This document shows positions 1-64,000 of a stretch of DNA of 64,000 bases, in pieces (within the stretch, counting starts at the first letter, position 1; the number at the start of each line of letters is the position of its first letter). This DNA is from Cupriavidus pauculus (GTDB lineage: Bacteria > Pseudomonadota > Gammaproteobacteria > Burkholderiales > Burkholderiaceae). The notes below the pieces were generated by a model that saw only the letters and a list, made by a program, of their open reading frames with translations, made no database searches and was not told the origin of the DNA. Both the position numbers and the translations under genes were made by a program. The DNA lies in the NCBI RefSeq assembly GCF_008801835.1, contig NZ_VZOW01000027.1, forward strand, positions 1-64,000, read 5' to 3'.

Positions 1-66
1 CACCAGCCGTACCGCTTCCAGCTTGAATTCCAGCGTGTACTGCGCCCGCTTTGTCTTGCTTGTCAT
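1..66 (-). CDS. IS3-family transposase OrfA, N-terminal fragment
   Basis: The first 22 codons of a leftward gene run off the window edge. They read MTSKTKRAQYTLEFKLEAVR and two more residues, the usual start of the helix-turn-helix OrfA of IS3-family elements, which binds the terminal inverted repeats. A good ribosome site (AAGGAGAG) lies 5 bases before the ATG at position 66. Nothing can be said about OrfB or about whether the element is intact, because the rest lies outside the window. Confidence 0.75.
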   Translation of the reverse strand, partial: MTSKTKRAQYTLEFKLEAVRLV

Positions 67-127
67 CACATCTCTCCTTGCTTCAGTTTAACCTCAGCAA
101 GGGATTCGTTTTGCGGGGGCAAGCTCA
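1..127. mobile_element. terminal part of an IS3-family insertion sequence
   Basis: The sequence upstream of orfA reads on the minus strand as TGAGCTTGCCCCCGC from position 127, which resembles the TG-starting ends of IS3-family elements. The neighbouring isomerase gene becomes readable only right of about position 122-128, so the IS boundary is placed there. The exact last base is uncertain because the other inverted repeat is not in the window. Confidence 0.5.
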
Positions 128-721
128 AAACGGTCTGCAGCTCTCGCAATGCTGGAGCGCGCTGTTGCTCTTGGAACAGATGCAATCCAGTCCCCTGCAA
201 CGACGTTAGATGACTGCGATCCATCTACGGTTGATAGTGATCTTCGCTGGCTGTGCGACGAGGCTTCACGCTACGGTATTCGCGTATGTTACGAGCCAAT
301 GGCTTGGAGTGTTCTGGATCATACCTTGCCCGCAGCATGGGAACGAATTCAACGGATTGGCGCTGAGAATCTCGGAATCGTTGTCGACATGTTTCACATC
401 TGCTCTCGTGGATGAACCGTTGCAGATATGGATGGCATAGACGTTGCGAAGATTTATCAGGTGCAGCTATCAGATCTTGAGTTCGAAGTGTCGCCTAGCG
501 ATATGCCACGCCTAATTGAGAGCGCGCGGCACTATCGAGTATTCCCAGGACAGGGTAAATTCTCAATGCAGCCCTTTTTGTCCAAGCTAAAGAGAGCCGG
601 CTATCAGGGCCCTGTTGGGGTCGAGGTGTTCAGTGATGCTCTTAAGAAGGAGGACCCCTTGAGTGTCGCAATGCAAGCAAAGAAGTCGCTCTATAAGGTT
701 TGGTTTGACACTGATATCTAG
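128..721 (+). pseudogene. broken sugar phosphate isomerase/epimerase (TIM barrel)
   Basis: Two stretches in the same frame (149-415 and 428-721) together give about 195 residues of the C-terminal part of a xylose-isomerase-like TIM-barrel protein (YEPMAW, VVDMFH, GVEVFSD blocks). They are separated only by an in-frame TGA at 413-415 and four codons, so a single nonsense change inactivates the reading frame. The N-terminal half is missing where the insertion sequence abuts. Such proteins isomerise or dehydrate sugars or cyclic acids. This copy is almost surely nonfunctional. Confidence 0.65.
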
Positions 722-977
722 GGGATTCTAGACCAGCAAGAATTTTTCAAAAGTCGATCGCCCGCTTAGTGCGGGACTTCTGTATGGCGAGCGTAATTCG
801 AAGGGTTTTGGTCGTATCAGCTGCATAAATTATTGGTGCCTCATCTTTTCGAATCACCGCCGAAAACCGAAAAGTGGCGCACTTGCTCCGCATAGGAATT
901 ATCTTCTGGCATGCGCAACCAGCAGCCGCACTCGGGGTGTTGAGATGGCAGCTACGTGCTGCCATTTAAATTTTCGG
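722..977. other. intergenic region without a recognisable gene
   Basis: About 255 bases between the isomerase remnant and the outer-membrane factor gene. An open frame on the minus strand (747-965) has no recognisable protein features and no ribosome site, so I do not call it. The only structure I see is the hairpin at 945-965. Confidence 0.5.
945..965 (+). terminator. perfect 8-bp hairpin, terminator-like
   Basis: ATGGCAGC and GCTGCCAT pair around the loop TACGT. On the plus strand the stem is followed by TTAAATTTT, the better orientation for a rho-independent stop. It also sits just past the 3' end of the leftward outer-membrane factor gene and may serve both sides. Confidence 0.5.
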
Positions 978-2432
978 TCAAGTCCCGGCTTGCCAACCAC
1001 CGCCGAGTGACTTGTAAAGGGCGACAAGCGCGAGGGAAACGTCCTCCGCGCCTGATATGGCCGCGTCACGGTTTGTCAACAAAGCTTGTCTTGCGGCCAG
1101 TACCTGCTGCAGGTCAACGAGGCCAACAGAGTATCTGCGTTGCGCGTCGTCGAAGGACTGCTGGCTCTGGGTCACGGTTTGATCCAGCTGGTTGAGCCGA
1201 CGTTGCGTGGCAGCATAATCCGTCAATCCGTCGTCGACCTCATGCCATGCCCGCAGCACAGTCTGCTGGTATTGAATGGCGGCCTGCTGCTGCTGGGCCT
1301 GCCGCAACGTTAGCACGCTGTGCAGCCGTCCGCCTTCGAAGATCGGCAGGCTGATGGCTGGTCCAATCGCGAAGGTTCGGCTGCCCCAGGTTCCCAGGTC
1401 CGAAAGCTGAAGTGCCTGCGAGCCCATGTCACCCGACAGGGTGATACGGGGATAGAAGTCGCCGACAGCCACGCCGACATTGGCTGTTGCAGCGTGAAGG
1501 GTAGCTTCTGCCTGCCGGATGTCCGGGCGTTGCTCAACCAGTTGGGAGGGCAGGCCGACGGGCACCTGCGGAGGAACGGGTGGAAGCGGGGCAGGTGCAT
1601 CCAGTTCCTTTTCGAGCGCGCGTGGCGGTGCCCCTAGCAGAAAGCTCAGCGCATTGACGAGATGGGCCTGCTGTTGCTGCAGGGGCGGCAGCCGCGCTTC
1701 GATCTGGGCGGCATTCAGCGCCGCATCGGCCACTTCGACCTGCGTTGCCGCACCATGCGTGAAGCGGACGCGAGCCAGATCGAGGCGATGACGCGCTACT
1801 TCACTGGCCTGGTCGAGCAGGGCCTGCCTGGCCTGTACCGCCCGCAACTGAATATAGTTCCGGGCGGTCTCTGCGCACACGGAAAGCAGGACGCCACGAC
1901 GCGCATCGGCTGATGCTTCGATGGTCGCGTCAGCCGATTCAACTTCACGCCGTACTCGTCCCCACAGGTCCAGCTCCCACGAGGCATCGAAACCCGCTTG
2001 CCATACGTTGTAATCGTGTTCACCGTGCTCGCCCGAAGGATCGACCAGTCCTGTGGAACTGGCTCGCGCGTGCCGGTAGGCCGCATCCGCTTCCACATGG
2101 GGTTCTGCGTCTGCTGTGATGGCCTGGCGCTCGGCGCGACTTTGCCTGAGCCGGCTGCTTGCCACCCGGACATCCAGATTGGCAGTCGTCACCCGGTCAA
2201 CCAGCGACGTGAGCTCCGCGTCGCCAAATACCTTCCACCAGTCTGGATCAATCGTGGCTGGAACGGGCTGGCTCGGCGTGCCTGCAGTGTCAGCCACCGG
2301 CTTCCACTGCGCTGGCATGGCGTTGGCAGGCCGATGAAAATCGGGGCCCACCGTACAGGAAGTCAGCATGGTGCTGAGTGGTACCATCAGCAACATCACC
2401 GCCCGAGCACTGCATCTTGCACAACGAATCAC
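978..2432 (-). CDS. NodT-family outer-membrane efflux lipoprotein
   Basis: Outer-membrane channel of a tripartite efflux pump (TolC/OprM/NodT class). I start it at the GTG at 2432, giving 484 residues. The N-terminus then reads as a signal sequence with lipobox LTSC (Cys 26) followed by TVGPDFHRP, the typical NodT opening. The longer open frame upstream would overlap the preceding gene. The body has the family's repeated coiled-coil and beta-barrel halves (for example ASSRLRQSRAER and the C-terminal VGLVDLQQVLAA). It is cotranscribed after the carboxymuconolactone decarboxylase-like gene 40 bases upstream and probably completes the EmrA/EmrB-type pump encoded at 4.2-7.1 kb. Confidence 0.85.
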   Translation of the reverse strand: MIRCARCSARAVMLLMVPLSTMLTSCTVGPDFHRPANAMPAQWKPVADTAGTPSQPVPATIDPDWWKVFGDAELTSLVDRVTTANLDVRVASSRLRQSRAERQAITADAEPHVEADAAYRHARASSTGLVDPSGEHGEHDYNVWQAGFDASWELDLWGRVRREVESADATIEASADARRGVLLSVCAETARNYIQLRAVQARQALLDQASEVARHRLDLARVRFTHGAATQVEVADAALNAAQIEARLPPLQQQQAHLVNALSFLLGAPPRALEKELDAPAPLPPVPPQVPVGLPSQLVEQRPDIRQAEATLHAATANVGVAVGDFYPRITLSGDMGSQALQLSDLGTWGSRTFAIGPAISLPIFEGGRLHSVLTLRQAQQQQAAIQYQQTVLRAWHEVDDGLTDYAATQRRLNQLDQTVTQSQQSFDDAQRRYSVGLVDLQQVLAARQALLTNRDAAISGAEDVSLALVALYKSLGGGWQAGT

Positions 2433-2472
2433 GTTAGCCTGCCTTATGCCATGAATTCGGGAAACCGGCGTC

Positions 2473-2880
2473 TTACGCGCCGGTCGCCGCAAACGCTTCG
2501 CCCGCAAGCTGGATCGCGGCCAGGGCTGCGGGCACACCGGCAGGGATGCCGATCTGGATGATCGTATCGATCACTTCCTGGCGCGAGACGCCAGCGCGCA
2601 ACGCCGAGGCGATCCGCAGCTTCAGGATGGGTGCGGCTGTCGCGCCCAGTGCGGCACATACCGCCACCATGATGATCTCCCGGGTACGCAGGTCGAGCGA
2701 ACTCTGGCCATAGACATCCGCAAACTCCCACTCCATGACAAACCGGCCAATCGCTGGAGCTAGGTCTTTCAGCCCGTCCAGGAATGCGCCCGAAGGCAGC
2801 CCCGTGATCTGCTCAAAGGCAGCCTGGCCGGCCAGGAAGCGCTGGTCATCGTTCGATGGTGTTCCAGTGATGTTGCTCAT
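2473..2880 (-). CDS. carboxymuconolactone decarboxylase-family protein
   Basis: A 135-residue protein with the CMD/AhpD fold: a helical core with LRTREIIMVAVCAALGA in the middle. The family includes 4-carboxymuconolactone decarboxylase of the protocatechuate pathway and AhpD-like peroxide reductases. A single visible Cys in the core argues against a classic CxxC AhpD. The ATG at 2880 has the ribosome site GAAGGAA. It is divergent from the TetR gene at 3109, with three operator-like repeats between them, so repression by that regulator is likely. The substrate cannot be inferred. Confidence 0.75.
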   Translation of the reverse strand: MSNITGTPSNDDQRFLAGQAAFEQITGLPSGAFLDGLKDLAPAIGRFVMEWEFADVYGQSSLDLRTREIIMVAVCAALGATAAPILKLRIASALRAGVSRQEVIDTIIQIGIPAGVPAALAAIQLAGEAFAATGA

Positions 2881-2970
2881 GATGTATTCCTTCAGATGGA
2901 CAAAAGTTCGGGTGAGGGATGAGGACGGGTGACTGACTGGTGGCAAATGGTCGCTGGATGGTCCCATTAT

Positions 2971-3088
2971 TTACCGGTTGGTAATTATGCTGCTCGACGC
3001 GCATGGCCGTCAAGGCTTATTTACCGGATGGCAATCTATGGATTTTTACATTGTGCTGGGTACGTTTCTCTTGTTTACCGGCTGGTGA
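2971..3088. promoter_or_regulatory. three TetR operator-like repeats
   Basis: TTACCGGTTGGTAA (2971-2984), TTACCGGATGGCAA (3021-3034) and TTACCGGCTGGTGA (3075-3088) share the form TTACC-N4-GGTAA. They are spaced 50 and 54 bases apart, about five helical turns. They fill the divergent region between the decarboxylase-like gene and the TetR gene. The same half-sites occur at the centre of the palindrome at 7150-7185, which ties both promoters to one repressor. Confidence 0.7.
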
Positions 3089-3108
3089 TCTGTCGCTATG
3101 CTGGGGGA

Positions 3109-3849
3109 ATGGTTAAATCGATTCAATCCGCAAGCAAGCGCGTTCCCGTGGCGACGCGCGACGTATCCGGGACGCCAGCGCGTCCCAGGCGCCGGCGCAT
3201 GTTGCCGGAGGACCGAGAGAAAGAGATCATTGAAGAATCGGTCCGCTTTTTCGCAGAGGTCGGTTTCGAAGGGACACTGCGCGAACTGGCCCTGCGCCTA
3301 GGCATTACCCACCAGAATCTGTTCCGCTATTTCCCGACCAAGGAAGCCCTGATCGACCGGGTGTACCAGGAGGTTTATCTGAGCCGCTGGCAGCCGGAGT
3401 GGGAAGCGATGCTCAGGCAGCCTGGTAAGTCTCTGGAGGCGCGGCTGATCGACTTCTACAAGGCTTACCTGCACGCGATCTTTCGCTACGATTGGGTGAG
3501 GATCTTCGTGTTTGCAGGACTCAAGGGCGTTGGCATCAGCCAGCGCTATCTTGCCCTGATCCAGACGCGGCTGATCGAGCCGCTTGCCATTGAATTGCGC
3601 AGCCTGTCCGGCGACACACCGACGCGCAAGGCTTTGTCGGCGGATGAGCTCGAGGTGGCGTGGGGCCTGCACGGCGAGCTGTTCTATCTCGCTGTGCGCC
3701 GGTGGGTTTATGACATGCCGGTTCCGGACGATCTGGACAGGGTGATCGAGACCGCCATTGCCCGTTTCCTGCATGGCGCACCGGCCGCCATGCAGGCCGT
3801 GGCGCGCGATCGCGCTAGTGCAAAGCCGCTACGCCAGCGCGGGCGATAG
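3109..3849 (+). CDS. TetR-family transcriptional repressor
   Basis: 246 residues from the ATG at 3109, which has GGGGG just upstream. A longer in-frame start would run through the operator repeats. The N-terminal helix-turn-helix reads LRELALRLGITHQNLFRYFP followed by TKEALIDRVYQE, the standard TetR recognition-helix block at about residues 60-90. The C-terminal ligand domain is variable. It overlaps the end of the convergent glcG-like gene by 35 bases. By position it should control its own promoter, the decarboxylase/NodT pair and probably the pump operon. The inducer is unknown. Confidence 0.85.
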   Translation: MVKSIQSASKRVPVATRDVSGTPARPRRRRMLPEDREKEIIEESVRFFAEVGFEGTLRELALRLGITHQNLFRYFPTKEALIDRVYQEVYLSRWQPEWEAMLRQPGKSLEARLIDFYKAYLHAIFRYDWVRIFVFAGLKGVGISQRYLALIQTRLIEPLAIELRSLSGDTPTRKALSADELEVAWGLHGELFYLAVRRWVYDMPVPDDLDRVIETAIARFLHGAPAAMQAVARDRASAKPLRQRGR

Positions 3850-4213
3850 TTTCGTCCTGTTCGCCGGAGCCACCGCTCACGCCGATGGCCCCGACGATCA
3901 TGCCATCGCGAAGCAGTGGCATGCCCCCGGCGTAGACCGCGACACGGCCACCATGGGAACTGTGAATGCCGAAGAACGGCCCGCCGGGCTGGCTGTACCC
4001 GGCCAGTTCGGCGGTGCTCATGTCGAAGGCTCGAGCCGTAAATGCCTTGTCGATTGCTATCTGGATTGCGCCAATGCGTGCACCATCCATACGGATGTGC
4101 GCGACAAGATGGCCTCCCGCGTCGACCACCGCGATGTTCACCGCGAGGTCGATCCGCTCGGCTTCGGCCTGCGCCGCTGCGAGAACCTGACGGGCGTCAT
4201 TCAGATTGATCAT
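3815..4213 (-). CDS. GlcG/HbpS-family protein
   Basis: 132 residues, full length for the family. It has the typical DLAVNIAVVDAGGHLVAH strand-turn, the DKAFTAR helix and the C-terminal GAIGVSGGSGEQDE loop. GlcG/HbpS proteins are small alpha/beta proteins. Some bind haem and sense oxidative stress, and others sit in glycolate or diol operons as accessory factors. The ATG at 4213 has the site AAGGAG and overlaps the end of the transporter gene by 17 bases, so it is the last gene of the pump operon. Its role there is not known. Confidence 0.8.
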   Translation of the reverse strand: MINLNDARQVLAAAQAEAERIDLAVNIAVVDAGGHLVAHIRMDGARIGAIQIAIDKAFTARAFDMSTAELAGYSQPGGPFFGIHSSHGGRVAVYAGGMPLLRDGMIVGAIGVSGGSGEQDETIARAGVAALH

Positions 4214-5972
4214 GAGCGGAACTCCTTTGCTGGGTATTGGAAACTATTGTCGACGGATGCTCTCCGGCGTGCGTAAGCCCAGGCGCCGGATTTCCTCCGC
4301 GATGGGCATTTGTGCCCGGGTGCCCGGACCCGTAAAACCTCATGCACACTGCCAGCACTGCGCCGGACAGCATTGCCACGGCAAGCGCAGCCAGTGTGTC
4401 GGCATGTGCAAGGATCTGTGCCTGGAGCCGCACGTTGCCAGCCAGCAGCTGTAGAGCCTGCGCCGTTGCCTGATCGCTGCCGGTTGCTCGTGCGCTGACC
4501 GCTGTCATGAGGGCATCCAGGCGGGCGGACACGGCTGCGGCGGACGTGCTCACGTGGTCCATGATGACGTTGGACCTGGCCTGCTCGCGCACCCGGTCGA
4601 GGGTGCTGATCCACGCGAGTCCAATCGTGCCGCCGAGACTGCGCATCACGTTGAACACCAGGGCCGCATGTAGTCCTTCGCGTGGCAGCAGATCACCGAC
4701 AAACAGGTACAGCAGTGGCAACAGGATCAGGGGGAGACCCAGTCCCTGAAGGATCTGTCCGATGCGCAGATCACCAGCGATCCAAACGCTATCGATGTTC
4801 AGGCTGTCATGGAGGACGCCGGCCGCGACCAGCACGAACCCCAACGCCAGCAACCGGCGGGGGCCACCCAGCCATTTTCTGTCCAGACACAGTATTGCGC
4901 CGGCATAACTGATCACCTGCGGCCACGCGGCGTCCCACAGCACCGGCCCCAGCTCGACCGGACGATAGTCATGGGCCTGCATGAGATATTGGGGGATCAC
5001 ATAACCGCAGCCTGTTGCGGCGAGCCCGAAGGGCACGACGCCCCAGGCGCCCAGCATGATGTTTCGCCTTGACAGAAGTTTGACGTTGAGTAGCCGGTCC
5101 CGCCGCAGGCTTGCCGCGTGAGAGGCAAAGCCGCATACGGCGACTGTACCGGCAACGAGCAGCACACGAATGGGTGTCGAATGCAGCCAGTCAAGCCGGT
5201 TGCCCTGATCGAACCCGCAGGCGAGCATGCCCAGCCCCCCGACGAAAAGCAGCAGTCCGAAGCGGTCGGTATGAAGCAGGGGCCGCAGGCGCACGGTTTC
5301 ACGTGGCAGGCCGTAAGCGCCCGCAATCCACGCGAGCATGCCAGGAAGCAGGTTGGCGAGAAACAGAGACTGCCATCCCCAGTTGTCCAGCAGCCAGCCC
5401 GTGATTCCGGCCGCCACCTGCGGGGCGAGTGTCGAGGCCGAGGTGTAGAGGGCCAGCGCGAGCGCACGATGTCGAGGCGGCAGGGTGCGCAGCAACGCGA
5501 CGATGGCCATCGGCAACAGCGCGCCACCGGCTAGTCCCTGGGCGGCGCGCGTGACGAGAACGACGGCATATGGAGGACTGAGCGCGAGTAGCCCCGAAGC
5601 TGCCGTGAAGAGGCATGTCGCTCCCAGCAGTACCCGCCGTAGGGATAACGCGGTGGCCAGCCAGCATCCGGTTACCACGCCGCCGACATCGCCGGCCGCA
5701 TAGGCCGTTGAGAGCCACGAGCCGTCGTCGACGCCGAGGCCCAGGCCGCCACGCACGTCAGCAAATCCGAGCACCGCGTAGCGGGCACCGAGCATGGTCA
5801 TCCAGGCCGCAGCGATTGCGGCCACGCAGGCGGCAAGCCGGTGGTGGTCCCATGGCGGCAGGCGGCGGGACGGTCGCGACCATCCTGCGACAGGCCTTTC
5901 GGGGGGCGGCCCGTCCGTACCCGAGCCTGCGGCGGCAGACATGCGTTCGCTCACAGCCTCCCCCGTAGCCAA
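4197..5972 (-). CDS. MFS multidrug transporter, EmrB/DHA2 type
   Basis: A 591-residue inner-membrane proton antiporter with about 14 predicted membrane segments. Motif-C-like and family blocks are visible (ADVRGGLGLGVDDGSWLSTA, RAAQGLAGGALLPMAI, RSLGGTIGLAW). DHA2 transporters work with an EmrA adaptor and an outer-membrane channel. It follows the adaptor gene with a small overlap. An alternative start is the ATG at 5942, just after the upstream stop, with GGGGGAGG somewhat far upstream. The C-terminus is long and hydrophilic. The substrate is unknown, and the neighbouring genes suggest an aromatic or other organic acid. Confidence 0.85.
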   Translation of the reverse strand: MATGEAVSERMSAAAGSGTDGPPPERPVAGWSRPSRRLPPWDHHRLAACVAAIAAAWMTMLGARYAVLGFADVRGGLGLGVDDGSWLSTAYAAGDVGGVVTGCWLATALSLRRVLLGATCLFTAASGLLALSPPYAVVLVTRAAQGLAGGALLPMAIVALLRTLPPRHRALALALYTSASTLAPQVAAGITGWLLDNWGWQSLFLANLLPGMLAWIAGAYGLPRETVRLRPLLHTDRFGLLLFVGGLGMLACGFDQGNRLDWLHSTPIRVLLVAGTVAVCGFASHAASLRRDRLLNVKLLSRRNIMLGAWGVVPFGLAATGCGYVIPQYLMQAHDYRPVELGPVLWDAAWPQVISYAGAILCLDRKWLGGPRRLLALGFVLVAAGVLHDSLNIDSVWIAGDLRIGQILQGLGLPLILLPLLYLFVGDLLPREGLHAALVFNVMRSLGGTIGLAWISTLDRVREQARSNVIMDHVSTSAAAVSARLDALMTAVSARATGSDQATAQALQLLAGNVRLQAQILAHADTLAALAVAMLSGAVLAVCMRFYGSGHPGTNAHRGGNPAPGLTHAGEHPSTIVSNTQQRSSAHDQSE

Positions 5973-7144
5973 CCGGACAGCCCGCTCACGAGGCCGCTAG
6001 GCCGCGACCCGCCTGGCGTTTCAACTGACGCGATGACCGACATGCCCGGCAACAGGGAAGCCTGCGAGTTCTGGTCGGGGTCGAGCATAATCTTCACCGG
6101 AAAGCGCTGCACGACCTTGGTGAAGTTGCCCGTCGCGTTGTCTGGTGGCAGCAGGGCGAACTGGGCGCCACTGGCCGGCTGGAGACTGTCCACTGTCCCC
6201 TTGAATACGAGACCCGGCAGGCTGTCGACCCGGATGGAGACGTGCTGTCCGGGATGGATGTGTGTCAGCTGGCCCTCCCTGAAATTGGCGACCACCCACA
6301 CGTGCGGCAAAGGCACCACGTCAACGATCAAGGTGCCGGCGCGGACGTATACGCCGGGGCGGACGTGACGTTCGCCGACGACGCCATCGACTGGCGCCGT
6401 GATGCGCGTCCAGCCAAGATCGATCTTTCTTGAATTCAATATCGACCGCGTTGCCTGGACAGTGGCTCTCGCCTCGTCGATGCTCGCGTTGCCCGTCTGC
6501 ACCTGCTGCTGGGCAGCCATCCACTCGGCGTGGCGTTGTGCAAGGTTGGCGCTCAGGCGTCGGACCTCCGCGTCGATGACGTCGACCTGCTGACGTGATG
6601 CTGAACCGCTCGGGAGCATGGCGTGATAGCGGGTGCGGTCAGCAGCCGCGCGGTCCAGGTCCGCCTGTGTCGCCTGCATGGCTGCCGCGGCCGCCGCCAC
6701 CTGACTTTGCTGATACCGGTTCTGGCTGATGGCCTCGGCCAGGGCGGCGTCGGCGCGTTCAGCGCTCGCCTGTGCTTCGACCACCCGTTCCCGGTAGTCC
6801 ACATCCTGTACCAGCGCCAGTACGTCGCCGGCATGCACGCGCTGGTTGTCATGGACCGGCACGTCGGCGAGATACCCCTCGACGCGCGCGGCTACCGGTG
6901 TCACATCGGCCCGCACGTAGGCATCGTCAGTACTCTGCACGTCGTGCCCGGACAAAGCCGGATACGACGCTGCCATTACAGCAGCCAGAAGTACGGCAGA
7001 CACCAGAATGATGCGCTTCACGGTTCGCGCCCGAGTCGTTCCGTGAGGCCGTCCGAACAGTAATGCCCATCTTCCTTTGCGGCCGTGACGGGCGGTACGC
7101 GCCGGATCACCGTCCACGTCCGCTTTCGAGCGTCGAATCATCAA
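5951..7144 (-). CDS. HlyD/EmrA-type periplasmic adaptor of efflux pump
   Basis: 397 residues. It has a cytoplasmic N-terminus, one membrane anchor (about residues 44-60) and the paired lipoyl/coiled-coil design of membrane fusion proteins. TDDAYVRADVTPVAARVEGY and the second half-motif ITAPVDGVVGERHVRPG are diagnostic for EmrA. It bridges the EmrB-type transporter (next gene) to an outer-membrane factor, probably the NodT protein of this cluster. The ATG at 7144 follows GGAG by 8 bases, and that GGAG is the end of the 36-bp operator palindrome, so repressor and ribosome sites nearly coincide. Confidence 0.88.
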   Translation of the reverse strand: MMIRRSKADVDGDPARTARHGRKGRWALLFGRPHGTTRARTVKRIILVSAVLLAAVMAASYPALSGHDVQSTDDAYVRADVTPVAARVEGYLADVPVHDNQRVHAGDVLALVQDVDYRERVVEAQASAERADAALAEAISQNRYQQSQVAAAAAAMQATQADLDRAAADRTRYHAMLPSGSASRQQVDVIDAEVRRLSANLAQRHAEWMAAQQQVQTGNASIDEARATVQATRSILNSRKIDLGWTRITAPVDGVVGERHVRPGVYVRAGTLIVDVVPLPHVWVVANFREGQLTHIHPGQHVSIRVDSLPGLVFKGTVDSLQPASGAQFALLPPDNATGNFTKVVQRFPVKIMLDPDQNSQASLLPGMSVIASVETPGGSRPSGLVSGLSGWLRGRL

Positions 7145-7149
7145 ACAAG

Positions 7150-7185
7150 CTCCGATATAATTACCAAGTGGTAATTATATCGGAG
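7150..7185. promoter_or_regulatory. 36-bp perfect palindromic operator of the pump operon
   Basis: Seventeen bases (CTCCGATATAATTACCA) are repeated exactly as their reverse complement around a central AG. The centre TTACCAAGTGGTAA matches the TetR half-sites at 2971-3088. The palindrome contains the -10 hexamer on both strands and ends in the ribosome site of the adaptor gene, so a bound repressor would block RNA polymerase directly. Confidence 0.8.
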
Positions 7186-7201
7186 CCGCAGGCCAAGTCA
7201 A
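7174..7201 (-). promoter_or_regulatory. sigma-70 promoter of the pump operon
   Basis: On the minus strand, TTGACT (7201-7196) and TATAAT (7179-7174) are separated by 16 bases. The predicted start falls within the palindrome, about 20-25 bases before the adaptor ATG. A strong promoter held down by an overlapping operator is the simplest reading. Confidence 0.75.
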
Positions 7202-7294
7202 TCAAGCACCGTCTGACGCCCCTTTCGGACGATGGCGACTCCGGCCGCGCCGCCAGGCTTTTCTCGCAGGGGTTGACGTAGTGTGATCAATGAA

Positions 7295-7314
7295 ATATCT
7301 TCGAATGTAGATAT
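7295..7314. promoter_or_regulatory. inverted repeat before second TetR gene
   Basis: ATATCT and AGATAT flank an 8-base loop. A TATAAT lies at the right edge and the tetR start is 21 bases downstream. It may be the self-operator of the downstream TetR. It does not share the TTACC/GGTAA half-site, so the two regulators probably have separate targets. Confidence 0.4.
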
Positions 7315-7334
7315 AATGCGGAGGCAGCGTCGAA

Positions 7335-8012
7335 TTGGGTGACAGCCAGACTGAAACAGGAGCGCGATCGCGACAGCGTGGGCGCCGTCGTCGGGATATG
7401 CCCGACGGGCGGCAGGCTCTCGTGGACGCTGCGACATGTGTTTTTGCGGAACGTGGATACGAGGCTGCGGATTTGCGCACCATCGCCCGCGTCGCCGATG
7501 TCGATCCAGGCCTCGTTCGTATCCATTTCGGCAGCAAGGCTGGTCTTTGGGAGGCGTGTGTGGGCGCTATCGTGGCGCAGGCCGCACCAATGATCTCGGA
7601 AGTCAGGCAGATCGTATCGGATGCAACGGCTCCGGTGAGAGTGCGGTTGAGCATCCTGATTGGCCGTTATGTCGGCTTCAGCTTTGCACATCCGGAAGTT
7701 CGCCAGTTCGTTGCGCAGCATGCGTCCGAAAGCGCCGAAAGGGCGGCACTCCTTACCGAGCGGCTGGTCCGGCCATCCTACGAGGCCAGCCTGCCGCTTA
7801 TCCAGGCCGGCATCGACGCTGGGGTCATACGTGTGCGTCATCCCGCAGCGTTCTTTGCGTTGCTTAATAACGCTGTAAACCAGCCACGCGCTGCACCTGT
7901 GCTGTTGCATCAGCTCTGTCTGGATATTGCGCCAGAAAGCGTCCAGGAACTGCTGACAGCCAGTCTTATCGAGGCCTTTCTCCATGCGCCTGAGTCTTCG
8001 CCGTCTTCCTGA
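7335..8012 (+). CDS. TetR-family regulator (second)
   Basis: 225 residues from a TTG start at 7335 preceded by GGAGG, 10 bases away. An ATG at 7398 is possible but lacks a ribosome site. The helix-turn-helix block LRTIARVADVDPGLVRIHFG is clear at about residues 47-66. The C-terminal domain is of the type in which late helices carry a small-molecule pocket. It is followed 41 bases later by the amidohydrolase in the same direction, so that gene is the likely target. Confidence 0.8.
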   Translation: MGDSQTETGARSRQRGRRRRDMPDGRQALVDAATCVFAERGYEAADLRTIARVADVDPGLVRIHFGSKAGLWEACVGAIVAQAAPMISEVRQIVSDATAPVRVRLSILIGRYVGFSFAHPEVRQFVAQHASESAERAALLTERLVRPSYEASLPLIQAGIDAGVIRVRHPAAFFALLNNAVNQPRAAPVLLHQLCLDIAPESVQELLTASLIEAFLHAPESSPSS

Positions 8013-8053
8013 TAAGAGGCTCAGGACGGCTTCACCCTTCAAGGAACTTCGCC

Positions 8054-8989
8054 ATGACGTCACCCGCCCGAATTGACACCCATCAGCATCTGATTCCACC
8101 CGCTTATCGCAAATTGCTGGATGAGCGCGGCTTGACCGCGGGAGGTTGGCCTACGCCGCCGTGGGACCCTCAGGCGGCCATTGATATGATGGACAGGGAG
8201 TCGATCGCTATCGGTATTCTTTCCCTGAGCGCACCGGGTGTCCACCTGGCTGGCGACGAGGAGGGGCGTACCCTGGCGCGTCAGGTGAACGAGTATCACG
8301 CAGAGCTGGTCAAGCGGCGGCCCGATCGCTTCGGCCAGTTCGCCTGCATACCGCTGCCCGATGTCGAGGGTGCGGTTACCGAGGCCGTGTATGCGCTCGA
8401 CGAACTACACGCCGACGGTGTGGTGCTGCTATCCAATGCTGCGGGGAAATATCTGGGAGATCCGGATTTCGAACCTTTGTGGGCCGAACTCGATGCACGC
8501 TCGGCTGTTGTCTTCATTCACCCGACGGAACCGCCGATCCAGATGCTCAAAGGACTGCCGAGCCCCTTGCTCGACTATCCCTTCGATACCACGCGCACTG
8601 CAGTCCACATGGTCGCCAACGGGGTCATGAGTCGGCACACGCGGATCAAGGTGATTCTGTCGCATGGAGGCGGATTTCTGCCTTACGCAGCCTACCGGTT
8701 TACGGGTGCTGCGCAATTCAACCCCGGAGTGACGCCCGAGGGGATCATGACCGACATGAAACGTTTTTACTTCGACACCGCGCTGTCCTCGACTCCGACG
8801 GCATTACCGTCGTTGCTAGCGTTCGCCGATCCCACGCACATCACGTTCGGCAGTGATTTTCCGTTTGCGCCATCCAGCCATCAGTTTAATGCCGCGCTGG
8901 ACGCGTGGCCGCTGGATGAAAAGCTGCGGTACGCGATCAATCGCGGTAATGCCGAGAAGCTGTTTCCGCGCCTTGCGGCGACTGCCTGA
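8054..8989 (+). CDS. ACMSD-like amidohydrolase (decarboxylase class)
   Basis: 311 residues of the amidohydrolase-2 family. The metal ligands are visible: DTHQH (HxH, residues 8-12), a mid-protein FIHP, the HGGGFLPY block and the C-terminal GSDFPF aspartate. Members include 2-amino-3-carboxymuconate semialdehyde decarboxylase and resorcylate decarboxylases, which act on aromatic acids or their cleavage products. The ATG at 8054 has AAGGAA upstream. Its place between a TetR gene and efflux genes suggests degradation or detoxification of the same class of compound that is exported. The substrate is not determinable. Confidence 0.82.
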   Translation: MTSPARIDTHQHLIPPAYRKLLDERGLTAGGWPTPPWDPQAAIDMMDRESIAIGILSLSAPGVHLAGDEEGRTLARQVNEYHAELVKRRPDRFGQFACIPLPDVEGAVTEAVYALDELHADGVVLLSNAAGKYLGDPDFEPLWAELDARSAVVFIHPTEPPIQMLKGLPSPLLDYPFDTTRTAVHMVANGVMSRHTRIKVILSHGGGFLPYAAYRFTGAAQFNPGVTPEGIMTDMKRFYFDTALSSTPTALPSLLAFADPTHITFGSDFPFAPSSHQFNAALDAWPLDEKLRYAINRGNAEKLFPRLAATA

Positions 8990-9123
8990 CCCAATTCGGC
9001 TCACAGGATCGTACCGCCAGGGGCAGGAATTCTGGCACTTCCTTCCAAGAGTGCCGGGATCCCTCGCCGCAAATATCCCGTGTATGGACGGGGCGACGCG
9101 TGATAGGGTGCGGCGCTGCAGCT

Positions 9124-9234
9124 TCATTGTCCGTCTTCCGGGGAAGTTTCCAGCGGAAGTGGGTGCGTTTCGCCGGGTGCGTTCAAGCGGATGAGGTTGC
9201 AACGTCGCCGTAGTGGTGGCCATCGGGCTTTCAT
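9124..9234 (-). CDS. possible 36-residue peptide
   Basis: The frame begins MKARWPPLRRRCNL after AGGAGGGACGAT, an unusually strong ribosome site, and stops after 36 residues. The peptide is Arg-rich and matches nothing I know. It could be a short remnant of the gene that originally followed the relaxase. Without conservation evidence it is only a candidate. Confidence 0.25.
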   Translation of the reverse strand: MKARWPPLRRRCNLIRLNAPGETHPLPLETSPEDGQ

Positions 9235-9301
9235 ATCGTCCCTCCTGCAACCACATCTCTGCGCGTCAGAAACTGAGTGCTCTTCCGTTGCTCACAATCG
9301 T

Positions 9302-9365
9302 GTCGAAACAAACACGCTCCGGTGGCAAGGTATCCCTGCACGGGATACGCGTGTCGTGTTTCGAC
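9302..9365. repeat. large imperfect inverted repeat downstream of relaxase
   Basis: GTCGAAACA...ACACGC on the left is matched by GCGTGT...TGTTTCGAC on the right. Inside, GTATCCC and GGGATAC form a 7-bp stem over a 5-base loop. There is no T-run, so it is not an ordinary terminator. It begins about 20 bases past the relaxase stop. Confidence 0.6.
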
Positions 9366-9385
9366 CGCAGCGCACTAGTTAGAGG

Positions 9386-11218
9386 TTAATCCGTCGATCC
9401 ATGGTCACGCGCTCCTTCATCCCCAACAATCGTCAGATATGGATTGTTCGGTGGAAACTCAGCAAACAGAGTCACGGTTTGAATCAGGAGGTAGCCATGT
9501 AGTCGACGCGTCTTTCGTGGCCCTTGTACTTGGCATATCCATATGTTCAATCCGTCAGGACGCTTGCGGTGAAGTTGCAGCCTCTCAAACGATTTCTGTA
9601 CCCACTGCCAGTCTTGCTGTTTCGCTTGTCTCGCCAGGACTGCGACCCAAGGATATTCCTGTGCATAGCGCTGGAATATCCCCGGGCTTACCAGGTATGC
9701 TGAGTTAGAGACCGTATGCACAAGTGCTTTGGCTTCGTTAATGATGAGCCGACGGGAATGGATGCCATGCCTTAGCCACTCGACGAAATGCTCACCGGAC
9801 GGAACTCCCAGAAGTTTGACATGTGTCTCGGAAGTGGGGGCGATCGGCGAGTCAGTCGAGGCGGTTTCAGATTCGATGTCCTGCGGCGCTTCCCGTGCAA
9901 CGGCTTGAGGTTGGTCTACTACGTCACTGTTCGTATCGAGTAGTTCCAGAAGAGAATCAAGGTCTTCGCCTTGCACAGCTGCGGTCGGCTGCGTACACGT
10001 GGGAACTGATTCGATGGTATATGCCGACCGCGAAGCCGCCTCCTTCTCAGTCGGAACTGTAACTGCAGGCCCGGTGGTGGTGACTGTTCCCGCAAACGGC
10101 GCCGGTCGTTCGCTTCCCTCCCAGATAAGAGTTGGTGCCAAACGCAAAAGTGTAAAGGTATGCGACCAGCCGGCGTCGCTGCTAATTGTTCCGCGCCAGA
10201 TTGCTTTACCGTCGGCCGTGGGCTGGAGCACGCCGTGGTCCTGTAGCACATTAAATACGGCCGTGTTGCTGGAAGGGATGCCCTCGATACCCTGCGACAG
10301 CAGATATGCACGCAGTTTGTCAGAGACGGTCTTGCTGACCAGCCACAGAGCATCCTGGGTCAGCCAGCCGTCCGAAGCCTGGGGCTGATTCAGCTTCAAC
10401 TCCTCTTTCAGCAAGTAGCGCAGTCCTTCGAGCAGCTTACGTTGTAGCGCGTGTTTCGGTGCGGCCATGGCCTTCGCCGGATCGCCGCCGAGGGCTTGGG
10501 CGACCGATGCCTGGTCAGCCTGGATGACCAACTCACCAAGGACACCAGCATGTTCGTACTGCCCGGCTAACACGTACAGCAGCGCCGCCCACAGGTCGGG
10601 ATAACCACTGAGCCAGTCGAAGATCGTCGGATCGAGCAGGTGGACGTACAGCAAGCCGGTGGCGGCGCTGTGTAGACGGTACTCTCGCTCAGGCCGGTAG
10701 CGGAAACGATAGGGGCGACGGAGTGGGCCGTGCCAGGGGTGCCAGACTGTGCCGTCGCCATACTCGACGTGCAGATCGACGGCTACCTTGCCGACGTCGT
10801 GCAGCAGCGCTGCATAGGCAGCGCCGGCCGTCCACGCCTCGGCTTGGACAGCTTGAGCTTCCGGCGTGGCGCCGGCAGGTAGCAGATGGGACTGCCGCAG
10901 TTTCAGCGCGTAGGCCACGATCTCCAAGCCGTGATCCAGCATGCCCCCGGGATAGGCGTGGTGGTGGCTCTCCGAGGCGGGAAACTGCTGGACTAGCTCG
11001 GCGTAGCGTTCCAGCGGCGCGCGGTACAACGTGATGAACTGGCTGCGCGAGACCGAGGTACGTTGCCAGATGTGTTCCAGCAGCCGTTGGCGCCGCGGTG
11101 TCGCTAGCAGTGACGAGACCGGCTCCGGCCGTGTCAGCCCTTTGGACGGCTCGATGGGCGGTGCCGGTGGCGCGCTGGCGATCGGCGGAACCTTTTTACG
11201 CTGGAACAGCGAGAGCAT
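9386..11218 (-). CDS. traI: MOBH relaxase, ICE TraI_2 family
   Basis: 610 residues, the expected size of the PFGI-1-class ICE relaxase (TIGR03760, from recall). The N-terminal HD-type metal site is visible: a His triplet at 85-87, His 96 in MLDHGLE, and the LLHDVGK pair at 140-141. The C-terminal part carries the DUF1528-like region ending HLYLLIQTV-type strands after a low-complexity linker. It nicks oriT and leads the single strand into the recipient. It is transcribed leftward and alone. The repeat-rich 120 bases before its start are a natural place for oriT. Confidence 0.9.
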   Translation of the reverse strand: MLSLFQRKKVPPIASAPPAPPIEPSKGLTRPEPVSSLLATPRRQRLLEHIWQRTSVSRSQFITLYRAPLERYAELVQQFPASESHHHAYPGGMLDHGLEIVAYALKLRQSHLLPAGATPEAQAVQAEAWTAGAAYAALLHDVGKVAVDLHVEYGDGTVWHPWHGPLRRPYRFRYRPEREYRLHSAATGLLYVHLLDPTIFDWLSGYPDLWAALLYVLAGQYEHAGVLGELVIQADQASVAQALGGDPAKAMAAPKHALQRKLLEGLRYLLKEELKLNQPQASDGWLTQDALWLVSKTVSDKLRAYLLSQGIEGIPSSNTAVFNVLQDHGVLQPTADGKAIWRGTISSDAGWSHTFTLLRLAPTLIWEGSERPAPFAGTVTTTGPAVTVPTEKEAASRSAYTIESVPTCTQPTAAVQGEDLDSLLELLDTNSDVVDQPQAVAREAPQDIESETASTDSPIAPTSETHVKLLGVPSGEHFVEWLRHGIHSRRLIINEAKALVHTVSNSAYLVSPGIFQRYAQEYPWVAVLARQAKQQDWQWVQKSFERLQLHRKRPDGLNIWICQVQGPRKTRRLHGYLLIQTVTLFAEFPPNNPYLTIVGDEGARDHGSTD

Positions 11219-11340
11219 GGCGAATCCCGGTGGCGAACTGGAGGGGGAGCCTTTTGGCCTTTTCGGGTAGGGCCTTTCCCCTTGCCACCCGTTCCCTTGT
11301 CCCTTGCCAGCCCTTTGGCCTTCAACCTTTTGGGGTATAG
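11219..11340. other. repeat-rich region upstream of relaxase, candidate oriT
   Basis: AGCCTTTTGGCCTT (11248-11261) and AGCCCTTTGGCCTT (11309-11322) are near-identical direct repeats. CCTTTTGGGG (11327-11336) and several other CCTT/AAGG short palindromes are nearby. The strand is strongly pyrimidine-biased compared with its surroundings. Position beside the relaxase gene supports a transfer-origin role, but no nick motif is recognised. Confidence 0.35.
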
Positions 11341-11468
11341 GGCGGCCGGGAAGATAGTTCCACCGTCAATGTGGGGGCGCCAATGCCGGTTTGCGGGCGG
11401 AAGGCGAGCTGTGACAGCCCTACGATGGGTGGATTTTCGGATTCAGGAGGACGGCGTGGGACCGTATA

Positions 11469-11498
11469 TTGACATGGTAAGGAAAATTTCTTACCATG
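11469..11498 (+). promoter_or_regulatory. prlF-yhaV promoter with 9-bp inverted repeat
   Basis: CATGGTAAG (11473-11481) and CTTACCATG (11490-11498) form a perfect inverted repeat over 8 bases. TTGACA (11469-11474) overlaps the left arm and the weak -10 TACCAT lies in the right arm, 17 bases away. It is well placed for autorepression by the PrlF antitoxin or the PrlF-YhaV complex. Confidence 0.7.
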
Positions 11499-11524
11499 CA
11501 GGCACAGCTTTCAGGAGAGCCGCC

Positions 11525-11842
11525 ATGCCTGCCATTCACGAAGTTGCCACGCTGACCTCCAAAGGTCAGATCACGCTGCCCAAATCCATCCGGCAAGCCT
11601 TGGGCGTGGACACCGGCGGCAAGGTTGCGTTCGATCTGCGCGACGGCGAAGTCGTCGTCACCCGTGCTGACGCCGAGCATGAAGACCCCGCCATTGCTGC
11701 ATTCCTGAATCTGCTGGCCCGCGACATCGAAGCAGGCCGGAACGTTCGTGGATTGCCGGAGGATCTGGCTCGCACGATGTTGGAGCATGCCGGCCACAAG
11801 GTGGTTCTGGACAATGATTTCGATGAGGACGTGGAAATCTGA
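11525..11842 (+). CDS. prlF: type II antitoxin PrlF (AbrB-like)
   Basis: 105 residues with the SpoVT/AbrB swapped-hairpin DNA-binding domain at the start (TLTSKGQITLPKSIRQALGV). The ATG at 11525 has AGGAG 7 bases upstream. PrlF neutralises the YhaV ribonuclease and represses the operon. Its stop overlaps the toxin start by one base (TGATG), so the two are translationally coupled. As part of the ICE, the pair probably stabilises the element in the cell. Confidence 0.9.
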   Translation: MPAIHEVATLTSKGQITLPKSIRQALGVDTGGKVAFDLRDGEVVVTRADAEHEDPAIAAFLNLLARDIEAGRNVRGLPEDLARTMLEHAGHKVVLDNDFDEDVEI

Positions 11843-12300
11843 TGCAACAGCATGGTTGGACACTGTTGTTCCACGACAACCTGATCGAGCAGTTGATGAA
11901 GCTGCGTGCGGCCGTGCTGCGCGCGCAAGAGAACGACCTGGGCGGCTTCGAGTCTAATGCCAACGTCAAGTTCTTCCGGGCCTTGGTTCAGTTGATACAA
12001 GACGTGGTGCCGAGCGACCCCTCTCGCGACGAATATCGTCAAGGCAACACTATGGGACCGGCGTATCGCCACTGGCGACGGGCCAAACTTGGAAGGCGGT
12101 ACAGGTTGTTCTTCCGGTACGACTCGAAGGCGAAGATCATCGTGTATGCCTGGGTTAACGACGAGCAGACCCTGCGGTCGTCCGGTAGCAAGTCCGACCC
12201 ATATGCCGTGTTCGAGAGGATGCTTGGACGCGGAAATCCGCCAGACGAATGGAACGCATTGGTACAGGCAAGCAAGCAGAATTGGAGCAAGCTGGAATAG
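11842..12300 (+). CDS. yhaV: type II toxin YhaV, ribosome-dependent RNase
   Basis: 152 residues, family length. It has the RelE-superfamily strand block YRHWRRAKLGRRYRLFFRYD and the C-terminal WVNDEQTLR...DPYAVFERML typical of YhaV. It cleaves mRNA when not bound by PrlF. The order antitoxin-toxin with a one-base overlap is the canonical arrangement. Confidence 0.9.
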   Translation: MQQHGWTLLFHDNLIEQLMKLRAAVLRAQENDLGGFESNANVKFFRALVQLIQDVVPSDPSRDEYRQGNTMGPAYRHWRRAKLGRRYRLFFRYDSKAKIIVYAWVNDEQTLRSSGSKSDPYAVFERMLGRGNPPDEWNALVQASKQNWSKLE

Positions 12301-12327
12301 CACGCAAGTATGTAGCAGGTGACGACC

Positions 12328-12690
12328 ATGAGCACGAAAACCTATCGCAGCAATGCAGAACGCTTTGGCCACTGGCTGGGTGGGATGTTGCGTGCCTATG
12401 CGCGCCGCGAGCGTCAAGCCACGGCCTGGTTGGTGACTCGGGGTATGCCTGCTGGCGGTGCCGCTGCTTTGCTGTGGGTCTTCAAACTAGGTGTTCTGGC
12501 CATCCTGTTCTATGTTGCTTTCTGGTTCGCGCTGCTGATGGTATTTGCCGTTGTGGCTGCTTGGGCTGCGAAGCGCTCTGATCCAAATCAGGAAGAGCCA
12601 CAGACTGAGTGGAGAGAAGGTCCCAATGGCTTCGGACTCTACGACAAGAGCGACTGGCGGATTGACCCGCACGCGTCCGACCATGATTGA
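12328..12690 (+). CDS. DUF3742-family ICE membrane protein
   Basis: 120 residues from the ATG at 12328, which follows AGGTGA. Two membrane helices lie in the middle (about residues 45-80), with a basic N-terminus (RAYARRERQ) and an acidic tail. DUF3742 proteins occur next to traG in ICEs of this class, but their function is unknown. It is convergent with traG, with only 7 bases between their ends. Confidence 0.75.
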   Translation: MSTKTYRSNAERFGHWLGGMLRAYARRERQATAWLVTRGMPAGGAAALLWVFKLGVLAILFYVAFWFALLMVFAVVAAWAAKRSDPNQEEPQTEWREGPNGFGLYDKSDWRIDPHASDHD

Positions 12691-12697
12691 ACGAAGA

Positions 12698-14221
12698 TCA
12701 CTTCTTCGATGCAGCGCCCATCAGCGTGCTTGAACTGCGGCCGCCTGCACCCTTGGCATCTGACGTGCCGGTGGACAATCCCTGTACAAAGTTTCCTGCA
12801 CGCACTCCAACCCAGCCTAGCGCAGTCACCCAGAACCCCGGCAGCACGATGAACATTGTCGCCATGACGAAGTTCAGCAGCATGTCCCCGAAGGTATTGT
12901 TCAGACCGATCAGGGGGTCAAAGTTCGTATGCGGGCGCCCGGCACCGAACCCCCAACCGTAAAGCGCATCGAGAATCGTGCTGTCAATCCAGCGTGCGAG
13001 CTGGAACCAGAAGTCCACGAAAAACAGCGCGAATTCGACGCAGCTCACCGTCACCATCGCCTTCAACTCGTAAGTGCCGATTACCAGAACCAGCGGGATG
13101 CAGATGACGAGTGCCATCTTCAGGAACGACAGCACCATCGGCAGCGCCTCGCGCACCACGTCCATGGCCGGGAAGAAACCCAGCGAGCCGACCGCCAATC
13201 CCACATCGCCTGCACCACGCGTCGTTACGTTCGGCAGTGTCATGTCGATCTGGCCACCGTAGTCCGTATAGACCTGTCCCTGATTCATCTTCTGCTGTTG
13301 GGGCGAGACGATGGCGCGGATCACCGAGTCATCGACCTCGGCCTGCGACAGGAAGCCGGCCCACTTCCCGATGCGGGTCAGCAAGTCCGGATCGACCTGA
13401 GCCAGCAAACGGCTGTGCAACCCCTGATCGCCTTCTGACCACCACTGCCGGCACGTCGGATACCCGCCGCCGCTATCCACCTGAGCCAGTCCGGCGTCGC
13501 GGGTAGTGTCGTAGGGCCAGGCCGCGCGTGCCGTGCTCGAATGGTAGGTATCGTAGAAGCCACCCGTGTTGAGAAAATAGTTCGAGCCGATCCAGGTCAC
13601 GTCGTTCATCTGCGTGTCCGACAGCGTTGGCCGGTTCATGAACAGCTTGGCCCGCGACGGTCCATAGCAGTCGTGCGTGAAGTCGGCGACCTCTTGAGCC
13701 AGCACCGGGTCATTGATGCGGGTAGCGTCCACGTCCATGCGGATCTGCCGTAGGTCCGTGCCACACGGAATCGCCGCTACCGCGGCCCCCGTGACGGCTT
13801 TCGAGATTGCGTGCATGAAGAACCACCAGACAGGAACCAGCGCGCTCTGGTTATTGAGCGCGGTATACGACGTGCCCCAGCCCGTGTCTGCCGGCTGCGG
13901 GACGTTGACCTGGCATTGCTGCGACCGGCTGGTGTCGAACTGGATCGTGGACAGGCTCACCGGAATAAACGGAATGCCGGCGAACATGATGACCACGATC
14001 GCCACGAACACCCGGTTCTCGATACGCATCGAGGACAGGACTCCCTTGTTGCCTTCGTCAGCGCCCTCGGCCCGCGCACGCAGCCATTCCTGGATCACGA
14101 TGGCGAGGAACGGCAGTGCGAACACGCCGCTGGCAACGAGGATGTTCCAGATGCCATTGTTGACGATCCAGCCCACCAGAGTCAGGTAGTACTCCAGGTA
14201 GTCGGTCGTATAGAGCGTCAT
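12698..14221 (-). CDS. traG: TraG-like conjugal transfer membrane protein
   Basis: 507 residues. An N-terminal region with several membrane helices, a Cys-containing periplasmic stretch, and another cluster of helices around 340-470 match the TraG N-terminal family that supports pilus assembly and mating-pair stabilisation. It is the distal gene of the minus-strand transfer operon. The ending GRSSSTLMGAASKK is soluble. The pattern corresponds to ICE TraG rather than the VirD4 coupling protein, which is encoded separately at 27-29 kb. Confidence 0.85.
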   Translation of the reverse strand: MTLYTTDYLEYYLTLVGWIVNNGIWNILVASGVFALPFLAIVIQEWLRARAEGADEGNKGVLSSMRIENRVFVAIVVIMFAGIPFIPVSLSTIQFDTSRSQQCQVNVPQPADTGWGTSYTALNNQSALVPVWWFFMHAISKAVTGAAVAAIPCGTDLRQIRMDVDATRINDPVLAQEVADFTHDCYGPSRAKLFMNRPTLSDTQMNDVTWIGSNYFLNTGGFYDTYHSSTARAAWPYDTTRDAGLAQVDSGGGYPTCRQWWSEGDQGLHSRLLAQVDPDLLTRIGKWAGFLSQAEVDDSVIRAIVSPQQQKMNQGQVYTDYGGQIDMTLPNVTTRGAGDVGLAVGSLGFFPAMDVVREALPMVLSFLKMALVICIPLVLVIGTYELKAMVTVSCVEFALFFVDFWFQLARWIDSTILDALYGWGFGAGRPHTNFDPLIGLNNTFGDMLLNFVMATMFIVLPGFWVTALGWVGVRAGNFVQGLSTGTSDAKGAGGRSSSTLMGAASKK

Positions 14222-14233
14222 GTCTGCCTCCTC

Positions 14234-14587
14234 CTAGCCGTGTTGCAGCCAGGCGCTGCCTTCCATGAGCACGATGGCCGCCACGGCGGCGACCTCAATG
14301 CGCAGGAAGCGCTGGCGCGTCTCGCTGGTGGCTTCGCGCTGTTGAACCCGTCGACGCATCCACCACCAGCCCCAGGCTGTGCCCGCGTACAGGCACAGTC
14401 GCCAGGCCAGAAAGACGACGGCATGCGTGCCCAGCCAGTGCTCCCAGCCGTCGACGCCGCCGACGATGCGGATGCCGGCCAGATTGACCAGCACGGCCGC
14501 ACTGATGACCAGCGCGCTCCAGAGCACCGCCAATCCGCTCCGGCGGTTGAACAGCCAGCCGAACCGCCATCCGTGCGTGCGCGTCAT
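14234..14587 (-). CDS. ICE inner-membrane protein of unknown function
   Basis: 117 residues with three likely membrane helices (about 20-40, 50-70 and 98-112) and a short basic loop containing QQREATSETRQRFLR. Its start overlaps the stop of the upstream gene by 4 bases (ATGA), so translation is coupled. It is conserved by position in ICEs of this type but I recognise no named function. Confidence 0.7.
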   Translation of the reverse strand: MTRTHGWRFGWLFNRRSGLAVLWSALVISAAVLVNLAGIRIVGGVDGWEHWLGTHAVVFLAWRLCLYAGTAWGWWWMRRRVQQREATSETRQRFLRIEVAAVAAIVLMEGSAWLQHG

Positions 14588-15996
14588 GGCGTGCCGCTCC
14601 GGGGCTTCTGAATCTGGTTCAGGCGGTCGGGCGTCGTATCGCCCTGGAAGATCGAGCGCGAACCGTCGGAGCGCGTGTTGTGGCGACCGATCAGGGTCAT
14701 GGCCGAATTGGCCGCCAGTTCCCTCCGCAGCTCCAGCTCCGTCTTCAGGTTGTTGATCTCCTGTTCCAACGTGGTGTTCTCCGAATCTACTGCCTTCACC
14801 GCCAGATCGTTGGCAGCCACGTTCGGTTCCTTCGCGCCGGTAAGCAGCGTGCGCTGCAACAGTAGAGCCTTCTCCAGCACACTCGACAGCGCCACTTCGG
14901 AGGCCAGGCGCTTACCGAGCATGTCCTGATCCGGTTCGTCGCGTAGCGCCTCGATCACGCCGCGCGTGACCGGCAGCGAGTTGCTGCTTGCCGCGTCGAG
15001 GTTGGCCGGCGTCGTCGGCTCGGCCCCGGTAACCAGGTCTTGCAGCGCCTTGAGCTTGGTGTCGTACTCTTCCTGGATCAGCGGCGTCAGCCCCACGCCC
15101 GGCGTGGTCTGCGTTTTCGTGCAGCTTTCGCAGGTCTGCTGTTCGCGCTCGCCGAGCACGCGCGTCGCCCAATCGGAGGCTGCCTGCGGCGACGACCAGG
15201 TCTGGCAGGTCAGCCGGTTACCGCAGGTCGTGGTGTCGATCGAGGAAGTATCGGTAGCGCTGCGCCCGTTGAGCAGGTTGTAACCGGCGCGCGTGACGTC
15301 ACTGACGACCTTGATCGAACGCTGGCCGCTGCCTCCGGCATTGCTGCCGCCGACCCACGGCACGCCGTTGTTGCCCTTGCTGGTCTCGGCCTGTTCGACT
15401 GCGGAGACGGCATCGGCGCTGCCGACTGCTTGTTTGAGCGCCATGCCTTCGGCGAGCTGGTCCCAGCTCGCCTGGCCGCCGGCCATGTCTGCCATGCGGT
15501 TGGCGATGGCGCGGCAGGTCATCTTGCTGCGGTCGAAATCCAGCCGTGCCTGCAGGATACCGTTGGTCAGCAGGTTGTAGAGGCCCGGATCGGCGCGCTG
15601 GATGATGAGCGCGGGCAGCGACGCCACCGCGCTGGTGGCGTTCTGGATGACGCTGCTCATGATCGTCTGGAAACCGTTGGTGACGCCGTTGAGCTGGTTT
15701 TGCAGCGTGGTCGACAGGTTCATGTCGCCGCAGATTAGGTTGCTGTTCCAGCCCAGTCCCACGCCGAGACTCTGCATATTTCCCGCACCGCCCATGGACA
15801 CGGCGCGGCCGCCGCCGACGCTGTAGAGCACGTCGTCGCCGATCACGCTGCCGTTGACGCTGGCGCCGTTGCTGTCAATGCGGGTTTGCTGCGCCCAGAC
15901 CACGCTTGTCACCAGCACCGATCCGGCGACTGCGAGCAAGCTCCGCCAGAGGTAGAGCCTCGCGCGGCAGGCAAGATTCGTCATGCGCATGTTCAT
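14584..15996 (-). CDS. ICE transfer protein, TIGR03755/PFL_4711 family
   Basis: 470 residues from the ATG at 15996 (GAGGG upstream), starting with a basic n-region and a signal peptide ending VVWA. The mature part opens with a Gly-rich stretch (VGGGRAVSMGGAGN) and has paired Cys (CESC). The C-terminus has coiled-coil heptads. It is probably a periplasmic or outer-membrane component equivalent to TraH of F-type systems. It lies between the PFL_4710 protein and the small membrane protein in one operon. Confidence 0.85.
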   Translation of the reverse strand: MNMRMTNLACRARLYLWRSLLAVAGSVLVTSVVWAQQTRIDSNGASVNGSVIGDDVLYSVGGGRAVSMGGAGNMQSLGVGLGWNSNLICGDMNLSTTLQNQLNGVTNGFQTIMSSVIQNATSAVASLPALIIQRADPGLYNLLTNGILQARLDFDRSKMTCRAIANRMADMAGGQASWDQLAEGMALKQAVGSADAVSAVEQAETSKGNNGVPWVGGSNAGGSGQRSIKVVSDVTRAGYNLLNGRSATDTSSIDTTTCGNRLTCQTWSSPQAASDWATRVLGEREQQTCESCTKTQTTPGVGLTPLIQEEYDTKLKALQDLVTGAEPTTPANLDAASSNSLPVTRGVIEALRDEPDQDMLGKRLASEVALSSVLEKALLLQRTLLTGAKEPNVAANDLAVKAVDSENTTLEQEINNLKTELELRRELAANSAMTLIGRHNTRSDGSRSIFQGDTTPDRLNQIQKPRSGTP

Positions 15997-16006
15997 CGAC
16001 AGGCCC

Positions 16007-16957
16007 TCACATGAAATCGGTGCTGCCCAGGAACGTCTGACCACGACGCTGGCAGCAGGCATACGGACGCCACAGCGCCCAGGCGTAGTCGCCCTGCGTG
16101 GTTTGCACATGCACGTTGCTGTTGGGGAACACGGCGCAGGTGGTCGAGAGCGTCGGCGTCAGTTCCTGCCACTTTCCCGTCGAGGCGTCACTTTCGATCA
16201 GTGCGCCAGCCGGCCAGTAGCCGTCGTGCGCGCTGGCAAGCAGCGGCTGGTAGACGTGGATCTGGCCGCTGCGCGTCACCACGTCGCCCGCGCGCTGCGC
16301 GATGACGGCACCACTCTTGTAGTCGTCGGTCTGGTGCAGCAGTCCGCCGCGCGGATAGACGGTGCCCCACAGATTCATCGTTAGGCGACCACCGATCTCG
16401 CGCATGCCGGGAATCAGCGCCTCGGGGTAGACTGCCTCGGGCACGTCGTAGCGACAAGCCACCGTATCGAGTGTGCTCAGCAGATACGGCATGAAGGCAG
16501 TGCCAGCGCCGGTGCAGGTATAACCGAACTGGCTGGCGTACCGGGCGAAGACCGCAGCGGCCGGATGACCGATCACGTCGGCATTCTTGAACTTGGCAAG
16601 GTTGTTTTCGCTGCCTTGGTTGGTCGTGCCATCACCACCGGCTTGGGCGGTCGGGTTGGGCAGGCTCATGGGCCGCATTTCGATCCACGGATTCTCGCCT
16701 GTGTTCGAGTAGCTCGACACCACAGCATCCGGGATGTAATGCCGCACCTTGACCGAGGTAAGGACCGTGCAACCGCCCAAGCCACAGCTAAGCCAGTAGC
16801 AGATGCCGACGACGCGGTATTGCAGGCAGTCCGGCGACAGCACCGAGGCGATGATGGTCGCGGTGTTCACCGCGAACGTCGAACCGGCGGCGCCCAGCAG
16901 CAAGGCCGCAATGACGGCCCGCATTCGGTGGGTCGGGGCAAACAGTCCACCGCTCAT
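16007..16957 (-). CDS. ICE transfer protein, TIGR03756/PFL_4710 family (TraU-like)
   Basis: 316 residues from the ATG at 16957, with a cleavable signal (MRAVIAALLLGAAGSTFA). Many Cys residues (GICYWLSCGLGGC and CCQRRG) resemble the disulphide-rich TraU proteins of F-like pili assembly. It overlaps the upstream gene's stop by 4 bases. A nearby DsbA-like protein may form its disulphides. Confidence 0.85.
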   Translation of the reverse strand: MSGGLFAPTHRMRAVIAALLLGAAGSTFAVNTATIIASVLSPDCLQYRVVGICYWLSCGLGGCTVLTSVKVRHYIPDAVVSSYSNTGENPWIEMRPMSLPNPTAQAGGDGTTNQGSENNLAKFKNADVIGHPAAAVFARYASQFGYTCTGAGTAFMPYLLSTLDTVACRYDVPEAVYPEALIPGMREIGGRLTMNLWGTVYPRGGLLHQTDDYKSGAVIAQRAGDVVTRSGQIHVYQPLLASAHDGYWPAGALIESDASTGKWQELTPTLSTTCAVFPNSNVHVQTTQGDYAWALWRPYACCQRRGQTFLGSTDFM

Positions 16958-17400
16958 GGTTGGGTACTCCGGTAGACATGAATGCGGTCGACCGCACGGG
17001 TGACGTCGGGCTCGCCATAGACCACATAGCGGTGATCGACCACGACGGCAGGAACCTTGGCGACGCCCAGCCCCCAAGCGTCGGCGATCCCCTGATAGGC
17101 ATCGGCAAGTTGCCGCTGCAAACCTGCACCGCCTTGAGCGAGACGTTGCCGGACGATGGCTTCGGCTTGCGCGGGATCAGCCGGAAGCTGTGCGCCGAGT
17201 GCGGCCTCCAGGTTGGCTGGTGCATCGAGCAGCACCACACGAATGCCGTTCGCGTTGCTCACTGGATGCTGCGTGTCGGTGAAGGCGATGACGTCAGCGG
17301 CTTGCGCGGATGAGAACACTAGCGCCGCGCACAGCCCGATCGCGCTGCAAAGCGCGCTGGCCGGATGTAGGGATGACAGGAATGAGAACGAAGGCATCAT
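16954..17400 (-). CDS. ICE transfer protein, TIGR03757/PFL_4709 family (TrbC/TraW-like)
   Basis: 148 residues with an N-terminal signal sequence (cleavage near SAQA). The rest is a thioredoxin-like alpha/beta region (VPAVVVDHRYVVYGEPDV) without CxxC, as in TraW/TrbC_Ftype proteins. Two consecutive ATG codons make the start ambiguous by one residue. It is followed at once by the TraU-like gene. Confidence 0.82.
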   Translation of the reverse strand: MMPSFSFLSSLHPASALCSAIGLCAALVFSSAQAADVIAFTDTQHPVSNANGIRVVLLDAPANLEAALGAQLPADPAQAEAIVRQRLAQGGAGLQRQLADAYQGIADAWGLGVAKVPAVVVDHRYVVYGEPDVTRAVDRIHVYRSTQP

Positions 17401-17487
17401 GGCACGCGATGGAGGGACGACAGGCTCAAGTCAATCGCAGGGTTGCTTGGCTCTCCAGCAAGAAACCGAATAGCGGGATTGCCGCAT

Positions 17488-18213
17488 TCAAGGCGGTGAT
17501 GCCGTCGCGCTGGTGTCGTGACCACTGGCAATCCAGTCGATCGCCGACAGTAAGGCATCCCCCTCGACGGGACCGGGCAGCAGAATCGTCTTGCCGGACT
17601 GGCGATCGCGCACTTGCAGGGTTGGCGTGGCCTTGATGCCGAGCTTCGCTGCCTCGGCAGCTTGATCCCGAATGGCAGAGTCGGGACGGTCGCTGCCGAG
17701 GCAGCGCTGCACATCGGGCGTGAGGTCGGGGTAAGGCACATCGGGCGGCAGGCCCTGGCCGTCGCCGCGGGTGTGCGTGTAAATCCACGCCACGGCTTTC
17801 CAGAAGGCGTCATGCCCGCCGATCTCGCCCGCACATTCCGCGATCCGCGCCTCGGCTGTAGCCACAGGATCGTGCATCGTCAGCGGCAGGTGCCGCCACT
17901 GCCAGTTCACTTCGGGATGGGCGTCGATCCAGCCTTTGAGCACCGGGAAGTAGGCCCGGCAGTACGGGCACTCCAGATCAGCGAATTCGACCACCGTAAA
18001 GCGGGCATCGGCACGACCATAGACCCATGGCGGCCCAGCGGGAGCTGGGGACTGCGTATCGGTCGACGCGGCCGATAGAGGTGTGGTGCTCGATGCCGCC
18101 TCACGCGTCGTCGTGTGGTGAGCTGCCCACCAGCCGGTGGTACCCAACAGAACAACCACGGCCAAGCCGGCCAGAACACGCGGACCAAATGGCACGAACG
18201 AGTGCTTGCGCAT
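17488..18213 (-). CDS. DsbA/DsbG-like thiol oxidoreductase of ICE
   Basis: 241 residues. An N-terminal membrane anchor (about 12-30) is followed by a thioredoxin fold with the active site CPYC (Cys 82, Cys 85) in VVEFADLECPYCRAYFP. The cis-Pro loop ATPTLQV is near residue 195. It is predicted to be tethered on the periplasmic side and to form or isomerise disulphides in the Cys-rich transfer proteins. The ATG at 18213 has AAGGAG and lies 12 bases after the traC stop. Confidence 0.85.
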   Translation of the reverse strand: MRKHSFVPFGPRVLAGLAVVVLLGTTGWWAAHHTTTREAASSTTPLSAASTDTQSPAPAGPPWVYGRADARFTVVEFADLECPYCRAYFPVLKGWIDAHPEVNWQWRHLPLTMHDPVATAEARIAECAGEIGGHDAFWKAVAWIYTHTRGDGQGLPPDVPYPDLTPDVQRCLGSDRPDSAIRDQAAEAAKLGIKATPTLQVRDRQSGKTILLPGPVEGDALLSAIDWIASGHDTSATASPP

Positions 18214-18225
18214 GGTGTTCTCCTT

Positions 18226-21105
18226 TCAAGCCAACGCATCGCGGGGGAGCGAGGCAATACCCCGCGCGCGGTCGATCTTCTCGGCCACCCTGACTGCCGC
18301 ATCCAGTTCGCTGATGCCGTACTGTTGCATCAACTCGAAACGCTCGGCCTTCTCCTCCGGTTCGGTCATCGCCATTGCGAGGTAGAGGCTCGGCGGCACG
18401 GCGCGGAACAAGACCTCCATTGACTTGGACAGGATCACGCCCTCGCTGAACTTGCCGGCCTCCTTGCGGGCCGACAGCATCAGCGCCTTCTGCGACGGAT
18501 TCAGTTCGCGGAAGCGTGCGATCTTCTCGACTTCGTCCGGGGGCATCGATAGGCAGATCCACCACTCGATCATGTTGAGCATCGGCTCGGCCGCCTTCGG
18601 CAAGTCGTCCAGATTCTGCGTAGCCAGCCAGAACCACGCGCCGAGCTTTCGCCACATCTTCGTGATCTTGACCACGTATGGCGCGAGTAGCGGATTCTTG
18701 GTGATGATGTGCCCTTCGTCGGTGACGTTGATGATCGGCCGGCCGAGGAACTGGTCGCGCTCGGCGATGTTGTTCACCGTGTTGATGAGGCTGATGTACG
18801 CGATGGAAAGCTGCGCGTTGTAGCCCTCTCGCGCGAAGGTCGCCAGATCGACGACCGTGATGTCGGCTTCCGGCCACGGCGTGCCGGGCCGATCGAACAT
18901 CTCGCCGTCGACGCCCTGGCAGAACAGGTTCATCGCGTCGGCCATTTCCAGCAGGCGGGTGCGCCGCATTTCCGGCAGCGTCGCGTCGTTGCCTCGCTCG
19001 CGCAGCGCGTCGCACACGTCGCGCGTGAGCACTGGGCGCTGATCGGCTACGCAACGCTGCGCGGCGTCGAGGATGCACTGGCGGATCAGGCTGCGGTCGG
19101 CGCGCGTCATCCGCGCTTCTTCCTTGTCCTCGCCGCCAGTAATCATCATCCGCGCAGTGATCTCCAGTTCACCGAGCACGTCGCGCTGTTCGTCGCCTTC
19201 GGTCGTGGCATCGGCCTCCTGTGCCTCGTCCAGCGCATCGGCATCGAGCGTCTGCACCTGGCTCGGCGTGGCGACAAGGCGCCACGCATCGGCAAACGGT
19301 GCGAGGCTCACGCCGGAGCCGGGTGCGAGCTTGACCCGGTGCACCGACAGACCCAACCGCGCCGCGAAGTCGCCGAATAAGCCGAACGAGTTGCCGGCCT
19401 CTACGATGAAAAGGCGGGGACGATAGATCGCGGTAATCTGGTTCAGGATGTTGTTGAGTGTGGCGCTCTTGCCGGAGCCGGTCGGCCCGAACAGGAACAA
19501 GTGCGCGTTCATTTGCCGGTCGAGACGGTTCAGCGGATCGAACGTGATGGGGCCGCCGCCGCGGTTGAAAAAGGTGATCCCCGGATGGCCCGTGCCTTGG
19601 CTGCGGCCCCAAACGGGTGCAAGGTTCGCCGCATGCTGTGCGAACATGAGTTGCGTGTACCACTGGCGCTTGTCGGCGGACGGATCGAATACCGCAGGCA
19701 ACCAGCGCAGATAGCTATTGAGCGGCGCGACTTCGTCTTCCTCGCGCACCGGCTGCACGCCTGCGTTGAGCATGACGTTGACCAGTTGCAGACCGCGTGC
19801 ATCGAGTTCGTCCATGTCGCGCCCACGCAGGTAGAACGCTACCGCACCACGGTACAGTTTGTGGGCGCTGCCGATCAGGCTGCGGACCTGTTGCACGTCC
19901 TGCCGGGTCTGCTCGGACGCGAGCGTTTCGCCGACCGACTTCTTGCTCAGGTGGTTGAGATGGGCTTCGAGCACATCCTGCGGCGTGGCGACGAGCGTCA
20001 GGCACAGCACCGTGTCCTCGGGCATCTGGTCCATCAGCGCATTGAGCGCGTCGCCCTTGCGCGTCTCGCCGGTCAGATGGCCGGTCGCCGGTGGCGTGCG
20101 CAGCCGATCCATCGAGATGACCCGATGCGGCATGCCGTCGAAGAGCCAGGTGCCGTTTGGCAGGTCCGAGTGCGGCTGGCCGAAGAACAGCCGCTGCGCG
20201 AAGTCGGTGCCGCTGGCCAGCTCGATTTCGCCATCCTCGTGTTCGTCCGGGTAGCGGGTGAGCGCGTAGAAACGCTCCCGATCCTCTGGCGTGTCGCCGA
20301 GCAGCGTCGGTGCCGGATTGAACCAGCGCAGCAGCCAGGCGTGGATGGCGGCTGCGTCAAGGTGCCTGGCCTTCACCCCTGCATTCGCTAGACCGCCCAT
20401 GAGCCGGTCGCAGATGGTAGTGAGTGCCTGCTCGGGCGTCTGGCCTCGACGGGCGTTGGCAACTGTGGGCGTGCGCCGGTAAACAACCATGCGCACGCGC
20501 TGCACCTGGCCGCGCCACGGCAGGCGCGTGACGGTCGTGTCCTCGAACAGACCGCCGGGCTTGGCGATCGCGCGCAGGTGATGCGCGAAGAACCGAAGGT
20601 AAAACGCGCTGAAAGCGCTGTCCTGCGCGCGGGGTCGCAGATAGGTCTGCAACGTGCCCAGATAATCATTGAAGTCCGGTTCGTCCTGTGCGTAGAACTG
20701 CACCACCCACGGATGCTCGTCGAACTCGTCAAACGAGTCCTGCAAGGCGTTTTCCACCGCGTCGCGGGCCCGCCACAGCCAGGTCATCTCGCGGCCCTCA
20801 GTGCCGATCGGCAGCAGCTCGAAAAAAGCGGCGACGGATTGCCCGTCGTCCAGCAGCATGCTCTTCGAGCCGGGCAGGTATTCGGCCCAAGGCAATAGAT
20901 CGACGAACGACGGCGCAACGTCGTAGAGCGCCTCGACGTCGGCCTGGGTCGCCGGCTTGCGCTTGCCACGACGCAAGGCCTCGCCAGGCGCGGGAATCCC
21001 ATGCGCGTTCAGCGTGGCAACGTGCCGCTCCCACGCATCCGGCACGCCGGCCACGGTGCCGGCGCGCGGGACGGTCTTGCGCGGCCAGGGCAGCGACCAC
21101 CGCAT
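18226..21105 (-). CDS. traC: conjugative transfer ATPase TraC/VirB4, TIGR03744 family
   Basis: 959 residues from the ATG at 21105, which overlaps the upstream stop by one base. Walker A reads FGPTGSGKSAT (about residue 540). A Walker B-type region with NVTDEGHIITK and the late LATQNLDDLPKA motif follow, as in VirB4 ATPases. It powers assembly of the conjugative pilus and channel at the inner membrane. A Glu/Asp-rich insert (DALDEAQEADATTEGDEQR) sits after Walker A. The size fits the PFL_4706 family. Confidence 0.92.
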   Translation of the reverse strand: MRWSLPWPRKTVPRAGTVAGVPDAWERHVATLNAHGIPAPGEALRRGKRKPATQADVEALYDVAPSFVDLLPWAEYLPGSKSMLLDDGQSVAAFFELLPIGTEGREMTWLWRARDAVENALQDSFDEFDEHPWVVQFYAQDEPDFNDYLGTLQTYLRPRAQDSAFSAFYLRFFAHHLRAIAKPGGLFEDTTVTRLPWRGQVQRVRMVVYRRTPTVANARRGQTPEQALTTICDRLMGGLANAGVKARHLDAAAIHAWLLRWFNPAPTLLGDTPEDRERFYALTRYPDEHEDGEIELASGTDFAQRLFFGQPHSDLPNGTWLFDGMPHRVISMDRLRTPPATGHLTGETRKGDALNALMDQMPEDTVLCLTLVATPQDVLEAHLNHLSKKSVGETLASEQTRQDVQQVRSLIGSAHKLYRGAVAFYLRGRDMDELDARGLQLVNVMLNAGVQPVREEDEVAPLNSYLRWLPAVFDPSADKRQWYTQLMFAQHAANLAPVWGRSQGTGHPGITFFNRGGGPITFDPLNRLDRQMNAHLFLFGPTGSGKSATLNNILNQITAIYRPRLFIVEAGNSFGLFGDFAARLGLSVHRVKLAPGSGVSLAPFADAWRLVATPSQVQTLDADALDEAQEADATTEGDEQRDVLGELEITARMMITGGEDKEEARMTRADRSLIRQCILDAAQRCVADQRPVLTRDVCDALRERGNDATLPEMRRTRLLEMADAMNLFCQGVDGEMFDRPGTPWPEADITVVDLATFAREGYNAQLSIAYISLINTVNNIAERDQFLGRPIINVTDEGHIITKNPLLAPYVVKITKMWRKLGAWFWLATQNLDDLPKAAEPMLNMIEWWICLSMPPDEVEKIARFRELNPSQKALMLSARKEAGKFSEGVILSKSMEVLFRAVPPSLYLAMAMTEPEEKAERFELMQQYGISELDAAVRVAEKIDRARGIASLPRDALA

Positions 21106-21548
21106 CAGTAGTCCTCCAGCCGTTCGCCCGGCATCGCGTACTGCACGCGCTGATACAGCGGAAAGACAGTCGTGTAGCCGGGCACCGGCACCGGGTCGGT
21201 GCCAGCCAGGTGCGGGAACACGTACATCATGAGGTCGGGGTTCGGCAGCCGATGAAACTGGCGGTAGATTTCGTTGGTAGCGTTGCGCGTGTAGGCCGCA
21301 TTGGCGGCGGGTGCGTTCTGCACGTCGGCGTCGGTCAGCGGGCGGCGTAGCCCCTGGCGCGCATCGAGCAACTGGCGTGCGGCCTGGCCGCCGCCCGCGC
21401 TGCCGCCGGTCTCCTGGTTCCACACATCGAGCATCGTGCTGTCGCCGTGCGGCAGCAGCTTCTCCTTGCTGGTCGCGCAGCCACCAAGCGCGATCAGCAT
21501 TGCGACGGCCAGCAGGCCGGTCGCGGCATCAGTCCAGATCCGGCGCAT
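21105..21548 (-). CDS. transfer-region lipoprotein, TIGR03751 family
   Basis: 147 residues from the ATG at 21548 (GGAGA upstream). The lipobox LGGC places the acylated Cys at residue 24. It ends YAMPGERLEDY and overlaps traC by one base and the upstream PFL_4705 gene by 20 bases. It is likely the small outer-membrane lipoprotein of the core complex (VirB7/TraV position). Confidence 0.85.
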   Translation of the reverse strand: MRRIWTDAATGLLAVAMLIALGGCATSKEKLLPHGDSTMLDVWNQETGGSAGGGQAARQLLDARQGLRRPLTDADVQNAPAANAAYTRNATNEIYRQFHRLPNPDLMMYVFPHLAGTDPVPVPGYTTVFPLYQRVQYAMPGERLEDY

Positions 21549-22980
21549 GGGCTTCTCCGATACGATGGTTGACCCGACGACCCTTGGGGTCGTAGTCGAT
21601 GTTGAGAGGATGGTCGAGATGCACGGCGACCTTGGCGCCGGGCTGCACGTAGATCGCGGCGAACGCCTGGCCGTAGAGCTTGTTGACCCACTGCGACATC
21701 TGCTCCACGCCACCGGCGAGGATGCGGCCCATTGCCTCGTTGCCCGAGATACCCACGGTGCCGAGCGTCTGGCCGTTGCCGCCGCTGACGAAGGAGTAGT
21801 TGTTGTCGCCCTTGGGGATGAGCGCTGCCGCGCCCGCGCCAGCGGCGGTGATGAGCGCCTGCGAACCGAGGTACTGCTCGGCATTGCTGCGCCGCTCGCC
21901 GGACACGCACGGAATACCGTAGGGGTCGCTGATCCAGCCGAGGGCGCCCTGAATGGTGTTGGTGCTGCCGTTCTGGCTGCTGCTGTTGCTGGTGTTGCCG
22001 TTGGCGTTGCCCGAGTCCTCTGGTACGGTGCGGATCGTGCCGTCCTGGAACACGAAAGTGACCGAGCGAATCTGTCCGCGCACGCACGAGAGCGTCCAGT
22101 CGCCCGAGGCGGTGCCGCTGACCACGGCGCCGGCCACATCGGGAATGTCGATGCCGTTTGCCGTGAGGTTGTCCGGGCCGATCAGCACCTTGAACGGATA
22201 CGGGTCGTTGACGGTTCCGTCGATCGGCACGCGGCCGATTAGCGCGGTCATGGCGACCGAGCCCATCAGCGTGGCGTTCGTTGGTACGGTGTAGACCGGC
22301 TTCGCGGGCCTGCCAACGGCCTTATCCCCGGCATCGGCCACCGTGTCCGCCGCGTTGTCGAGCGTCTTCTGCGCGGGACCGAAACTGGTCGGAAAGCTCG
22401 GCCCCTTGCCGTTGTTGCCGTTCTTCGTGTCGGGCTTGGTATCGTCGGGCTCCACCCAGCGCGTGCCGCCAGAGCTGGCACTGAAGTTCTTGCCGTCGCC
22501 GTCCTGAAGTCCAAGGCCGACCGGTAGATCGGCCTGATTGCCCTTGCCGGTGAGACCGTCCAGGCGCTTCTGCACGTCCTGCAACAGGCCCTGTGTCTGC
22601 TGACGGTCGCTGGAGACCTGATCGCGGTCCTGTTGCAGACGGCTACGCTCGCCGTCGAGCGCACTCTGGATGCGCTGGTCGATCGCGCTCTCGCGGGCGC
22701 GCAAGCGGTCGTTTTCGGTCTTGGCGTTCTTGTTGTCGTTGAGCGAGGTCTGCAATTCGTTGCGCAGTTGCTTGACCTGCGCGACCAGCGTGGCGACAGT
22801 ATCGCGTGGCGTGTCGCCCTCGATCCCCAGCGCCTTCATTTCTTCGGGTGTGAGCTGGCTGGCCGCCGTCGGTGACGAAGACTTGGTGCCCGAACTACCG
22901 GAAAAGAGCTTGATGCCGACGAGCACGATGACCAGCGCCATTGGGATCATCAGCCACTTGAGCAGGCCGTTACTTTTCAT
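21529..22980 (-). CDS. ICE transfer protein, TIGR03752/PFL_4705 family (TraB/VirB10-like)
   Basis: 483 residues. One N-terminal membrane anchor (about 8-27) is followed by a long coiled coil (about 55-145) and a Pro/Gly linker. The C-terminal domain has the VirB10/TrbI core (NATLMGSVAMTALIGRVPID...IYVQPGAKVAVHLDHPL). It spans inner to outer membrane in the type IV secretion core. Ten bases overlap the preceding gene. Confidence 0.88.
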   Translation of the reverse strand: MKSNGLLKWLMIPMALVIVLVGIKLFSGSSGTKSSSPTAASQLTPEEMKALGIEGDTPRDTVATLVAQVKQLRNELQTSLNDNKNAKTENDRLRARESAIDQRIQSALDGERSRLQQDRDQVSSDRQQTQGLLQDVQKRLDGLTGKGNQADLPVGLGLQDGDGKNFSASSGGTRWVEPDDTKPDTKNGNNGKGPSFPTSFGPAQKTLDNAADTVADAGDKAVGRPAKPVYTVPTNATLMGSVAMTALIGRVPIDGTVNDPYPFKVLIGPDNLTANGIDIPDVAGAVVSGTASGDWTLSCVRGQIRSVTFVFQDGTIRTVPEDSGNANGNTSNSSSQNGSTNTIQGALGWISDPYGIPCVSGERRSNAEQYLGSQALITAAGAGAAALIPKGDNNYSFVSGGNGQTLGTVGISGNEAMGRILAGGVEQMSQWVNKLYGQAFAAIYVQPGAKVAVHLDHPLNIDYDPKGRRVNHRIGEAHAPDLD

Positions 22981-23890
22981 CGCGACCTCCTTCGGCCTGG
23001 CCGGCCGCCGCCGCGGGCGGCAGGTTCACCATGGGGTCGATGGGCGCGACCGCCGGCAGTAGCGACTCGGCCAGGCCGTGGCTGCGGGTAACCAGATAGA
23101 GCACGGTGGTATCGGTGGATTGCCCCGCTGGTCCCAGGGTCGGGTGCTGGAACGTCGCCGCCACGAAGTCGCCCTGAAGCGCGCGCGGATCGAGGTCGAG
23201 CCAGCGACCGGCGGTATTGGTGAGTTGCACCGCCGTCACCCACTGGTCTTCGAGCCGCCACGCGCCGAGCGCGCGCGCTCGCACGGGCAGCGTCGGCAGC
23301 AAGGTGTCCAGGGCAAGGCCGCGGCGCAGGTTGGCCCGTCCGATGCCGGCGATCGGCTCCACCGTGCGCAACGGCGCGTAGAGGTTCTGCGCGGCGTAGC
23401 GTGTCAGCACGACGGGAATCGGCGTCTCGCGCGTGGCGACGGGCTTGCCGGACGTGCCAGAGCTATCGTCGGCATCGTCTGCTGGCGTCGTGACCTTGCT
23501 GCCGTACCGCGTCGTGGGGGCTTCGTCTTCTACGATGCGCACCGGCTCCAGCGGAGTTTGGCTGTCTTTTGCCGGCGTGGCGGCAATGTCGATCAGGATC
23601 AGCGCGCCGGATTCCACGTCCTGCAACTGCAACCGGGTCGGCGCGATTGCGTCGCTCGCGCGCAGATAGATCGCACCGCCCGCGCTTTGTACGCGCAGGT
23701 GGTCGGCGATGTCCGGTGTCACGCCAACGCGCACGTTGCGGTCGATGAACACCACGCGCTCCTGACCGACGACGAGCGGTACGGCTAACGGCAGGCGTGC
23801 CCAGTGCAGGATTTCGACAGCATGGCCAATGGAGGCAAGCCCCAGGCTCAGGGCGACGCCGGCCAGGGCCGACAGGACAAGGCGCTTCAT
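22970..23890 (-). CDS. ICE transfer protein, TIGR03749/PFL_4704 family (TraK/VirB9-like)
   Basis: 306 residues with a signal peptide ending GHAVE. The N-terminal half is beta-rich with the typical WARLPLAVPLVVGQERVVFI opening. A Ser/Asp-rich linker follows, then a C-terminal TraK-like region. It would form the outer-membrane core ring with the TraB-like and lipoprotein partners encoded next to it. Confidence 0.88.
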   Translation of the reverse strand: MKRLVLSALAGVALSLGLASIGHAVEILHWARLPLAVPLVVGQERVVFIDRNVRVGVTPDIADHLRVQSAGGAIYLRASDAIAPTRLQLQDVESGALILIDIAATPAKDSQTPLEPVRIVEDEAPTTRYGSKVTTPADDADDSSGTSGKPVATRETPIPVVLTRYAAQNLYAPLRTVEPIAGIGRANLRRGLALDTLLPTLPVRARALGAWRLEDQWVTAVQLTNTAGRWLDLDPRALQGDFVAATFQHPTLGPAGQSTDTTVLYLVTRSHGLAESLLPAVAPIDPMVNLPPAAAAGQAEGGRDEK

Positions 23891-24621
23891 GGGGTGTCTC
23901 CCTGTGGGTGGTCCGCCGTAGTGGTGGTGACCGGCGAGCTAGCAGGCGTGGCGAGCGGCCCACTGATGGGCGTGCTGGCCGGGGTTGGAGCCGGCGCGGC
24001 TTCGATGCGCTGCGGCGTGCCCGCGTAGCAGTCGAGCGCGAGGCCGAACGGGTTGTGCTCAGGATCGATGTCCATGCGCACGACCTTCAACGGATAGCGC
24101 ACGAGCGCACGCTTGACCTGGTCGCCGCCGTAATACTCGTCCGCAGTCACGTCGAGCGTCACGATCCAGTCGTTGTTGGAGATGACCTTGACGCGCGTGG
24201 CCGGGTCGTCGCCATAGCCTCGGCCGGGAATCTCGTAGATGCCACGCACACGCTGACGCAGTTCGCCGTTGCTGCGCCGGTATTCGTAATCCTGTTGCAG
24301 GAAGGCGCGGCAACCCGGCGTGAGATAAGCCGACAGCGCGTTCAGGTTGCGCGGATAGTCTGCCTCGCCATCCGTGGGCCAGCGCTGAAGTTGTTGCCAG
24401 ATGTAGAAACTGAAGGCATACACGCTCTCGGGAGGCACATCCCACCAGCGGCGCACGCTGCCCGAGCGCAGGTCGGGCGGGACGTGAATCGTGAGATTTT
24501 TCGGGGCACTCCACCAGCCGAAGGCGAGCAGCAGCGCCACCACAAACAGCGCGCCGGCCGCAAGCCGCAGCGTCTTGACATGCGCCTGCAGGTATTCGAT
24601 CTCGTTGCGGAAGCGGCTCAT
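23887..24621 (-). CDS. ICE transfer protein, TIGR03746/PFL_4703 family (TraE/VirB8-like)
   Basis: 244 residues from the ATG at 24621 with GGAG upstream. It has one membrane helix (about 20-40) and a periplasmic NTF2-like domain with WWDVPPESVYAFSFYIWQQL, as in TraE/VirB8 scaffolds. The C-terminal tail is a Pro/Thr-rich low-complexity stretch. The 4-base overlaps on both sides show a tightly coupled operon. Confidence 0.88.
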   Translation of the reverse strand: MSRFRNEIEYLQAHVKTLRLAAGALFVVALLLAFGWWSAPKNLTIHVPPDLRSGSVRRWWDVPPESVYAFSFYIWQQLQRWPTDGEADYPRNLNALSAYLTPGCRAFLQQDYEYRRSNGELRQRVRGIYEIPGRGYGDDPATRVKVISNNDWIVTLDVTADEYYGGDQVKRALVRYPLKVVRMDIDPEHNPFGLALDCYAGTPQRIEAAPAPTPASTPISGPLATPASSPVTTTTADHPQGDTP

Positions 24622-25043
24622 GAAGCACTCCGGGCGGAAGAGCGTGCACTGGCCAAGCGCCGGGTGGTCCAGCAGCCCGAGCGGGTGATGAGGGTTCGTC
24701 CGCCCATCAGCGCCGCCAACGCTGGGTAGCGCAAGGCGAGCCACCACTGAAGCTGGCGGTAGAGCCAGGTATCGGGCCGGCCTCGTTTCTGCCGCCGCAG
24801 AAAGCCGCCACCGGCAAAGACGCCCAGCGCGATGCCGGCCACGATCAACGTCGGCACCATGGCGATGCTGCGCGTGACCCAGGCCAGCGGCAGGCCGAGC
24901 GCCAGTCCGGCCGCAGCCGACAGGCCGGTGCAGATCCACAGCTCGTCGGCGGTCAGCCCGCGCACGACCACCGGCTGGCGGTTCAGCCGGTGCGGCAGGA
25001 AAATGACGAGCCCGTCTTGCAGGCTTTCCGATGCGGCGGCCAT
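24618..25043 (-). CDS. transfer-region membrane protein, TIGR03750 family (TraL/VirB3-like)
   Basis: 141 residues: FLPHRLNRQPVVVRGLTADEL, then two membrane helices (about 38-58 and 62-82), then WLYRQLQWWLALRYP. This is the pattern of VirB3/TraL-type inner-membrane proteins that work with the VirB4 ATPase. The C-terminal 25 residues are Arg/Ser-rich and less typical. Confidence 0.85.
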   Translation of the reverse strand: MAAASESLQDGLVIFLPHRLNRQPVVVRGLTADELWICTGLSAAAGLALGLPLAWVTRSIAMVPTLIVAGIALGVFAGGGFLRRQKRGRPDTWLYRQLQWWLALRYPALAALMGGRTLITRSGCWTTRRLASARSSARSAS

Positions 25044-25055
25044 GAGTCGCCGTCC

Positions 25056-25424
25056 TTACAGAACACCGGTGGCCTTGGTCAGCAGCCAGATGCCGACCAC
25101 GAGCAAGATGGCGCCCACGGCCACCGTCAGGCCGAACTGTCCCCAGGTGGCGCGGCCGGTGTGGATTTCCGAATAGCGGGTGTAGGCGTGGTAGCAGACG
25201 CCGATGAACATCGAGGCGACGACGAGCAGCGCGATCAGCATCACGATGTCGTAGCCGTAGTTCTGGAGCGTCTGGATGATGCCGCTGCCCTGGCCGCGCG
25301 AGGGATCTTCCATGGTCGGCAGGCCGGCTGGAAACGCCGACAGCGGCATGGCGGCGAAGATCAGCGGGACGAATGGCGCGATGACGCGCGTGGCGGTGCG
25401 ATGGAGAGTGAGATGAGTGCTCAT
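25056..25424 (-). CDS. ICE membrane protein, TIGR03745/PFL_4702 family (pilin-like)
   Basis: 122 residues. A long signal-like N-terminus (to about 32) is followed by a short mature region with two hydrophobic helices separated by a small polar loop (YTRYSEIHTGRATW). The size and two-helix design resemble TrbC/TraA-type pilins. It is probably the pilus subunit or a close partner. Confidence 0.85.
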   Translation of the reverse strand: MSTHLTLHRTATRVIAPFVPLIFAAMPLSAFPAGLPTMEDPSRGQGSGIIQTLQNYGYDIVMLIALLVVASMFIGVCYHAYTRYSEIHTGRATWGQFGLTVAVGAILLVVGIWLLTKATGVL

Positions 25425-25446
25425 GGCAGTACGGCCTTTCGAGGAA

Positions 25447-25686
25447 TCAGGACAGGAGGAAGAAGGTCAGCACCACGTACATCGCGAGAAATCGCACGAC
25501 GACACCGAGGAACTGACGTTGGGAGAGGCGTTGCTCGGCCCAGCCGACGTAGGCGGTTCGCATGGCCCAAACGCCCCACAGCAGGAGCACGGCGAACACG
25601 ATGCTGAGCACGACCGTGGAGACAGCCGCGGGAGTGAAACCGCCGTTGGCCTGAAAGGCGGTGACTTGATCGGCGGAAGGCGTCAT
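25447..25686 (-). CDS. ICE membrane protein, TIGR03758/PFL_4701 family
   Basis: 79 residues with two membrane helices (about 20-42 and 58-78) and a short loop WAEQRLSQRQFLG. The family is small and specific to these ICEs; its role is not established. It overlaps the upstream RAQPRD gene by 4 bases. Confidence 0.85.
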   Translation of the reverse strand: MTPSADQVTAFQANGGFTPAAVSTVVLSIVFAVLLLWGVWAMRTAYVGWAEQRLSQRQFLGVVVRFLAMYVVLTFFLLS

Positions 25687-26048
25687 GGCTTCGACGCCTC
25701 CTTACCGTCGTCGGCACTACCGCGCACGTAGTCGCCCGCGAGAGGCACGGGATCGCGCGGCTGGGCGCGCTGGGGAACGAGGTAATCCTGCACGCCGGCG
25801 CGGACCCGCTTCACGTCCTCACGCAGACGTGCATAGTCGAAGTGGTAGCGGGCCCGCTCCTGGGGCGACACATCGGCCGCGTGCTCGGCGAGCCGGTTAA
25901 CCAGTTCGAGCTGGCGCGCGAGCGCGGCGAGCTGCTCGCGCTCGGTCGCATCGTCTGCGGCGACAGCCGGTGGCAGTCCCGAAACGACGAGCAGCACCGC
26001 GGCGAAGGCGTGGCGCCAGGTCGGTGGGTAGCTGGAAAGGGAAGCCAT
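25683..26048 (-). CDS. RAQPRD-family ICE protein
   Basis: 121 residues from the ATG at 26048 (GGAG 9 bases upstream); a GTG 30 bases earlier is less likely. It has a signal peptide ending AVAA, a helical body, and the family signature RAQPRDPVPLAGDY near the C-terminus. It is a predicted periplasmic protein found in the transfer region of this ICE class, function unknown. It is the first gene after a 150-base gap, so a promoter may lie there. Confidence 0.88.
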   Translation of the reverse strand: MASLSSYPPTWRHAFAAVLLVVSGLPPAVAADDATEREQLAALARQLELVNRLAEHAADVSPQERARYHFDYARLREDVKRVRAGVQDYLVPQRAQPRDPVPLAGDYVRGSADDGKEASKP

Positions 26049-26200
26049 CGTGCCGTGCTCCGGGGATGCGGATGGCACGATGCTGAGGTGGCGCGGAAAC
26101 CCGCGCCGTAAACAATCGGGACTAGATCGCCACCGCTTTAGTCACGGCTGTATTCAATAGCCCTCGTCTTGAGTATCTTGGCTTTCTGAGATGCGCTCCA
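26049..26200 (-). promoter_or_regulatory. gap in transfer operon with shared TATTCAATAG motif
   Basis: The only sizeable break inside the transfer gene cluster. It contains TATTCAATAG (26151-26160), exactly repeated before alpA at 61612-61621. A second transfer promoter under the same control as alpA is a reasonable guess; no -35/-10 pair is convincing. Confidence 0.35.
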
Positions 26201-26950
26201 TCAAAGGTACTTCTTGAAGGTTGCTGCTGCGATGTCGGTGGCGATCCCCAGCAGCGCGGCGGCGGGCAGGAGGATCAGCAGCGGATGCACGCTGACCGGC
26301 AGCGCCAGATACACCACCCACGGCAGCACTGCCAGCGGCATCAGGCTCGCTTTGGCGCGGTGGTAAATGAAGCCGGACTCCCGGCCAGCACCGAAGCGGC
26401 GCACGTCCCGGCGCGCGAGGCCGTCCACGAACCCGACGAAGGCGGCGAGCAGGAAAAGCGGCAGCGTCAGCATCAGCACGAAGAACCGCACCAGGAAGGT
26501 CAGCACCGTGTAGACGGACGCGATCAGATAGGCTTCCACATGCACGTAGACGAGCGCCATGTAATAGCGGAAGTCATGTGCTTGATTGCGGGTGCCGGCG
26601 CTCGCCTGCGCCGAGGCATTGCGTATCCATTCCAGCAGGCCACTTTTCACGAACAGCCAGTCGTAGGCGTGCTCGATCAGCACGTGCGCGGTGCGTCCAG
26701 GTTCCTGCACCAGCGCGCTGCGTGTGAAGTTGGCCGAGAACTGATCCAGCTCTTGATTGAGCATCGCCTGGGCGTGATGCCAACCCTCCTGCGGCCAGAA
26801 GAAGTGCATGCCGACGCACTCGATCAGGATGCAAAGCAACAGCGACCCGCACAGCACGCCGAACAAACGAAACGGTAGCGTGATGAGGCTGGCAACGGCT
26901 CCTTGCTGTTGCTGCTGCGCGCGCTTTGCCGCGACGGCCGGGTCGCTCAC
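26201..26950 (-). CDS. ICE membrane protein, TIGR03747/PFL_4697 family
   Basis: 249 residues with membrane helices near 25-48, 135-165 and 205-235 and a periplasmic loop between. It overlaps the traD end by 4 bases. Family members are always beside TraD in these ICEs and may couple it to the channel. A poly-Gln run (about 12-16) opens the protein. Confidence 0.85.
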   Translation of the reverse strand: MSDPAVAAKRAQQQQQGAVASLITLPFRLFGVLCGSLLLCILIECVGMHFFWPQEGWHHAQAMLNQELDQFSANFTRSALVQEPGRTAHVLIEHAYDWLFVKSGLLEWIRNASAQASAGTRNQAHDFRYYMALVYVHVEAYLIASVYTVLTFLVRFFVLMLTLPLFLLAAFVGFVDGLARRDVRRFGAGRESGFIYHRAKASLMPLAVLPWVVYLALPVSVHPLLILLPAAALLGIATDIAAATFKKYL

Positions 26951-29109
26951 GATTCCGCCTCATCGGCGACAGTCGCCAACTGCTTGAAATCGCCCAGCAG
27001 ATCGTCCGGCAATGCGCTTTCCTGCAAACCGGGTAAGCCCTGATTTTCCCACCAGTCGACGGCCTCGACATAGTGCTGTCGCATGTAGCCGGCCAATTCC
27101 TGCAAATCCTTCGGCATCACCTCGTCTGGATCGGGTGCAGGTAGCGGCATACGCACTTTCCAGAGGTTGCCGCCTTCGATTAGCGCAAAGCATTGCCCCT
27201 TGGGCAGTGCGACGATGTGCGCCGGTTCGATCAATGGCACGCTGGCGCTGCTGATGCGGTCCTGGGTATTCGACGTGAATGCCGTGTTGCCGCGCGGGTC
27301 GGAACTGTCGGTCGCGCCACTCACCAGCGAGGTTGCGTACACATCGACTTTAGGTAACTGGCGCGTCAGCAGTTCGGCGGTTGCCGTTTCGCGCACCCGC
27401 AGCATGAAGAGGTTGTTGAAGTTTCCGACGACCTGGCCCGCCTTGGCGCGGTTGCCGATGCGCGCTTCGATGTCGGAAAGCGTTTGCGTATAGGCCGTTA
27501 CCTGCACACCGGCACCGCCGCCTTTATTGACCATCGGGATGAACTCGTCGCCCATGAGTTCGTTGAACTCGTCGGCATGCACGTTGATCGGCACCTTCAC
27601 GCCTGACGCGGCGCCGGGCAACCCATCGTCAATGCCGAACTTGTAGATGTGTCCAGCGACCGAGACGAGATCCGAGAACATGGAGTTGCCGACAGCCGAG
27701 GCCACTTCGGCGTCAGACAGTGCATCCAGACCAACATAGACCACCGCGCGTTTGCGGATGATCTGCATCCAGTCGAAGATCGGTCGCGGATCGCCCAGGT
27801 CCGAGTAGTTCGGTGCCAGCAGTTGCGCGATCTTGCCAGTGGTGAGCTTTTCCAGGAGAGGGAGCAGCGACGCGACGATCTTGTCGAAGTAGGTACGGTC
27901 GTAGCGCACGGCGCTACGCAGGCCGTCGAGCACCGGGTCATAGACGCGTACCTGCGACAGGTACTGCTCCAGGGCAATGACGCGCTTCTCGCGTCCGATC
28001 ATGTTGCGGGGGATGTTCTTGTCGTTGAGCTTCGCTTCGAGCTGGACGATGATTTCCCAGGCTTTCGGCTCATGCGTGGCGAAGTAGTGCTGCGCGTATT
28101 CGATGAACAGAGCATCGATGTTGATGACGTGGCGCTGGATCAGCAGGTAGTCGGGACGCTGCCCCAACTCCACGAGCGCTCGGGCGATGATATTGACGAA
28201 CCGCCATGCAAACTCGCGGAACGCGGCGCTGTTGCCTTCGCCGGAAAGCTGGCCGGCGATGCGCGTAGCCACCTCGCTGATGCGGCCGAAGCGACCCACG
28301 GCGTTATAGCGGGCGCTGATGTCCGGCCAACCCAGGTGGAACACGTAAAACTCGCCTTCACGTCCTGCGCGCTTGGCCTCGACGTACATCCGTTTCAAGA
28401 GATCGGCGTCGCCCTTAGGGTCGAAGACGATGACGACTTCGTGCTCACCGGCTGCATTGCGTCGCCGGATGTCCTGAGTGATGAACAGCTCTGCGAGCCG
28501 GGTCTTGCCGACGCGGGTGGTGCCCAGCACCAGGGTATGACCGACACGTTCACCCAGCGGCAACGTGACGTCGACCTCGCGCGGTTCAATGCCGTGCAAC
28601 CGCGGCAGACCGCCGACCGGCGGCAGCGGCCGCGCGGGGTTCAACGGGCTGTCCCACGTCAACGCCTTGGTAAGCCGGGAGAGCGGAAACGGCGCGAACT
28701 CCAGCCTTTCCTCCAGGCGCCGTGCGACCCGGTAGATCATGGTCGGCTCCACGTAGCGCCGGAACTCGGGCCGGTAGGTCTGCATCAGCCGGTGTGTGTG
28801 CCGCTGGTCCCAGCGGAACCCGCGGCCGACGAACAGCCGCTGCTGGCTGACGGGCACGTCGCGGCTGGTCATCACGTAGCGCGGCAGGCGGCGGATGTTG
28901 CGGCGATAGCGCAGGATGACCCAGGCATCCCACAGCCGGGTCGCGCCGAAGACCAGGAAGGCGAGTGCACTGGCCAGACCCAGCAGCGGACTCAGCGCGA
29001 GCGACCACGGTGCCACCACGCACAGAAGCGCGGCGCCCGTGCACACGGCAACGGTGTATAGCTCCACCGCTGGCCGCAGCAGTACCTCGATGGTATGGGG
29101 CTGGGCCAT
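26947..29109 (-). CDS. traD: type IV coupling protein TraD (TOL/ICE family)
   Basis: 720 residues. N-terminal membrane helices precede the P-loop LGTTRVGKTRLAELF (about 195-208). Walker B-like VVIVFDPKGD follows, and a distal DEFNELMGDEF/TQTLSDIEARIGN block contains the arginine-finger region typical of VirD4/TraD. It links the relaxase-DNA complex to the secretion channel. From recall it fits TIGR03754. Confidence 0.92.
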   Translation of the reverse strand: MAQPHTIEVLLRPAVELYTVAVCTGAALLCVVAPWSLALSPLLGLASALAFLVFGATRLWDAWVILRYRRNIRRLPRYVMTSRDVPVSQQRLFVGRGFRWDQRHTHRLMQTYRPEFRRYVEPTMIYRVARRLEERLEFAPFPLSRLTKALTWDSPLNPARPLPPVGGLPRLHGIEPREVDVTLPLGERVGHTLVLGTTRVGKTRLAELFITQDIRRRNAAGEHEVVIVFDPKGDADLLKRMYVEAKRAGREGEFYVFHLGWPDISARYNAVGRFGRISEVATRIAGQLSGEGNSAAFREFAWRFVNIIARALVELGQRPDYLLIQRHVINIDALFIEYAQHYFATHEPKAWEIIVQLEAKLNDKNIPRNMIGREKRVIALEQYLSQVRVYDPVLDGLRSAVRYDRTYFDKIVASLLPLLEKLTTGKIAQLLAPNYSDLGDPRPIFDWMQIIRKRAVVYVGLDALSDAEVASAVGNSMFSDLVSVAGHIYKFGIDDGLPGAASGVKVPINVHADEFNELMGDEFIPMVNKGGGAGVQVTAYTQTLSDIEARIGNRAKAGQVVGNFNNLFMLRVRETATAELLTRQLPKVDVYATSLVSGATDSSDPRGNTAFTSNTQDRISSASVPLIEPAHIVALPKGQCFALIEGGNLWKVRMPLPAPDPDEVMPKDLQELAGYMRQHYVEAVDWWENQGLPGLQESALPDDLLGDFKQLATVADEAES

Positions 29110-29121
29110 CGCGGACGCACG

Positions 29122-29655
29122 TCAGGGCTCAATGCCGGTGGCGGTAATCAGCACCGGGTAGTGGCGGATACCCAGCCGTCCGGCCAAATCGTCCCCCGAC
29201 ACCGGCGACAGCATCAAGCCTGGCGCGAGACGCCGTAGCGACGCCAGCGCTTCGGGCGAGGCCACATTGACCACCAGCCCCACGGCCTGAAGGTCGCGCA
29301 ATGCCCTTTGCCGCTGCCGTAGCCAGGCACGCGAGCGATCGTCGTCTCCGACCAGAAAGAGCGGCGTCAGGCCCGGTGCGCGGATTACCCTGCGCGGTTC
29401 GTCACCCGGCGACAGCCGTGCGGAGCGCACCGGCAGCATGGCCGCTTCGGCATCGGTCGGATTGCCGATATGGGGAGCCAGGGCCGACGCGGGCGGTGCG
29501 TCGGAGCCAGCATCCTGGGGATTGAGCGCCTGGTAGTACGGCAGCGCAGAGACCCCGCCGCGGTCATCGACCACGATCAGCGGCGCGCTGGTGGTCTGCG
29601 CGTGGACGGTCGTTGCCGCAAGCAATCCGAGGGCGAGAAAGGCAATCCGGCTCAT
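29122..29655 (-). CDS. ICE protein, TIGR03765/PFL_4695 family
   Basis: 177 residues from the ATG at 29655 (a weak ribosome site, offset by a 4-base overlap with the previous gene). It has a signal peptide ending VHAQ and a C-terminal LGIRHYPVLITATGIEP like a degenerate thioredoxin fold. It is likely periplasmic; the function is unknown. Confidence 0.85.
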   Translation of the reverse strand: MSRIAFLALGLLAATTVHAQTTSAPLIVVDDRGGVSALPYYQALNPQDAGSDAPPASALAPHIGNPTDAEAAMLPVRSARLSPGDEPRRVIRAPGLTPLFLVGDDDRSRAWLRQRQRALRDLQAVGLVVNVASPEALASLRRLAPGLMLSPVSGDDLAGRLGIRHYPVLITATGIEP

Positions 29656-30251
29656 GGTGTCGTGTCCACGGAGGGAAGAGGAACGCCGGGGCCGAGCACG
29701 CGCGTCAGATGCTGATGGACGCTGCGCCGGTAGCGGGCTGCCGCTTCGCCACCGGCGGGACGGTGGTAGCGGCCGATGGCGAGCAGCCAGTCTTCGCCCG
29801 GCAGGTGCTGCTCGTGCAGGATGTCGGCGGCAATCGCCAGGTTCCGGTAGGGATCGAGCAGTTCGCAGGGTGTGCCATAGCGATGTGCCTGGTAGCCGAG
29901 GTTGACCTGGCCGAGGCCCGCGTCGATACGACTGGCGGGTGCGCGAGCTAAGGCACGGCTCAGGCCTGCGCAGGCTTCGATGCGCGTGGCGTAGCGTTCG
30001 GCCTGACCGGCGACGTTGAGCGTCCACGGCCAAGGGATCAGCCGGCCTCGCAGCTTCGCGCCGCTCTCTTGCAAGGCGACCGCGTACAGTACCGGCGACG
30101 GCACGCCGGCCTGTTGCGCGGCGAGCTGATAGGCCGGAGGCGGAAGTTCCTGCGCCTGGACGACCAGCGCCGGGATGGCGGCGCCGAGCAGCCACGCCAT
30201 GCCGAAGGCGGCGCGTAGCGGGCGGGATTGCCGCGTTACTGGCGCTGCCAT
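29652..30251 (-). CDS. lytic transglycosylase (SLT domain) of ICE
   Basis: 199 residues with a signal peptide (to about 34) and an SLT-fold catalytic core. The candidate catalytic Glu is residue 62 in VALQESG, followed by GLGQVNLGY and the NLAIAADILHE helix. It opens the murein layer for the conjugation channel. Its 3' end overlaps the next gene by 4 bases, and it overlaps the upstream PFL_4693 gene by 16 bases. Confidence 0.88.
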   Translation of the reverse strand: MAAPVTRQSRPLRAAFGMAWLLGAAIPALVVQAQELPPPAYQLAAQQAGVPSPVLYAVALQESGAKLRGRLIPWPWTLNVAGQAERYATRIEACAGLSRALARAPASRIDAGLGQVNLGYQAHRYGTPCELLDPYRNLAIAADILHEQHLPGEDWLLAIGRYHRPAGGEAAARYRRSVHQHLTRVLGPGVPLPSVDTTP

Positions 30252-30964
30252 TGCCCGTTCACCTCGCGCACCACGGCCGGCAGTTCACCGGGAAGGCCCA
30301 GCGAAAGCCAACGTCCGCCGTCGTGGTTGAGCGTGATCGTGTGGGCGCGCACGCGGGCCGGGTCGATGCCGGCCTGCGTCGCCCACTGGCGGATCAGGGT
30401 GTCGTCTCCGCGGCTGCCGACCATGTAGAGGTCAAAAGGCGTACCGGCGGCCTGGAGTTGCCGCACGCGCTGTTCGCAGGGCGTGCAGTCGGCCTTGATG
30501 AACACCGCCGTCCGGCCAGACCCCGTGTTGCCGACGCTGGGCGTCTGGGTGTCGGGCAGACTCACGCGCGGCTGGCCGGGAAAGAGTCGTTGCCAGGCGG
30601 CATCGTAGGCACGCTGGTAGGCCAGCGTCTTGTCCACGCGCCGGGCTTCGGCCTGAACCTGCAACTCCGCGTAGTGGTTGCGCTCCTCGTCGTTGCGTGC
30701 CTCGATACCAAGCGCGCTCAGCGGATCGAGTTTCGGTGCGTAAATCCCCAGCGGACCTTGCATCAACTGGCGGTAGCGCGCCCATTCCTCGGCACGCAGG
30801 CCCCAGTCGTGCGCCTGGCGCTCGTCGAGCGCGGCATCCGCGTTGGTCTGCGTCTGGCTGAGGTTCGTGCGGGAGGTCGCCGTCGAGGCCGACTGCGCGC
30901 GAGCGTGCAAGGACGCCAAACCCAGCGCGCAGAGCAGGCAGGCGGCGATGGCAGACTGTCGCAT
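30236..30964 (-). CDS. ICE protein, TIGR03759/PFL_4693 family
   Basis: 242 residues with a signal peptide ending ARAQ. The middle has WGLRAEEWARYRQLMQGPLGIY, the family hallmark. The C-terminal half is thioredoxin-like with CxxC in KADCTPCEQRV. It may act in periplasmic redox or assembly of the transfer apparatus. Confidence 0.87.
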   Translation of the reverse strand: MRQSAIAACLLCALGLASLHARAQSASTATSRTNLSQTQTNADAALDERQAHDWGLRAEEWARYRQLMQGPLGIYAPKLDPLSALGIEARNDEERNHYAELQVQAEARRVDKTLAYQRAYDAAWQRLFPGQPRVSLPDTQTPSVGNTGSGRTAVFIKADCTPCEQRVRQLQAAGTPFDLYMVGSRGDDTLIRQWATQAGIDPARVRAHTITLNHDGGRWLSLGLPGELPAVVREVNGQWQRQ

Positions 30965-30974
30965 CTTGGCCGTC

Positions 30975-31622
30975 CTACGGTAGCGCCACGCGCTGCGGCT
31001 GACCCTTCACCAGAAACAGAGCAGCATGGGCGTCGATGGATTGGAGCTGCCAGTCGCCATCGCTGTCGCCTTCGCGCAGCAGACGGACGTTGGCGAGCGA
31101 GGTCGTGGCCGGTGACGCGATCGACAGGAAGCGTTCGCCACCGCGCAGTTCCAGGCCGACAATCCGAAACGGTGGCGTCTGCACCTTGGGTTGGGTTGCT
31201 ACCGGCGCTCGTGATCGACGCACGGTAGGCGTCGCTGACTTGAGTTCTTGCTGGCGAGCCTCGACGGTGTCGACGCGCTCCTGCAAGGCTTGCAGGTCAC
31301 TGGCATGCGCAGCATCGGCTTGTGCCTGTTCAACGCTGGCGAGCCGGGTTTCGAGTACCTGGCGGCTCGCTGCGAAATCGGCCTGGCTCACGGGCTTGGG
31401 CTGGTGTTTGTCGGCCTCAGCTTGCTGGGCCAGTTCTGCTATCTGCCCGGCAAGTGCCTTGATCTGCGTGGCCTGTGTGTCACGGCGGCCCTGTTCGGTC
31501 AGGCGGGAGAGTCCGACGCTGTGGACGATGGCGATTAGACTGATGAGCAGGAGCCAGATGCCGGCGGCGATCTTGAGCCAGCGGGTGCGGCGACCTGCTT
31601 CAGGGATTTGCGGAAAGGTCAT
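30975..31622 (-). CDS. ICE inner-membrane protein with coiled coil
   Basis: 215 residues from the ATG at 31622. One membrane helix (about 17-38) is followed by a long coiled coil (about 45-115) and a small beta domain at the C-terminus. The layout resembles PilP/GspC-like scaffold proteins and it sits directly after the PilL lipoprotein gene with a 4-base overlap. No precise family assigned. Confidence 0.75.
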   Translation of the reverse strand: MTFPQIPEAGRRTRWLKIAAGIWLLLISLIAIVHSVGLSRLTEQGRRDTQATQIKALAGQIAELAQQAEADKHQPKPVSQADFAASRQVLETRLASVEQAQADAAHASDLQALQERVDTVEARQQELKSATPTVRRSRAPVATQPKVQTPPFRIVGLELRGGERFLSIASPATTSLANVRLLREGDSDGDWQLQSIDAHAALFLVKGQPQRVALP

Positions 31623-32230
31623 GGCTGCTCCCACGGTTGGAGGGCATCGAGGGGATCGGTTCGGGTGTCGGCAGGGGGCGAAACCGGCGCGGTCACGGCT
31701 TCGGTCGCGGGAGTGGTCGACAGCACCGGCGGCGTTTGCCGGGCGAAGCACACTTGCCGGGCGGCATCGTCGATGGACAGCTCCCAGGCATCGGAGCCGG
31801 CGAGCGTCAATAACGCATCACGTAAGGCCAGCGGGCCAAGATGCAAATGCGCGGCGGGCAGCGGCAAGGCGTAGAGCGTGCTGGCATCCGCGGTATCGCA
31901 GAGCCGGTAACCTGAGCGCAGGAGCACGTAGCGCAGTGCATCGCCGACGGTCGCGTCGGAACCGGACGGAATGGAAATTTCCACCACCTGTTGCATCAGG
32001 TCGCGCTGCGCCAGTTCGGGTACCAACTCGACCAAGGTGTAACGGCCGTAGCGGGTCACTGGAACGAACTCAGGAGGCGGTTCGGCTACGGCAGCGGCAG
32101 GCGGTTCCGGCGGTGCTTGCGGTGGCGTCACCGTCGCGCAGCCGCCGGCCAATAGCGACCAGAGCAGGCCGAGAAGCGCCGGGAGCGGGCCTCGGTCGGA
32201 ATGGCGAAACAAGGGGTGGTCGGGGCACAT
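31619..32230 (-). CDS. pilL: PilL N-terminal-type lipoprotein, TIGR03748 family
   Basis: 203 residues. Lipobox AGGC gives acylated Cys 31. After a Pro-rich linker comes a secretin N1-like fold (FVPVTRYGRYTLVELVPE). It is the first gene of the large transfer operon and probably an outer-membrane anchored component. The strong terminator at 32323-32348 separates it from the accessory block, so its promoter should lie between 32231 and 32320. Confidence 0.85.
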   Translation of the reverse strand: MCPDHPLFRHSDRGPLPALLGLLWSLLAGGCATVTPPQAPPEPPAAAVAEPPPEFVPVTRYGRYTLVELVPELAQRDLMQQVVEISIPSGSDATVGDALRYVLLRSGYRLCDTADASTLYALPLPAAHLHLGPLALRDALLTLAGSDAWELSIDDAARQVCFARQTPPVLSTTPATEAVTAPVSPPADTRTDPLDALQPWEQP

Positions 32231-32322
32231 GGCGCGGCGTCCTGAAGCATCGAGTCCTCACCATCGCCGCGCAGGCTTCACGCGGCAGCAAACAAAGCGA
32301 ACTGCGCAGCGTCGGATTTCAC

Positions 32323-32348
32323 AAAAAAGAACGGCCCCGAAGGGCCGT
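32323..32348 (-). terminator. rho-independent terminator of accessory block
   Basis: On the minus strand ACGGCCC-TTCG-GGGCCGT is followed by TCTTTTTTG: a stable UUCG tetraloop stem with a U-run. It ends transcription from the accessory genes before the pilL promoter. Confidence 0.9.
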
Positions 32349-32380
32349 GCAGGTACAACAGGTAGATGTAGAGGTTGGGA

Positions 32381-32617
32381 TCAAGCCGCACCAGGTACCA
32401 GACCCAGCGTGCGGACTGCCGCCAGGAGAACCGGCTGTTCGGTGTCGTCGTAGCAGAGGAAGGGTTCCTCTTAACCGGCATCTTCGGCCAGCGCTTGCGC
32501 CTTGTCGTAGTGGATGCCGAGGTCGTATTCCTCGTCAGTCACGGTGACGGTGAAAATCGGCATGTCGGGCATGCCCGATGCGTTGCGGCAGGCGACCGCG
32601 ATGTGAAAGGTCTTCAT
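32381..32617 (-). pseudogene. small ICE gene interrupted by an in-frame TAA
   Basis: ATG at 32617 with AAGGAA upstream opens MKTFHIAVACRNASGMPDMP and continues for 48 codons to TAA at 32473-32471. The same frame goes on with EEPFLCYDDTEQPVLL for 29 more codons to TGA. The amino acid pattern does not change across the stop, so the original was about 78 residues, probably with Tyr at the TAA. Function unknown. It is the last gene before the terminator. Confidence 0.6.
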
Positions 32618-32635
32618 GGGATCAATTCCTTGTAC

Positions 32636-33007
32636 TCAGTCATCCAACGTCGTTTCCATGCGCTCGCGCATCTCGGAAACGAAATCGTCGGGTGCCATCA
32701 GGCCGTAGCGCGCCAAGCGCGTGGGAATGTCCTCGGCAGCGAGGTTGCCGTCCTCGATGCGCAGGCGCATGAAGTCGGCGATCTCGGCTTCGGATAGCGG
32801 GGCTGGCGGAACGGACACGTCGATCGTGTACTCGTCCACTTCCGCTGCGGTCTCGCCGGTCAGCAGGCCGTTGCCGATGGCGTGTTCGCACATCTGCTGG
32901 AGACGCTCGACCATTTCGGTCGAAGGCTCGCCGTTGAGGAGATAGGCCACGTCTAGCGTTAGACGAACTTTGACGGTATCGGTAGCCGGTTGGGTGTTGT
33001 GGTTCAT
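32636..33007 (-). CDS. hypothetical ICE accessory protein
   Basis: 123 residues from the ATG at 33007 (AAGGAG upstream). The composition is acidic, with VKVRLTLDVAYLLNGE then helices with alternating charge. The C-terminal half (PLSEAEIADFMRLRI) looks like a short helical domain. I do not recognise a family. It has its own upstream hairpin (33040-33060). Confidence 0.65.
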   Translation of the reverse strand: MNHNTQPATDTVKVRLTLDVAYLLNGEPSTEMVERLQQMCEHAIGNGLLTGETAAEVDEYTIDVSVPPAPLSEAEIADFMRLRIEDGNLAAEDIPTRLARYGLMAPDDFVSEMRERMETTLDD

Positions 33008-33039
33008 GGAATGCTCCTTGGGAGAACAAAGCGATGACG

Positions 33040-33060
33040 CCATGCCCGCGAGGGGCATGG
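33040..33060 (-). promoter_or_regulatory. leader hairpin before the 123-residue gene
   Basis: CCATGCCC-gcga-GGGGCATGG is a perfect 8-bp stem 33 bases before the ATG. It is one of the leader hairpins repeated through this block. Confidence 0.6.
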
Positions 33061-33121
33061 ACGCATCGGTGAGGTGAGGAAAAATGCGGCGACCGTAGGG
33101 CCGCCACGATGGGTTTGACGA

Positions 33122-35401
33122 TCAGGCAGTGACCAACTGGCGGGCCAACGCCACTTCGACGGAATCGTCGTCCTGGTTCAGGACGTCGAGCCCGGATTCC
33201 GGCACGTCGCCAGAGGTGGATTGCGAGACCATGATCTTCTTGGCCATGAGCGTGAGGCAGGTCATCTGCGACGTTGCCGCGTAGCCGAGGTAGATCACAC
33301 GCACGGGCTGCTTCTGCCCGATGCGCCACGAGCGGCGGGCCGCCTGCTGAAGCGAATAGACGTTGTAGCCCGACTGCATGAACACGATCGTCGGGAACTC
33401 CAACAGGTCCAGCCCCGTCTTGACCAGCTCCGGGTTGGTGATGAGCACATCGATGCCGCGATCCAACTGCTCGGCGATCCAGTCCTCGCGGCGGGAGGCA
33501 TCCACGCTCGCGCGCAGCACCGCCACCTTGAAGCCTTCCTGCTCCAGCAGCATCTTCAGGCGTGAAGTCGTGTCGCGCGTGCCGGTGTAGACCGAATACA
33601 CCAAGGTTTTTCGACCTTCGGCCTTCTCCTGCTTGCAGACTTCGATCAGCTCGCGTTCCTTGGGCATCACTTCCAGCTCGTTGAACTGAGCCGGGACATA
33701 CGCCAGGGTGTTGCGCGTGCGCGGATGCACCACTGTTTCCGACCGGAAGCACGTATCCGGCCAGGCCAGCAGCACGTTGAGGACCACCCCGAGCAGCGTC
33801 GTGTCGCGTTTCGCCAAAGCCTGACGCAACTCGGCCGTCAGCCGCCCGGACAGGTCGCGGTAGGCCGCGGCTTGCGCCGGATCCATCGCCACCTCGCGGA
33901 ACTCCTCGTCATACGGCGGCAGGACGTTGCCGCCGATGTCCTTGAGCTTGAGGAAGATCGTGAACGGCAGGATGCAGCGCAGCACCCCTTTCGGGCCAAA
34001 GCCCGGCGCCTTGACTGTGCGCACCGATACTTTGGTGCCCTTGGCTGTCTTGTGCGCGGTGCCGGTACTCTCGGAATAGATGTCCTTGAGGACACCGTGA
34101 TCGCGCATGAACGCCATGGCTGCTGACGTCATGCTGCCGTTCCTGGTCGGGCGGTAGCCGTCTTCGATCATCCGCCCAGGCAAGGCGCGGAACAGCAGAT
34201 AGAACAGGTCGTCGCCGTAGCCGCCCATCAGCGTGCCGGTGAGCAGCAACGTCTTGCGCGACTTCGCCGCCAACACGCCCATGGCCTGCCCTTGGGCGCT
34301 GCCACCGTTCTTGTACTCGTGCGCCTCGTCGGCGATGAGCAGGTCGAACGTGCCTTGCGGCAGGTAGCGTTTGATGAACTCCGAGGGTTGATAGCCACCC
34401 TCGCCAAAGCCGAACTCCATGTTCGCCATCGCCCGTTCCATGCGCGTGGCCTGACGGTCGGAGAAAACCAGCTCGCCATCGCCATCCATCAAATTGATGA
34501 ACTCGTGGATGTTGTCGCCGAGCATCGACGCCAGGAACGCATCGCCGAACTTCTGCATCAGCTTCTGTGCGGTGACTTCCCCGATGGTCGGGATACGCTT
34601 GAGCGCCTTGAGCACAGCGGAGGACTGGTCACTGGCGGACAAGCCCCTCGGACGGATCAGCGTCCACAGCGGTGCGGCGCAATGGCTGCACTTGCGGCGG
34701 TATTCCTCGGCTTCGAGTTCGATCGGGTTGACCGGCTCGCCGTCGAGGTCGGTGATGACGTGCCCGCAGTCCGGGCACATGCCCACGTCGCCGTGCCGGG
34801 TGCGCCGCCGGGTGAAGACGGGTTTCCAGTGGAAACCCATCCGCATCCGCACGCGGCCCAGGACGAAGAACTCCTGACCGGACGGCTGCACACCGAGCTG
34901 CTCGCGCAGCTTGATGAGCTTGACCAGCGTGTCCGGGCCATTGAGCACCCAGACCTTGGCGCCAGCCACCGTCTCCTGGATCTCGCGCCGCCACTTGTAG
35001 ACCAGGTGCGGTGGCGAGAGGACCAGCGTGCGGCGGTAACCTTCGGCGTTGAGGACGGCGGCGGTGGCGATGCCGACGGTGGTTTTGCCGCAGCCCATCT
35101 CGCCGTTGACGACCGCAGCGCGTTCGCCACGATCGATCAGCAGTTCGGCGGCGGCATGGACTACCTCGGCCTGTGCCGGGAACAGCTTGCGCTTGAGGCT
35201 GGCGACGATGAGCTGGCGGTGCGCCTGCGGTGTGCCGGAGTAGACCGGCGGGTTGGCGCGGTTGAGGGAATCGAGCAGTTCGTCGCCGAACTCGGCAACG
35301 AAGTCCTGAAGGCTCAGGGTGAGCGGAGAAGGTTCTGCGTCGAGCAGTTCGCCCTGCACGGGCGAGGTCTGGGCGGCGGCGGTTTCGAGATCAAGGGACA
35401 T
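33122..35401 (-). CDS. SNF2-like DEAD/DEAH-box helicase
   Basis: 759 residues from the ATG at 35401 (GGAG 8 bases before). Walker A GEMGCGKTT (about 99-107), DEAH box in LLIADEAHEYK (about 355), motif III-like LLTGTLMGG and the C-terminal motifs VLITNPELVKTGLDLLEF and AARRSWRIGQKQPV place it among superfamily 2, SNF2-type translocases. A four-Cys zinc knuckle (CPDCGH...CSHC) is inserted near residues 205-240. Its role in the ICE is unknown. Candidates are DNA remodelling during transfer or a defence/anti-defence function with the methyltransferase two genes downstream. Confidence 0.85.
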   Translation of the reverse strand: MSLDLETAAAQTSPVQGELLDAEPSPLTLSLQDFVAEFGDELLDSLNRANPPVYSGTPQAHRQLIVASLKRKLFPAQAEVVHAAAELLIDRGERAAVVNGEMGCGKTTVGIATAAVLNAEGYRRTLVLSPPHLVYKWRREIQETVAGAKVWVLNGPDTLVKLIKLREQLGVQPSGQEFFVLGRVRMRMGFHWKPVFTRRRTRHGDVGMCPDCGHVITDLDGEPVNPIELEAEEYRRKCSHCAAPLWTLIRPRGLSASDQSSAVLKALKRIPTIGEVTAQKLMQKFGDAFLASMLGDNIHEFINLMDGDGELVFSDRQATRMERAMANMEFGFGEGGYQPSEFIKRYLPQGTFDLLIADEAHEYKNGGSAQGQAMGVLAAKSRKTLLLTGTLMGGYGDDLFYLLFRALPGRMIEDGYRPTRNGSMTSAAMAFMRDHGVLKDIYSESTGTAHKTAKGTKVSVRTVKAPGFGPKGVLRCILPFTIFLKLKDIGGNVLPPYDEEFREVAMDPAQAAAYRDLSGRLTAELRQALAKRDTTLLGVVLNVLLAWPDTCFRSETVVHPRTRNTLAYVPAQFNELEVMPKERELIEVCKQEKAEGRKTLVYSVYTGTRDTTSRLKMLLEQEGFKVAVLRASVDASRREDWIAEQLDRGIDVLITNPELVKTGLDLLEFPTIVFMQSGYNVYSLQQAARRSWRIGQKQPVRVIYLGYAATSQMTCLTLMAKKIMVSQSTSGDVPESGLDVLNQDDDSVEVALARQLVTA

Positions 35402-35424
35402 GGTGATGCTCCAGATGAAAATGA

Positions 35425-35458
35425 GGCATGCACCACCCCCACGGGGCGATGGCATGCC
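35425..35458 (-). promoter_or_regulatory. two-stem leader before the helicase gene
   Basis: The outer stem GGCATGC/GCATGCC encloses an inner CCCC-acg-GGGG. It lies 24 bases before the start codon and has the same nested design as other leaders of the block. Confidence 0.6.
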
Positions 35459-35507
35459 CCGGTGTGGGAAGAGAAGAACGGCGCTTGGCCGTCGTGCGTG
35501 GAGAGGA

Positions 35508-35819
35508 TCAGTACTCGCTGGGCAGCAGCAGCGTGGTGACGCTGCGATCCCATTCGGTAATGATCCAGAGCTTCAGGTCAGGCTCGACCTGGTAGGACGA
35601 GAACAGGCGATCCTCGCCGGACTTCAACGCGGCGTCGTTCTGGCGCCGGTCGCTGTCGTCGAGGTCACCCCAGTCGCCATGGAGATGGCGAAACAGGAAC
35701 GGCGCGGGGTTGAGCCGGCCCTGCCGGACCAGTTCATCGACGCCGCAGGTCATGACCATCTGGCCGGGCGAGAAGCGCCGGTTCGAGGTCTGGGCGATGG
35801 GAGATGCTTGGGTTGCCAT
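35508..35819 (-). CDS. small ICE/plasmid-related protein
   Basis: 103 residues from the ATG at 35819 (GGAG upstream). Conserved-looking core: RRFSPGQMVMTCGVDELV, then FLFRHLHGDWGDLDDSDRRQ and LWIITEWDRSVTTLLLP. From recall this sequence type is common on plasmids and ICEs and annotated as 'plasmid related protein'. No activity is known. Confidence 0.7.
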   Translation of the reverse strand: MATQASPIAQTSNRRFSPGQMVMTCGVDELVRQGRLNPAPFLFRHLHGDWGDLDDSDRRQNDAALKSGEDRLFSSYQVEPDLKLWIITEWDRSVTTLLLPSEY

Positions 35820-35841
35820 GGTGTGCTCCCTGGAGAATGGA

Positions 35842-35876
35842 GGGGCCACGGCACCCCAGCGGGGTGGTAGACCCCG
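35842..35876 (-). promoter_or_regulatory. two-stem leader before the 103-residue gene
   Basis: The inner stem CACCCC-agc-GGGGTG (35852-35866) is enclosed by an outer GGGG/CCCC pairing. On the minus strand it contains CCGGGGTC, a near match of the CCGGGGTTC shared with other leaders. Confidence 0.55.
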
Positions 35877-35892
35877 GTTGGGTGGATGAGAG

Positions 35893-35908
35893 CGACGGCG
35901 AGCCGTCG
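35893..35908 (-). terminator. hairpin after the methyltransferase gene
   Basis: CGACGGC-ga-GCCGTCG, a 7-bp perfect stem 15 bases after the stop codon at 35923. No strong U-run, so it may be a processing or weak termination site. Confidence 0.45.
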
Positions 35909-35922
35909 TTGATGAGCCGCGA

Positions 35923-37032
35923 TCAGCGGATGGTCAATACCTCGCCCCGCGTGGCGGAGCCTGGCGTCATGTCCCAGGCTCGGATGACAGGGACGAACTT
36001 GTCGGTGAGGATGCGGGTCTCGGCTACGGAGCCGTCGTCGCGCTCGGTGAACTCCTGCTGGAGGGTCTTCTCCTTGTGAGTGTCCCCTTTGACGACGAGC
36101 ACGCGACCATTCCTGGAGCGCACCACGCCGGAGATCGCGCCTGCGGCCAGGGCCAGGGCGAGATGCCAGTGCGACAACGCACGCGCCGGAGGCCGCAGCG
36201 CTTTCTGCGCGGCGCCCAGGTGCGTGTCCACGGACGGCCAGAGCCCTTGCAGCCGGCCGACTTCATCGGCGAACTGCTCCGGTTCCATCGTCACGCGGTA
36301 GAAGTGCTCCGGCTCGGCCTGAGCCGCGGGGACGGTATACGGCAGGAACGGCCATTCGCTCGGCAGTTCCTCGGCTTCGGCATCGCCTTGCCCGATCTGC
36401 AACAGCAGACCGCGCGTGGCCTTGACCGCATCCGATGCCTGGTCGCGCTGGCGAATGCGCCGACCGAAGATCACCACCTGCCGGAACTGCTTGTCCACCG
36501 CCTGGTAGATGCGTAGCTCGGCGAAGTGCCTGGTCAGCCAACCGACCAGCTCGGCGTCGAGCACGTAGGACGGCACGATGAAGACCATCACGCCGCCGTA
36601 TTGCAGCAGCGGCAAGCTGCGCTGGTAGAAGAGCTTTTCCAGCCGGGCGCGGCCCTGACCCTGGTAGCCGATGTTGCCGTTGACGTCCTTGCTCAGGTCG
36701 CCATACGGCGGGTTCAGCCACAACAGGCCGAAGGTCTGGCGGGAGATCAGCGTATCCATCAAGTCGCCGTGGATGCAGTGGTCGACCAGACTGCGGGCAT
36801 GGCGTGCCCGCTCGGCGTCGTATTCGACTGCGAAGGCCTTGGCCTGCTCGCGCCCGAGGACATGGGCGGCCTCGGCGATCGCCACGCCTTCACCGGCGCA
36901 CGGATCGATGATGCACATGGGGCCGTTGGCCGGCGCCAGTGCGGACAGCACCCGCTCCAACGTCGGTTCATCGGTCGGGAAATAGCCGTTCTTGATGAAA
37001 TTGCGGGCAAGCCGCGGAAACATGAGAGCCAT
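35923..37032 (-). CDS. N6-adenine DNA methyltransferase-like protein (DUF6094 type)
   Basis: 369 residues. The SAM-binding motif DPCAGEG (about 44-50) and catalytic NPPYGD (about 107-112) are both intact, with a target-recognition-like C-terminal half. N6-adenine methyltransferases of this fold protect DNA or modify it for regulation. There is no restriction endonuclease beside it, so an anti-restriction or orphan role is more likely than a full R-M system. Strong hairpin leader upstream. Confidence 0.8.
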   Translation of the reverse strand: MALMFPRLARNFIKNGYFPTDEPTLERVLSALAPANGPMCIIDPCAGEGVAIAEAAHVLGREQAKAFAVEYDAERARHARSLVDHCIHGDLMDTLISRQTFGLLWLNPPYGDLSKDVNGNIGYQGQGRARLEKLFYQRSLPLLQYGGVMVFIVPSYVLDAELVGWLTRHFAELRIYQAVDKQFRQVVIFGRRIRQRDQASDAVKATRGLLLQIGQGDAEAEELPSEWPFLPYTVPAAQAEPEHFYRVTMEPEQFADEVGRLQGLWPSVDTHLGAAQKALRPPARALSHWHLALALAAGAISGVVRSRNGRVLVVKGDTHKEKTLQQEFTERDDGSVAETRILTDKFVPVIRAWDMTPGSATRGEVLTIR

Positions 37033-37063
37033 GGGATTTCTCCTGGAATGGGATGAAGGAAAG

Positions 37064-37089
37064 CGGGCATGTGCTGACGCACATGCCCG
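37064..37089 (-). promoter_or_regulatory. 11-bp perfect leader hairpin before the methyltransferase gene
   Basis: CGGGCATGTGC-tgac-GCACATGCCCG. It shares GCATGT...ACATG with hairpin 2 of the three-copy element described at 40.1, 42.7 and 44.9 kb, so it may be a simplified relative. Confidence 0.65.
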
Positions 37090-37100
37090 TGGTGAAGGCT

Positions 37101-37751
37101 TCAGGCGACGTGCCGCAGGGGCGCGTTCGAGGCCAGCTCGTAGTCGGAAGCGCCGAGCGTTCCGCTGCGAATCAGATCACCGAGCGCGGTGGTCAGCGCC
37201 GGCACGTCGATGGCGAGCCGGTGGCCCTCCAGCGGTCCAAGAGCGAACGGGAGGCCGGCCAGCATCTGGCGGGTTTGCAGCAGTTCCAGCACGGTCGCGC
37301 GCCAGTGGTCGAGCAGAGGCAACGGGCAGGTGTCCTGCACCAGCGTCCACAGCCGATCGAGCCGGTGCGTGGAATCGCGGGGCAAAAGCGCCAGTGCGCT
37401 GGCGTTAGCCTTGTCGGGCTGCACGCAGCGCTTGTCGAACAGCCACACATTGGAGAGCGACCCGAACAGCGTGCGCCGGTAGGCGCGCGTGGCTCGCTTC
37501 TCCAGGCGTTCGACGTTGCCGACGAACAGCGGCAGCGAGCCGCCTTCCGGGGTGATGACGTGGAACTGGTCCAGTCCCTGCTCGTCGCGCCCGAGGGTGA
37601 GGCGTGCGAGGAACTCCTGAACGGCGGTGTCACGCGCCCAGATGGACAGGAAGATCAGATTGCCCTGATCGTCACCAACGCAGGCGTCGGCCATCAGGTC
37701 GGGGCACTCGTCGATGCGGTACAGCGGTTTGGATGAGGCGGAAGCAGGCAT
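37101..37751 (-). CDS. hypothetical ICE accessory protein
   Basis: 216 residues with mixed alpha/beta character (YRIDECPDLMADACVGDDQGN at the start, later helical). No membrane segment, no known catalytic motif. The start at 37751 follows a GAGG ribosome site. It has a two-stem leader. Function unknown. Confidence 0.65.
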   Translation of the reverse strand: MPASASSKPLYRIDECPDLMADACVGDDQGNLIFLSIWARDTAVQEFLARLTLGRDEQGLDQFHVITPEGGSLPLFVGNVERLEKRATRAYRRTLFGSLSNVWLFDKRCVQPDKANASALALLPRDSTHRLDRLWTLVQDTCPLPLLDHWRATVLELLQTRQMLAGLPFALGPLEGHRLAIDVPALTTALGDLIRSGTLGASDYELASNAPLRHVA

Positions 37752-37779
37752 GGTGATGTCCTCGATAAAGAGAGAGCAG

Positions 37780-37815
37780 CACCGCCCGCCAGGGCAATGA
37801 CTGCCCCGTGGGGTG
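37780..37815 (-). promoter_or_regulatory. two-stem leader before the 216-residue gene
   Basis: The inner stem GGGCA-atgac-TGCCC lies within an outer CACC/GGTG pairing, 29 bases upstream of the gene. Confidence 0.55.
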
Positions 37816-37841
37816 GATGAAAGAACGCGAATTACCTGGGA

Positions 37842-38183
37842 TCAGAGTTCCCGTTCGGTGAAGGAACCGTCTGCCTGATGCTTGACGGTGCGATTGCCGG
37901 TATTCATTTCCTGGTCGCGCTCGGACTGGATGAACATGCTTTCTGGCACAACGATCTGAAAATGACGCAGAACCTCGCGGTAGTAGTCGAGGTCATGGCC
38001 GAACGGATCTCTCTCGTGCAGGTTGCTGTACAGAAAATCGTCGTCCTCGACCATTGCCGTGTCGTCGATCAACTCGGCTGGCTTCTGAATCATCAGGAAG
38101 AAGTAATCCATCGGCCGATCCCAGCCGAGGATGACGGTGATGGGAAAGCCCTTGTGGGTCGTATCAAAGTAGTGCCGGCTCAT
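37842..38183 (-). CDS. hypothetical ICE accessory protein
   Basis: 113 residues from the ATG at 38183 (GGAGCTTCACC before it). The opening MSRHYFDTTHKGFPITVILGW followed by DRPMDYFFLMIQK suggests a small alpha/beta fold. It is acidic in the middle. No known family recalled. Confidence 0.65.
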   Translation of the reverse strand: MSRHYFDTTHKGFPITVILGWDRPMDYFFLMIQKPAELIDDTAMVEDDDFLYSNLHERDPFGHDLDYYREVLRHFQIVVPESMFIQSERDQEMNTGNRTVKHQADGSFTEREL

Positions 38184-38206
38184 GGTGAAGCTCCTAGGTG
38201 AAGTTG

Positions 38207-38237
38207 CCGGAGCTTCCCCATCGGGGAAGAACCCCGG
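38207..38237 (-). promoter_or_regulatory. two-stem leader before the 113-residue gene
   Basis: The inner CTTCCCC-atc-GGGGAAG is embraced by an outer CCGGAG/CCCCGG stem (one G-U pair). The outer stem is identical to that at 38659-38689 while the inner stem differs. Confidence 0.7.
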
Positions 38238-38287
38238 CGGGTGTGTGGAAATGCCGTATGTACGGCGTGGGAACCAATGCAGGGATT

Positions 38288-38635
38288 TCAGTCCCAGTCG
38301 TCGTCTCGATCGCAACCGGCCGGGCAACATCCCAACTCGATCCCGTGCGAGCAATAGCCGTTTTCAGAGTTCCAGCTCCGCGTCGCCTGCCGTTCGGCGG
38401 GTGTTGCGTAGCCCCATTCCTGAGCTATTTGCAGCGCTGTTGCGTGCTGGGATTCCGGAAATTGACGAACTTGCGCATCGATCTCCGAACTGAAACGCTC
38501 TACGTAGTAGTCGTAAGACAGTCCGCACCCTGCGTTAGCTTGCGTGGCCGCTCTCTCGCAGACAGTTCGCCACGCGGGTTCGTCCGACACAGGGCAGGTA
38601 TCCCCGCCGGGGGCATTGGAAGTGATCGTTGACAT
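38288..38635 (-). CDS. hypothetical Cys-rich ICE accessory protein
   Basis: 115 residues. Eight Cys spread along the sequence (NAGCGLSYDYY, GYCSHGIELGCCPAGCDRDD) hint at a metal-binding C-terminal knuckle. Start at 38635 after GGAGG. Leader at 38659-38689. Function unknown. Confidence 0.65.
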   Translation of the reverse strand: MSTITSNAPGGDTCPVSDEPAWRTVCERAATQANAGCGLSYDYYVERFSSEIDAQVRQFPESQHATALQIAQEWGYATPAERQATRSWNSENGYCSHGIELGCCPAGCDRDDDWD

Positions 38636-38658
38636 GATGGGAGGCCTTAAGAAAAAGG

Positions 38659-38689
38659 CCGGAGTCCTCCCTGCGAGGAAGAACCCCGG
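38659..38689 (-). promoter_or_regulatory. two-stem leader before the Cys-rich gene
   Basis: Outer stem CCGGAG/CCCCGG; inner stem TCCTC-cctgc-GAGGA. It differs from the 38207 leader by compensated changes in the inner stem. Confidence 0.7.
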
Positions 38690-38700
38690 CGGGCGGTGAA

Positions 38701-38716
38701 CGTCGCCGAGGCGACG
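38701..38716 (-). terminator. hairpin after the DUF3275 gene
   Basis: CGTCGCC-ga-GGCGACG, a 7-bp perfect stem 7 bases past the stop codon. It has the same shape as the hairpin at 35893-35908. Confidence 0.45.
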
Positions 38717-38722
38717 GAAAGA

Positions 38723-39334
38723 TCAGGCAGTGGCGAGGTGCCAGTCCTGGGACAGCGGCGCGAACTCGTAGCCCAGCACGCCGAGACGGTCGCGCTGCTC
38801 GCGCAGAACACGACGATCGACGGTAGCGTCGAGCTTGACGATCTCGCCCAGCGGCCAGAGGGTGCCGAACAGCGCTGCGTCGTCCGCATCGGCCGAAGCC
38901 TCGGGGGACGCCACAGCCGGCTTGGAACCGAACGGCGTGGTGTCGACCAGCGGATCGCGCGGGCCGCGGGACTTCGCCTTGGCCCGAGCCTTGGGCGTTG
39001 TTGGTGCGGGAGCCTGCGCTTCCTCGTCGATCGGATCGACTTCCTGCGGGCTCAGTTGTCGGGCTTCGTCACCGCTCAGTTCGTCGATGTTGGAGAGCGT
39101 CATTCCGCCCAGCAGGGCGCGGATTTCGATGACCATGCGACCGTTGGCGGTGTACGTGGACGGGCGGATCTCGGCAATAGCGAAATCGCCCTCGTACTTG
39201 CCTTCGGCGTACTGGTCGAGTTCGGCGTTCTTCACAACGAACTCGCCGATGGAGGTCGCCAGGCGGCCGACGTTGAAGTCGCCGTTCCTGCCGTGGATGG
39301 TCTTGATGGCTAATTGGCCCGGGATGGTAATCAT
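38723..39334 (-). CDS. DUF3275-family ICE protein
   Basis: 203 residues from the ATG at 39334. The N-terminal half (MITIPGQLAIKTIHGRNGDF, then FVVKNAELDQY and IAEIRPSTYTANGRMVIEI) is beta-rich and matches DUF3275, a family confined to ICEs and genomic islands. After a Pro/Ala linker a short C-terminal helix set follows. It may bind DNA or assist replication as in the neighbouring DUF3577 protein, but no function is established. Confidence 0.8.
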   Translation of the reverse strand: MITIPGQLAIKTIHGRNGDFNVGRLATSIGEFVVKNAELDQYAEGKYEGDFAIAEIRPSTYTANGRMVIEIRALLGGMTLSNIDELSGDEARQLSPQEVDPIDEEAQAPAPTTPKARAKAKSRGPRDPLVDTTPFGSKPAVASPEASADADDAALFGTLWPLGEIVKLDATVDRRVLREQRDRLGVLGYEFAPLSQDWHLATA

Positions 39335-39410
39335 GGGAGGCTCCTGCGAATGAAGGACAGCCACAGGCCTTCGGCGTAGATGACCGACGACGGGGTAGCT
39401 GCGGGGAGAA

Positions 39411-39438
39411 GAACAAGGCCCCGGAGTGCGGGGCCTTG
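39411..39438 (-). terminator. terminator after the DUF3577 gene
   Basis: CAAGGCCCCG-gagtg-CGGGGCCTTG, a 10-bp perfect stem beginning 13 bases after the stop. On the minus strand it is followed by TTCTTCTCC. Confidence 0.7.
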
Positions 39439-39450
39439 TGGATCAGCGGG

Positions 39451-39993
39451 TCAGAACGACTCGGCGGACTCCAGTGCGGAGGCCTCGACGTCAGCTTCAG
39501 CGGCCGGCGCGGGGGACGCCTGGGCCGGAGCTTCCTGCGGTGCGGGCGTTTCGGCAGAAGCCGGAACGTCGCTTTCGCGGTCGTCGGAGTCGGTCGGCTT
39601 GGACTCGGCTTTGTAGACGAGATCGCCGTCGACCTTGATCCAGGAGATGAACAGCAGGCGGGCCTTGAAGCTCACCCCCTGCTCGCCGACGCGCTTCCCC
39701 TTGGTATAGGTGAAGACATCGGCCCAGAGGTCGCCGAGGCGGAAGCCGATCAAGACCTTCTTTTCGGCCTTGACCGCATCCTCGCAGCGGCGAACCAGGT
39801 GCTGTGCTTCGTTACCCGAAACGCGGGTGTCGAAGCGCACATACGAGACGTCATCGGTAGGACCGTTGAGCGCCGCGATGTCGCAGGCCAGGAAGGGGGA
39901 ACCTTTCTTGGGCTTCACCTCGCGGATGCGATTGAGGTAGCCCAGACCGGTGATATGCAGGTCGAAAAAGGACTTTTCGCTGGAAGTGGTCAT
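39451..39993 (-). CDS. DUF3577/STY4534-family ICE replication-associated protein
   Basis: 180 residues from the ATG at 39993 (GGAGATTCACC before it). The first 120 residues form an OB-like beta domain (FFDLHITGLGYLNRIREVK, FLACDIAALNG, YVRFDTRVSG), in keeping with a single-strand DNA-binding-like protein. The tail is an acidic, Pro/Ala-rich low-complexity stretch ending ESAESF, reminiscent of SSB tails. From recall, the family is named STY4534, ICE replication protein. Upstream lies copy A of the three-hairpin element. Confidence 0.8.
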   Translation of the reverse strand: MTTSSEKSFFDLHITGLGYLNRIREVKPKKGSPFLACDIAALNGPTDDVSYVRFDTRVSGNEAQHLVRRCEDAVKAEKKVLIGFRLGDLWADVFTYTKGKRVGEQGVSFKARLLFISWIKVDGDLVYKAESKPTDSDDRESDVPASAETPAPQEAPAQASPAPAAEADVEASALESAESF

Positions 39994-40025
39994 GGTGAAT
40001 CTCCAGTAGGACAAGAAAGCGGAGA

Positions 40026-40070
40026 CACACCCGACCCAGGCGGGGAAGGTGTGGAACCCCCGCGTGGGTT
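40026..40070 (-). promoter_or_regulatory. leader hairpins before the DUF3577 gene
   Basis: CACACC/GGTGTG (40026-40053) and AACCC-ccgcgt-GGGTT (40055-40070). The minus strand includes GGGGGTTC, related to the CCGGGGTTC of other leaders. Confidence 0.5.
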
Positions 40071-40146
40071 GATGGAACAGCGATGGCATCACCGTTGGGA
40101 TCGACGGTCGTTCGCGCATGGATGCCGGTGCGAACTGGCTCAGTCA

Positions 40147-40295
40147 CACGGAAAAACCGTGCGCAGCCTCAAAGACCGAAGGCTGCCTGGCATGTTGCTG
40201 ACGACGTCAGCGGGACATGGAGTGAGCGTGGCACGCCGGGCCAGGCCGGGGCCACGGATAATCGGAAATTGCATGCGCCCGCATTGGCGATGCAG
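40147..40295 (-). repeat. three-hairpin element, copy A
   Basis: On plus coordinates: hairpin 3 CACGG-aaaaa-CCGTG (40147-40161), hairpin 1 GCAGCC/GGCTGC (40163-40186), hairpin 2 CATGT-t-GCTGAC-gac-GTCAGC-ggg-ACATG (40191-40219). A region with CGGAAAT and ATTGGCGA shared with copy C follows. It lies between the PP-loop gene and the DUF3577 leader. Confidence 0.8.
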
Positions 40296-40305
40296 ACCTT
40301 GCTCT

Positions 40306-41148
40306 TCAATCGCCGCAGAAACAGGCGATCGGTTCGTCCGCCGGATCGAACAGGTCGCCTTGATCGGCTGCGAAGCGGGCCAGGTCGGCGTAGCTCGGTC
40401 CGTCGACGCGGAAGCGCGCGCCGCTGGGCTTGCTGGCGAGATTCAGCGACTCCATGCGAACCCACCACACGGCCGCTTCCGGGCGGGCCTTGATGAGCGC
40501 CAGGCGCTGCCCGCGCGGTTTCAGGAAGCAGAGATCGCAGTTGCCTTCGAGCGTGCGGCCGTTGACGGTCAGCAGCTCCAGGTCAAACGGTTGTGCCTTC
40601 CAAAAGGCGGTCACGTCGCGCACGGTTGTTCCGGCTTCGGCCAGCGGCATGCACATGGTCTCGTGGACAGATTCGGTGGAGTGGCCGCGCGCGCGGATCT
40701 TGGCGACGCGCCGCTGTTCGTCGGTGCGAATACCGATGAACTGGTCCCACTCCGTCCAGCCAAGCTGCCGCAGGAAGCGGTGCATCGGGCGAATCTTCAG
40801 TGAGGTGGTGCAACCGCGCGCGACGGGATTGGGTAGGTACTGGCGCTTGCGGATCAGCGCCTCGAAGGGTTCACCGTCACGGCTCGCGCGCTCGAAATCT
40901 ACTCGCACGAAACCGGGTGCCTCCGGCTGATATTCAAGCCAATGGACCGGCACGTGCCAGTGTGTGGCGCAGTCGCGCACGAAGCGCAGCGTGGCTTCGA
41001 CTTCCTTGCCGGTGTTGGCAAAGCAGACCACGGTGTCGGCAGGCAATCCGCTGTTCGCCTGTAGCACGCGCCACAGCATGTAGGCGCTGGTGCGCCCACC
41101 GCTGAAGCTGATGCAGGTCGGTTGGTCGATCTTGAACGGGTCGCGCAT
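40306..41148 (-). CDS. PP-loop ATPase, PAPS-reductase-like
   Basis: 280 residues from the ATG at 41148 (GGAG 8 bases upstream). The PP-loop SFSGGRTSAYML (about 15-26) binds ATP. Cys clusters (RGCTTSLKIRP, GNCDLCFLKPRG) and a C-terminal ACFCGD could hold a metal or iron-sulphur centre. PAPS reductase-like proteins on mobile elements (for example DndC) adenylate substrates for sulphur transfer. No other Dnd gene is present, so DNA phosphorothioation is not supported. The true reaction is unknown. Confidence 0.8.
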   Translation of the reverse strand: MRDPFKIDQPTCISFSGGRTSAYMLWRVLQANSGLPADTVVCFANTGKEVEATLRFVRDCATHWHVPVHWLEYQPEAPGFVRVDFERASRDGEPFEALIRKRQYLPNPVARGCTTSLKIRPMHRFLRQLGWTEWDQFIGIRTDEQRRVAKIRARGHSTESVHETMCMPLAEAGTTVRDVTAFWKAQPFDLELLTVNGRTLEGNCDLCFLKPRGQRLALIKARPEAAVWWVRMESLNLASKPSGARFRVDGPSYADLARFAADQGDLFDPADEPIACFCGD

Positions 41149-41166
41149 GGTCGTCTCCGGTGACAT

Positions 41167-41202
41167 GCCGGCGGGCCGGCCGGCGACGAAGGCCGTGCGG
41201 CC
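41167..41202 (-). promoter_or_regulatory. tandem leader hairpins before the PP-loop gene
   Basis: GCCGGC-gggccg-GCCGGC (41167-41184) followed by GGCCG-tg-CGGCC (41191-41202), immediately before the start codon region. Very GC-rich structure could hide the ribosome site. Confidence 0.55.
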
Positions 41203-41244
41203 TGGAGACGAGTGCGGGCGCGCAGCAATAGCCGCGGCGCGAGG

Positions 41245-41268
41245 AAAAAAAGCCCCCTTGCCGGGGGC
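41245..41268 (-). terminator. rho-independent terminator after the DUF3085 gene
   Basis: On the minus strand GCCCCC-ggcaa-GGGGGC is followed by seven T. Confidence 0.9.
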
Positions 41269-41283
41269 GATGAGACCGGAGGG

Positions 41284-41649
41284 TTAGCCGCTGTTCTTGG
41301 TCGGTTCGACCGCCTGCAAGAACAGTTGCGTCTCGGTGGCGGACACTTCGAGATCGTCCTCGCTGTTCAGGATGCGCGTGAAGACGCCATCCTTCGGGTC
41401 CAAGAACTCGCCGAAGTCGTCGCCACCCAGCTCGGCGCGTACCAGCTCCCACCAGTCGTCGAACGGGTCGGTATCCGGGTTGCAGCCGACGGCGTAAGCG
41501 ATCAGCTTCTGGCGGCCATCGGTGCGGCGTTCCCCGCGCTCGGCGAGGAAATACGCACCCTGGTCCTTGGCGAGGATGACGTTGCACTGATTGGCGATTG
41601 CTTCCGCCAGCACGGGGCGCAGATCGGCGCCTTTGAATCGCAGTGACAT
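41284..41649 (-). CDS. DUF3085-family protein
   Basis: 121 residues with the family blocks FKGADLRPVLAEAI, GAYFLAERGER and YAVGCNPDTDPFDDWWE, ending in an acidic stretch. DUF3085 proteins are carried by ICEs and plasmids; function unknown. An RNA motif named after this family is, from recall, catalogued upstream of such genes, which agrees with the nested hairpin at 41677-41709. Confidence 0.8.
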   Translation of the reverse strand: MSLRFKGADLRPVLAEAIANQCNVILAKDQGAYFLAERGERRTDGRQKLIAYAVGCNPDTDPFDDWWELVRAELGGDDFGEFLDPKDGVFTRILNSEDDLEVSATETQLFLQAVEPTKNSG

Positions 41650-41676
41650 GAATGAATCTCCTATGGATTGAAAAGG

Positions 41677-41709
41677 AAAAAGGCTCCCCGCCCGATGGGT
41701 AGGGAGCCT
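41677..41709 (-). promoter_or_regulatory. nested hairpin plus U-run before DUF3085 (attenuator-like)
   Basis: On the minus strand an outer AGGCTCCC/GGGGAGCC-type stem encloses CCC-atc-GGG and is followed by TTTTT. It can end the upstream transcript and, at 28 bases from the DUF3085 start, can also act as its leader. Confidence 0.75.
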
Positions 41710-41744
41710 GCGAGGCAGAGATGCAGACGGGGATGAGTTGGGCT

Positions 41745-42554
41745 TTACGCCGCCCGACGCTGGCGGGAGGCCTTCGTGCCGGAGGTGACGCTCACCTCGA
41801 TCTGGCGCCAGCGCCCGTCGTCGATCAAGCGTTCGAGCACTTCGCCGAGCATGTCGAAATACACCTCGTCATGCCGATCGACCAATTCGCCGTCGCGATG
41901 CAGCTCCACCACGTAGGTGTCGCCGCCTCGGTCGTACAGCACCGTCACCCGGCCCTCGAACTTCGCGGTCGAGACCGTGAAGCTGATCGCCGGAGGCGTC
42001 TCGATGATCTTGGACGGCGTCGGATCGACCCAGGTGAAATCCCGGGCACCCGCATCGACCAGCATGTGGGTGATGCGCCGGAAGCCATCGGGCGCCGGCA
42101 TTTCCTCCAACTGCTGGATGAGCTGACCCAGCTCCATGCACTGCGGCTCGGGAATGGGCAGCTTGGCCGGCGCGGAGCCGAGGATGTGCGTCTTGACGGT
42201 GTAGGGAATGCCGTCGGACGTCATCTCGGTGCGCTCTTCCGGCGTGTCCGCCCGCAGCCCATCGAAACGGCGCCGTGCGTAGGGTTGGACATGCACCTTG
42301 GCGCCTTCGTCGGGGACGGTGGTCACCAGCTTGGAATCGAGCACAGCGAACTCGCTCGGCTTGAGCTTGACGACGATGGCATCGTCGGTGATGGCGACTA
42401 CCTTCCCGTCGAAGGGCTGGGGGTCGACGGCGAAGCCCAATGTCGAAGATTGCGGCTGATCGTCGAACACGCGGTACTTGAACGACCGCACGTTGCGGGG
42501 CACGTGGCCTGCGACTAGCGAAGGCATCATGGATTTGATGAGGGAACGGTCCAT
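41745..42554 (-). CDS. hypothetical ICE accessory protein
   Basis: 269 residues from the ATG at 42554 (AAGGAG 7 bases before). The sequence opens MDRSLIKSMMPSLVAGHVPR and contains beta-rich stretches such as GKVVAITDDAIVVKLKPSEFAVL and later VTVLYDRGGDTYVVELHRDGE, which look like small barrel or SH3-like units. No catalytic motif recognised. Copy B of the three-hairpin element lies upstream. Confidence 0.65.
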   Translation of the reverse strand: MDRSLIKSMMPSLVAGHVPRNVRSFKYRVFDDQPQSSTLGFAVDPQPFDGKVVAITDDAIVVKLKPSEFAVLDSKLVTTVPDEGAKVHVQPYARRRFDGLRADTPEERTEMTSDGIPYTVKTHILGSAPAKLPIPEPQCMELGQLIQQLEEMPAPDGFRRITHMLVDAGARDFTWVDPTPSKIIETPPAISFTVSTAKFEGRVTVLYDRGGDTYVVELHRDGELVDRHDEVYFDMLGEVLERLIDDGRWRQIEVSVTSGTKASRQRRAA

Positions 42555-42576
42555 GGGAATCTCCTTGAGGAAGAAA

Positions 42577-42612
42577 CAAGGGATTCCCCGCCCGCAAGGG
42601 AGAGGTCCCTTG
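42577..42612 (-). promoter_or_regulatory. two-stem leader before the 269-residue gene
   Basis: Outer CAAGGGA/TCCCTTG (7 bp), inner CCC-gcaa-GGG, 23 bases before the start codon and followed on the minus strand by a T-rich tract. Confidence 0.65.
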
Positions 42613-42657
42613 TGGGTGGTGTGGATGGACGCGGTACGTCCGTGGAAAACATCGACC

Positions 42658-42810
42658 AGCACGGCTTCCCGTGCTTGCAGCCTTGAAGGTCTTGGCTGCC
42701 TGGGCATGTGTCGGCAACGCCGACGAACATGGGGCAAGAATGGCCCGGGAGTAAGCGGCCCGCTTGCAGGAAACGGCACCCCATCGCACCCGCTTTCCAG
42801 CGCTGCGGGC
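42658..42810 (-). repeat. three-hairpin element, copy B
   Basis: Hairpin 3 AGCACGG-cttc-CCGTGCT (42658-42675), hairpin 1 GCAGCC/GGCTGC (42677-42699), hairpin 2 CATGT-GTCGGC-aac-GCCGAC-ga-ACATG (42705-42731). The inner stem of hairpin 2 differs from copy A by compensated base pairs. A terminator lies immediately to the right. Confidence 0.8.
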
Positions 42811-42812
42811 GA

Positions 42813-42836
42813 GAAAAAGCCCCTCGAAAGGGGCTT
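42813..42836 (-). terminator. rho-independent terminator after the 92-residue gene
   Basis: On the minus strand AAGCCCC-tttcga-GGGGCTT is followed by TTT, 5 bases past the stop codon. Confidence 0.85.
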
Positions 42837-42841
42837 GGGGG

Positions 42842-43120
42842 TCAGGCTTCGTACACGAAGTAGTGTTCTCGCTGACGCGGGAAGAACACGTGCTTCCACG
42901 TGTCGCCGCTTGTGTTGCCACCGTCGAATACGACCATTTCGTAGTCGTCAATGTCGGTGTCCACCAGATCGGCGCTGTCGATATGGCGCATGTGCAGCGT
43001 ACCGCTCATGCGCTCGAACACCAGGATCTGGCCGATGGCGTCGTCCTGGCTCATGGCGTTGACGCAGGCTCCAAGCTGATTCTCGAAGTCGGGCGTGGGC
43101 AAGATGAGATCGGGGAACAT
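42842..43120 (-). CDS. hypothetical ICE accessory protein
   Basis: 92 residues from the ATG at 43120 (GGAGCAATCTC before it). Acidic, with LVDTDIDDYEMVVFDGGNTS in the middle and aromatic residues at the end. No family recognised. Confidence 0.6.
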   Translation of the reverse strand: MFPDLILPTPDFENQLGACVNAMSQDDAIGQILVFERMSGTLHMRHIDSADLVDTDIDDYEMVVFDGGNTSGDTWKHVFFPRQREHYFVYEA

Positions 43121-43143
43121 GAGATTGCTCCTATGGAATTGAA

Positions 43144-43174
43144 CCAGCCCGGCTCCTGGTGGGAGGCGGGCTGG
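43144..43174 (-). promoter_or_regulatory. two-stem leader before the 92-residue gene
   Basis: Outer CCAGCCCG/CGGGCTGG (8 bp perfect) with inner CTCC/GGAG, 24 bases before the gene. Confidence 0.65.
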
Positions 43175-43216
43175 CATATGGGGGATAAAGGGGAAGGCTT
43201 GCGCGTCGCGTGTCTG

Positions 43217-43954
43217 CTAGGTCTCGGCCAGTGGCAAGCCCAGTAGCGCGGGTGCGTCGGCATCGAGGATGAGGATGCGCACATCTGCCTGGCCGGCCAG
43301 TTCAAGGATGTTCGCCAGGTCGTCAGGCATGCCCTTGTCGCGGTGCTCCTGTCGAAGCTGCTCAGCACTGATGCCCTCGGCATATTCCAGGTTCTTGTCT
43401 GTCCAGGGCGTGGAGATCAGCTTGACGCCAATCGCCGGGCTGTACGGAACCCGAAAGGCGATGAACAGAAAAGCCTCCGGCGTGGCGAGGTCTGCCAGGT
43501 TGGCGAGGTACTGGCCGGTTTCCTGGCAGATGTGCGCGCTGCTGACTTCCCAGCACCGGCTGTAATAGCCGGTCTCGAAACTCAACCGCTGCACCACGTC
43601 TCGCGCGGCTTCGGCCGAATAGGTATCACCGACATGGACCGGGCGGCCGTCGAGGTCGTCGCCATGGATGGCATAGACCACGGCGCCCACCACGCCTTCG
43701 CCGTTGATGCCTTCAACAGCATCACATTCAGCAATCAGCTCGTCGCTGATGGCGTCAGTGCCGCTTTTGATCAACGCGAAGTCGCTGGTGACGATGCAAG
43801 GCGATGAGATCAGGTCGTTGTCGGAAAGATGCGCTTGGCTCGTGTGGATGGATCGCCAGACATGCGGGCTTCCGTCCCCGTAGCAGATGCACAGCGTTCG
43901 GACGACTCTCAGATTCCAGTAGCCGCGTACAAAGGGATTGGGATTCTGGGTCAT
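43217..43954 (-). CDS. hypothetical ICE accessory protein
   Basis: 245 residues from the ATG at 43954 (GGAG then AAATTCC). Starts MTQNPNPFVRGYWNLRVVRT; middle has a Cys-poor alpha/beta region (VVGAVVYAIHGDDLDGRPVH). The C-terminus IRILILDADAPALLGLPLAE-like segment suggests a nucleotide-free Rossmann-like strand. I cannot name a family. Single leader upstream. Confidence 0.6.
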   Translation of the reverse strand: MTQNPNPFVRGYWNLRVVRTLCICYGDGSPHVWRSIHTSQAHLSDNDLISSPCIVTSDFALIKSGTDAISDELIAECDAVEGINGEGVVGAVVYAIHGDDLDGRPVHVGDTYSAEAARDVVQRLSFETGYYSRCWEVSSAHICQETGQYLANLADLATPEAFLFIAFRVPYSPAIGVKLISTPWTDKNLEYAEGISAEQLRQEHRDKGMPDDLANILELAGQADVRILILDADAPALLGLPLAET

Positions 43955-43977
43955 GGAATTTCTCCAGATTGAATAAT

Positions 43978-44012
43978 GGAGCCAATTCCCGCCACCGGGA
44001 ATTGAACCCCGG
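43978..44012 (-). promoter_or_regulatory. two-stem leader before the 245-residue gene
   Basis: Inner CAATTCCCG-ccac-CGGGAATTG (9 bp perfect) with outer GGAG/CCCC. The minus strand has CCGGGGTTC, identical to the leaders at 38.2 and 38.7 kb. Confidence 0.7.
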
Positions 44013-44167
44013 TGGGTTGAAAGTGGAAAAAGCGTCAGGCGGCACTGATCGAGGGCTTTGGGCCAATCGGCGCAGGCTGACGGAAGAAAAATCGAGGGAC
44101 ATGGCCGCGTGGACGCATGTCCCTCATGGGCAGTGAACAAAAAGACGGTGGTATGCCGCAGACCGGC

Positions 44168-44560
44168 TCACCAACCGCTGTAGTTCACCAACAGATCGGC
44201 GATGACCTTGCGGCGTTGCAGATCGAGACCATCGAAGTCCGACAGTCCTTGGAAGTGGCAGCGCTTGAGCATGGCACCGCCCTCGCGCGCGTTGTAGAAG
44301 CTGAACATGGCGGACAGGAACATGCGTTCCCCGCTGCTCAGGACGCCGAGTGCGTCGTTGGCACGCAGCATGTCGGGACGCAGATCCCACTTGCTCTTTG
44401 CCTGGTTCAGGCCTTCGCGCGTGCCGTCGCCAAACCATTGCGGGCCTGCGATCTCGACGCCGCGCTTCCAGACCTCGAAGAAGGCTTGGGGCGCGGCGGC
44501 GAAATGCTGCTCTTCCCGCATGATCTGATCGACGACTTCCTGGGGCAAAAGCTGGTTCAT
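44168..44560 (-). CDS. hypothetical ICE accessory protein
   Basis: 130 mostly helical residues (EVVDQIMREEQHFAAAPQAF, then LGVLSSGERMFLSAMFSFYN). It follows the 70-residue gene by 21 bases with a GGAG ribosome site, so the two form one unit. Function unknown. Confidence 0.65.
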   Translation of the reverse strand: MNQLLPQEVVDQIMREEQHFAAAPQAFFEVWKRGVEIAGPQWFGDGTREGLNQAKSKWDLRPDMLRANDALGVLSSGERMFLSAMFSFYNAREGGAMLKRCHFQGLSDFDGLDLQRRKVIADLLVNYSGW

Positions 44561-44581
44561 GACGTGGTTCCTCCAGTTGGA

Positions 44582-44794
44582 TCAGGGTGTGGCGAGCTGG
44601 GACCAGCCGCCTCTTTCGAGGGCACGTTGAGCCGCGGCATAGCTGCGGAAGTACTGGCAGGATTCCCGCGAAACGGGACCTTCTGTATCGCGCGTGCCGA
44701 TGTAGTGGCCGGCGGCGCTATGCAGGATTTCGAGCGGCAGGAACTTGCCGCAATGGATCAAGGCCAACTGGCCGAAAGAGGCTTGCTGGGACAT
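44582..44794 (-). CDS. hypothetical small ICE protein
   Basis: 70 residues from the ATG at 44794 (AAGGAG 9 bases before). Reads MSQQASFGQLALIHCGKFLP at the start and SCQYFRSYAAAQRALERGGW near the end. Too short for an assignment. Its leader is the U-tailed nested hairpin at 44810-44850. Confidence 0.55.
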   Translation of the reverse strand: MSQQASFGQLALIHCGKFLPLEILHSAAGHYIGTRDTEGPVSRESCQYFRSYAAAQRALERGGWSQLATP

Positions 44795-44809
44795 GGACGG
44801 GCTCCTTGG

Positions 44810-44850
44810 AAAAAGCGGGGCCTCGTCCCTCACGGGATGGCAGCTCCCGC
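44810..44850 (-). promoter_or_regulatory. nested hairpin plus U-run before the 70-residue gene (attenuator-like)
   Basis: On the minus strand an outer GCGGG/CCCGC encloses TCCC-gtga-GGGA and is followed by TTTTT, then the ribosome site. Same design as the DUF3085 leader. Confidence 0.7.
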
Positions 44851-44928
44851 ACGCGGTTGAGAAAAAAGCATCGGCGTCACGGGTGACGCGCGTCCGCAGA
44901 CTCGATGCGATGGCGGACTGGCGGGTAG

Positions 44929-45072
44929 CGCGGAAAGAATCCGCGGCAGCCTGGAAACTCTGGCTGCTGGCATGGTGCTGACGAATCAGCGACACATGCG
45001 GGCAGCTTCATGCGCGAGGCGAGCCGCGTCAGCCGGAAATCGGCATTTGCAACAGCCCCGATTGGCGAACGC
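44929..45072 (-). repeat. three-hairpin element, copy C
   Basis: Hairpin 3 CGCGGA-aagaa-TCCGCG (44929-44945), hairpin 1 GCAGCC/GGCTGC (44946-44967), hairpin 2 CATG-gt-GCTGA-cgaa-TCAGC-gaca-CATG (44971-44998). CGGAAAT and ATTGGCGA follow as in copy A. A terminator lies directly to the right. Confidence 0.8.
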
Positions 45073-45073
45073 G

Positions 45074-45106
45074 GAAAAAAGAAAGCCCCGCAATAAGTGC
45101 GGGGCT
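45074..45106 (-). terminator. rho-independent terminator after the 103-residue gene
   Basis: On the minus strand AGCCCCGCA-cttat-TGCGGGGCT is followed by TTCTTTTTT. Confidence 0.9.
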
Positions 45107-45131
45107 GTCAGGAGGATGAGGCGAAACTGGG

Positions 45132-45443
45132 TCAGCGAGGCCTGTCGCCCAGTACATGCTGCTTCCACAGGGCGAATGCCTCGTCCGGTCCCAGCTCTGC
45201 GAGGATGACGATGGGCTGGCCCCGACGGGCACGCAGCGATGCGAAATACGCTGGCCGGTCGGCGATGGCGTTGAGCTTGATGCCCTTTAGGAACAGCAAC
45301 TGGCGGGGGCGAACTTTGGTGGTAACGCAGGCATGATTGCGCTTGTTTGGGGCAAAAGGGCCAGCGAAGCGGGCGGACACGGCCAGAAAACCGCGACGAA
45401 CTACTTGTACTTGCCAGGCGAGGCGAACGGGTGACATCAGCAT
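45132..45443 (-). CDS. hypothetical ICE protein at the edge of the metal insert
   Basis: 103 residues, basic N-terminus (VRRGFLAVSARFAGPF) then RPRQLLFLKGIKLNAIADRPAY and a C-terminal GPDEAFALWKQHVLGDRPR. No ribosome site is evident at 45443, so the true start may be the ATG at 45437 or further in. It is the last ICE-type gene before the metal-resistance insert, and its promoter region may have been replaced. Confidence 0.5.
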   Translation of the reverse strand: MLMSPVRLAWQVQVVRRGFLAVSARFAGPFAPNKRNHACVTTKVRPRQLLFLKGIKLNAIADRPAYFASLRARRGQPIVILAELGPDEAFALWKQHVLGDRPR

Positions 45444-45595
45444 ATCGCTATGCGGTAAAGAAGACCGTCCTAAAGCTTGCAGGATCCCGGCATAGCTTCA
45501 TCATCACCTCTCCGTGACGGCTCATTGGAACGAAAAAGGCCAGCATCGCCGTGATGGACTTTCATAATTGCCAGGTCAACTGGCTTGCGTGCTGT
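45444..45595. other. junction between ICE block and metal-resistance insert
   Basis: About 150 bases with no gene and no obvious repeat or target duplication. Base composition becomes less GC-rich on the right side. Confidence 0.4.
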
Positions 45596-45754
45596 TTATT
45601 CACAGCAAGGCATTGCGACGTCGTTGCAGCAATCGCCGCCATCGCAACAGGGCGTTGCAGCAAAAGCGGCGGTGGGCGCTAGCATGAGGGCCAAGCCGCG
45701 GCCGCTCATGCTGGGGGCCGTTCTCTTCAGATTGGTGTCCTGCACCGTGTGCAT
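45596..45754 (-). CDS. 52-residue secreted Cys-pair peptide
   Basis: A short gene 25 bases after lspA in the same operon. It reads MHTVQDTNLKRTAPS, then a signal sequence MSGRGLALMLAPTAAFAA, then a mature peptide with three Cys-Cys pairs: TPCCDGGDCCNDVAMPCCE. Six vicinal Cys in 19 residues is a design for thiol binding of soft metals such as Pb, Cd or Zn in the periplasm. The ribosome site is weak (GGAAAT), so it may depend on coupling to lspA. An internal ATG at 45709 is an alternative start. Confidence 0.65.
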   Translation of the reverse strand: MHTVQDTNLKRTAPSMSGRGLALMLAPTAAFAATPCCDGGDCCNDVAMPCCE

Positions 45755-45779
45755 TGCGAATTTCCGGATCGTCCCAATG

Positions 45780-46280
45780 TCACTGGGACTCCTTTGTGGC
45801 GGCCGGGTTCTCCACGCTCATGAACGACTGGGCCACCAGCGCGATCGCCCCGCCCACGATGGCCATGTCAGCGATGTTGAAGGCGGGCCAGTGCCAGCCG
45901 TGCAGGTGAAAGTCGATGTAGTCGATAACGTGCCCGCGCGTGGCGCGGTCGAACGCGTTGCCCAATGCGCCGCCCAGAATGAGGCTGTACGAAAGGCCTT
46001 CCGTTTTGCGCAGCGGCCGGGAGAGCAGCCATGCGAGCCATGCCGATATTGCGAACGCGATCGCCAGAAAAAACCACCGCTGCCAGCCGCCCGCGCCAGC
46101 AAGGAAGCTGAACGCCGCGCCGGGATTGAGAGCGTGAACTAGGTTGAAGAATGACGCCACCTCGTGCGACCAACCCAAGGGAGTTGTCGCGTCAATGTAG
46201 CTCTTAGCTGCCTGATCGCCGGCGAATATAACGATCGCGAGTGAGTACCACTGCGTCTTGCGAAGAGATGGTTCATCCAT
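45780..46280 (-). CDS. lspA: signal peptidase II homologue of lead-resistance operon
   Basis: 166 residues with four membrane helices and both catalytic aspartates: Asp 111 in LGNAFDR and Asp 138 in FNIADMAI. Prolipoprotein signal peptidases of this kind (PbrC) are part of lead-resistance operons, where they are thought to help with phosphate export or maturation of partners for metal sequestration. The start lies 3 bases after the P-type ATPase stop. Confidence 0.9.
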   Translation of the reverse strand: MDEPSLRKTQWYSLAIVIFAGDQAAKSYIDATTPLGWSHEVASFFNLVHALNPGAAFSFLAGAGGWQRWFFLAIAFAISAWLAWLLSRPLRKTEGLSYSLILGGALGNAFDRATRGHVIDYIDFHLHGWHWPAFNIADMAIVGGAIALVAQSFMSVENPAATKESQ

Positions 46281-46283
46281 TGT

Positions 46284-49196
46284 TCATGCCGCCTTGAACT
46301 TCAGGAGGCGCAGCCCATTGACGACAACCAAAAGACTTGCCCCCATGTCAGCGAACACAGCCATCCACATGGTGGCATGCCCTGTGAACGTCAACGCAAG
46401 GAACACCGCCTTGATGCCAAGGGCCAGAACGATGTTCTGCGTGAGGATCGCCGCAGTGCTACGCGACAGCCGGATGAAGGCGGGGATCTTGCGCAGGTCG
46501 TCGTCCATCAGGGCGACGTCGGCTGTTTCGATCGCGGTGTCGGTGCCGGCCGCGCCCATGGCGAAGCCGATGTCGGCACGGGCGAGCGCGGGCGAATCGT
46601 TGATGCCGTCGCCCACCATGCCCACCTGGCCCTCGCCGCCGACCAGGCTTTCGATGGTCTTGAGCTTGTCTTCGGGCAGTTGGTCACCACGGGCTTCAGA
46701 GATTCCGACCTGGGCAGCGATGGCCGCGGCCGTGTGCTGGTTGTCCCCCGTCAGCATCAGCGTGCGCACACCCAGCGCCTGCAGGTCGGCCACCGCCTCA
46801 CGGCTGGTTTCCTTCACGGTGTCGGCCACTGCAAAAATGCCGAGCACGGTCGCATCGTCCATCAGCAGGATCGCTGTCTTGCCTTGGCGCTCCAGGGTCT
46901 CCAGCCGAGCCTGGAGCGTCGCTTCGCTCAGGCCCAGCTCCTGGGCGAGCCTGTGGTTGCCCATGTGCAACATGCGCCCGGCGACGCGGCCGCGCACGCC
47001 GCGGCCAGGCAGCGCCGCGAAGTCGTCGACCTCGTGCAGCGCGATGCCGTCACGGTTCGCCTTGCGGGCGATGGCCTGAGACACAGGATGGTCCGAGCGT
47101 GCCGCGAGGCTTGCGGCCCAGGCGGCAACTTCCTGCGCCTCGCCGATCAGCGGCACGAAGTCGGTCTGCTCGGGCTTGCCATGTGTGAGTGTGCCGGTCT
47201 TGTCCAGGGCCAACGCCTTGAGCTTGCGCCCGCCCTCCAGGTAGACGCCACCCTTGATCAGGATGCCGCGTCGGGCGGCAGCGGCCAAGCCGCTGACGAT
47301 GGTGACCGGCGTGGAGATGACCAGAGCGCAGGGGCAGGCGATCACCAGCAGTACCAGGGCCTTGTAGACCCAGTCAAACCATGCGCCGCCGAAGGCGAGC
47401 GGCGGCACGACGGCAACCAGCACGGACACCGCGAACACCGCCGGCGTGTAGACGCGGGCGAACTGGTCGACGAAGCGCTGCGTGGGCGCACGGCTGCCCT
47501 GCGCGGACTCCACGGCATGGATGATGCGCGCGAGCGTCGAGTCGCTGGCGCCTGCGGTCACCTTGTATTCGAAAGAGCCGGTCTCATTGATGGTTCCGGC
47601 GAAGACCTGGTCACCTTCGGCCTTCTCGACGGGCAGGCTCTCGCCGGTGATGGGCGCCTGGTTGATGGCCGATCGACCCGAGGTGATCAGGCCGTCCAGT
47701 GCGATGCGCTCGCCAGGACGCACGCGGACCACCGCGCCCTTTGCGACCTCCTTGGCCGGCAGCTCTGTCCATGAGCCATCGGCCTGCCGCACGGTCGCGG
47801 TCTCGGGCGCCAAGTCCATCAGCCCCCGAATGGCGTTGCGGGCGCGGTCCAGCGACTTCGCCTCGATCACTTCCGCCAACGCGAACAGGAACATGACCAT
47901 GGCGGCCTCCGGCCAGTGGCCGATCGCCATGCCGCCGGTGACCGCGATGGCCATCAGGGCGTTCATGTTCAGGTTGAGGTTCTTCAGCGCGATCCAGCCC
48001 TTCTTGTAGGTGCTGAGGCCGCCGGTGAAGATCGAAACCAGTGCCAGCACGATCACGGCCCAATGATTGCCGTCGTTGACCCAGTACACGCCTTCGGCGG
48101 CCACCGCCGCAACGCCCGAAACCGCCATCGGCCACCAATTGGTCTTGTGCGCGGCCACCGGGGCATCGCGCGGCTCATCAGTCCTCTGGACCTCGGCTTC
48201 CATGCCCAGCGATTCGATGGCTTCGACTGCCGGCTTGATCGCGTCGGGTGTGTGCCGAACCGTGAGCGTGCGCTGCATCAGGTTGAAATCCATTCCCTGC
48301 ACGCCCGGCATGCCTTGCAGCTTGCCGCGGATCAGACTTTCCTCGGTCGGACAGTCCATCTTCGCGATGCGAAGTACCGTGGTGGCTGTCTGCATGTCCT
48401 GCCGCGCAGCCTGCATTCCAATGGAAGCAAGCGCCTTCTCGATCGGCGCTGAGGTCGCCAGCGTGTGCTGGACTCCCAGCACACGCTGCATCAGATTGAA
48501 GTCGAGCGCGGTCACACCCGGCAGCTTGCCCAGCCGGTCGCGGATCAGCGCTTCTTCCGTCGGGCAATCCATGTTCTCGATCCGGTACGTCACCCGCTCG
48601 CCGATCGGCGGCGCGGAAACGGCAGCGGTTGGTTGCTGCTGCAGGGCCGAGGATGGGATCACAGCCGCGGCTTCGATCGGCCCCGTGTGGCCGAAGGTCT
48701 GCTCCTTGGCGCGCATGCCGATCGAGGCCAGGACCTGCTCCATCTGCGCGCGTGCCTGAGCGAGGTGTTTCACCGACAGGGTGCGCTCAGCGAGGTCGAA
48801 GTCGAGGTCCTGAATTCCCTCGACTGCCCCGAGGTGCGAGCGGATGAGTTTCTCCTCGCTCGGGCAGTCCATGTTCTCGATGCGGTAGGTGGTCGACACG
48901 GCGGCGTCTCGGACAGCCTGAGCCTTCATGCCCACCGAATTCAGCGCTTGCTCCAAGGCATCGGCCGAGACTTCGCGGTGCGAAATGGTCAACAAACGCT
49001 GCGGAAGATCGAACAGGAGCCGCTCGACACCGGGCATGCCCTCCAGCGTTCGCCGCACCAGTGCTTCCTCATTGCGGCAATCCATGTTGCTCACGTGGAA
49101 AACGGTGGTTTCAGTGCTGGCCTGCTCACTGGCGCACGCCGTCTGTTGGCCATTGCCGCCGGAGCAGGCGCATGGGCTGGAAGGTTCTTTGTTCAT
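46284..49196 (-). CDS. pbrA: heavy-metal P1B-type ATPase with four N-terminal metal-domain repeats
   Basis: 970 residues from the ATG at 49196; earlier in-frame starts lie upstream of the predicted transcription start. All P-type motifs are intact: CPC in IACPCALVIS, DKTGTLT, SDHPVSQAI and GDGINDSPALA. Four ferredoxin-like HMA repeats precede the membrane part, each with MDCxxEE (Cys 40, 111, 211, 282) instead of CxxC. A Cys-containing leader (SSPCACSGG) opens the protein. It exports Pb(II)/Cd(II)/Zn(II) from the cytoplasm. The MerR promoter and lspA favour lead. Four repeats is unusual; most relatives carry one or two. Confidence 0.88.
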   Translation of the reverse strand: MNKEPSSPCACSGGNGQQTACASEQASTETTVFHVSNMDCRNEEALVRRTLEGMPGVERLLFDLPQRLLTISHREVSADALEQALNSVGMKAQAVRDAAVSTTYRIENMDCPSEEKLIRSHLGAVEGIQDLDFDLAERTLSVKHLAQARAQMEQVLASIGMRAKEQTFGHTGPIEAAAVIPSSALQQQPTAAVSAPPIGERVTYRIENMDCPTEEALIRDRLGKLPGVTALDFNLMQRVLGVQHTLATSAPIEKALASIGMQAARQDMQTATTVLRIAKMDCPTEESLIRGKLQGMPGVQGMDFNLMQRTLTVRHTPDAIKPAVEAIESLGMEAEVQRTDEPRDAPVAAHKTNWWPMAVSGVAAVAAEGVYWVNDGNHWAVIVLALVSIFTGGLSTYKKGWIALKNLNLNMNALMAIAVTGGMAIGHWPEAAMVMFLFALAEVIEAKSLDRARNAIRGLMDLAPETATVRQADGSWTELPAKEVAKGAVVRVRPGERIALDGLITSGRSAINQAPITGESLPVEKAEGDQVFAGTINETGSFEYKVTAGASDSTLARIIHAVESAQGSRAPTQRFVDQFARVYTPAVFAVSVLVAVVPPLAFGGAWFDWVYKALVLLVIACPCALVISTPVTIVSGLAAAARRGILIKGGVYLEGGRKLKALALDKTGTLTHGKPEQTDFVPLIGEAQEVAAWAASLAARSDHPVSQAIARKANRDGIALHEVDDFAALPGRGVRGRVAGRMLHMGNHRLAQELGLSEATLQARLETLERQGKTAILLMDDATVLGIFAVADTVKETSREAVADLQALGVRTLMLTGDNQHTAAAIAAQVGISEARGDQLPEDKLKTIESLVGGEGQVGMVGDGINDSPALARADIGFAMGAAGTDTAIETADVALMDDDLRKIPAFIRLSRSTAAILTQNIVLALGIKAVFLALTFTGHATMWMAVFADMGASLLVVVNGLRLLKFKAA

Positions 49197-49236
49197 AGAT
49201 CGCTCTTCATTGACAAGGTTTTCCCCGGATGCCATC

Positions 49237-49267
49237 ATTAGAAAACCTCTAGTAGATATAGAGTCAA
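49237..49267 (-). promoter_or_regulatory. MerR-type promoter of the metal ATPase operon
   Basis: TTGACT (49267-49262) and TCTAAT (49242-49237) are 19 bases apart, the overlong spacer used by MerR-family activators. A dyad CTCTA/TAGAG lies within the spacer. The divergent pbrR starts 21 bases to the right. Confidence 0.9.
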
Positions 49268-49287
49268 GTTTTTTATAGGAAGCAACC

Positions 49288-49686
49288 ATGATGCGGATCG
49301 GTGAACTGGGCAAGAAGGCAGATTGCTTGGTGCAGACCGTGCGCTTTTACGAGTCAGAAGGCTTGCTGCCCGAGCCTGCACGTAGCGAGGGCAACTTCAG
49401 GCTCTATGACGAAGTCCATTTGCAGCGCTTGCTGTTCATCCGCCGCTGCCGGGCGAAGGACATGACGCTGGATGAGATCCGTCAACTGCTGAACTTACGG
49501 GATCGGCCAGAGTTGGGCTGCGGCGAGGTGAACGCGCTGGTCGACGCTCATATCGCGCAAGTGCGGACCAAGATGAAGGAATTGCGCGCCTTGGAGCGCG
49601 AGTTAATGGATCTGCGACGCTCCTGCGATAGCGCCCGAACCTCGCGCGAGTGCGGCATTCTCAACAGCTTGGCCGAGCCCGCCTGA
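49288..49686 (+). CDS. pbrR: MerR-family Pb(II)/Cd(II) sensor
   Basis: 132 residues. The winged helix-turn-helix is at the start (RIGELGKKADCLVQTVRFYE), followed by the dimer helix. Metal-site Cys fall at 78, 113 and 122, the spacing known for PbrR/CadR proteins. It twists the 19-base spacer promoter to activate the ATPase operon when metal binds. The second MerR-type promoter pair near 50.6-50.7 kb is a probable additional target. Ribosome site AGGAAG. Confidence 0.9.
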   Translation: MMRIGELGKKADCLVQTVRFYESEGLLPEPARSEGNFRLYDEVHLQRLLFIRRCRAKDMTLDEIRQLLNLRDRPELGCGEVNALVDAHIAQVRTKMKELRALERELMDLRRSCDSARTSRECGILNSLAEPA

Positions 49687-50083
49687 AGCTCGAGCGTGTC
49701 ATCGGTGCTGGAAGTGATCGGGTCCAGTTCTGAGAGCCACGTGCCGCGCTCCATCATGCGAAAGCGCGCGGTTCTGACGTTTTGAGACGGCGTGCGACCG
49801 AGGGCGTGGCCCACAGGAGCCAGCGCGAGCCGGACGACCTGCGCGCCGCAATCTCCGCCACCTTACGGGTTCTCCAGGCCAGACCGAGCATCGCGGCGTG
49901 GCTGCGCAGGTGCAGGTGCAGGCCAAGGTAGCAGTGCGCCACGACGCGGCCCGACTCATGGGCACGCCACGCAACTCGCGATCGCTTCGCAAGAAGCCGC
50001 AAGGCCCGACTCGCGCAAGAATGCGACGTGGGCAAGATCGTATAGCCAGCAGCGCAAGCGTTTGCCGCTGCTGGCCGGCTCCG
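49687..50083. other. non-coding stretch with decayed sequence
   Basis: About 400 bases between pbrR and the readable end of the desaturase remnant. Open frames exist but none resembles a protein or has a ribosome site. Possibly more of the same decayed region. Confidence 0.4.
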
Positions 50084-50600
50084 GAAGGGATAGACAAGCT
50101 GCGGGCCGTAGTCCATTGGAAAGTCCATCTTTCTTGAGTGTCACTCTTTGGCGCCCAGCGTGTGCTTTTGCGACCGGAAAGCGCTGAACAAGTGGCCCCC
50201 GGGCATCCAGAAATCGCCGTAGTTGACTTGGGCGTCTTCGTGCTCACGCTTGTGATGCCAGCGATGGGCTTCAGCCACCCCGATCAACAATCCCAACGGC
50301 CCGACCCGGTATCCCAGATTGGAGTGCTGGAAGGCCAGATGCACGACCAAGAAGCCGAGCCATGCGCCGACGGCCAACCACAGCTTGGAACGCCGCTACT
50401 GGCTCAACGGGGAGTGGAAAGGCCGCCCGCCCTCTAGCAAGGCGGCACAAGCGAGCGCGACGATCACTGTGAGTAGCTCCGTCGGAAAAGACGGCCGGCC
50501 GGTCGCGAGCTCGCCGAAGAGCACAACCGCAGTGGCGCCACGGATCAGTGGATAGCAGCCATACCGGATGACAGTCGCAATGAAGGGGGCGCATTGGTGC
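50084..50600 (-). pseudogene. decayed sterol desaturase/fatty acid hydroxylase gene
   Basis: On the minus strand a frame at 50141-50390 reads WLGFLVVHLAFQHSNLGYRV and AEAHRWHHKREHEDAQVNYG, the second iron-binding His cluster of the desaturase superfamily. A TAG interrupts it upstream, and the first His cluster is missing. The expected C-terminus (DFPMDYGPQLVYPF) appears in a different frame at 50084-50128. At least one stop, one deletion and one frameshift make it a pseudogene. It still has a MerR-type promoter at its 5' side. Confidence 0.65.
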
Positions 50601-50630
50601 TCATCTGTTCTGTCCTAAAGCTCTGACTGG

Positions 50631-50662
50631 ATTGGAAAACCTTCTAGCTACGGTAGAGTCAA
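50631..50662 (-). promoter_or_regulatory. MerR-type promoter facing the desaturase remnant
   Basis: TTGACT (50662-50657) and TCCAAT (50636-50631) with a 20-base spacer. The spacer closely resembles that of the ATPase promoter (CTA...CTAGA(A)GGTTT), suggesting the same regulator. Confidence 0.75.
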
Positions 50663-50706
50663 GGGCGTCCGGGAAGACCCTGTGGCAAGTTCGTTGCATC
50701 TGCGCC

Positions 50707-50737
50707 TTGACTCTCCAGCCGCTACAGGCTTCAGCAT
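50707..50737 (+). promoter_or_regulatory. MerR-type promoter of the CDF gene
   Basis: TTGACT (50707-50712), then CTCCAGCCGCTACAGGCTT, then a weak CAGCAT. The 19-base spacer is typical of metal-induced MerR promoters. It is divergent from the previous one, 44 bases apart. Confidence 0.65.
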
Positions 50738-50761
50738 CCATCGATTTGGAAGGAACAATGC

Positions 50762-51397
50762 ATGGCTGAAAACCACAGAAATCACGAAAACGACGAGTTG
50801 GGCCGCCTAGATGCGAGCGATGCGAAGGACCGAAAGATTCTTCTGACTGTGTTGCTGATCAACCTGACGCAGTCCGCCGCCGGCATTGCCCTTGGCATCT
50901 GGGCTGGCTCTACGGCGCTGATGGGCGCCGGGTTGGACAACCTCGCCGATGCGTCGGTCTATGCGGTTAGCCTGTATGCCGTCGGTCGTGCGGCAACGGT
51001 CAAGGTGGGCGCGGCCCGCTTGTCGGGTTTCTTGCTAATCGGCCTGGCCGCGCTGCTGCTGTTGGAAGTCCTACGCCGCTTCGCTGGAGGGGAAGAGCCT
51101 GTCGGCCCAGCCATGATGGCCATGGCCGCGCTGAACGCGGCTTTGAACCTAGTGTGCCTCAGACTACTGCGCCGCCATCGCGGGGAAGATGTGAACTTCA
51201 AGGCGTCAGCGATCTTTACCAGCAACGACTCCATCGTCAATGGTGCGATTGTGCTGTCCGGGGTGCTGGTGATGGGGTTCGGGTCGAACATCCCGGATCT
51301 GGTGCTGGGCGTCATCGTGGCCGCAATCGCAGCGAATGGGGGGCGGGAAATCCTGCGCGAAGCATCGGAAACAGCTCGCCGTAAGGCGGGCACATAA
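50762..51397 (+). CDS. cation diffusion facilitator-type metal exporter
   Basis: 211 residues, shorter than the usual 300 because the C-terminal cytoplasmic domain is nearly absent. Five to six membrane helices; metal-site residues in GAGLDNLADASVYAV (helix 2) and SNDSIVNGAIVL (helix 5). A His-containing N-terminus (ENHRNHENDE) could bind metal. It moves Zn/Cd/Co-type divalent ions out in exchange for protons. The ribosome site GGAAGGA and metal-type promoter are intact. Confidence 0.85.
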   Translation: MAENHRNHENDELGRLDASDAKDRKILLTVLLINLTQSAAGIALGIWAGSTALMGAGLDNLADASVYAVSLYAVGRAATVKVGAARLSGFLLIGLAALLLLEVLRRFAGGEEPVGPAMMAMAALNAALNLVCLRLLRRHRGEDVNFKASAIFTSNDSIVNGAIVLSGVLVMGFGSNIPDLVLGVIVAAIAANGGREILREASETARRKAGT

Positions 51398-51854
51398 GGC
51401 ATGTTTTCGCCCAGTTCATCCCGAGGTTTACCTCTGCAAAAGAGGTAGTCCAGCCTTTGGGCTACGGCCTCGGCTGCAGCCGAGCGTACCATTGGCGATG
51501 GCCGCGCGATAGGCGGGCATGCCGTTCTCGACCTCCGTCTGCCGTACAGCAGCGGTGCGCAAGGTTGAGGGTGCATGTCGTCTCTCCTGTTCGTGTGGCC
51601 CAGGCCAATGGCCGGGCCGGGACGTTGATGGGCAGGAGAATGGCGCCGAAGGCCCAACGGCCTTCGGCTCGGGAGAAAAGAGGAACCACCCGTGGGCTGA
51701 TTGGCAGGCCCGGTCGTCGCTAGAACCGTCTGCTCATCAAGCAATCACACCCGGCCCATGTCGTGGCTGGGGCCGGCATCGTCTGGCGCACATCCGCGCA
51801 CAAAGGGAGCCCGTTTTTGCACCGGCGGGCACCGGCACCGATTACCGCTGACCA
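51398..51854. other. right junction of metal insert with ICE gene remnant
   Basis: On the minus strand an ICE-style leader is preserved: hairpin CCGAAGGCC-caac-GGCCTTCGG (51646-51667), then AGGAGAGACGAC and ATG at about 51574. The following frame loses sense after 12 codons; a shifted frame reads TEVENGMPAYRAAIANGTLG, so the gene seems frameshifted or cut by the insert. The rest shows nothing I recognise. Confidence 0.4.
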
Positions 51855-51908
51855 CGAAGGGTCTCCCGGTGGCTCGTGCAGCCTGGCAAGCCACCGGGAG
51901 ACCCTTCG
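51855..51908. repeat. perfect 20-bp inverted repeat
   Basis: CGAAGGGTCTCCCGGTGGCT (51855-51874) is exactly repeated as its complement at 51889-51908 around a 14-base loop. It lies 213 bases after the topB stop codon. No T-run follows, so it is more than a simple terminator. Confidence 0.8.
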
Positions 51909-52120
51909 CAGAGGGCGGAAGAAACGCAGATCAACAGAACGCGCGTGGTGCGGCTCGCAGAGAAGCTACCTTCAGGTCCCGCGGCCGGGGACGGCTGGGC
52001 GGGACGCGCACACGGATCAAGAAGGCGTTGCGCGCTGGGCGTCCCGCAGGGCATGCGGCGGAGTGCGGGACAGGGGCCACGCCGCCGAAGGCGGGCACGG
52101 CTCACGGGGAACGGGGGCGG
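51909..52120. other. 3' region of topB without gene
   Basis: About 210 GC-rich bases. Short inverted segments such as GGGACG/CGTCCC occur, but I see no gene or known signal. Confidence 0.4.
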
Positions 52121-54151
52121 TCAGGAGCCTTTGCGGCCGCTACGGCGCGGGCGCGAGGCGCCGCGCTTGGAGCTGCCGGATTCGACTGGCAGCGTGCCTT
52201 TGCAGTCCGGGTAGCGGCTGCACGACCAGAACGGGCCGCTCTTGCCGCTGCGCTGGCGCGTGGGTGCGCCGCACTGCGGGCATGCCGGCCCTTGGGGAAC
52301 CTTGATGGACAGGGAGGCGCTGCCGTACTGCGCAATCAACTGCGAAATCCACGCGGCCTGCTTGCCGATGAACACGTCCAGGGTGAGCTGTCCGGCCTCG
52401 ATCATGTCGAGCGCCTGTTCCCAGACGGCGGTGGTGCCAGGGTCGGCAATCGCCGCAGGCACGGCATCGATCAAAGTGAAAGCCGCATCCGAGGCGCGGA
52501 TGGCGCGCCCCTTCTTCACGAGGTAGCCGCGAGCGATCAGGCCGCCGATGATGTTGGCCCGCGTCGCTTCGGTGCCGATGCCAACCGTATCCTTGAGCTT
52601 CTGCTTCAGGCGGGGATCGGACACCAGCTTGGCGACGCCTTTCATGGACTTGACCAACTCGCCTTGCGTGTACGGTTTGGGCGGCAGCGTCTTGAGTGCC
52701 TTGAGATCGACGTCGGCCACCTGGCATGCCAGGCCCTCATACAGTTTCGGCAGCGCGGGCAGCACCTGGGCGCGGACCGCAGTATCGCCCTCGCCATCAC
52801 CGTCTTCGGCCTGCGGCTCGGCGAGCACCTGGCGCCAACCCGGGATGACAACCTGCTTGCCCGTGGCCGCCAGGTTCTGCCCCCCGCACGAAAACTTGGC
52901 CACAGTGCGGTCGAACTCGTGGTGAGGGAGGAACTGCGCCAGGTAATGCGACCGGATGAGCCTGTACACGGCCAGTTCCTTCTCGCTCATGGCGGAGAGC
53001 TTCGCCGGTTCGAGCGTCGGGATGATGCCGTGGTGCGCCGTGACCTTGCCATCGTTCCAGGCGCGCGAGCGCTGCGAGCGGTCGAGCTGGCCCATGATCG
53101 AGCGCAGCGAGGGATCGGTCTTGAGCAGGCTGTCGAGAACGGTGGGCACTTCGGCAAACATGCTCTCGGGCAGGTAGCCGGAGTCCGAGCGGGGGTACGT
53201 CGTGGCCTTGTGCGTCTCGTACAGGGCTTGGGCAATCTCCAAGGTTTCCTGCACGTCCAGCCCAAGCTGCTTGGAACACACTTCCTGCAAGGTGCCCAGG
53301 TCGAACGGCAGCGGCGGGCCTTCGCGGACACGCTCAGTCTCCACCGACACGACGTGGGCACTGCCCGCAGCGCGGATCTGCTGCATGGTCTGCTGTGCGA
53401 CCGGCTGCCGCAGGCAGCGGCCTGCGTCGTCGGTGCACGCATCGGGTGGAACCCATTGCGCGGCGAAAGTCGAACCGCCTGCGAACAGGGACACGGCGAT
53501 GGCCCAGTATGGTACGGACACGAAGCGCGCGATCTCGCGGTCGCGGTCCACAACGAGCTTGAGCGTCGGGGTCTGTACGCGGCCGACCGACAGCACGCCG
53601 TCGTAACCCGCCTGTCGCCCCAGCACCGTGAACAGCCGGCTCAGGTTCATGCCCACGAGCCAATCCGCACGGGAGCGCGCCAGCGCCGAGTGGTACATCG
53701 AAAGCGTCTCGGCCGAAGGCCGCAGCTTGCCCAGTGCCGCCCGAATGGACGCATCGTTGAGCGCCGACAGCCACAGGCGTTCGATGGGGCCGCGGTAGCC
53801 GCAAAGCTCCACGATCTCGCGGGCGATCAATTCGCCCTCGCGGTCGGCATCGGTGGCGATAACCAGGTGAGTCGCCTTCGCCAAGAGCGCCTTGACGACC
53901 TTGAATTGCGTGGCGGTCTTCGGTTTGACCTCGACCCGCCAGTGCTGGGGAATGATGGGCAACTGCTCAACGGACCATCGTTTGAGCTGCTCGTCGTAGG
54001 CCTCGGGCGGCGCCGCCTCCACGAGATGGCCGATGCACCAGGTGACCGTGACGCCGGAACCGTTGAGGCAGCCTTCACCGCGCTGCGTGGCGCCGAGAAT
54101 CCGGCCAATGTCTTTGCCCTGGGAGGGCTTCTCGCACAAGAACAGCCGCAT
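52121..54151 (-). CDS. topB: DNA topoisomerase III (ICE type)
   Basis: 676 residues from the ATG at 54151; the longer open frame upstream is not protein-like. Toprim domain at the start (MRLFLCEKPSQGKDIGRILG, ATDADREGE) and catalytic Tyr about residue 319 in HKATTYPRSDSGYLP. A four-Cys zinc ribbon (CPQCG...CSRYPDCKG) ends the protein. It decatenates or relaxes single-strand-containing DNA during ICE replication and transfer. It follows ssb in the operon after a 283-base gap. Confidence 0.92.
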   Translation of the reverse strand: MRLFLCEKPSQGKDIGRILGATQRGEGCLNGSGVTVTWCIGHLVEAAPPEAYDEQLKRWSVEQLPIIPQHWRVEVKPKTATQFKVVKALLAKATHLVIATDADREGELIAREIVELCGYRGPIERLWLSALNDASIRAALGKLRPSAETLSMYHSALARSRADWLVGMNLSRLFTVLGRQAGYDGVLSVGRVQTPTLKLVVDRDREIARFVSVPYWAIAVSLFAGGSTFAAQWVPPDACTDDAGRCLRQPVAQQTMQQIRAAGSAHVVSVETERVREGPPLPFDLGTLQEVCSKQLGLDVQETLEIAQALYETHKATTYPRSDSGYLPESMFAEVPTVLDSLLKTDPSLRSIMGQLDRSQRSRAWNDGKVTAHHGIIPTLEPAKLSAMSEKELAVYRLIRSHYLAQFLPHHEFDRTVAKFSCGGQNLAATGKQVVIPGWRQVLAEPQAEDGDGEGDTAVRAQVLPALPKLYEGLACQVADVDLKALKTLPPKPYTQGELVKSMKGVAKLVSDPRLKQKLKDTVGIGTEATRANIIGGLIARGYLVKKGRAIRASDAAFTLIDAVPAAIADPGTTAVWEQALDMIEAGQLTLDVFIGKQAAWISQLIAQYGSASLSIKVPQGPACPQCGAPTRQRSGKSGPFWSCSRYPDCKGTLPVESGSSKRGASRPRRSGRKGS

Positions 54152-54434
54152 ATCCGTCCATCCCGATTCCTGTTGTTCATGGAGTTGCTGGGATCGAGGA
54201 TGCCGAGCGCAGCCCCTGGCAGCAGCAAACAAGCCGCATGCGGCAGCGACCGCTTTCACGCCGATGAAATGGCGAGTGCGGGGAAGGTGCGTGGCCGGAA
54301 GTGTGCGGGCCGAGAGCCGCGATTTCCGGGAGCGCGCGTGGAACTCGGTGGACGTTGGTGGAGCTATCCCCTGGGGATAATTCGCAGCGCATGGAGGGCG
54401 GCGAAGCACTGCGGCAGCCGCCCTCCATGCCCGA
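54152..54434. other. gap between ssb and topB with palindrome
   Basis: No gene. It contains TATCCCCTGGGGATA (54365-54379), whose core TCCCCTGGGGA recurs three times at 56.4-56.6 kb. GC-rich otherwise. Confidence 0.5.
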
Positions 54435-54875
54435 TCACTTCCTGCGCTTGGTCTCTTTCGGCGCCGTCGATTCCTGGGTGGCCTGGGGCTTCGGCTCTGC
54501 CTCCTGTGGCTTCGGGCTGAGGGCCACAGACTCGATGCGGTACGGCAGGATGCCGACACTGCGCGCGTTGACCTGCCAAGTCTCACGCGGCTGATCTTCG
54601 TTGTCCGTCCAGGGGTCGCGCTCCATGCGGCCGACGACCAGCACCCGCATGCCCTTCTGGTAGAGCTGCTGCCAGCGGTCGGCGTCGTGGTGCCAGAGTT
54701 CCACCGGCGCCCAGAAGCCGCCGCGGTCCTCGAACTCGCCGCCCTTGGTGGGGACGGGGTTGTCGAAGTACACGTTCAGCCGGAGCAACCGGCGAGGATC
54801 GTCGTTGCCATTGGGGAATTCGCGGTACTCGGGAGGCGATCCGATGTTGCCCTCGCCGATGAATTGTGTGCTCAT
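54435..54875 (-). CDS. ssb: single-stranded DNA-binding protein of ICE
   Basis: 146 residues. OB-fold with GEGNIGSPPEYREFPNGNDD, LRLNVYFDNP and the conserved WAPVELWHHDADRWQQLYQKG; C-terminus is Pro/Lys-rich and ends KRRK rather than the acidic DDDIPF tip, so it may not recruit host partners in the usual way. It coats ICE single strands in replication and conjugation. ATG at 54875 with GGAG. Confidence 0.9.
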   Translation of the reverse strand: MSTQFIGEGNIGSPPEYREFPNGNDDPRRLLRLNVYFDNPVPTKGGEFEDRGGFWAPVELWHHDADRWQQLYQKGMRVLVVGRMERDPWTDNEDQPRETWQVNARSVGILPYRIESVALSPKPQEAEPKPQATQESTAPKETKRRK

Positions 54876-54948
54876 GTTGGAATCTCCGTGGTGGTTGAAA
54901 TACCCGTGCCTCGTTGGGCTCGGGCGCGTGCTCGGATGGCAGGCGCAA

Positions 54949-55476
54949 TCACCGATCGCGCACTGCGGCAGGAACGGACGCGAGCCGGCGCAGGTAGGTG
55001 TTGTCCGCCTGCGCGGCCTTGCTGGCGCATTCCTGTGCTTGCCTGCCCAGGGTGTGCAGCAGGCTGATCTGCATGTTCAGCATGACGCGCTGCAGTTCGA
55101 TCTCGTGCAGGTCGTGCAGCAGGTTGACCGGCGTGCTGGGGCTCGCCATCAGCTCCTGCCACAACGCCACGCCCATGGCCGATCGATCGTGCTTGCGCCA
55201 GCGAAGAAAGGTCGTGCCTGCGCCAGTGGTCTGCTGGGCCAGCTCGACGGGAAGCAGGTGGAAGGGATGCCCGCACGCCTGTGGCAGCACCTGTCGCTGC
55301 GCCAGGGCAATCAACTCGTCGCGCATGGCGAAGCACTGGCTGGCCCAGGCCTCGAAGTCCCCTTTACCTTTAAAAGGCTTTAAAAGGCCTTTTAGAGAGG
55401 CCGCGTGTTCCAGCCGCATGAAGGCTGGCTGTTCCAGACGACGGAAGTAGCGCGGTTCGCGGTTCGGGTCGCTCAT
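54949..55476 (-). CDS. DUF3158-family ICE protein
   Basis: 175 residues, mainly helical (FRRLEQPAFMRLEHAASLKG, CFAMRDELIALAQRQVL). DUF3158 proteins occur between the PFL_4669 protein and ssb in these ICEs; function unknown. Its DNA contains an odd AT-rich direct repeat (CTTTAAAAGG twice, 55370-55390). It overlaps the upstream gene by 4 bases. Confidence 0.82.
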   Translation of the reverse strand: MSDPNREPRYFRRLEQPAFMRLEHAASLKGLLKPFKGKGDFEAWASQCFAMRDELIALAQRQVLPQACGHPFHLLPVELAQQTTGAGTTFLRWRKHDRSAMGVALWQELMASPSTPVNLLHDLHEIELQRVMLNMQISLLHTLGRQAQECASKAAQADNTYLRRLASVPAAVRDR

Positions 55477-56264
55477 GCCGGTTCGTCCTCGCCGGCGGCT
55501 GTGGACTTGGCCTCGGCCGAATCGGCGGCAGCGCCTTCGTCGGTGGGAGATGCGGCTGCGGCAGCGCTATCACCACGCTGTTGCAGACCACGGCGCACGA
55601 CGGGCGGCGCAAACTTCGAGCGGCGCATGCCTTCGAGCACGTCCTGCGGCAGTTCGCCGAACTTCTCCAATGCTGCCCGAGCTGCGGCGTTCTTGGCCGC
55701 GAAGTCGTCGCGGGTGCAGCCCGAGTAGCGGTATTGCTGGGCCAGGCTGAACAGGCTGCGCAGCGCGTGGGCACCTTCGTTGAGCCAGCGCTCCAACGTC
55801 GAGCGATCGATCAGCGCGGTGTGGTGGGCGAGGATCAGCTTGCGCGCGATGTCGTCGTAGTCGGCCAGGAGATAGACGGCGGCAAAGCCCAACTGCGCAT
55901 TGACGAACAGCGGAAGCTTGACGGGCTGCACGTTGAGGTTCTCGCCCAGGGTCAACGCGGCGGGCACGCCGGCCAGGGCCTGGTCCACCTGGTCGCGCAG
56001 CGTCTGCAGCGTGGTCCTGGTCTGGTCGAGCTTGTCTTCGATGCGAAGCATCCACCAGTCGCTGTATGGGTCGTCCTGCTCCGAGCCGCGCTTCATCTTG
56101 TTCATGACGGCGATGTAGCCGTTCAGGCCGACGATGCCCGGTCGCCCCTCGGCGGCGGCGCGGCCATGCCAGATGCGCGAGGCGTGGTGGGTGTGCAGCG
56201 TCAGCGACATCGCGCTGCGCAGGGAGCCGAGGTTGAGTTGCAATGGTTCGTTGCTGGTTGCCAT
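55473..56264 (-). CDS. ICE protein, TIGR03761/PFL_4669 family
   Basis: 263 residues: LGSLRSAMSLTLHTHHASRI and WHGRAAAEGRPGIVGLNGYI at the start, a helical body, and an acidic Ala-rich tail. From recall this matches the PFL_4669 family (AcaB-like). It may take part in single-strand annealing or replication, but no activity is proven. It is the first gene of the topB/ssb cluster, right after the repeat-rich region. Confidence 0.82.
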   Translation of the reverse strand: MATSNEPLQLNLGSLRSAMSLTLHTHHASRIWHGRAAAEGRPGIVGLNGYIAVMNKMKRGSEQDDPYSDWWMLRIEDKLDQTRTTLQTLRDQVDQALAGVPAALTLGENLNVQPVKLPLFVNAQLGFAAVYLLADYDDIARKLILAHHTALIDRSTLERWLNEGAHALRSLFSLAQQYRYSGCTRDDFAAKNAAARAALEKFGELPQDVLEGMRRSKFAPPVVRRGLQQRGDSAAAAASPTDEGAAADSAEAKSTAAGEDEPA

Positions 56265-56385
56265 GGTGATCGCTCGCTGGTGGACAGGGAGCCGCCAGCA
56301 TCCGCATGCAGCGGAAGGCAGTCAGTCAACAAACCGAAATGAGCCGACCCCCGGTTCTGTGCGCGCTGGCGGCGCAGCGCGCAAC

Positions 56386-56740
56386 GGTCCCCTGGGGACC
56401 GCTCCGCAGATGGGCACTCACATCGGCGTTCCCGTCCTCGGTTGTTGACGGTATGCGTGCTGCACCGCACGTCGCGCTGCCGTTCGACACGATCCTTCGC
56501 CGCGCAGCCGTCCCCAGGGGACCGTTCCGTTGAGCGCCATGGAGGTCTGCTTCATGGTCTTGCATGCGCTCTACTCAGGTTTTGCGCAGCATGTCGCGCC
56601 GTCGCCCGGCGCTTCACCGCACAGCCGTCCCCAGGGGACCGTTTCTGCCGACCGCCATGGAGATCTACTTCACGGCTTTGACAAGCCCTGTGCTCAGGAT
56701 TTGCGCAGCAGATCGCGCAGGCGCTCGATGTGCTGCCGGG
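56386..56740. repeat. tandem ~117-bp duplication with TCCCCAGGGGA palindromes
   Basis: GTCCCCAGGGGACCGTT occurs at 56510 and 56627 and inverted at 56386. The segment 56500-56616 and the following 56617-56733 are diverged copies: both have GCCATGGAG-TCT(A)CTTCA and CTCAGG-TTTGCGCAGCA. The second includes the stop codon and last codons of the STY4528 gene, so the 3' end of that gene was duplicated. The whole stretch 56265-56693 contains no gene. Confidence 0.75.
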
Positions 56741-57932
56741 CCACCTCGGGCGGCACGACGTTGCGCGGCGGCTCGGTTGGTGGCGCTCGCGCCGCCGATG
56801 GTGTTGGCGGTGCCGGGCCGGTCTGCTTGGCCCAGGCATTGAACTCGCCGCGCATGGCGCGCTGGATGATGCCGAACAGATAACCGGCGGGGTTGCGGAT
56901 GCCATGCTTGCCGCACCGTGCGGCCCATTCGTCCAGCACGGCCTGCCGCAGGGCAGCGTCCACCTGCTGCAACGCCATCTTGGCTCCGGCCTGCTGTTCC
57001 GCCTTCAGTTCCGCGAAGCGCTTGGGCCATTGCAGGTCGCCCAGCGCACGCGCCTGCGCGGTAGTACGTACTTCATCAATACGACTACTACGTACTGTAC
57101 GGTCCTGCTTCGGATTCCGAAGAGCGCCGTCTGGCGCGGGTTTCGGCCCTGCTTCGGATTCCGAAGATGGGCGATCGCCATTCCGAAGAAGGCTCGCGGG
57201 CCCTTCTTCGGAATCGTGGACCGCATCCTCCTGTGGATAACTTTCGGAGGCGGTGATGCCCTGGTCGGCCAGGCGCTCGGCGAGCACTTGCAGCCGCGAC
57301 GGCAAGGTGCGTCCGGACAGCATCGGGTCGTCCGCGATCTCCTGGAGGGTGTTGAGTCCCACCACCTGGACGGCCTTGGCCGAATGCCCCAGCGACTGGC
57401 TGACCAGGGCCAGGTAGTCGGCGTCGAGTTGCATCGCCTCGAACGGCGTCAGCGGTTCGTCGTGCAGGACGTAGAGGTTGCCGAGGATGCGACCGGTCTT
57501 GGGGTCGCGCCGTCGTCGCACGAGGCTCAGCCAGCGCGTCAGGCGCAGCAGCGTCAGCGCCCGCGCCACGGTCTCATGGGAGGCCTGGCCTGCGCAGGGC
57601 ATCGACGCCAGCCAGGGGCGCAACTGCTCATAGGTGGGAAATGCCGTGACGCCATCGTCGTTGAGCATCAATCGGAACACCTGCCAGGCGTTGCGCTCCA
57701 GCGGTGTCAGGCGGCGGTCGAGGAACAGCCGCCGCGGCACGCTCTCGTGCCGATTGCCACTGAACAGGAAGGCGTCGCCGGACGTAGGAGGCGTGGGCGT
57801 TGGAGCAGGCAGGGACGCGGGAGCGCCAGAGCTGGACTTGGGCGCGAGGTCCTTCAGCGCAGCGTCGAACAGGTCGGCGAGTGCGATGGGGCCAGGGCGC
57901 TGGGCTCGTGGGGCGGTGTCGTCCACGGCCAT
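56694..57932 (-). CDS. STY4528-family pathogenicity-island replication protein
   Basis: 412 residues. The N-terminal third is a winged-helix-like region (FLDRRLTPLERNAWQVFRLM and TVARALTLLRLTRWLSLVRR) of the sort found in replication initiators. Residues 230-290 are a low-complexity linker whose DNA carries palindromes and a DnaA box. The C-terminal domain ends with QHIERLRDLLRKS. From recall the family name is STY4528 replication protein. It probably starts ICE replication after excision. It begins 4 bases after the DUF2857 gene. Confidence 0.85.
   Translation of the reverse strand: MAVDDTAPRAQRPGPIALADLFDAALKDLAPKSSSGAPASLPAPTPTPPTSGDAFLFSGNRHESVPRRLFLDRRLTPLERNAWQVFRLMLNDDGVTAFPTYEQLRPWLASMPCAGQASHETVARALTLLRLTRWLSLVRRRRDPKTGRILGNLYVLHDEPLTPFEAMQLDADYLALVSQSLGHSAKAVQVVGLNTLQEIADDPMLSGRTLPSRLQVLAERLADQGITASESYPQEDAVHDSEEGPASLLRNGDRPSSESEAGPKPAPDGALRNPKQDRTVRSSRIDEVRTTAQARALGDLQWPKRFAELKAEQQAGAKMALQQVDAALRQAVLDEWAARCGKHGIRNPAGYLFGIIQRAMRGEFNAWAKQTGPAPPTPSAARAPPTEPPRNVVPPEVARQHIERLRDLLRKS
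57061..57242. other. candidate replication origin inside the STY4528 gene
   Basis: CTTCGGATTCCGAAG occurs twice (57108-57122, 57152-57166). ATTCCGAAGAAGG (57180-57192) is inverted at 57202-57214. TACGTACT occurs at 57065 and 57089. A perfect DnaA box TTATCCACA (minus strand) lies at 57240-57232. All fall within the linker-coding part of the gene. Confidence 0.6.
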
Positions 57933-57935
57933 GGC

Positions 57936-58496
57936 CTAGCCCAATCCCTGATCGACCCAGTTCCTGATCGCGGCCCAGACCACCGAGAGCGGCAGCGACA
58001 TGCCCTCGGCCAGGTCCATGGCCGCATCGAGAATCGAGGTCTCGTCCTCCAGATCGACGTTCCTGCTGCTGGTCACGGCTTTCCATTGCCGCCACAGTTC
58101 GGTGTCCTGGGTCTCGTCCAGGACGGGGTGGCGCCCCTTGCGCTTGGGCAGGCCGAGGATCTCCCGCCGCAGGGCGACTTCCTGATGGGTCAGGCCATAG
58201 AAGCGGCTGACCATCTCCGTGCTGGCCCCCAGCCGCAGCATGCGATCGACCGTGGCGATTTCCTTCTCCACGTCCTGTGCCTGGTTGAGCAGGCGCTGCA
58301 GCACTTCGCGGTTGACCGTGACCGAGCACCACGAGACGCTGGCGTTGGCCAGCACGCTGATCAGCGCGGGGTGCTTGAGCGCATCCAGCTCGGCCTCGCC
58401 GAAGCCCATGGCCTTGCAGCGGCGCAGTTGGCCGTTGCGAAGGTCATACAGCGCCTGGGCAATCACGGCCTGGTTGAGCGGATGCGATGTGGACAT
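57936..58496 (-). CDS. bisC: DUF2857 protein, BisC-like activator subunit
   Basis: 186 residues from the ATG at 58496 (GGGAGG upstream). Helical with YDLRNGQLRRCKAMGFGEAEL, later MVSRFYGLTHQEVALRREIL, a helix-turn-helix-like stretch. DUF2857 proteins resemble FlhC. In ICEclc, from recall, the equivalent BisC acts with BisD as the master activator of transfer genes. It follows the ParB-like gene by 14 bases. Confidence 0.75.
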   Translation of the reverse strand: MSTSHPLNQAVIAQALYDLRNGQLRRCKAMGFGEAELDALKHPALISVLANASVSWCSVTVNREVLQRLLNQAQDVEKEIATVDRMLRLGASTEMVSRFYGLTHQEVALRREILGLPKRKGRHPVLDETQDTELWRQWKAVTSSRNVDLEDETSILDAAMDLAEGMSLPLSVVWAAIRNWVDQGLG

Positions 58497-58510
58497 GCGG
58501 CCTCCCTCGC

Positions 58511-60190
58511 TCACGTCCCGGGCGCCGTGGTGCCGGCTTCCAGGTCCAGCAGACGCCGGGCGAGGCGCAGCAGCCGAAAGAGCTTGACCAACGCCGTGTC
58601 GCTCAAGCGCCTTGCGCCGCTGCCATGGCCTTGGCTCTGGCCGTGCAACAGGGTCGGCAGGTCGGCGGCGAGCTGCGCGCCGTCCAGGCCCGCTTCGGCG
58701 ACGGGCTGACCCGTCAGGGAAGTGAGCAGCGTCAGCACCGCGCGGCCGAGCGGCGACGGGGCTTGGCCGCGGGCGCGGCACGCAAACCCGATGCCATCGG
58801 CGCGATCCTCGATGCACTCGTCCAGGTCTGCCTCCCCGGCGATCTCGCGCGCGAACTGCGCGATGTGGATGCGCAGCCGATCGGGCGTGTCCAGGCCGGC
58901 GTCGATGTACCAGACGTCGGAGATCGGATAGAGTCCGCCGGCTTGCACCGGGATGGACTGCAGCACGCTCGCCGAGAAGTCGGGCGGCAGCGCATCGCCC
59001 AACTGGTCGGCGACCATGCGCTGGATCGATTGGAGCCGTTCTGTCGTCGGTGCTGGCGAGACGATGTGCTCGCGAAGCAGATCGCCCGGTGCGGCCGGCT
59101 GGCTTCCCGTGGCCGCTTCGCCAACCGCCGTGTCGTCGTGGCGCAAGGTGGGCTCGGACGCCGGAGGGCTGGCGGGTGGAGGACCGGCCGCCGCTGCAGG
59201 CGTGGCGATGGACGATGCTGCGCCCGGCGGAGTCGGCGTGCCGGCGGTGGGCGAAGGCAACGCCGGCTGCGCCGCAGGTGGCGTCGGGTCACTGACCAGC
59301 GCCCGGTGGCGGCTTTCCGATTCGGTCAGGTCCAGCGCCAGCACGTCGTAGCCGATGCCCAGCAGCTCGGACATCTGGCCGATCAGCTCGTCTTGCACGC
59401 GCTGCGGCGCGAACTCGTCGCCCTGCGTGTCGAACTGCGCCAGCACCTCCTGAAAGAAACTGTCGAAGTCCAGCGGCAGCGAACGGTCCTTGGCGTAGTG
59501 CTCCCAGGTGCGTTTGCAGGCCGTGCGCATGACCGACAGCCGCTCGACCTGGTGGCGCCCCAGGCCGCCATAGAGCACAGTGGGAATGGCGGGCAGCAGG
59601 TAGCGCACCGCGTCGGCCATGCGGGTGATGTGCGACCGCTGGACGGGGAAGCCATCGGCCGCCAGGCGGCGGGCCAGTTCCGACTGGCTCAGGGCGGCGC
59701 CGCTCTCCTGCTCGTAGAACTCCCGTGCTTTCTCGACGCCGAGCGCGCGCTCGATGAACGTGAGGCCGCCGCGCAGTTCGTTCTCGGCAAGATGCCCGGT
59801 CAGCGCGACGATTTCACCGCGCTCCGGCCATGGTCGGAACAGGCACGATATGCGGAAGAAGCGTTCTTCCTTGGTCTCCGACCAGAGTTCGCGCAGGATC
59901 GCCAGTCGCGTGTTGCCGCCGTTGCGGATGATGTAGTGGTCCTCGCCGGGCCTGCGCGTGATGGCCGGCGCCGCGTCCAGGCCGCGCTCGCGGATGGATG
60001 CCTTGATTTCCTCGTAAGCCGGGTTGCGCTTCATGCGCGGGTCATGGTCGTAGGGCCGCAACTGGTCCAGCGTCACGACCATGGGCGTGTCCGCGATCGG
60101 GTCGCTCAAGGCCGTAGCCGCTGGGCCGCTGCGCTCGAAGCCGGCCGCGAGCAGCTTGCCTGCCATGTCCTGCGAGGTCATGTCAGCCAT
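58511..60190 (-). CDS. bisD: ParB-family ICE protein, BisD-like
   Basis: 559 residues from the ATG at 60190. The N-terminal ParB/Srx-like domain has QLRPYDHDPR and HYIIRNGGNTRLAILRELW, followed by a helix-turn-helix region (LSQSELARRLAADGFPVQRS). A long Pro/Ala linker (about 305-370) separates a C-terminal helical domain. From recall it fits the PFGI-1-class ParB family (TIGR03764). In ICEclc this gene encodes BisD, so it may regulate transfer rather than, or as well as, partition. Confidence 0.82.
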   Translation of the reverse strand: MADMTSQDMAGKLLAAGFERSGPAATALSDPIADTPMVVTLDQLRPYDHDPRMKRNPAYEEIKASIRERGLDAAPAITRRPGEDHYIIRNGGNTRLAILRELWSETKEERFFRISCLFRPWPERGEIVALTGHLAENELRGGLTFIERALGVEKAREFYEQESGAALSQSELARRLAADGFPVQRSHITRMADAVRYLLPAIPTVLYGGLGRHQVERLSVMRTACKRTWEHYAKDRSLPLDFDSFFQEVLAQFDTQGDEFAPQRVQDELIGQMSELLGIGYDVLALDLTESESRHRALVSDPTPPAAQPALPSPTAGTPTPPGAASSIATPAAAAGPPPASPPASEPTLRHDDTAVGEAATGSQPAAPGDLLREHIVSPAPTTERLQSIQRMVADQLGDALPPDFSASVLQSIPVQAGGLYPISDVWYIDAGLDTPDRLRIHIAQFAREIAGEADLDECIEDRADGIGFACRARGQAPSPLGRAVLTLLTSLTGQPVAEAGLDGAQLAADLPTLLHGQSQGHGSGARRLSDTALVKLFRLLRLARRLLDLEAGTTAPGT

Positions 60191-60452
60191 GGCCGCACCC
60201 CTCGCAGTCCCCACGACCGCCGGCCGGCGCCATGCGGGCCTCTCGCTCGGCGCGGCGGATCTGCGCACGGGCGTTCAATTCGGCCCGGTGGTCACTCGCT
60301 GTCGAACTCGTGTAGATCGCCGCGCAGCCGGCCTTGGTGAACTTGAGGTGCCCGCCCGGCGTGCGCTTGACGTGCCAGCCCTCACCGACCGCGAACTCGA
60401 TCAGGGCGCGCAGCCGCTTGTGGCCGCGGGCCAGCTCATGTGCGTTCGCCAT
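60183..60452 (-). CDS. shi: short gene between parA and parB, HicA-like fold
   Basis: 89 residues from the ATG at 60452 (GGGAGG). The core GWHVKRTPGGHLKFTKAG followed by IYTSSTASDHRAELNARAQI resembles the small dsRNA-binding-like HicA fold but without a partner antitoxin. In ICEclc the same position holds the short intermediate gene shi. Overlaps parA by 17 bases and the ParB-like gene by 8. Function unknown. Confidence 0.7.
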   Translation of the reverse strand: MANAHELARGHKRLRALIEFAVGEGWHVKRTPGGHLKFTKAGCAAIYTSSTASDHRAELNARAQIRRAEREARMAPAGGRGDCEGCGHG

Positions 60453-61311
60453 GGGGCCTCCCAGGATCAAGAGGTCGCTGCGGGCGGCCGGATACTTGAG
60501 CCAGTCGGTCCTGCCATTGCGGGAACAACTCGCTGGCGAGCGCGCGCATCGTGTCGAGCGCGGCAGGGGCGACTCTGCCGGGCGGCTGGCGGTGCTCGAC
60601 CCGATGCACCGGCAGGCCGCGCGTTGCGGCACGTGGATACGCTTCTATGGCCGGCACGTCGGTGGCGAGCACGCGGATGCCGGCGCTGTCCTGGAACAGG
60701 TCGCGCAAGGCCTGCTGGATCAGCCGTGCGTTGGCGGACACCGGGTGGACGCGGTTGATGAGCAAGTGCAGCGGCGGCGGTTCGATGCCCAGGTGCCGGT
60801 ACGGCGCAATGTCTTCGAGCAACTGCATGGTGCCGCGCCGCAGCTCGCGTGCCGCGAGGATCTCCGGCGTGACGGGCGACAGCGCGAGATCGGAGGCGAG
60901 CACCGCCATCTCCAGCAGCACGGAACGCGCGCCCTGGGTGTCGATCAGCACCAGGTCGTAGAGGGGAGCAAGTGCTGGCAGCAGATGCCGCAACCGCAGG
61001 CGGCCATCCGGCGCATGCAGCAACAACGTGTTCAGCTCGCCCCGGTGGTCGTCGGACAGCACCAGGTCCAGGCCCGCGATGATCGTGCGGGACACGAGCT
61101 GGCCAAGGTCGCGCTCGTTGAAGGCCAACAGCTCATAGATGCCGCCCGGCGCGCGCTGGGTCAGTTCGTAGTAGGAGGACAAGGTGGGCTGCACGTCGAG
61201 ATCGAGCAGCAGCACGCGCAGGCCCGCGTCCGCGGCGAGCCCGCCCAGGTTGGCGGCCGTCGTGGTCTTGCCGACGCCGCCCTTCGTTGAAATGATGGAC
61301 ACGACCTGCAT
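60436..61311 (-). CDS. parA: ParA/Soj-family partition ATPase
   Basis: 291 residues with the deviant Walker A KGGVGKTT (residues 10-17), LLLDLDVQPTLSSYY (A' motif) and VLIDTQGARS (Walker B). It stabilises ICEs of this class after excision and may help keep copies separated. It follows alpA by 42 bases. It fits Soj of PAPI-1-like islands. Confidence 0.92.
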   Translation of the reverse strand: MQVVSIISTKGGVGKTTTAANLGGLAADAGLRVLLLDLDVQPTLSSYYELTQRAPGGIYELLAFNERDLGQLVSRTIIAGLDLVLSDDHRGELNTLLLHAPDGRLRLRHLLPALAPLYDLVLIDTQGARSVLLEMAVLASDLALSPVTPEILAARELRRGTMQLLEDIAPYRHLGIEPPPLHLLINRVHPVSANARLIQQALRDLFQDSAGIRVLATDVPAIEAYPRAATRGLPVHRVEHRQPPGRVAPAALDTMRALASELFPQWQDRLAQVSGRPQRPLDPGRPHGERT

Positions 61312-61353
61312 GGCGCTCTCCGGCTGGGAATGGGAAGTCCGCGGGAGAGCGGG

Positions 61354-61566
61354 TCAGGTCCGGTGGTTGAGGCGCTCGGCGATCCACTGGTCGATTTCGA
61401 TCGAATCCCAGCCGACAGCGCGCACGCCCAGGCGCAGCGCCTGAGGGAACTGGCGCTTCTTCATCAGGTTGTAGATGTGGGCGCGTTTGAAGCCGGACTT
61501 CGCTTCGACTTCATCGAGCCGCAGGATGCGGCGCTCGTTCGGCGGGAGTACAGGGGTCTGCGACAT
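61354..61566 (-). CDS. alpA: AlpA-family transcriptional regulator
   Basis: 70 residues from the ATG at 61566; AGGAG lies 8 bases before it, and the GTG nine bases upstream overlaps that site. The MerR-like helix-turn-helix reads RLDEVEAKSGFKRAHIYNLM then RQFPQALRLGVRAVGW. AlpA proteins are excision/regulatory factors of P4-like elements. It is the first gene of the parA operon, so its promoter region controls the regulatory cassette. Confidence 0.88.
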   Translation of the reverse strand: MSQTPVLPPNERRILRLDEVEAKSGFKRAHIYNLMKKRQFPQALRLGVRAVGWDSIEIDQWIAERLNHRT

Positions 61567-61684
61567 GGCGGTCACTCCTGAACGCTCGGTGGCGTTTGTT
61601 GGCGTGACCTCTATTCAATAGACCTGGCTGCGGAAAGACATTGCAAATGCAATCTCCGCGATTGCACATACAAGCTGGATAACC
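61567..61684 (-). promoter_or_regulatory. alpA promoter region with palindromes
   Basis: Three dyads are present: TCTATTCAATAGA (61610-61622), ATTGC/GCAAT pairs around 61640-61655, and GCAATC-tccgc-GATTGC (61650-61666). In ICEclc this promoter is the target of BisR. The sites are good candidates for the activator. Confidence 0.55.
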
Positions 61685-62431
61685 TCATGCGCTTGCGCTA
61701 CGAACGTACCTCTTAGCGTTGGCGAACTTTCCGTTTAAGGTGCGCTCAGTGATGCCCATGGTGCCGCCGTAGTGGGCGACCAATGCAGAGACAAGGGCCT
61801 CCTGCGTTTTGAAGCTGGAATAGGGCACGCCTGAAGGCGACTGGCTCAGCATCAGCGTCAACATCCCTCCAATGATGTTGAGATAGGTCGTTTCCGCCCG
61901 TTCGCTGATCTCGCATTGCTTGGATGCCAACAGCACCGAGGATTGCTTGAGTAGCGTGTCGTGCTGCTCCTGCAGTTCTCGCATCTCACGTCGGGCTTGT
62001 TCAAGCGCGGCCTGAAGGGCCAGCCGCTCCACGAGGATCGCCTGTCCTGTTTCCATGGTGATGAAAGGATGCGCCATGCGTTCGCCACGGCTGAACAGAA
62101 ATCCTGGCCGGTGCTCGGGATAGTGGGTGCGCATCCAGCGTTTTAGATCGACATGGCGAACAGTCAGATCCAGAGAATTGAGCAGGTTCGGATCATTGAG
62201 CGTGATCCCGTTCTTGCCGTAGGGCAGCTCTCCGTTGAGGATGCCGTCATAGATACGTTCCGAGTGCAGCCGGCACTCATTCCATCGAGGGCAGTTCAGC
62301 GACCGAGGCAGGACACGCGGTGACGCGATCGTGGCCAGGATCATCGGGAGATACCGCAGCAACCCAGCCCATCGGATGGCCGCCTCGATGGGACGATAGA
62401 ACACCTTTGATGTTGAAATGTCCTTGTGCAT
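61685..62431 (-). CDS. ICE regulatory protein, BisR-like by position
   Basis: 248 residues from the ATG at 62431 with AAGGAG 7 bases upstream. The first part is basic and has LPRSLNCPRWNECRLHSERI; the middle has a coiled coil (ALEQARREMRELQEQHDTLL) and the C-terminus repeats GGTMGITERTLNGKFANAKR, a helix-turn-helix-like end. I recognise no family from sequence. Its place directly upstream of alpA, its direction and its length match bisR of ICEclc, from recall about 250 residues, the activator of the alpA promoter. Confidence 0.6.
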   Translation of the reverse strand: MHKDISTSKVFYRPIEAAIRWAGLLRYLPMILATIASPRVLPRSLNCPRWNECRLHSERIYDGILNGELPYGKNGITLNDPNLLNSLDLTVRHVDLKRWMRTHYPEHRPGFLFSRGERMAHPFITMETGQAILVERLALQAALEQARREMRELQEQHDTLLKQSSVLLASKQCEISERAETTYLNIIGGMLTLMLSQSPSGVPYSSFKTQEALVSALVAHYGGTMGITERTLNGKFANAKRYVRSASA

Positions 62432-62881
62432 GTCTTCGTCTCCTTTCGGGTGCGCTACATCACCGGCTCCTTTCTTGCCCAAGGGCTGTTGTGTCGTTAT
62501 GGCCTGCGACGGACGCTTGAGGCGATGCCCTAAGCGAAGGCGGAGGAGGCCATTGGCGTCCGCCGCAGGTGGCCTTGTCTTGCTTGATATGCAAGAATCG
62601 ATCAGTTGCCGGCCCATCGAGCGATGAGGACGCAAGCTCGATATTGGCGCTCACGGTACCAGCGTCATAGGTGGCGCAAAGCCCATCAAGACCGATTTGG
62701 TATGGTCTGATATCCAGACGGTTCAAGACCAGCGAGTTGAAGCGTTCGACGCCCCTACGTCCAGTTGGGGACTGGAAATCAGCGGTTAGTGATGCATCGC
62801 TCCACATGCTGATATATCGACAAAGTATCTGCCGCAGTACCAGTGACCCTGCCAGGTTGCCCCAGCACATAGGAGACGGAG
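62432..62881. other. divergent region between BisR-like gene and DUF305 gene
   Basis: About 450 bases, less GC-rich than the core. A minus-strand open frame covers it but begins inside the DUF305 gene and looks like nothing known. Promoters for both flanking genes must lie here; none is clear enough to call. Confidence 0.4.
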
Positions 62882-63382
62882 ATGGCTGAACATTCCCATG
62901 AACATCAACATCACACATCCGGTCAGATGGGTAAGCACGGCCGACCATACGCCAAGTTCTGGGTGAACATGGTGTTGGGCCTCGTCGTCATGTACTTCGT
63001 AATGTTCAGCATGATCGACGGCGCCAGGGACTTCAGAAACAATCTCAACATGCTCTACATGGCGGTCACTATGTGGGCGCCAATGGGCATCTTCATGCTA
63101 GCGACAATGCCCGGCATGTTTCCAAACCGGCGGCTCAATCTCGTGCTGTACGGCTTGTTTGCCGTTCTCACACTCGGTTCTTTTGCCGCTACCCGTGCTC
63201 AAACCGGAATCGGCGATCGACAGTTCATCGCGTCTATGGTCCCGCACCATTCGGGAGCGATCCTCATGTGCCGCGAGGCGCAGCTCTCAGATCCGGAACT
63301 CGTCAACCTATGCCAAGCGATTTCCGATGGCCAGCGCGCGGAGATCGAGCAGATGAACCGGATTGCTGCACGCCTTCGTTGA
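62882..63382 (+). CDS. DUF305-domain membrane protein
   Basis: 166 residues after AGGAGACGGAG. His-rich start (EHSHEHQHHTSGQMGKHGR), three membrane helices (about 26-48, 54-76 and 82-100), then a DUF305 domain with DRQFIASMVPHHSGAILMCR, whose paired His are the usual metal-site candidates. Such proteins often accompany copper or other metal-resistance genes. It is isolated here, near the ICE right end. Metal binding is inferred only. Confidence 0.85.
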   Translation: MAEHSHEHQHHTSGQMGKHGRPYAKFWVNMVLGLVVMYFVMFSMIDGARDFRNNLNMLYMAVTMWAPMGIFMLATMPGMFPNRRLNLVLYGLFAVLTLGSFAATRAQTGIGDRQFIASMVPHHSGAILMCREAQLSDPELVNLCQAISDGQRAEIEQMNRIAARLR

Positions 63383-63672
63383 GGCTGGCTGCCACTACAC
63401 TGGCGCCGCGTTGCGCTCCGGCGAAGTTAGCCGCAGCGATGTAAAGATGAGTACTTGCGGTGTTCCGATGCCGGCGGTTGTGTCCTACAGCCGTCCAGGT
63501 GCCAGGTAGTCCACGCGACACCACCCCGCGCTGCCTGCGGAGCGAGCGCAAGTCATGATCGTCGCAAGTTGGAGTTCGATAGCGAACCCGCTCAGCAGCT
63601 GGACGCATCAGGCGTAACGACGGGTGGATGGATCATCCTTGGACGCTGGTGGAAGTGGTTGGATGAACTTTG
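63383..63672. other. non-coding ICE right end
   Basis: About 290 bases with no credible gene; it leads into the outward-facing promoter. Confidence 0.5.
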
Positions 63673-63701
63673 TTGCCGAGGGCGAAAAACAAGGCTATAA
63701 T
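63673..63701 (+). promoter_or_regulatory. outward-facing promoter at ICE right end (Pcirc candidate)
   Basis: TTGCCG (63673-63678) and TATAAT (63696-63701) are 17 bases apart. It points at attR, 69 bases away, and drives no ICE gene in the integrated form. In ICEclc a promoter at this position transcribes the integrase only in the circular form. Confidence 0.65.
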
Positions 63702-63769
63702 TGAGTTCTTCGCTGATCACCACAGTGGAGAAAGTGATTGGGAAACAGAGACTTAGCGCTCTAGTGCAT

Positions 63770-63787
63770 GACTCGTTTCCCGCTCCA
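63770..63787 (+). repeat. attR: 3' end of tRNA-Gly
   Basis: GACTCGTTTCCCGCTCCA equals the last bases of bacterial tRNA-Gly(GCC) including CCA; from recall it differs at one base from the 18-base ICEclc att core. The upstream sequence cannot fold as a tRNA, so this is the displaced end copy and the ICE ends here. Confidence 0.8.
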
Positions 63788-63792
63788 ATCCC

Positions 63793-63817
63793 AAAGGGAA
63801 GCGACGCTTCCCTTTTT
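63793..63817 (+). terminator. tRNA-Gly terminator in chromosomal flank
   Basis: AAAGGGAAGC-gac-GCTTCCCTTT followed by TT, directly after the CCA. It belonged to the original tRNA-Gly transcript. Confidence 0.85.
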
Positions 63818-63903
63818 CATTCTCGGGATTGTGTTTGCATTGCACGCAGGTATCGACATCGCGATACCTGACGAATGCGGATACAATCCGGGATCAGTCA
63901 CCT

Positions 63904-63977
63904 GGCGGGGTGGCAGAGTGGTTATGCAGCGGCCTGCAAAGCCGTGTACGCCGGTTCGATTCCGACCTCCGCCTCCA
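63904..63977 (+). tRNA. tRNA-Cys(GCA)
   Basis: 74 bases folding as a tRNA: acceptor GGCGGGG with CTCCGCC, discriminator T and encoded CCA, T-loop GGTTCGATTCC, anticodon GCA at 63936-63938 in the loop CTGCAAA. It is intact chromosomal DNA to the right of the ICE and neighbours the tRNA-Gly target as in many proteobacteria. Confidence 0.95.
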
Positions 63978-64000
63978 GCATCAAGCAAACGGCGCCCTTG

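Follow-up and report, generated by a model that had tools for sequence, protein, structure and literature searches.

An outward-facing promoter at the right end of an ICEclc-like element in Cupriavidus pauculus probably gives rise to the small RNA sX8

The site at the right end of the Cupriavidus pauculus element is, very probably, an outward promoter of the Pcirc type belonging to an ICEclc-like ICE in a tRNA-Gly gene, one that yields sX8 as long as the element is integrated. The window analyzed comprises 64,000 nucleotides (assembly GCF_008801835.1, contig NZ_VZOW01000027.1, positions 1 to 64,000), and coordinates given alone refer to it. The promoter, the Rfam match, the att core, the terminator sequences at both ends, the position and direction of the integrase gene, the conservation of the right end and the tandem junctions are read directly from the DNA. 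We infer promoter activity in this strain, termination of transcription at both hairpins with an RNA end near 63817, and read-through to the integrase after circularization. The identity of sX8 with the outward transcript is new and, as a sequence-based assignment, well supported; the exchange of terminators, which puts one ahead of the integrase gene, and a possible service of the promoter to displaced tRNAs are also new and are offered as testable inferences. The literature searched on sX8, RF02227, ICE right ends and outward promoters yielded no published link between sX8 and ICEs; the small-RNA passages of one paper found on ICEs, attR and tRNA-Gly deal with the PrrF locus. A small-RNA family under a neutral name gains a concrete identity.

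The promoter consists of TTGCCG (63673-63678, +) and TATAAT (63696-63701, +) with a 17-nt spacer, matching the consensus at 10 of 12 positions. Both hexamers, their spacing and their outward direction are exactly as described in the initial annotation, and conservation backs the site. The promoter adjoins the att core as annotated, although 68 nt rather than 69 separate the −10 box from it. The consensus alone is at chance level, with one promoter-like site in a 4-kb scan versus 1.2 ± 1.2 in shuffles. That the match at 63673-63701 is a coincidence would agree with this count, yet it is highly improbable, being contradicted by the conservation of the right end, the pattern among haplotypes and the sX8 match. 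Fourteen of 15 distinct upstream haplotypes, anchored on sX8 with no promoter demanded, carry TTG(N)3, exactly 17 nt and TANA(A/G)T; the single misfit (L027) keeps TATAAT and lacks TTG at that distance. All haplotypes of a larger set fit the pattern (22/22), a count that is partly circular because the −10 word was used in selection. Compared with nine ICEs hand-chosen for divergence, the right end is approximately 0.80 identical from −60 to +60 of the sX8 start; identity falls to 0.54-0.60 farther upstream and to 0.49, in host DNA, past +100. The same comparison outlines a conserved right-end block from about −60 to +80 (63648-63787, +). Despite the chance-level consensus, we regard the promoter as real because it is conserved and adjoined by a full-length sX8 match.

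This match (63708-63789, +) covers positions 1-82 of the 82-position Rfam sX8 covariance model (RF02227) and scores 97.1 bits in cmscan, versus a gathering score of 50. It is the sole RF02227 match found in the genome. It begins 7 nt past the −10 box, where it would form the start of the outward transcript, and runs to 2 nt past the att core; the true 3′ end of the RNA probably lies at the terminator near 63817. The initial annotation had viewed the site as an integrase switch that awaits circularization. This part calls for revision: the promoter is probably not waiting for circularization, because a catalogued sRNA is matched just downstream of it and because the relevant passages on ICEclc report Pcirc as constitutive (PMC9286271, PMC6561031). 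By analogy, the outward promoter may be permanently active and produce sX8 whenever the ICE is integrated.

The attR core, GACTCGTTTCCCGCTCCA (63770-63787, +), agrees at 17 of 18 positions with the 3′ end of each of the two tRNA-Gly(GCC) genes that contig C23 carries. This 18-bp stretch of the tRNA-Gly 3′ end is directly repeated, attL and attR sharing 17 of 18 positions. The two ICE ends sit on separate contigs in this genome. At the left end, on C23, the second tRNA-Gly gene is followed by the core and then, in the same direction, by a tyrosine integrase gene that starts 224 nt past the attL core, so that the placement proposed in the initial annotation, just beyond attL and codirectional, is borne out. 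The 614-residue protein contains PF13356, PF22022 and PF00589 and is of the long P4 type. ICE-free relatives have tRNA-Gly, tRNA-Gly, terminator and tRNA-Cys consecutively at this site in all nine loci shown (L153-L161); because this gene order unites contigs C23 and C27, we treat them as the two flanks of one insertion. Conjugation genes in the window include TIGR03755, TIGR03746, TIGR03765 and a MobH + TIGR03760 relaxase, along with TraC_F_IV, TraG-D_C, a topoisomerase and a ParA-type ATPase. Given the PFL/PFGI-1-class conjugation genes, the long P4-type integrase and the tRNA-Gly direct repeat, the element is, on sequence grounds, an ICEclc/PFGI-1-class ICE integrated in tRNA-Gly.

For the comparison across genomes, a pattern on sX8 nucleotides 28-49, which lie outside the core, gave 62 matches in a genome collection (84,980 species) and nine in viral contigs; three of the 71 (L053, L092, L094) lack both the promoter and the core and were treated as chance. 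A similarity search with the whole right end, core included in the query, gave matches in 8 of the 398 genomes from the family to which the window belongs (its own included) and in 13 of 395 from the family of genome G768 (G768 included). The final count of 82 distinct loci leaves out the window itself (L017), L018 (G639, with a core), L024 (a remnant in G529 with the core deleted), the divergent L140 with its core-like end, and the duplicates L066, L082, L097, L129 and L130. One of these duplicates, L082 from Cupriavidus gilardii, is identical over 182 nt to L019 (G483). In 76 of the 82 loci, sX8 passes directly into the tRNA-Gly core (60/65 found by the pattern outside the core; 16/17 found by the query that includes it). 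The six loci scored without a core are L027, where a variant core retains the ending CCCGCTCCA ahead of tRNA-Cys, and L022, L028, L049, L055 and L065, which have no intact core. The ICE part of sX8 in L022, L028, L055 and L065 extends to the core, different host DNA lies beyond, and these loci look like secondary integration sites; in L049, tRNA-Cys is found 34 nt farther on.

The Rfam sX8 consensus itself terminates in the tRNA-Gly core plus 2 nt. Together with the continuity of sX8 and core in the loci above, this places the ICE-host border at the end of the Rfam model, and with 76 of 82 loci continuous sX8 seems to represent the Pcirc transcript made by elements of the ICEclc type rather than an ordinary chromosomal sRNA. 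It further suggests that RF02227 annotations in effect flag ICE right ends, and the family would be a ready attR marker for this type of ICE. A covariance-model search of 369 genomes of the class recovered the window's own copy only, among the best 12 candidates per genome. Searches in 'distant' mode at E 1e-5 gave no match in E. coli genomes and phages and one in plasmids (Tistrella pTM3). Neither the ICEclc record (AJ617740) nor a named ICEclc carrier is among the matches in the collections searched. The excluded remnant L024 (G529:C1:4879884-4879962) is of separate interest: the promoter and the first ~30 nt of sX8 are fused to the tRNA-Gly terminator in a genome with no close ICE integrase match. 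A short host RNA may therefore remain there.

Integrase genes were paired with sX8 in a sample of 32 handles (8 similarity genomes, 23 of the 62 pattern loci and the Tistrella record); G607 and G778 have identical coordinates and are apparently one genome, so that the sample probably holds 31. An integrase match of at least 50% identity is present in 28 of the 32 genomes or records and missing in G529, G768, G787 and W01. Seventeen integrase-sX8 pairs, assigned by hand, lie on one contig and span elements of ~77-176 kb, and in all 17 the integrase is upstream and on the same strand. An extra G617 integrase (2963806) and a G780 integrase (95395, 53%), which is downstream of its sX8, were left unpaired, and a possible 18th pair (G777:C10, 34770 to 123112) has an sX8 of only 72% identity. 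Five natural tandem junctions (G617, G777 twice, G783 and G784) are equivalents of the circular junction. In these, the sX8 of one ICE continues through a core towards the integrase of the next, whose gene starts 226-243 nt farther on in the same direction. The Pcirc-like arrangement that had been annotated, an outward promoter near attR facing the integrase once the ends join, therefore agrees with the sequence.

The tandem arrays are joined core to core (G617:C1, 1747546-1971645; G777:C10, 34427-123455), with integrases 57-67% identical to the window's. In an otherwise matching ICE (G639:C3, 2612654-2617984) the integrase lies in two pieces ~3.5 kb apart, which suggests that an insertion has split the gene.

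Both ends of the ICE are associated with terminators. Past the right end, a predicted intrinsic terminator (63793-63819, +; stem 63793-63815), formerly that of the host tRNA-Gly, is now placed to end sX8, and it stands immediately 3′ of tRNA-Gly in 9/9 loci shown from relatives. As the initial annotation held, it lies ahead of tRNA-Cys in the integrated form, and no ICE gene is seen downstream of the promoter. Across the family, 58 of 81 sX8 loci have a terminator no more than 110 nt past the core, versus 32 of 760 control segments; part of the 58 are left ends of a second tandem element rather than host terminators.

At the left end, a terminator is found in the 240 nt upstream of the integrase in 28 of 29 loci (21 distinct sequences) versus 12 of 290 control segments, a count made without requiring a stem in a set that includes a 37% integrase of another kind (L127); the one exception, L126, represents the inner half of an integrase in two pieces. 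In 26 of the 29 integrase loci the left end fits a fuller pattern, in which the core and an inverted repeat precede a stem (such as GGAGCTTCGGCTCC or GGGGCTTCGGCCCC) with T behind it; this is no test of the terminator because the pattern itself requires the stem. A paired change from GGAGC/GCTCC to GGGGC/GCCCC argues that the stem is maintained as a hairpin. In predicted folds of three tandem junctions (L081, L040 and L025) this hairpin forms behind sX8, and a candidate antiterminator pairing between the core and the left-end terminator was dropped for that reason. A boxA-like antitermination signal noticed by eye in sX8 was also dropped, as the stretch is variable. With a conserved terminator between core and integrase, joining of the ends would not suffice, and read-through or antitermination would be required; the left-end terminator counts against the outward promoter as an efficient driver of the integrase.

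These features are consistent with a scheme in which integration swaps terminators between host and ICE. The tRNA-Gly at attL would be ended by the ICE-carried terminator between attL and the integrase, and the outward transcript of the ICE by the terminator that formerly served tRNA-Gly. Excision would join the ends and make sX8 the 5′ leader of a transcript aimed at the integrase gene, which that transcript could reach only by passing the left-end terminator. The Pcirc interpretation of the initial annotation is thus retained for the position of the promoter and the direction of the integrase, but probably not for a promoter that waits for circularization, nor for joining of the ends as sufficient in itself. 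The scheme turns the passage of transcription across the conserved left-end terminator into a testable question. A broader proposal, which we put forward only tentatively, is that sX8 is a cis-acting leader of the att site, that integration exchanges terminators, that integrase levels are set by antitermination together with promoter joining, and that the promoter takes over essential tRNAs at polycistronic sites.

The RNA itself could instead be a trans-acting regulatory sRNA that rides at the ICE end by accident. Rfam catalogues sX8 as an sRNA, and the window RNA has a good predicted fold (z −3.1 over 80 nt, z −4.2 with the host terminator), but folding is uneven, with z −1.4, −2.1 and −3.4 for three other haplotypes. 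Predicted stem-loop 1 (63708-63730, +), which is ICE-encoded, is retained across 23 haplotypes, with 92% of cells paired and no pair changed on both sides. The 3′ strand of predicted stem-loop 2 (63736-63785, +) is the tRNA-derived att core, and its two pairs changed on both sides are in the apical stem only. The covariation score is matched by 1 of 500 shuffles and the number of both-side-changed cells by 4 of 500, though kinship alone can beat shuffles without any structure. Similarly, 84.2% of cells are paired, above every shuffle and every slid version, in a test that favors a structure derived from one sequence. RNAalifold, in contrast, finds both-side changes in 0 of 11 pairs; for the given structure they occur in 2 of 25 pairs, a number reached by 443 of 500 shuffles. 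As the 3′ part of sX8 also varies with the integration site (L022, L028, L049, L055 and L065) and the family is bound to att sites, a role in trans is unlikely.

Another possibility is that the conserved block is the DNA of an attP arm, holding integrase and host-factor sites, with promoter and RNA secondary. The block is sharply edged at the ICE end, and TTGGA-type words are repeated upstream, as judged by eye. In stem-loop 1, the 5′ strand CTTCGCT is invariant and its partner strand drifts, which would also suit a DNA-binding site. However, 14 of 15 haplotypes keep both hexamers and their spacing, and the passages concerning ICEclc describe RNA-seq and reporter signals from Pcirc (PMC9286271, PMC6561031). 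We consider an arm of this kind doubtful as the main explanation and favor a Pcirc-type promoter with sX8 as its product.

What the promoter does for the host is a further consideration. Chromosomal tRNA-Cys(GCA) lies outside the ICE at 63904-63977 (+) and is preceded by TACAAT (63882-63887, +), a probable −10 box seen by eye in 9/9 loci shown from relatives; inspection by eye gave no clear −35 box. This gene apparently has no need of the outward promoter, because a terminator intervenes and TACAAT precedes it. Elsewhere, the main task of the promoter in the integrated state might be to transcribe host tRNAs severed from the promoter of their tRNA-Gly operon and so spare the host, an idea to which we give somewhat less than an even chance. 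Of the 82 loci, 38 have a same-strand tRNA that starts no more than 300 nt from the core. The scan detects no intervening terminator for 16 of them, and eight of these (L020, L030, L036, L049, L058, L067, L070 and L093) have a gap of at most 58 nt with no promoter-like site and, by eye, no terminator. On the other hand, three more of the 16 (L037, L085 and L095) show a long-loop terminator by eye, and a terminator intervenes in 22 of the 38 loci as well as in the window; rescue of tRNAs therefore cannot explain the promoter in general.

One individual case is G769 (P. abietaniphila, L036). Its operon promoter, TTGACG..TAGAAT, was left behind at attL (L104), ~108 kb away, tRNA-Cys lies 45 nt past the attR core, and a second tRNA-Cys match was not found in the genome; no source of tRNA-Cys other than the outward promoter is visible there. 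Two relatives (L144 and L146) have tRNA-Gly and tRNA-Cys ~46 nt apart behind one promoter-like site, but in others (L143, L145 and L147) no tRNA-Gly was found ahead of tRNA-Cys. If the outward promoter keeps severed tRNAs alive, this would explain how an ICE could land in an operon with apparently the only tRNA-Cys gene. The SXT element, on integrating in prfC, gives a promoter to the displaced host gene. That case differs in concerning the 5′ end of a protein gene, whereas here downstream tRNAs are concerned and only at some sites. At L020 (G617:C1:1971518), the ICE right end is followed after a 33-nt gap by tRNA-Thr(GGT), with no terminator. The site recalls what we take to be the Tyr-Gly-Thr-tufB operon, and EF-Tu might there come under the outward promoter as well.

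The closest known system is ICEclc of Pseudomonas knackmussii B13, which shares the outward promoter at the ICE end, the 18-bp tRNA-Gly 3′ end as target and the long P4-type integrase (PMC2892462, PMC9286271, PMC6561031); the likeness to Pcirc is judged by position. It differs in that the passages on ICEclc in these sources name neither an sRNA nor a terminator between core and integrase. There, Pcirc is termed an outward facing constitutive promoter, with an RNA-seq signal taken as independent of 3-chlorobenzoate stationary-phase conditions (PMC9286271), and it drives a reporter beyond attB once integrated, which has been used as an integration trap (PMC6561031). Pcirc is also listed, at position 102,729, for a 2.5-kb intB13 transcript (PMC2892462), which would fit read-through if ICEclc shares the left end described here. 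A separate promoter, Pint, serves the integrase in ICEclc as well (PMC9286271, PMC12388829). The clc-like islands GI1-GI3 of Bordetella petrii likewise use tRNA-Gly with an 18-bp repeat, have an inverted repeat beyond it near tRNA-Cys, and occur as tandem islands with circular forms detected by PCR; the relevant part of that report assigns the inverted repeat no role and says nothing of an outward transcript (PMC2717098).

RF02227 resembles the window RNA in the full-length match above the gathering score and in a consensus ending with the tRNA-Gly core plus 2 nt. It is labelled 'Proteobacterial sRNA', with no ICE-end link in the name, whereas the last ~20 nt of the window sX8 are att core and host DNA rather than part of a free-standing gene. 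The Rfam family reportedly stems from Schmidtke 2012, a paper cited in PMC3771888; a passage of the latter credits dRNA-seq with 24 sRNAs in Xcv 85-10.

Some further features of the element deserve mention. The last sizeable + strand ORF with a family match before sX8 is a DUF305 ORF (62882-63382, +), and a P-type metal ATPase with four HMA stretches is encoded at 46284-49313 (−). The last ~125 residues of the integrase (L011, 7870-9714, −) match a separate ORF of ~220 aa at 44-48% identity; this ORF, resembling the C-terminal part of the integrase, occurs in many of the genomes that carry such ICEs and lies tens of kb away from the integrase gene.
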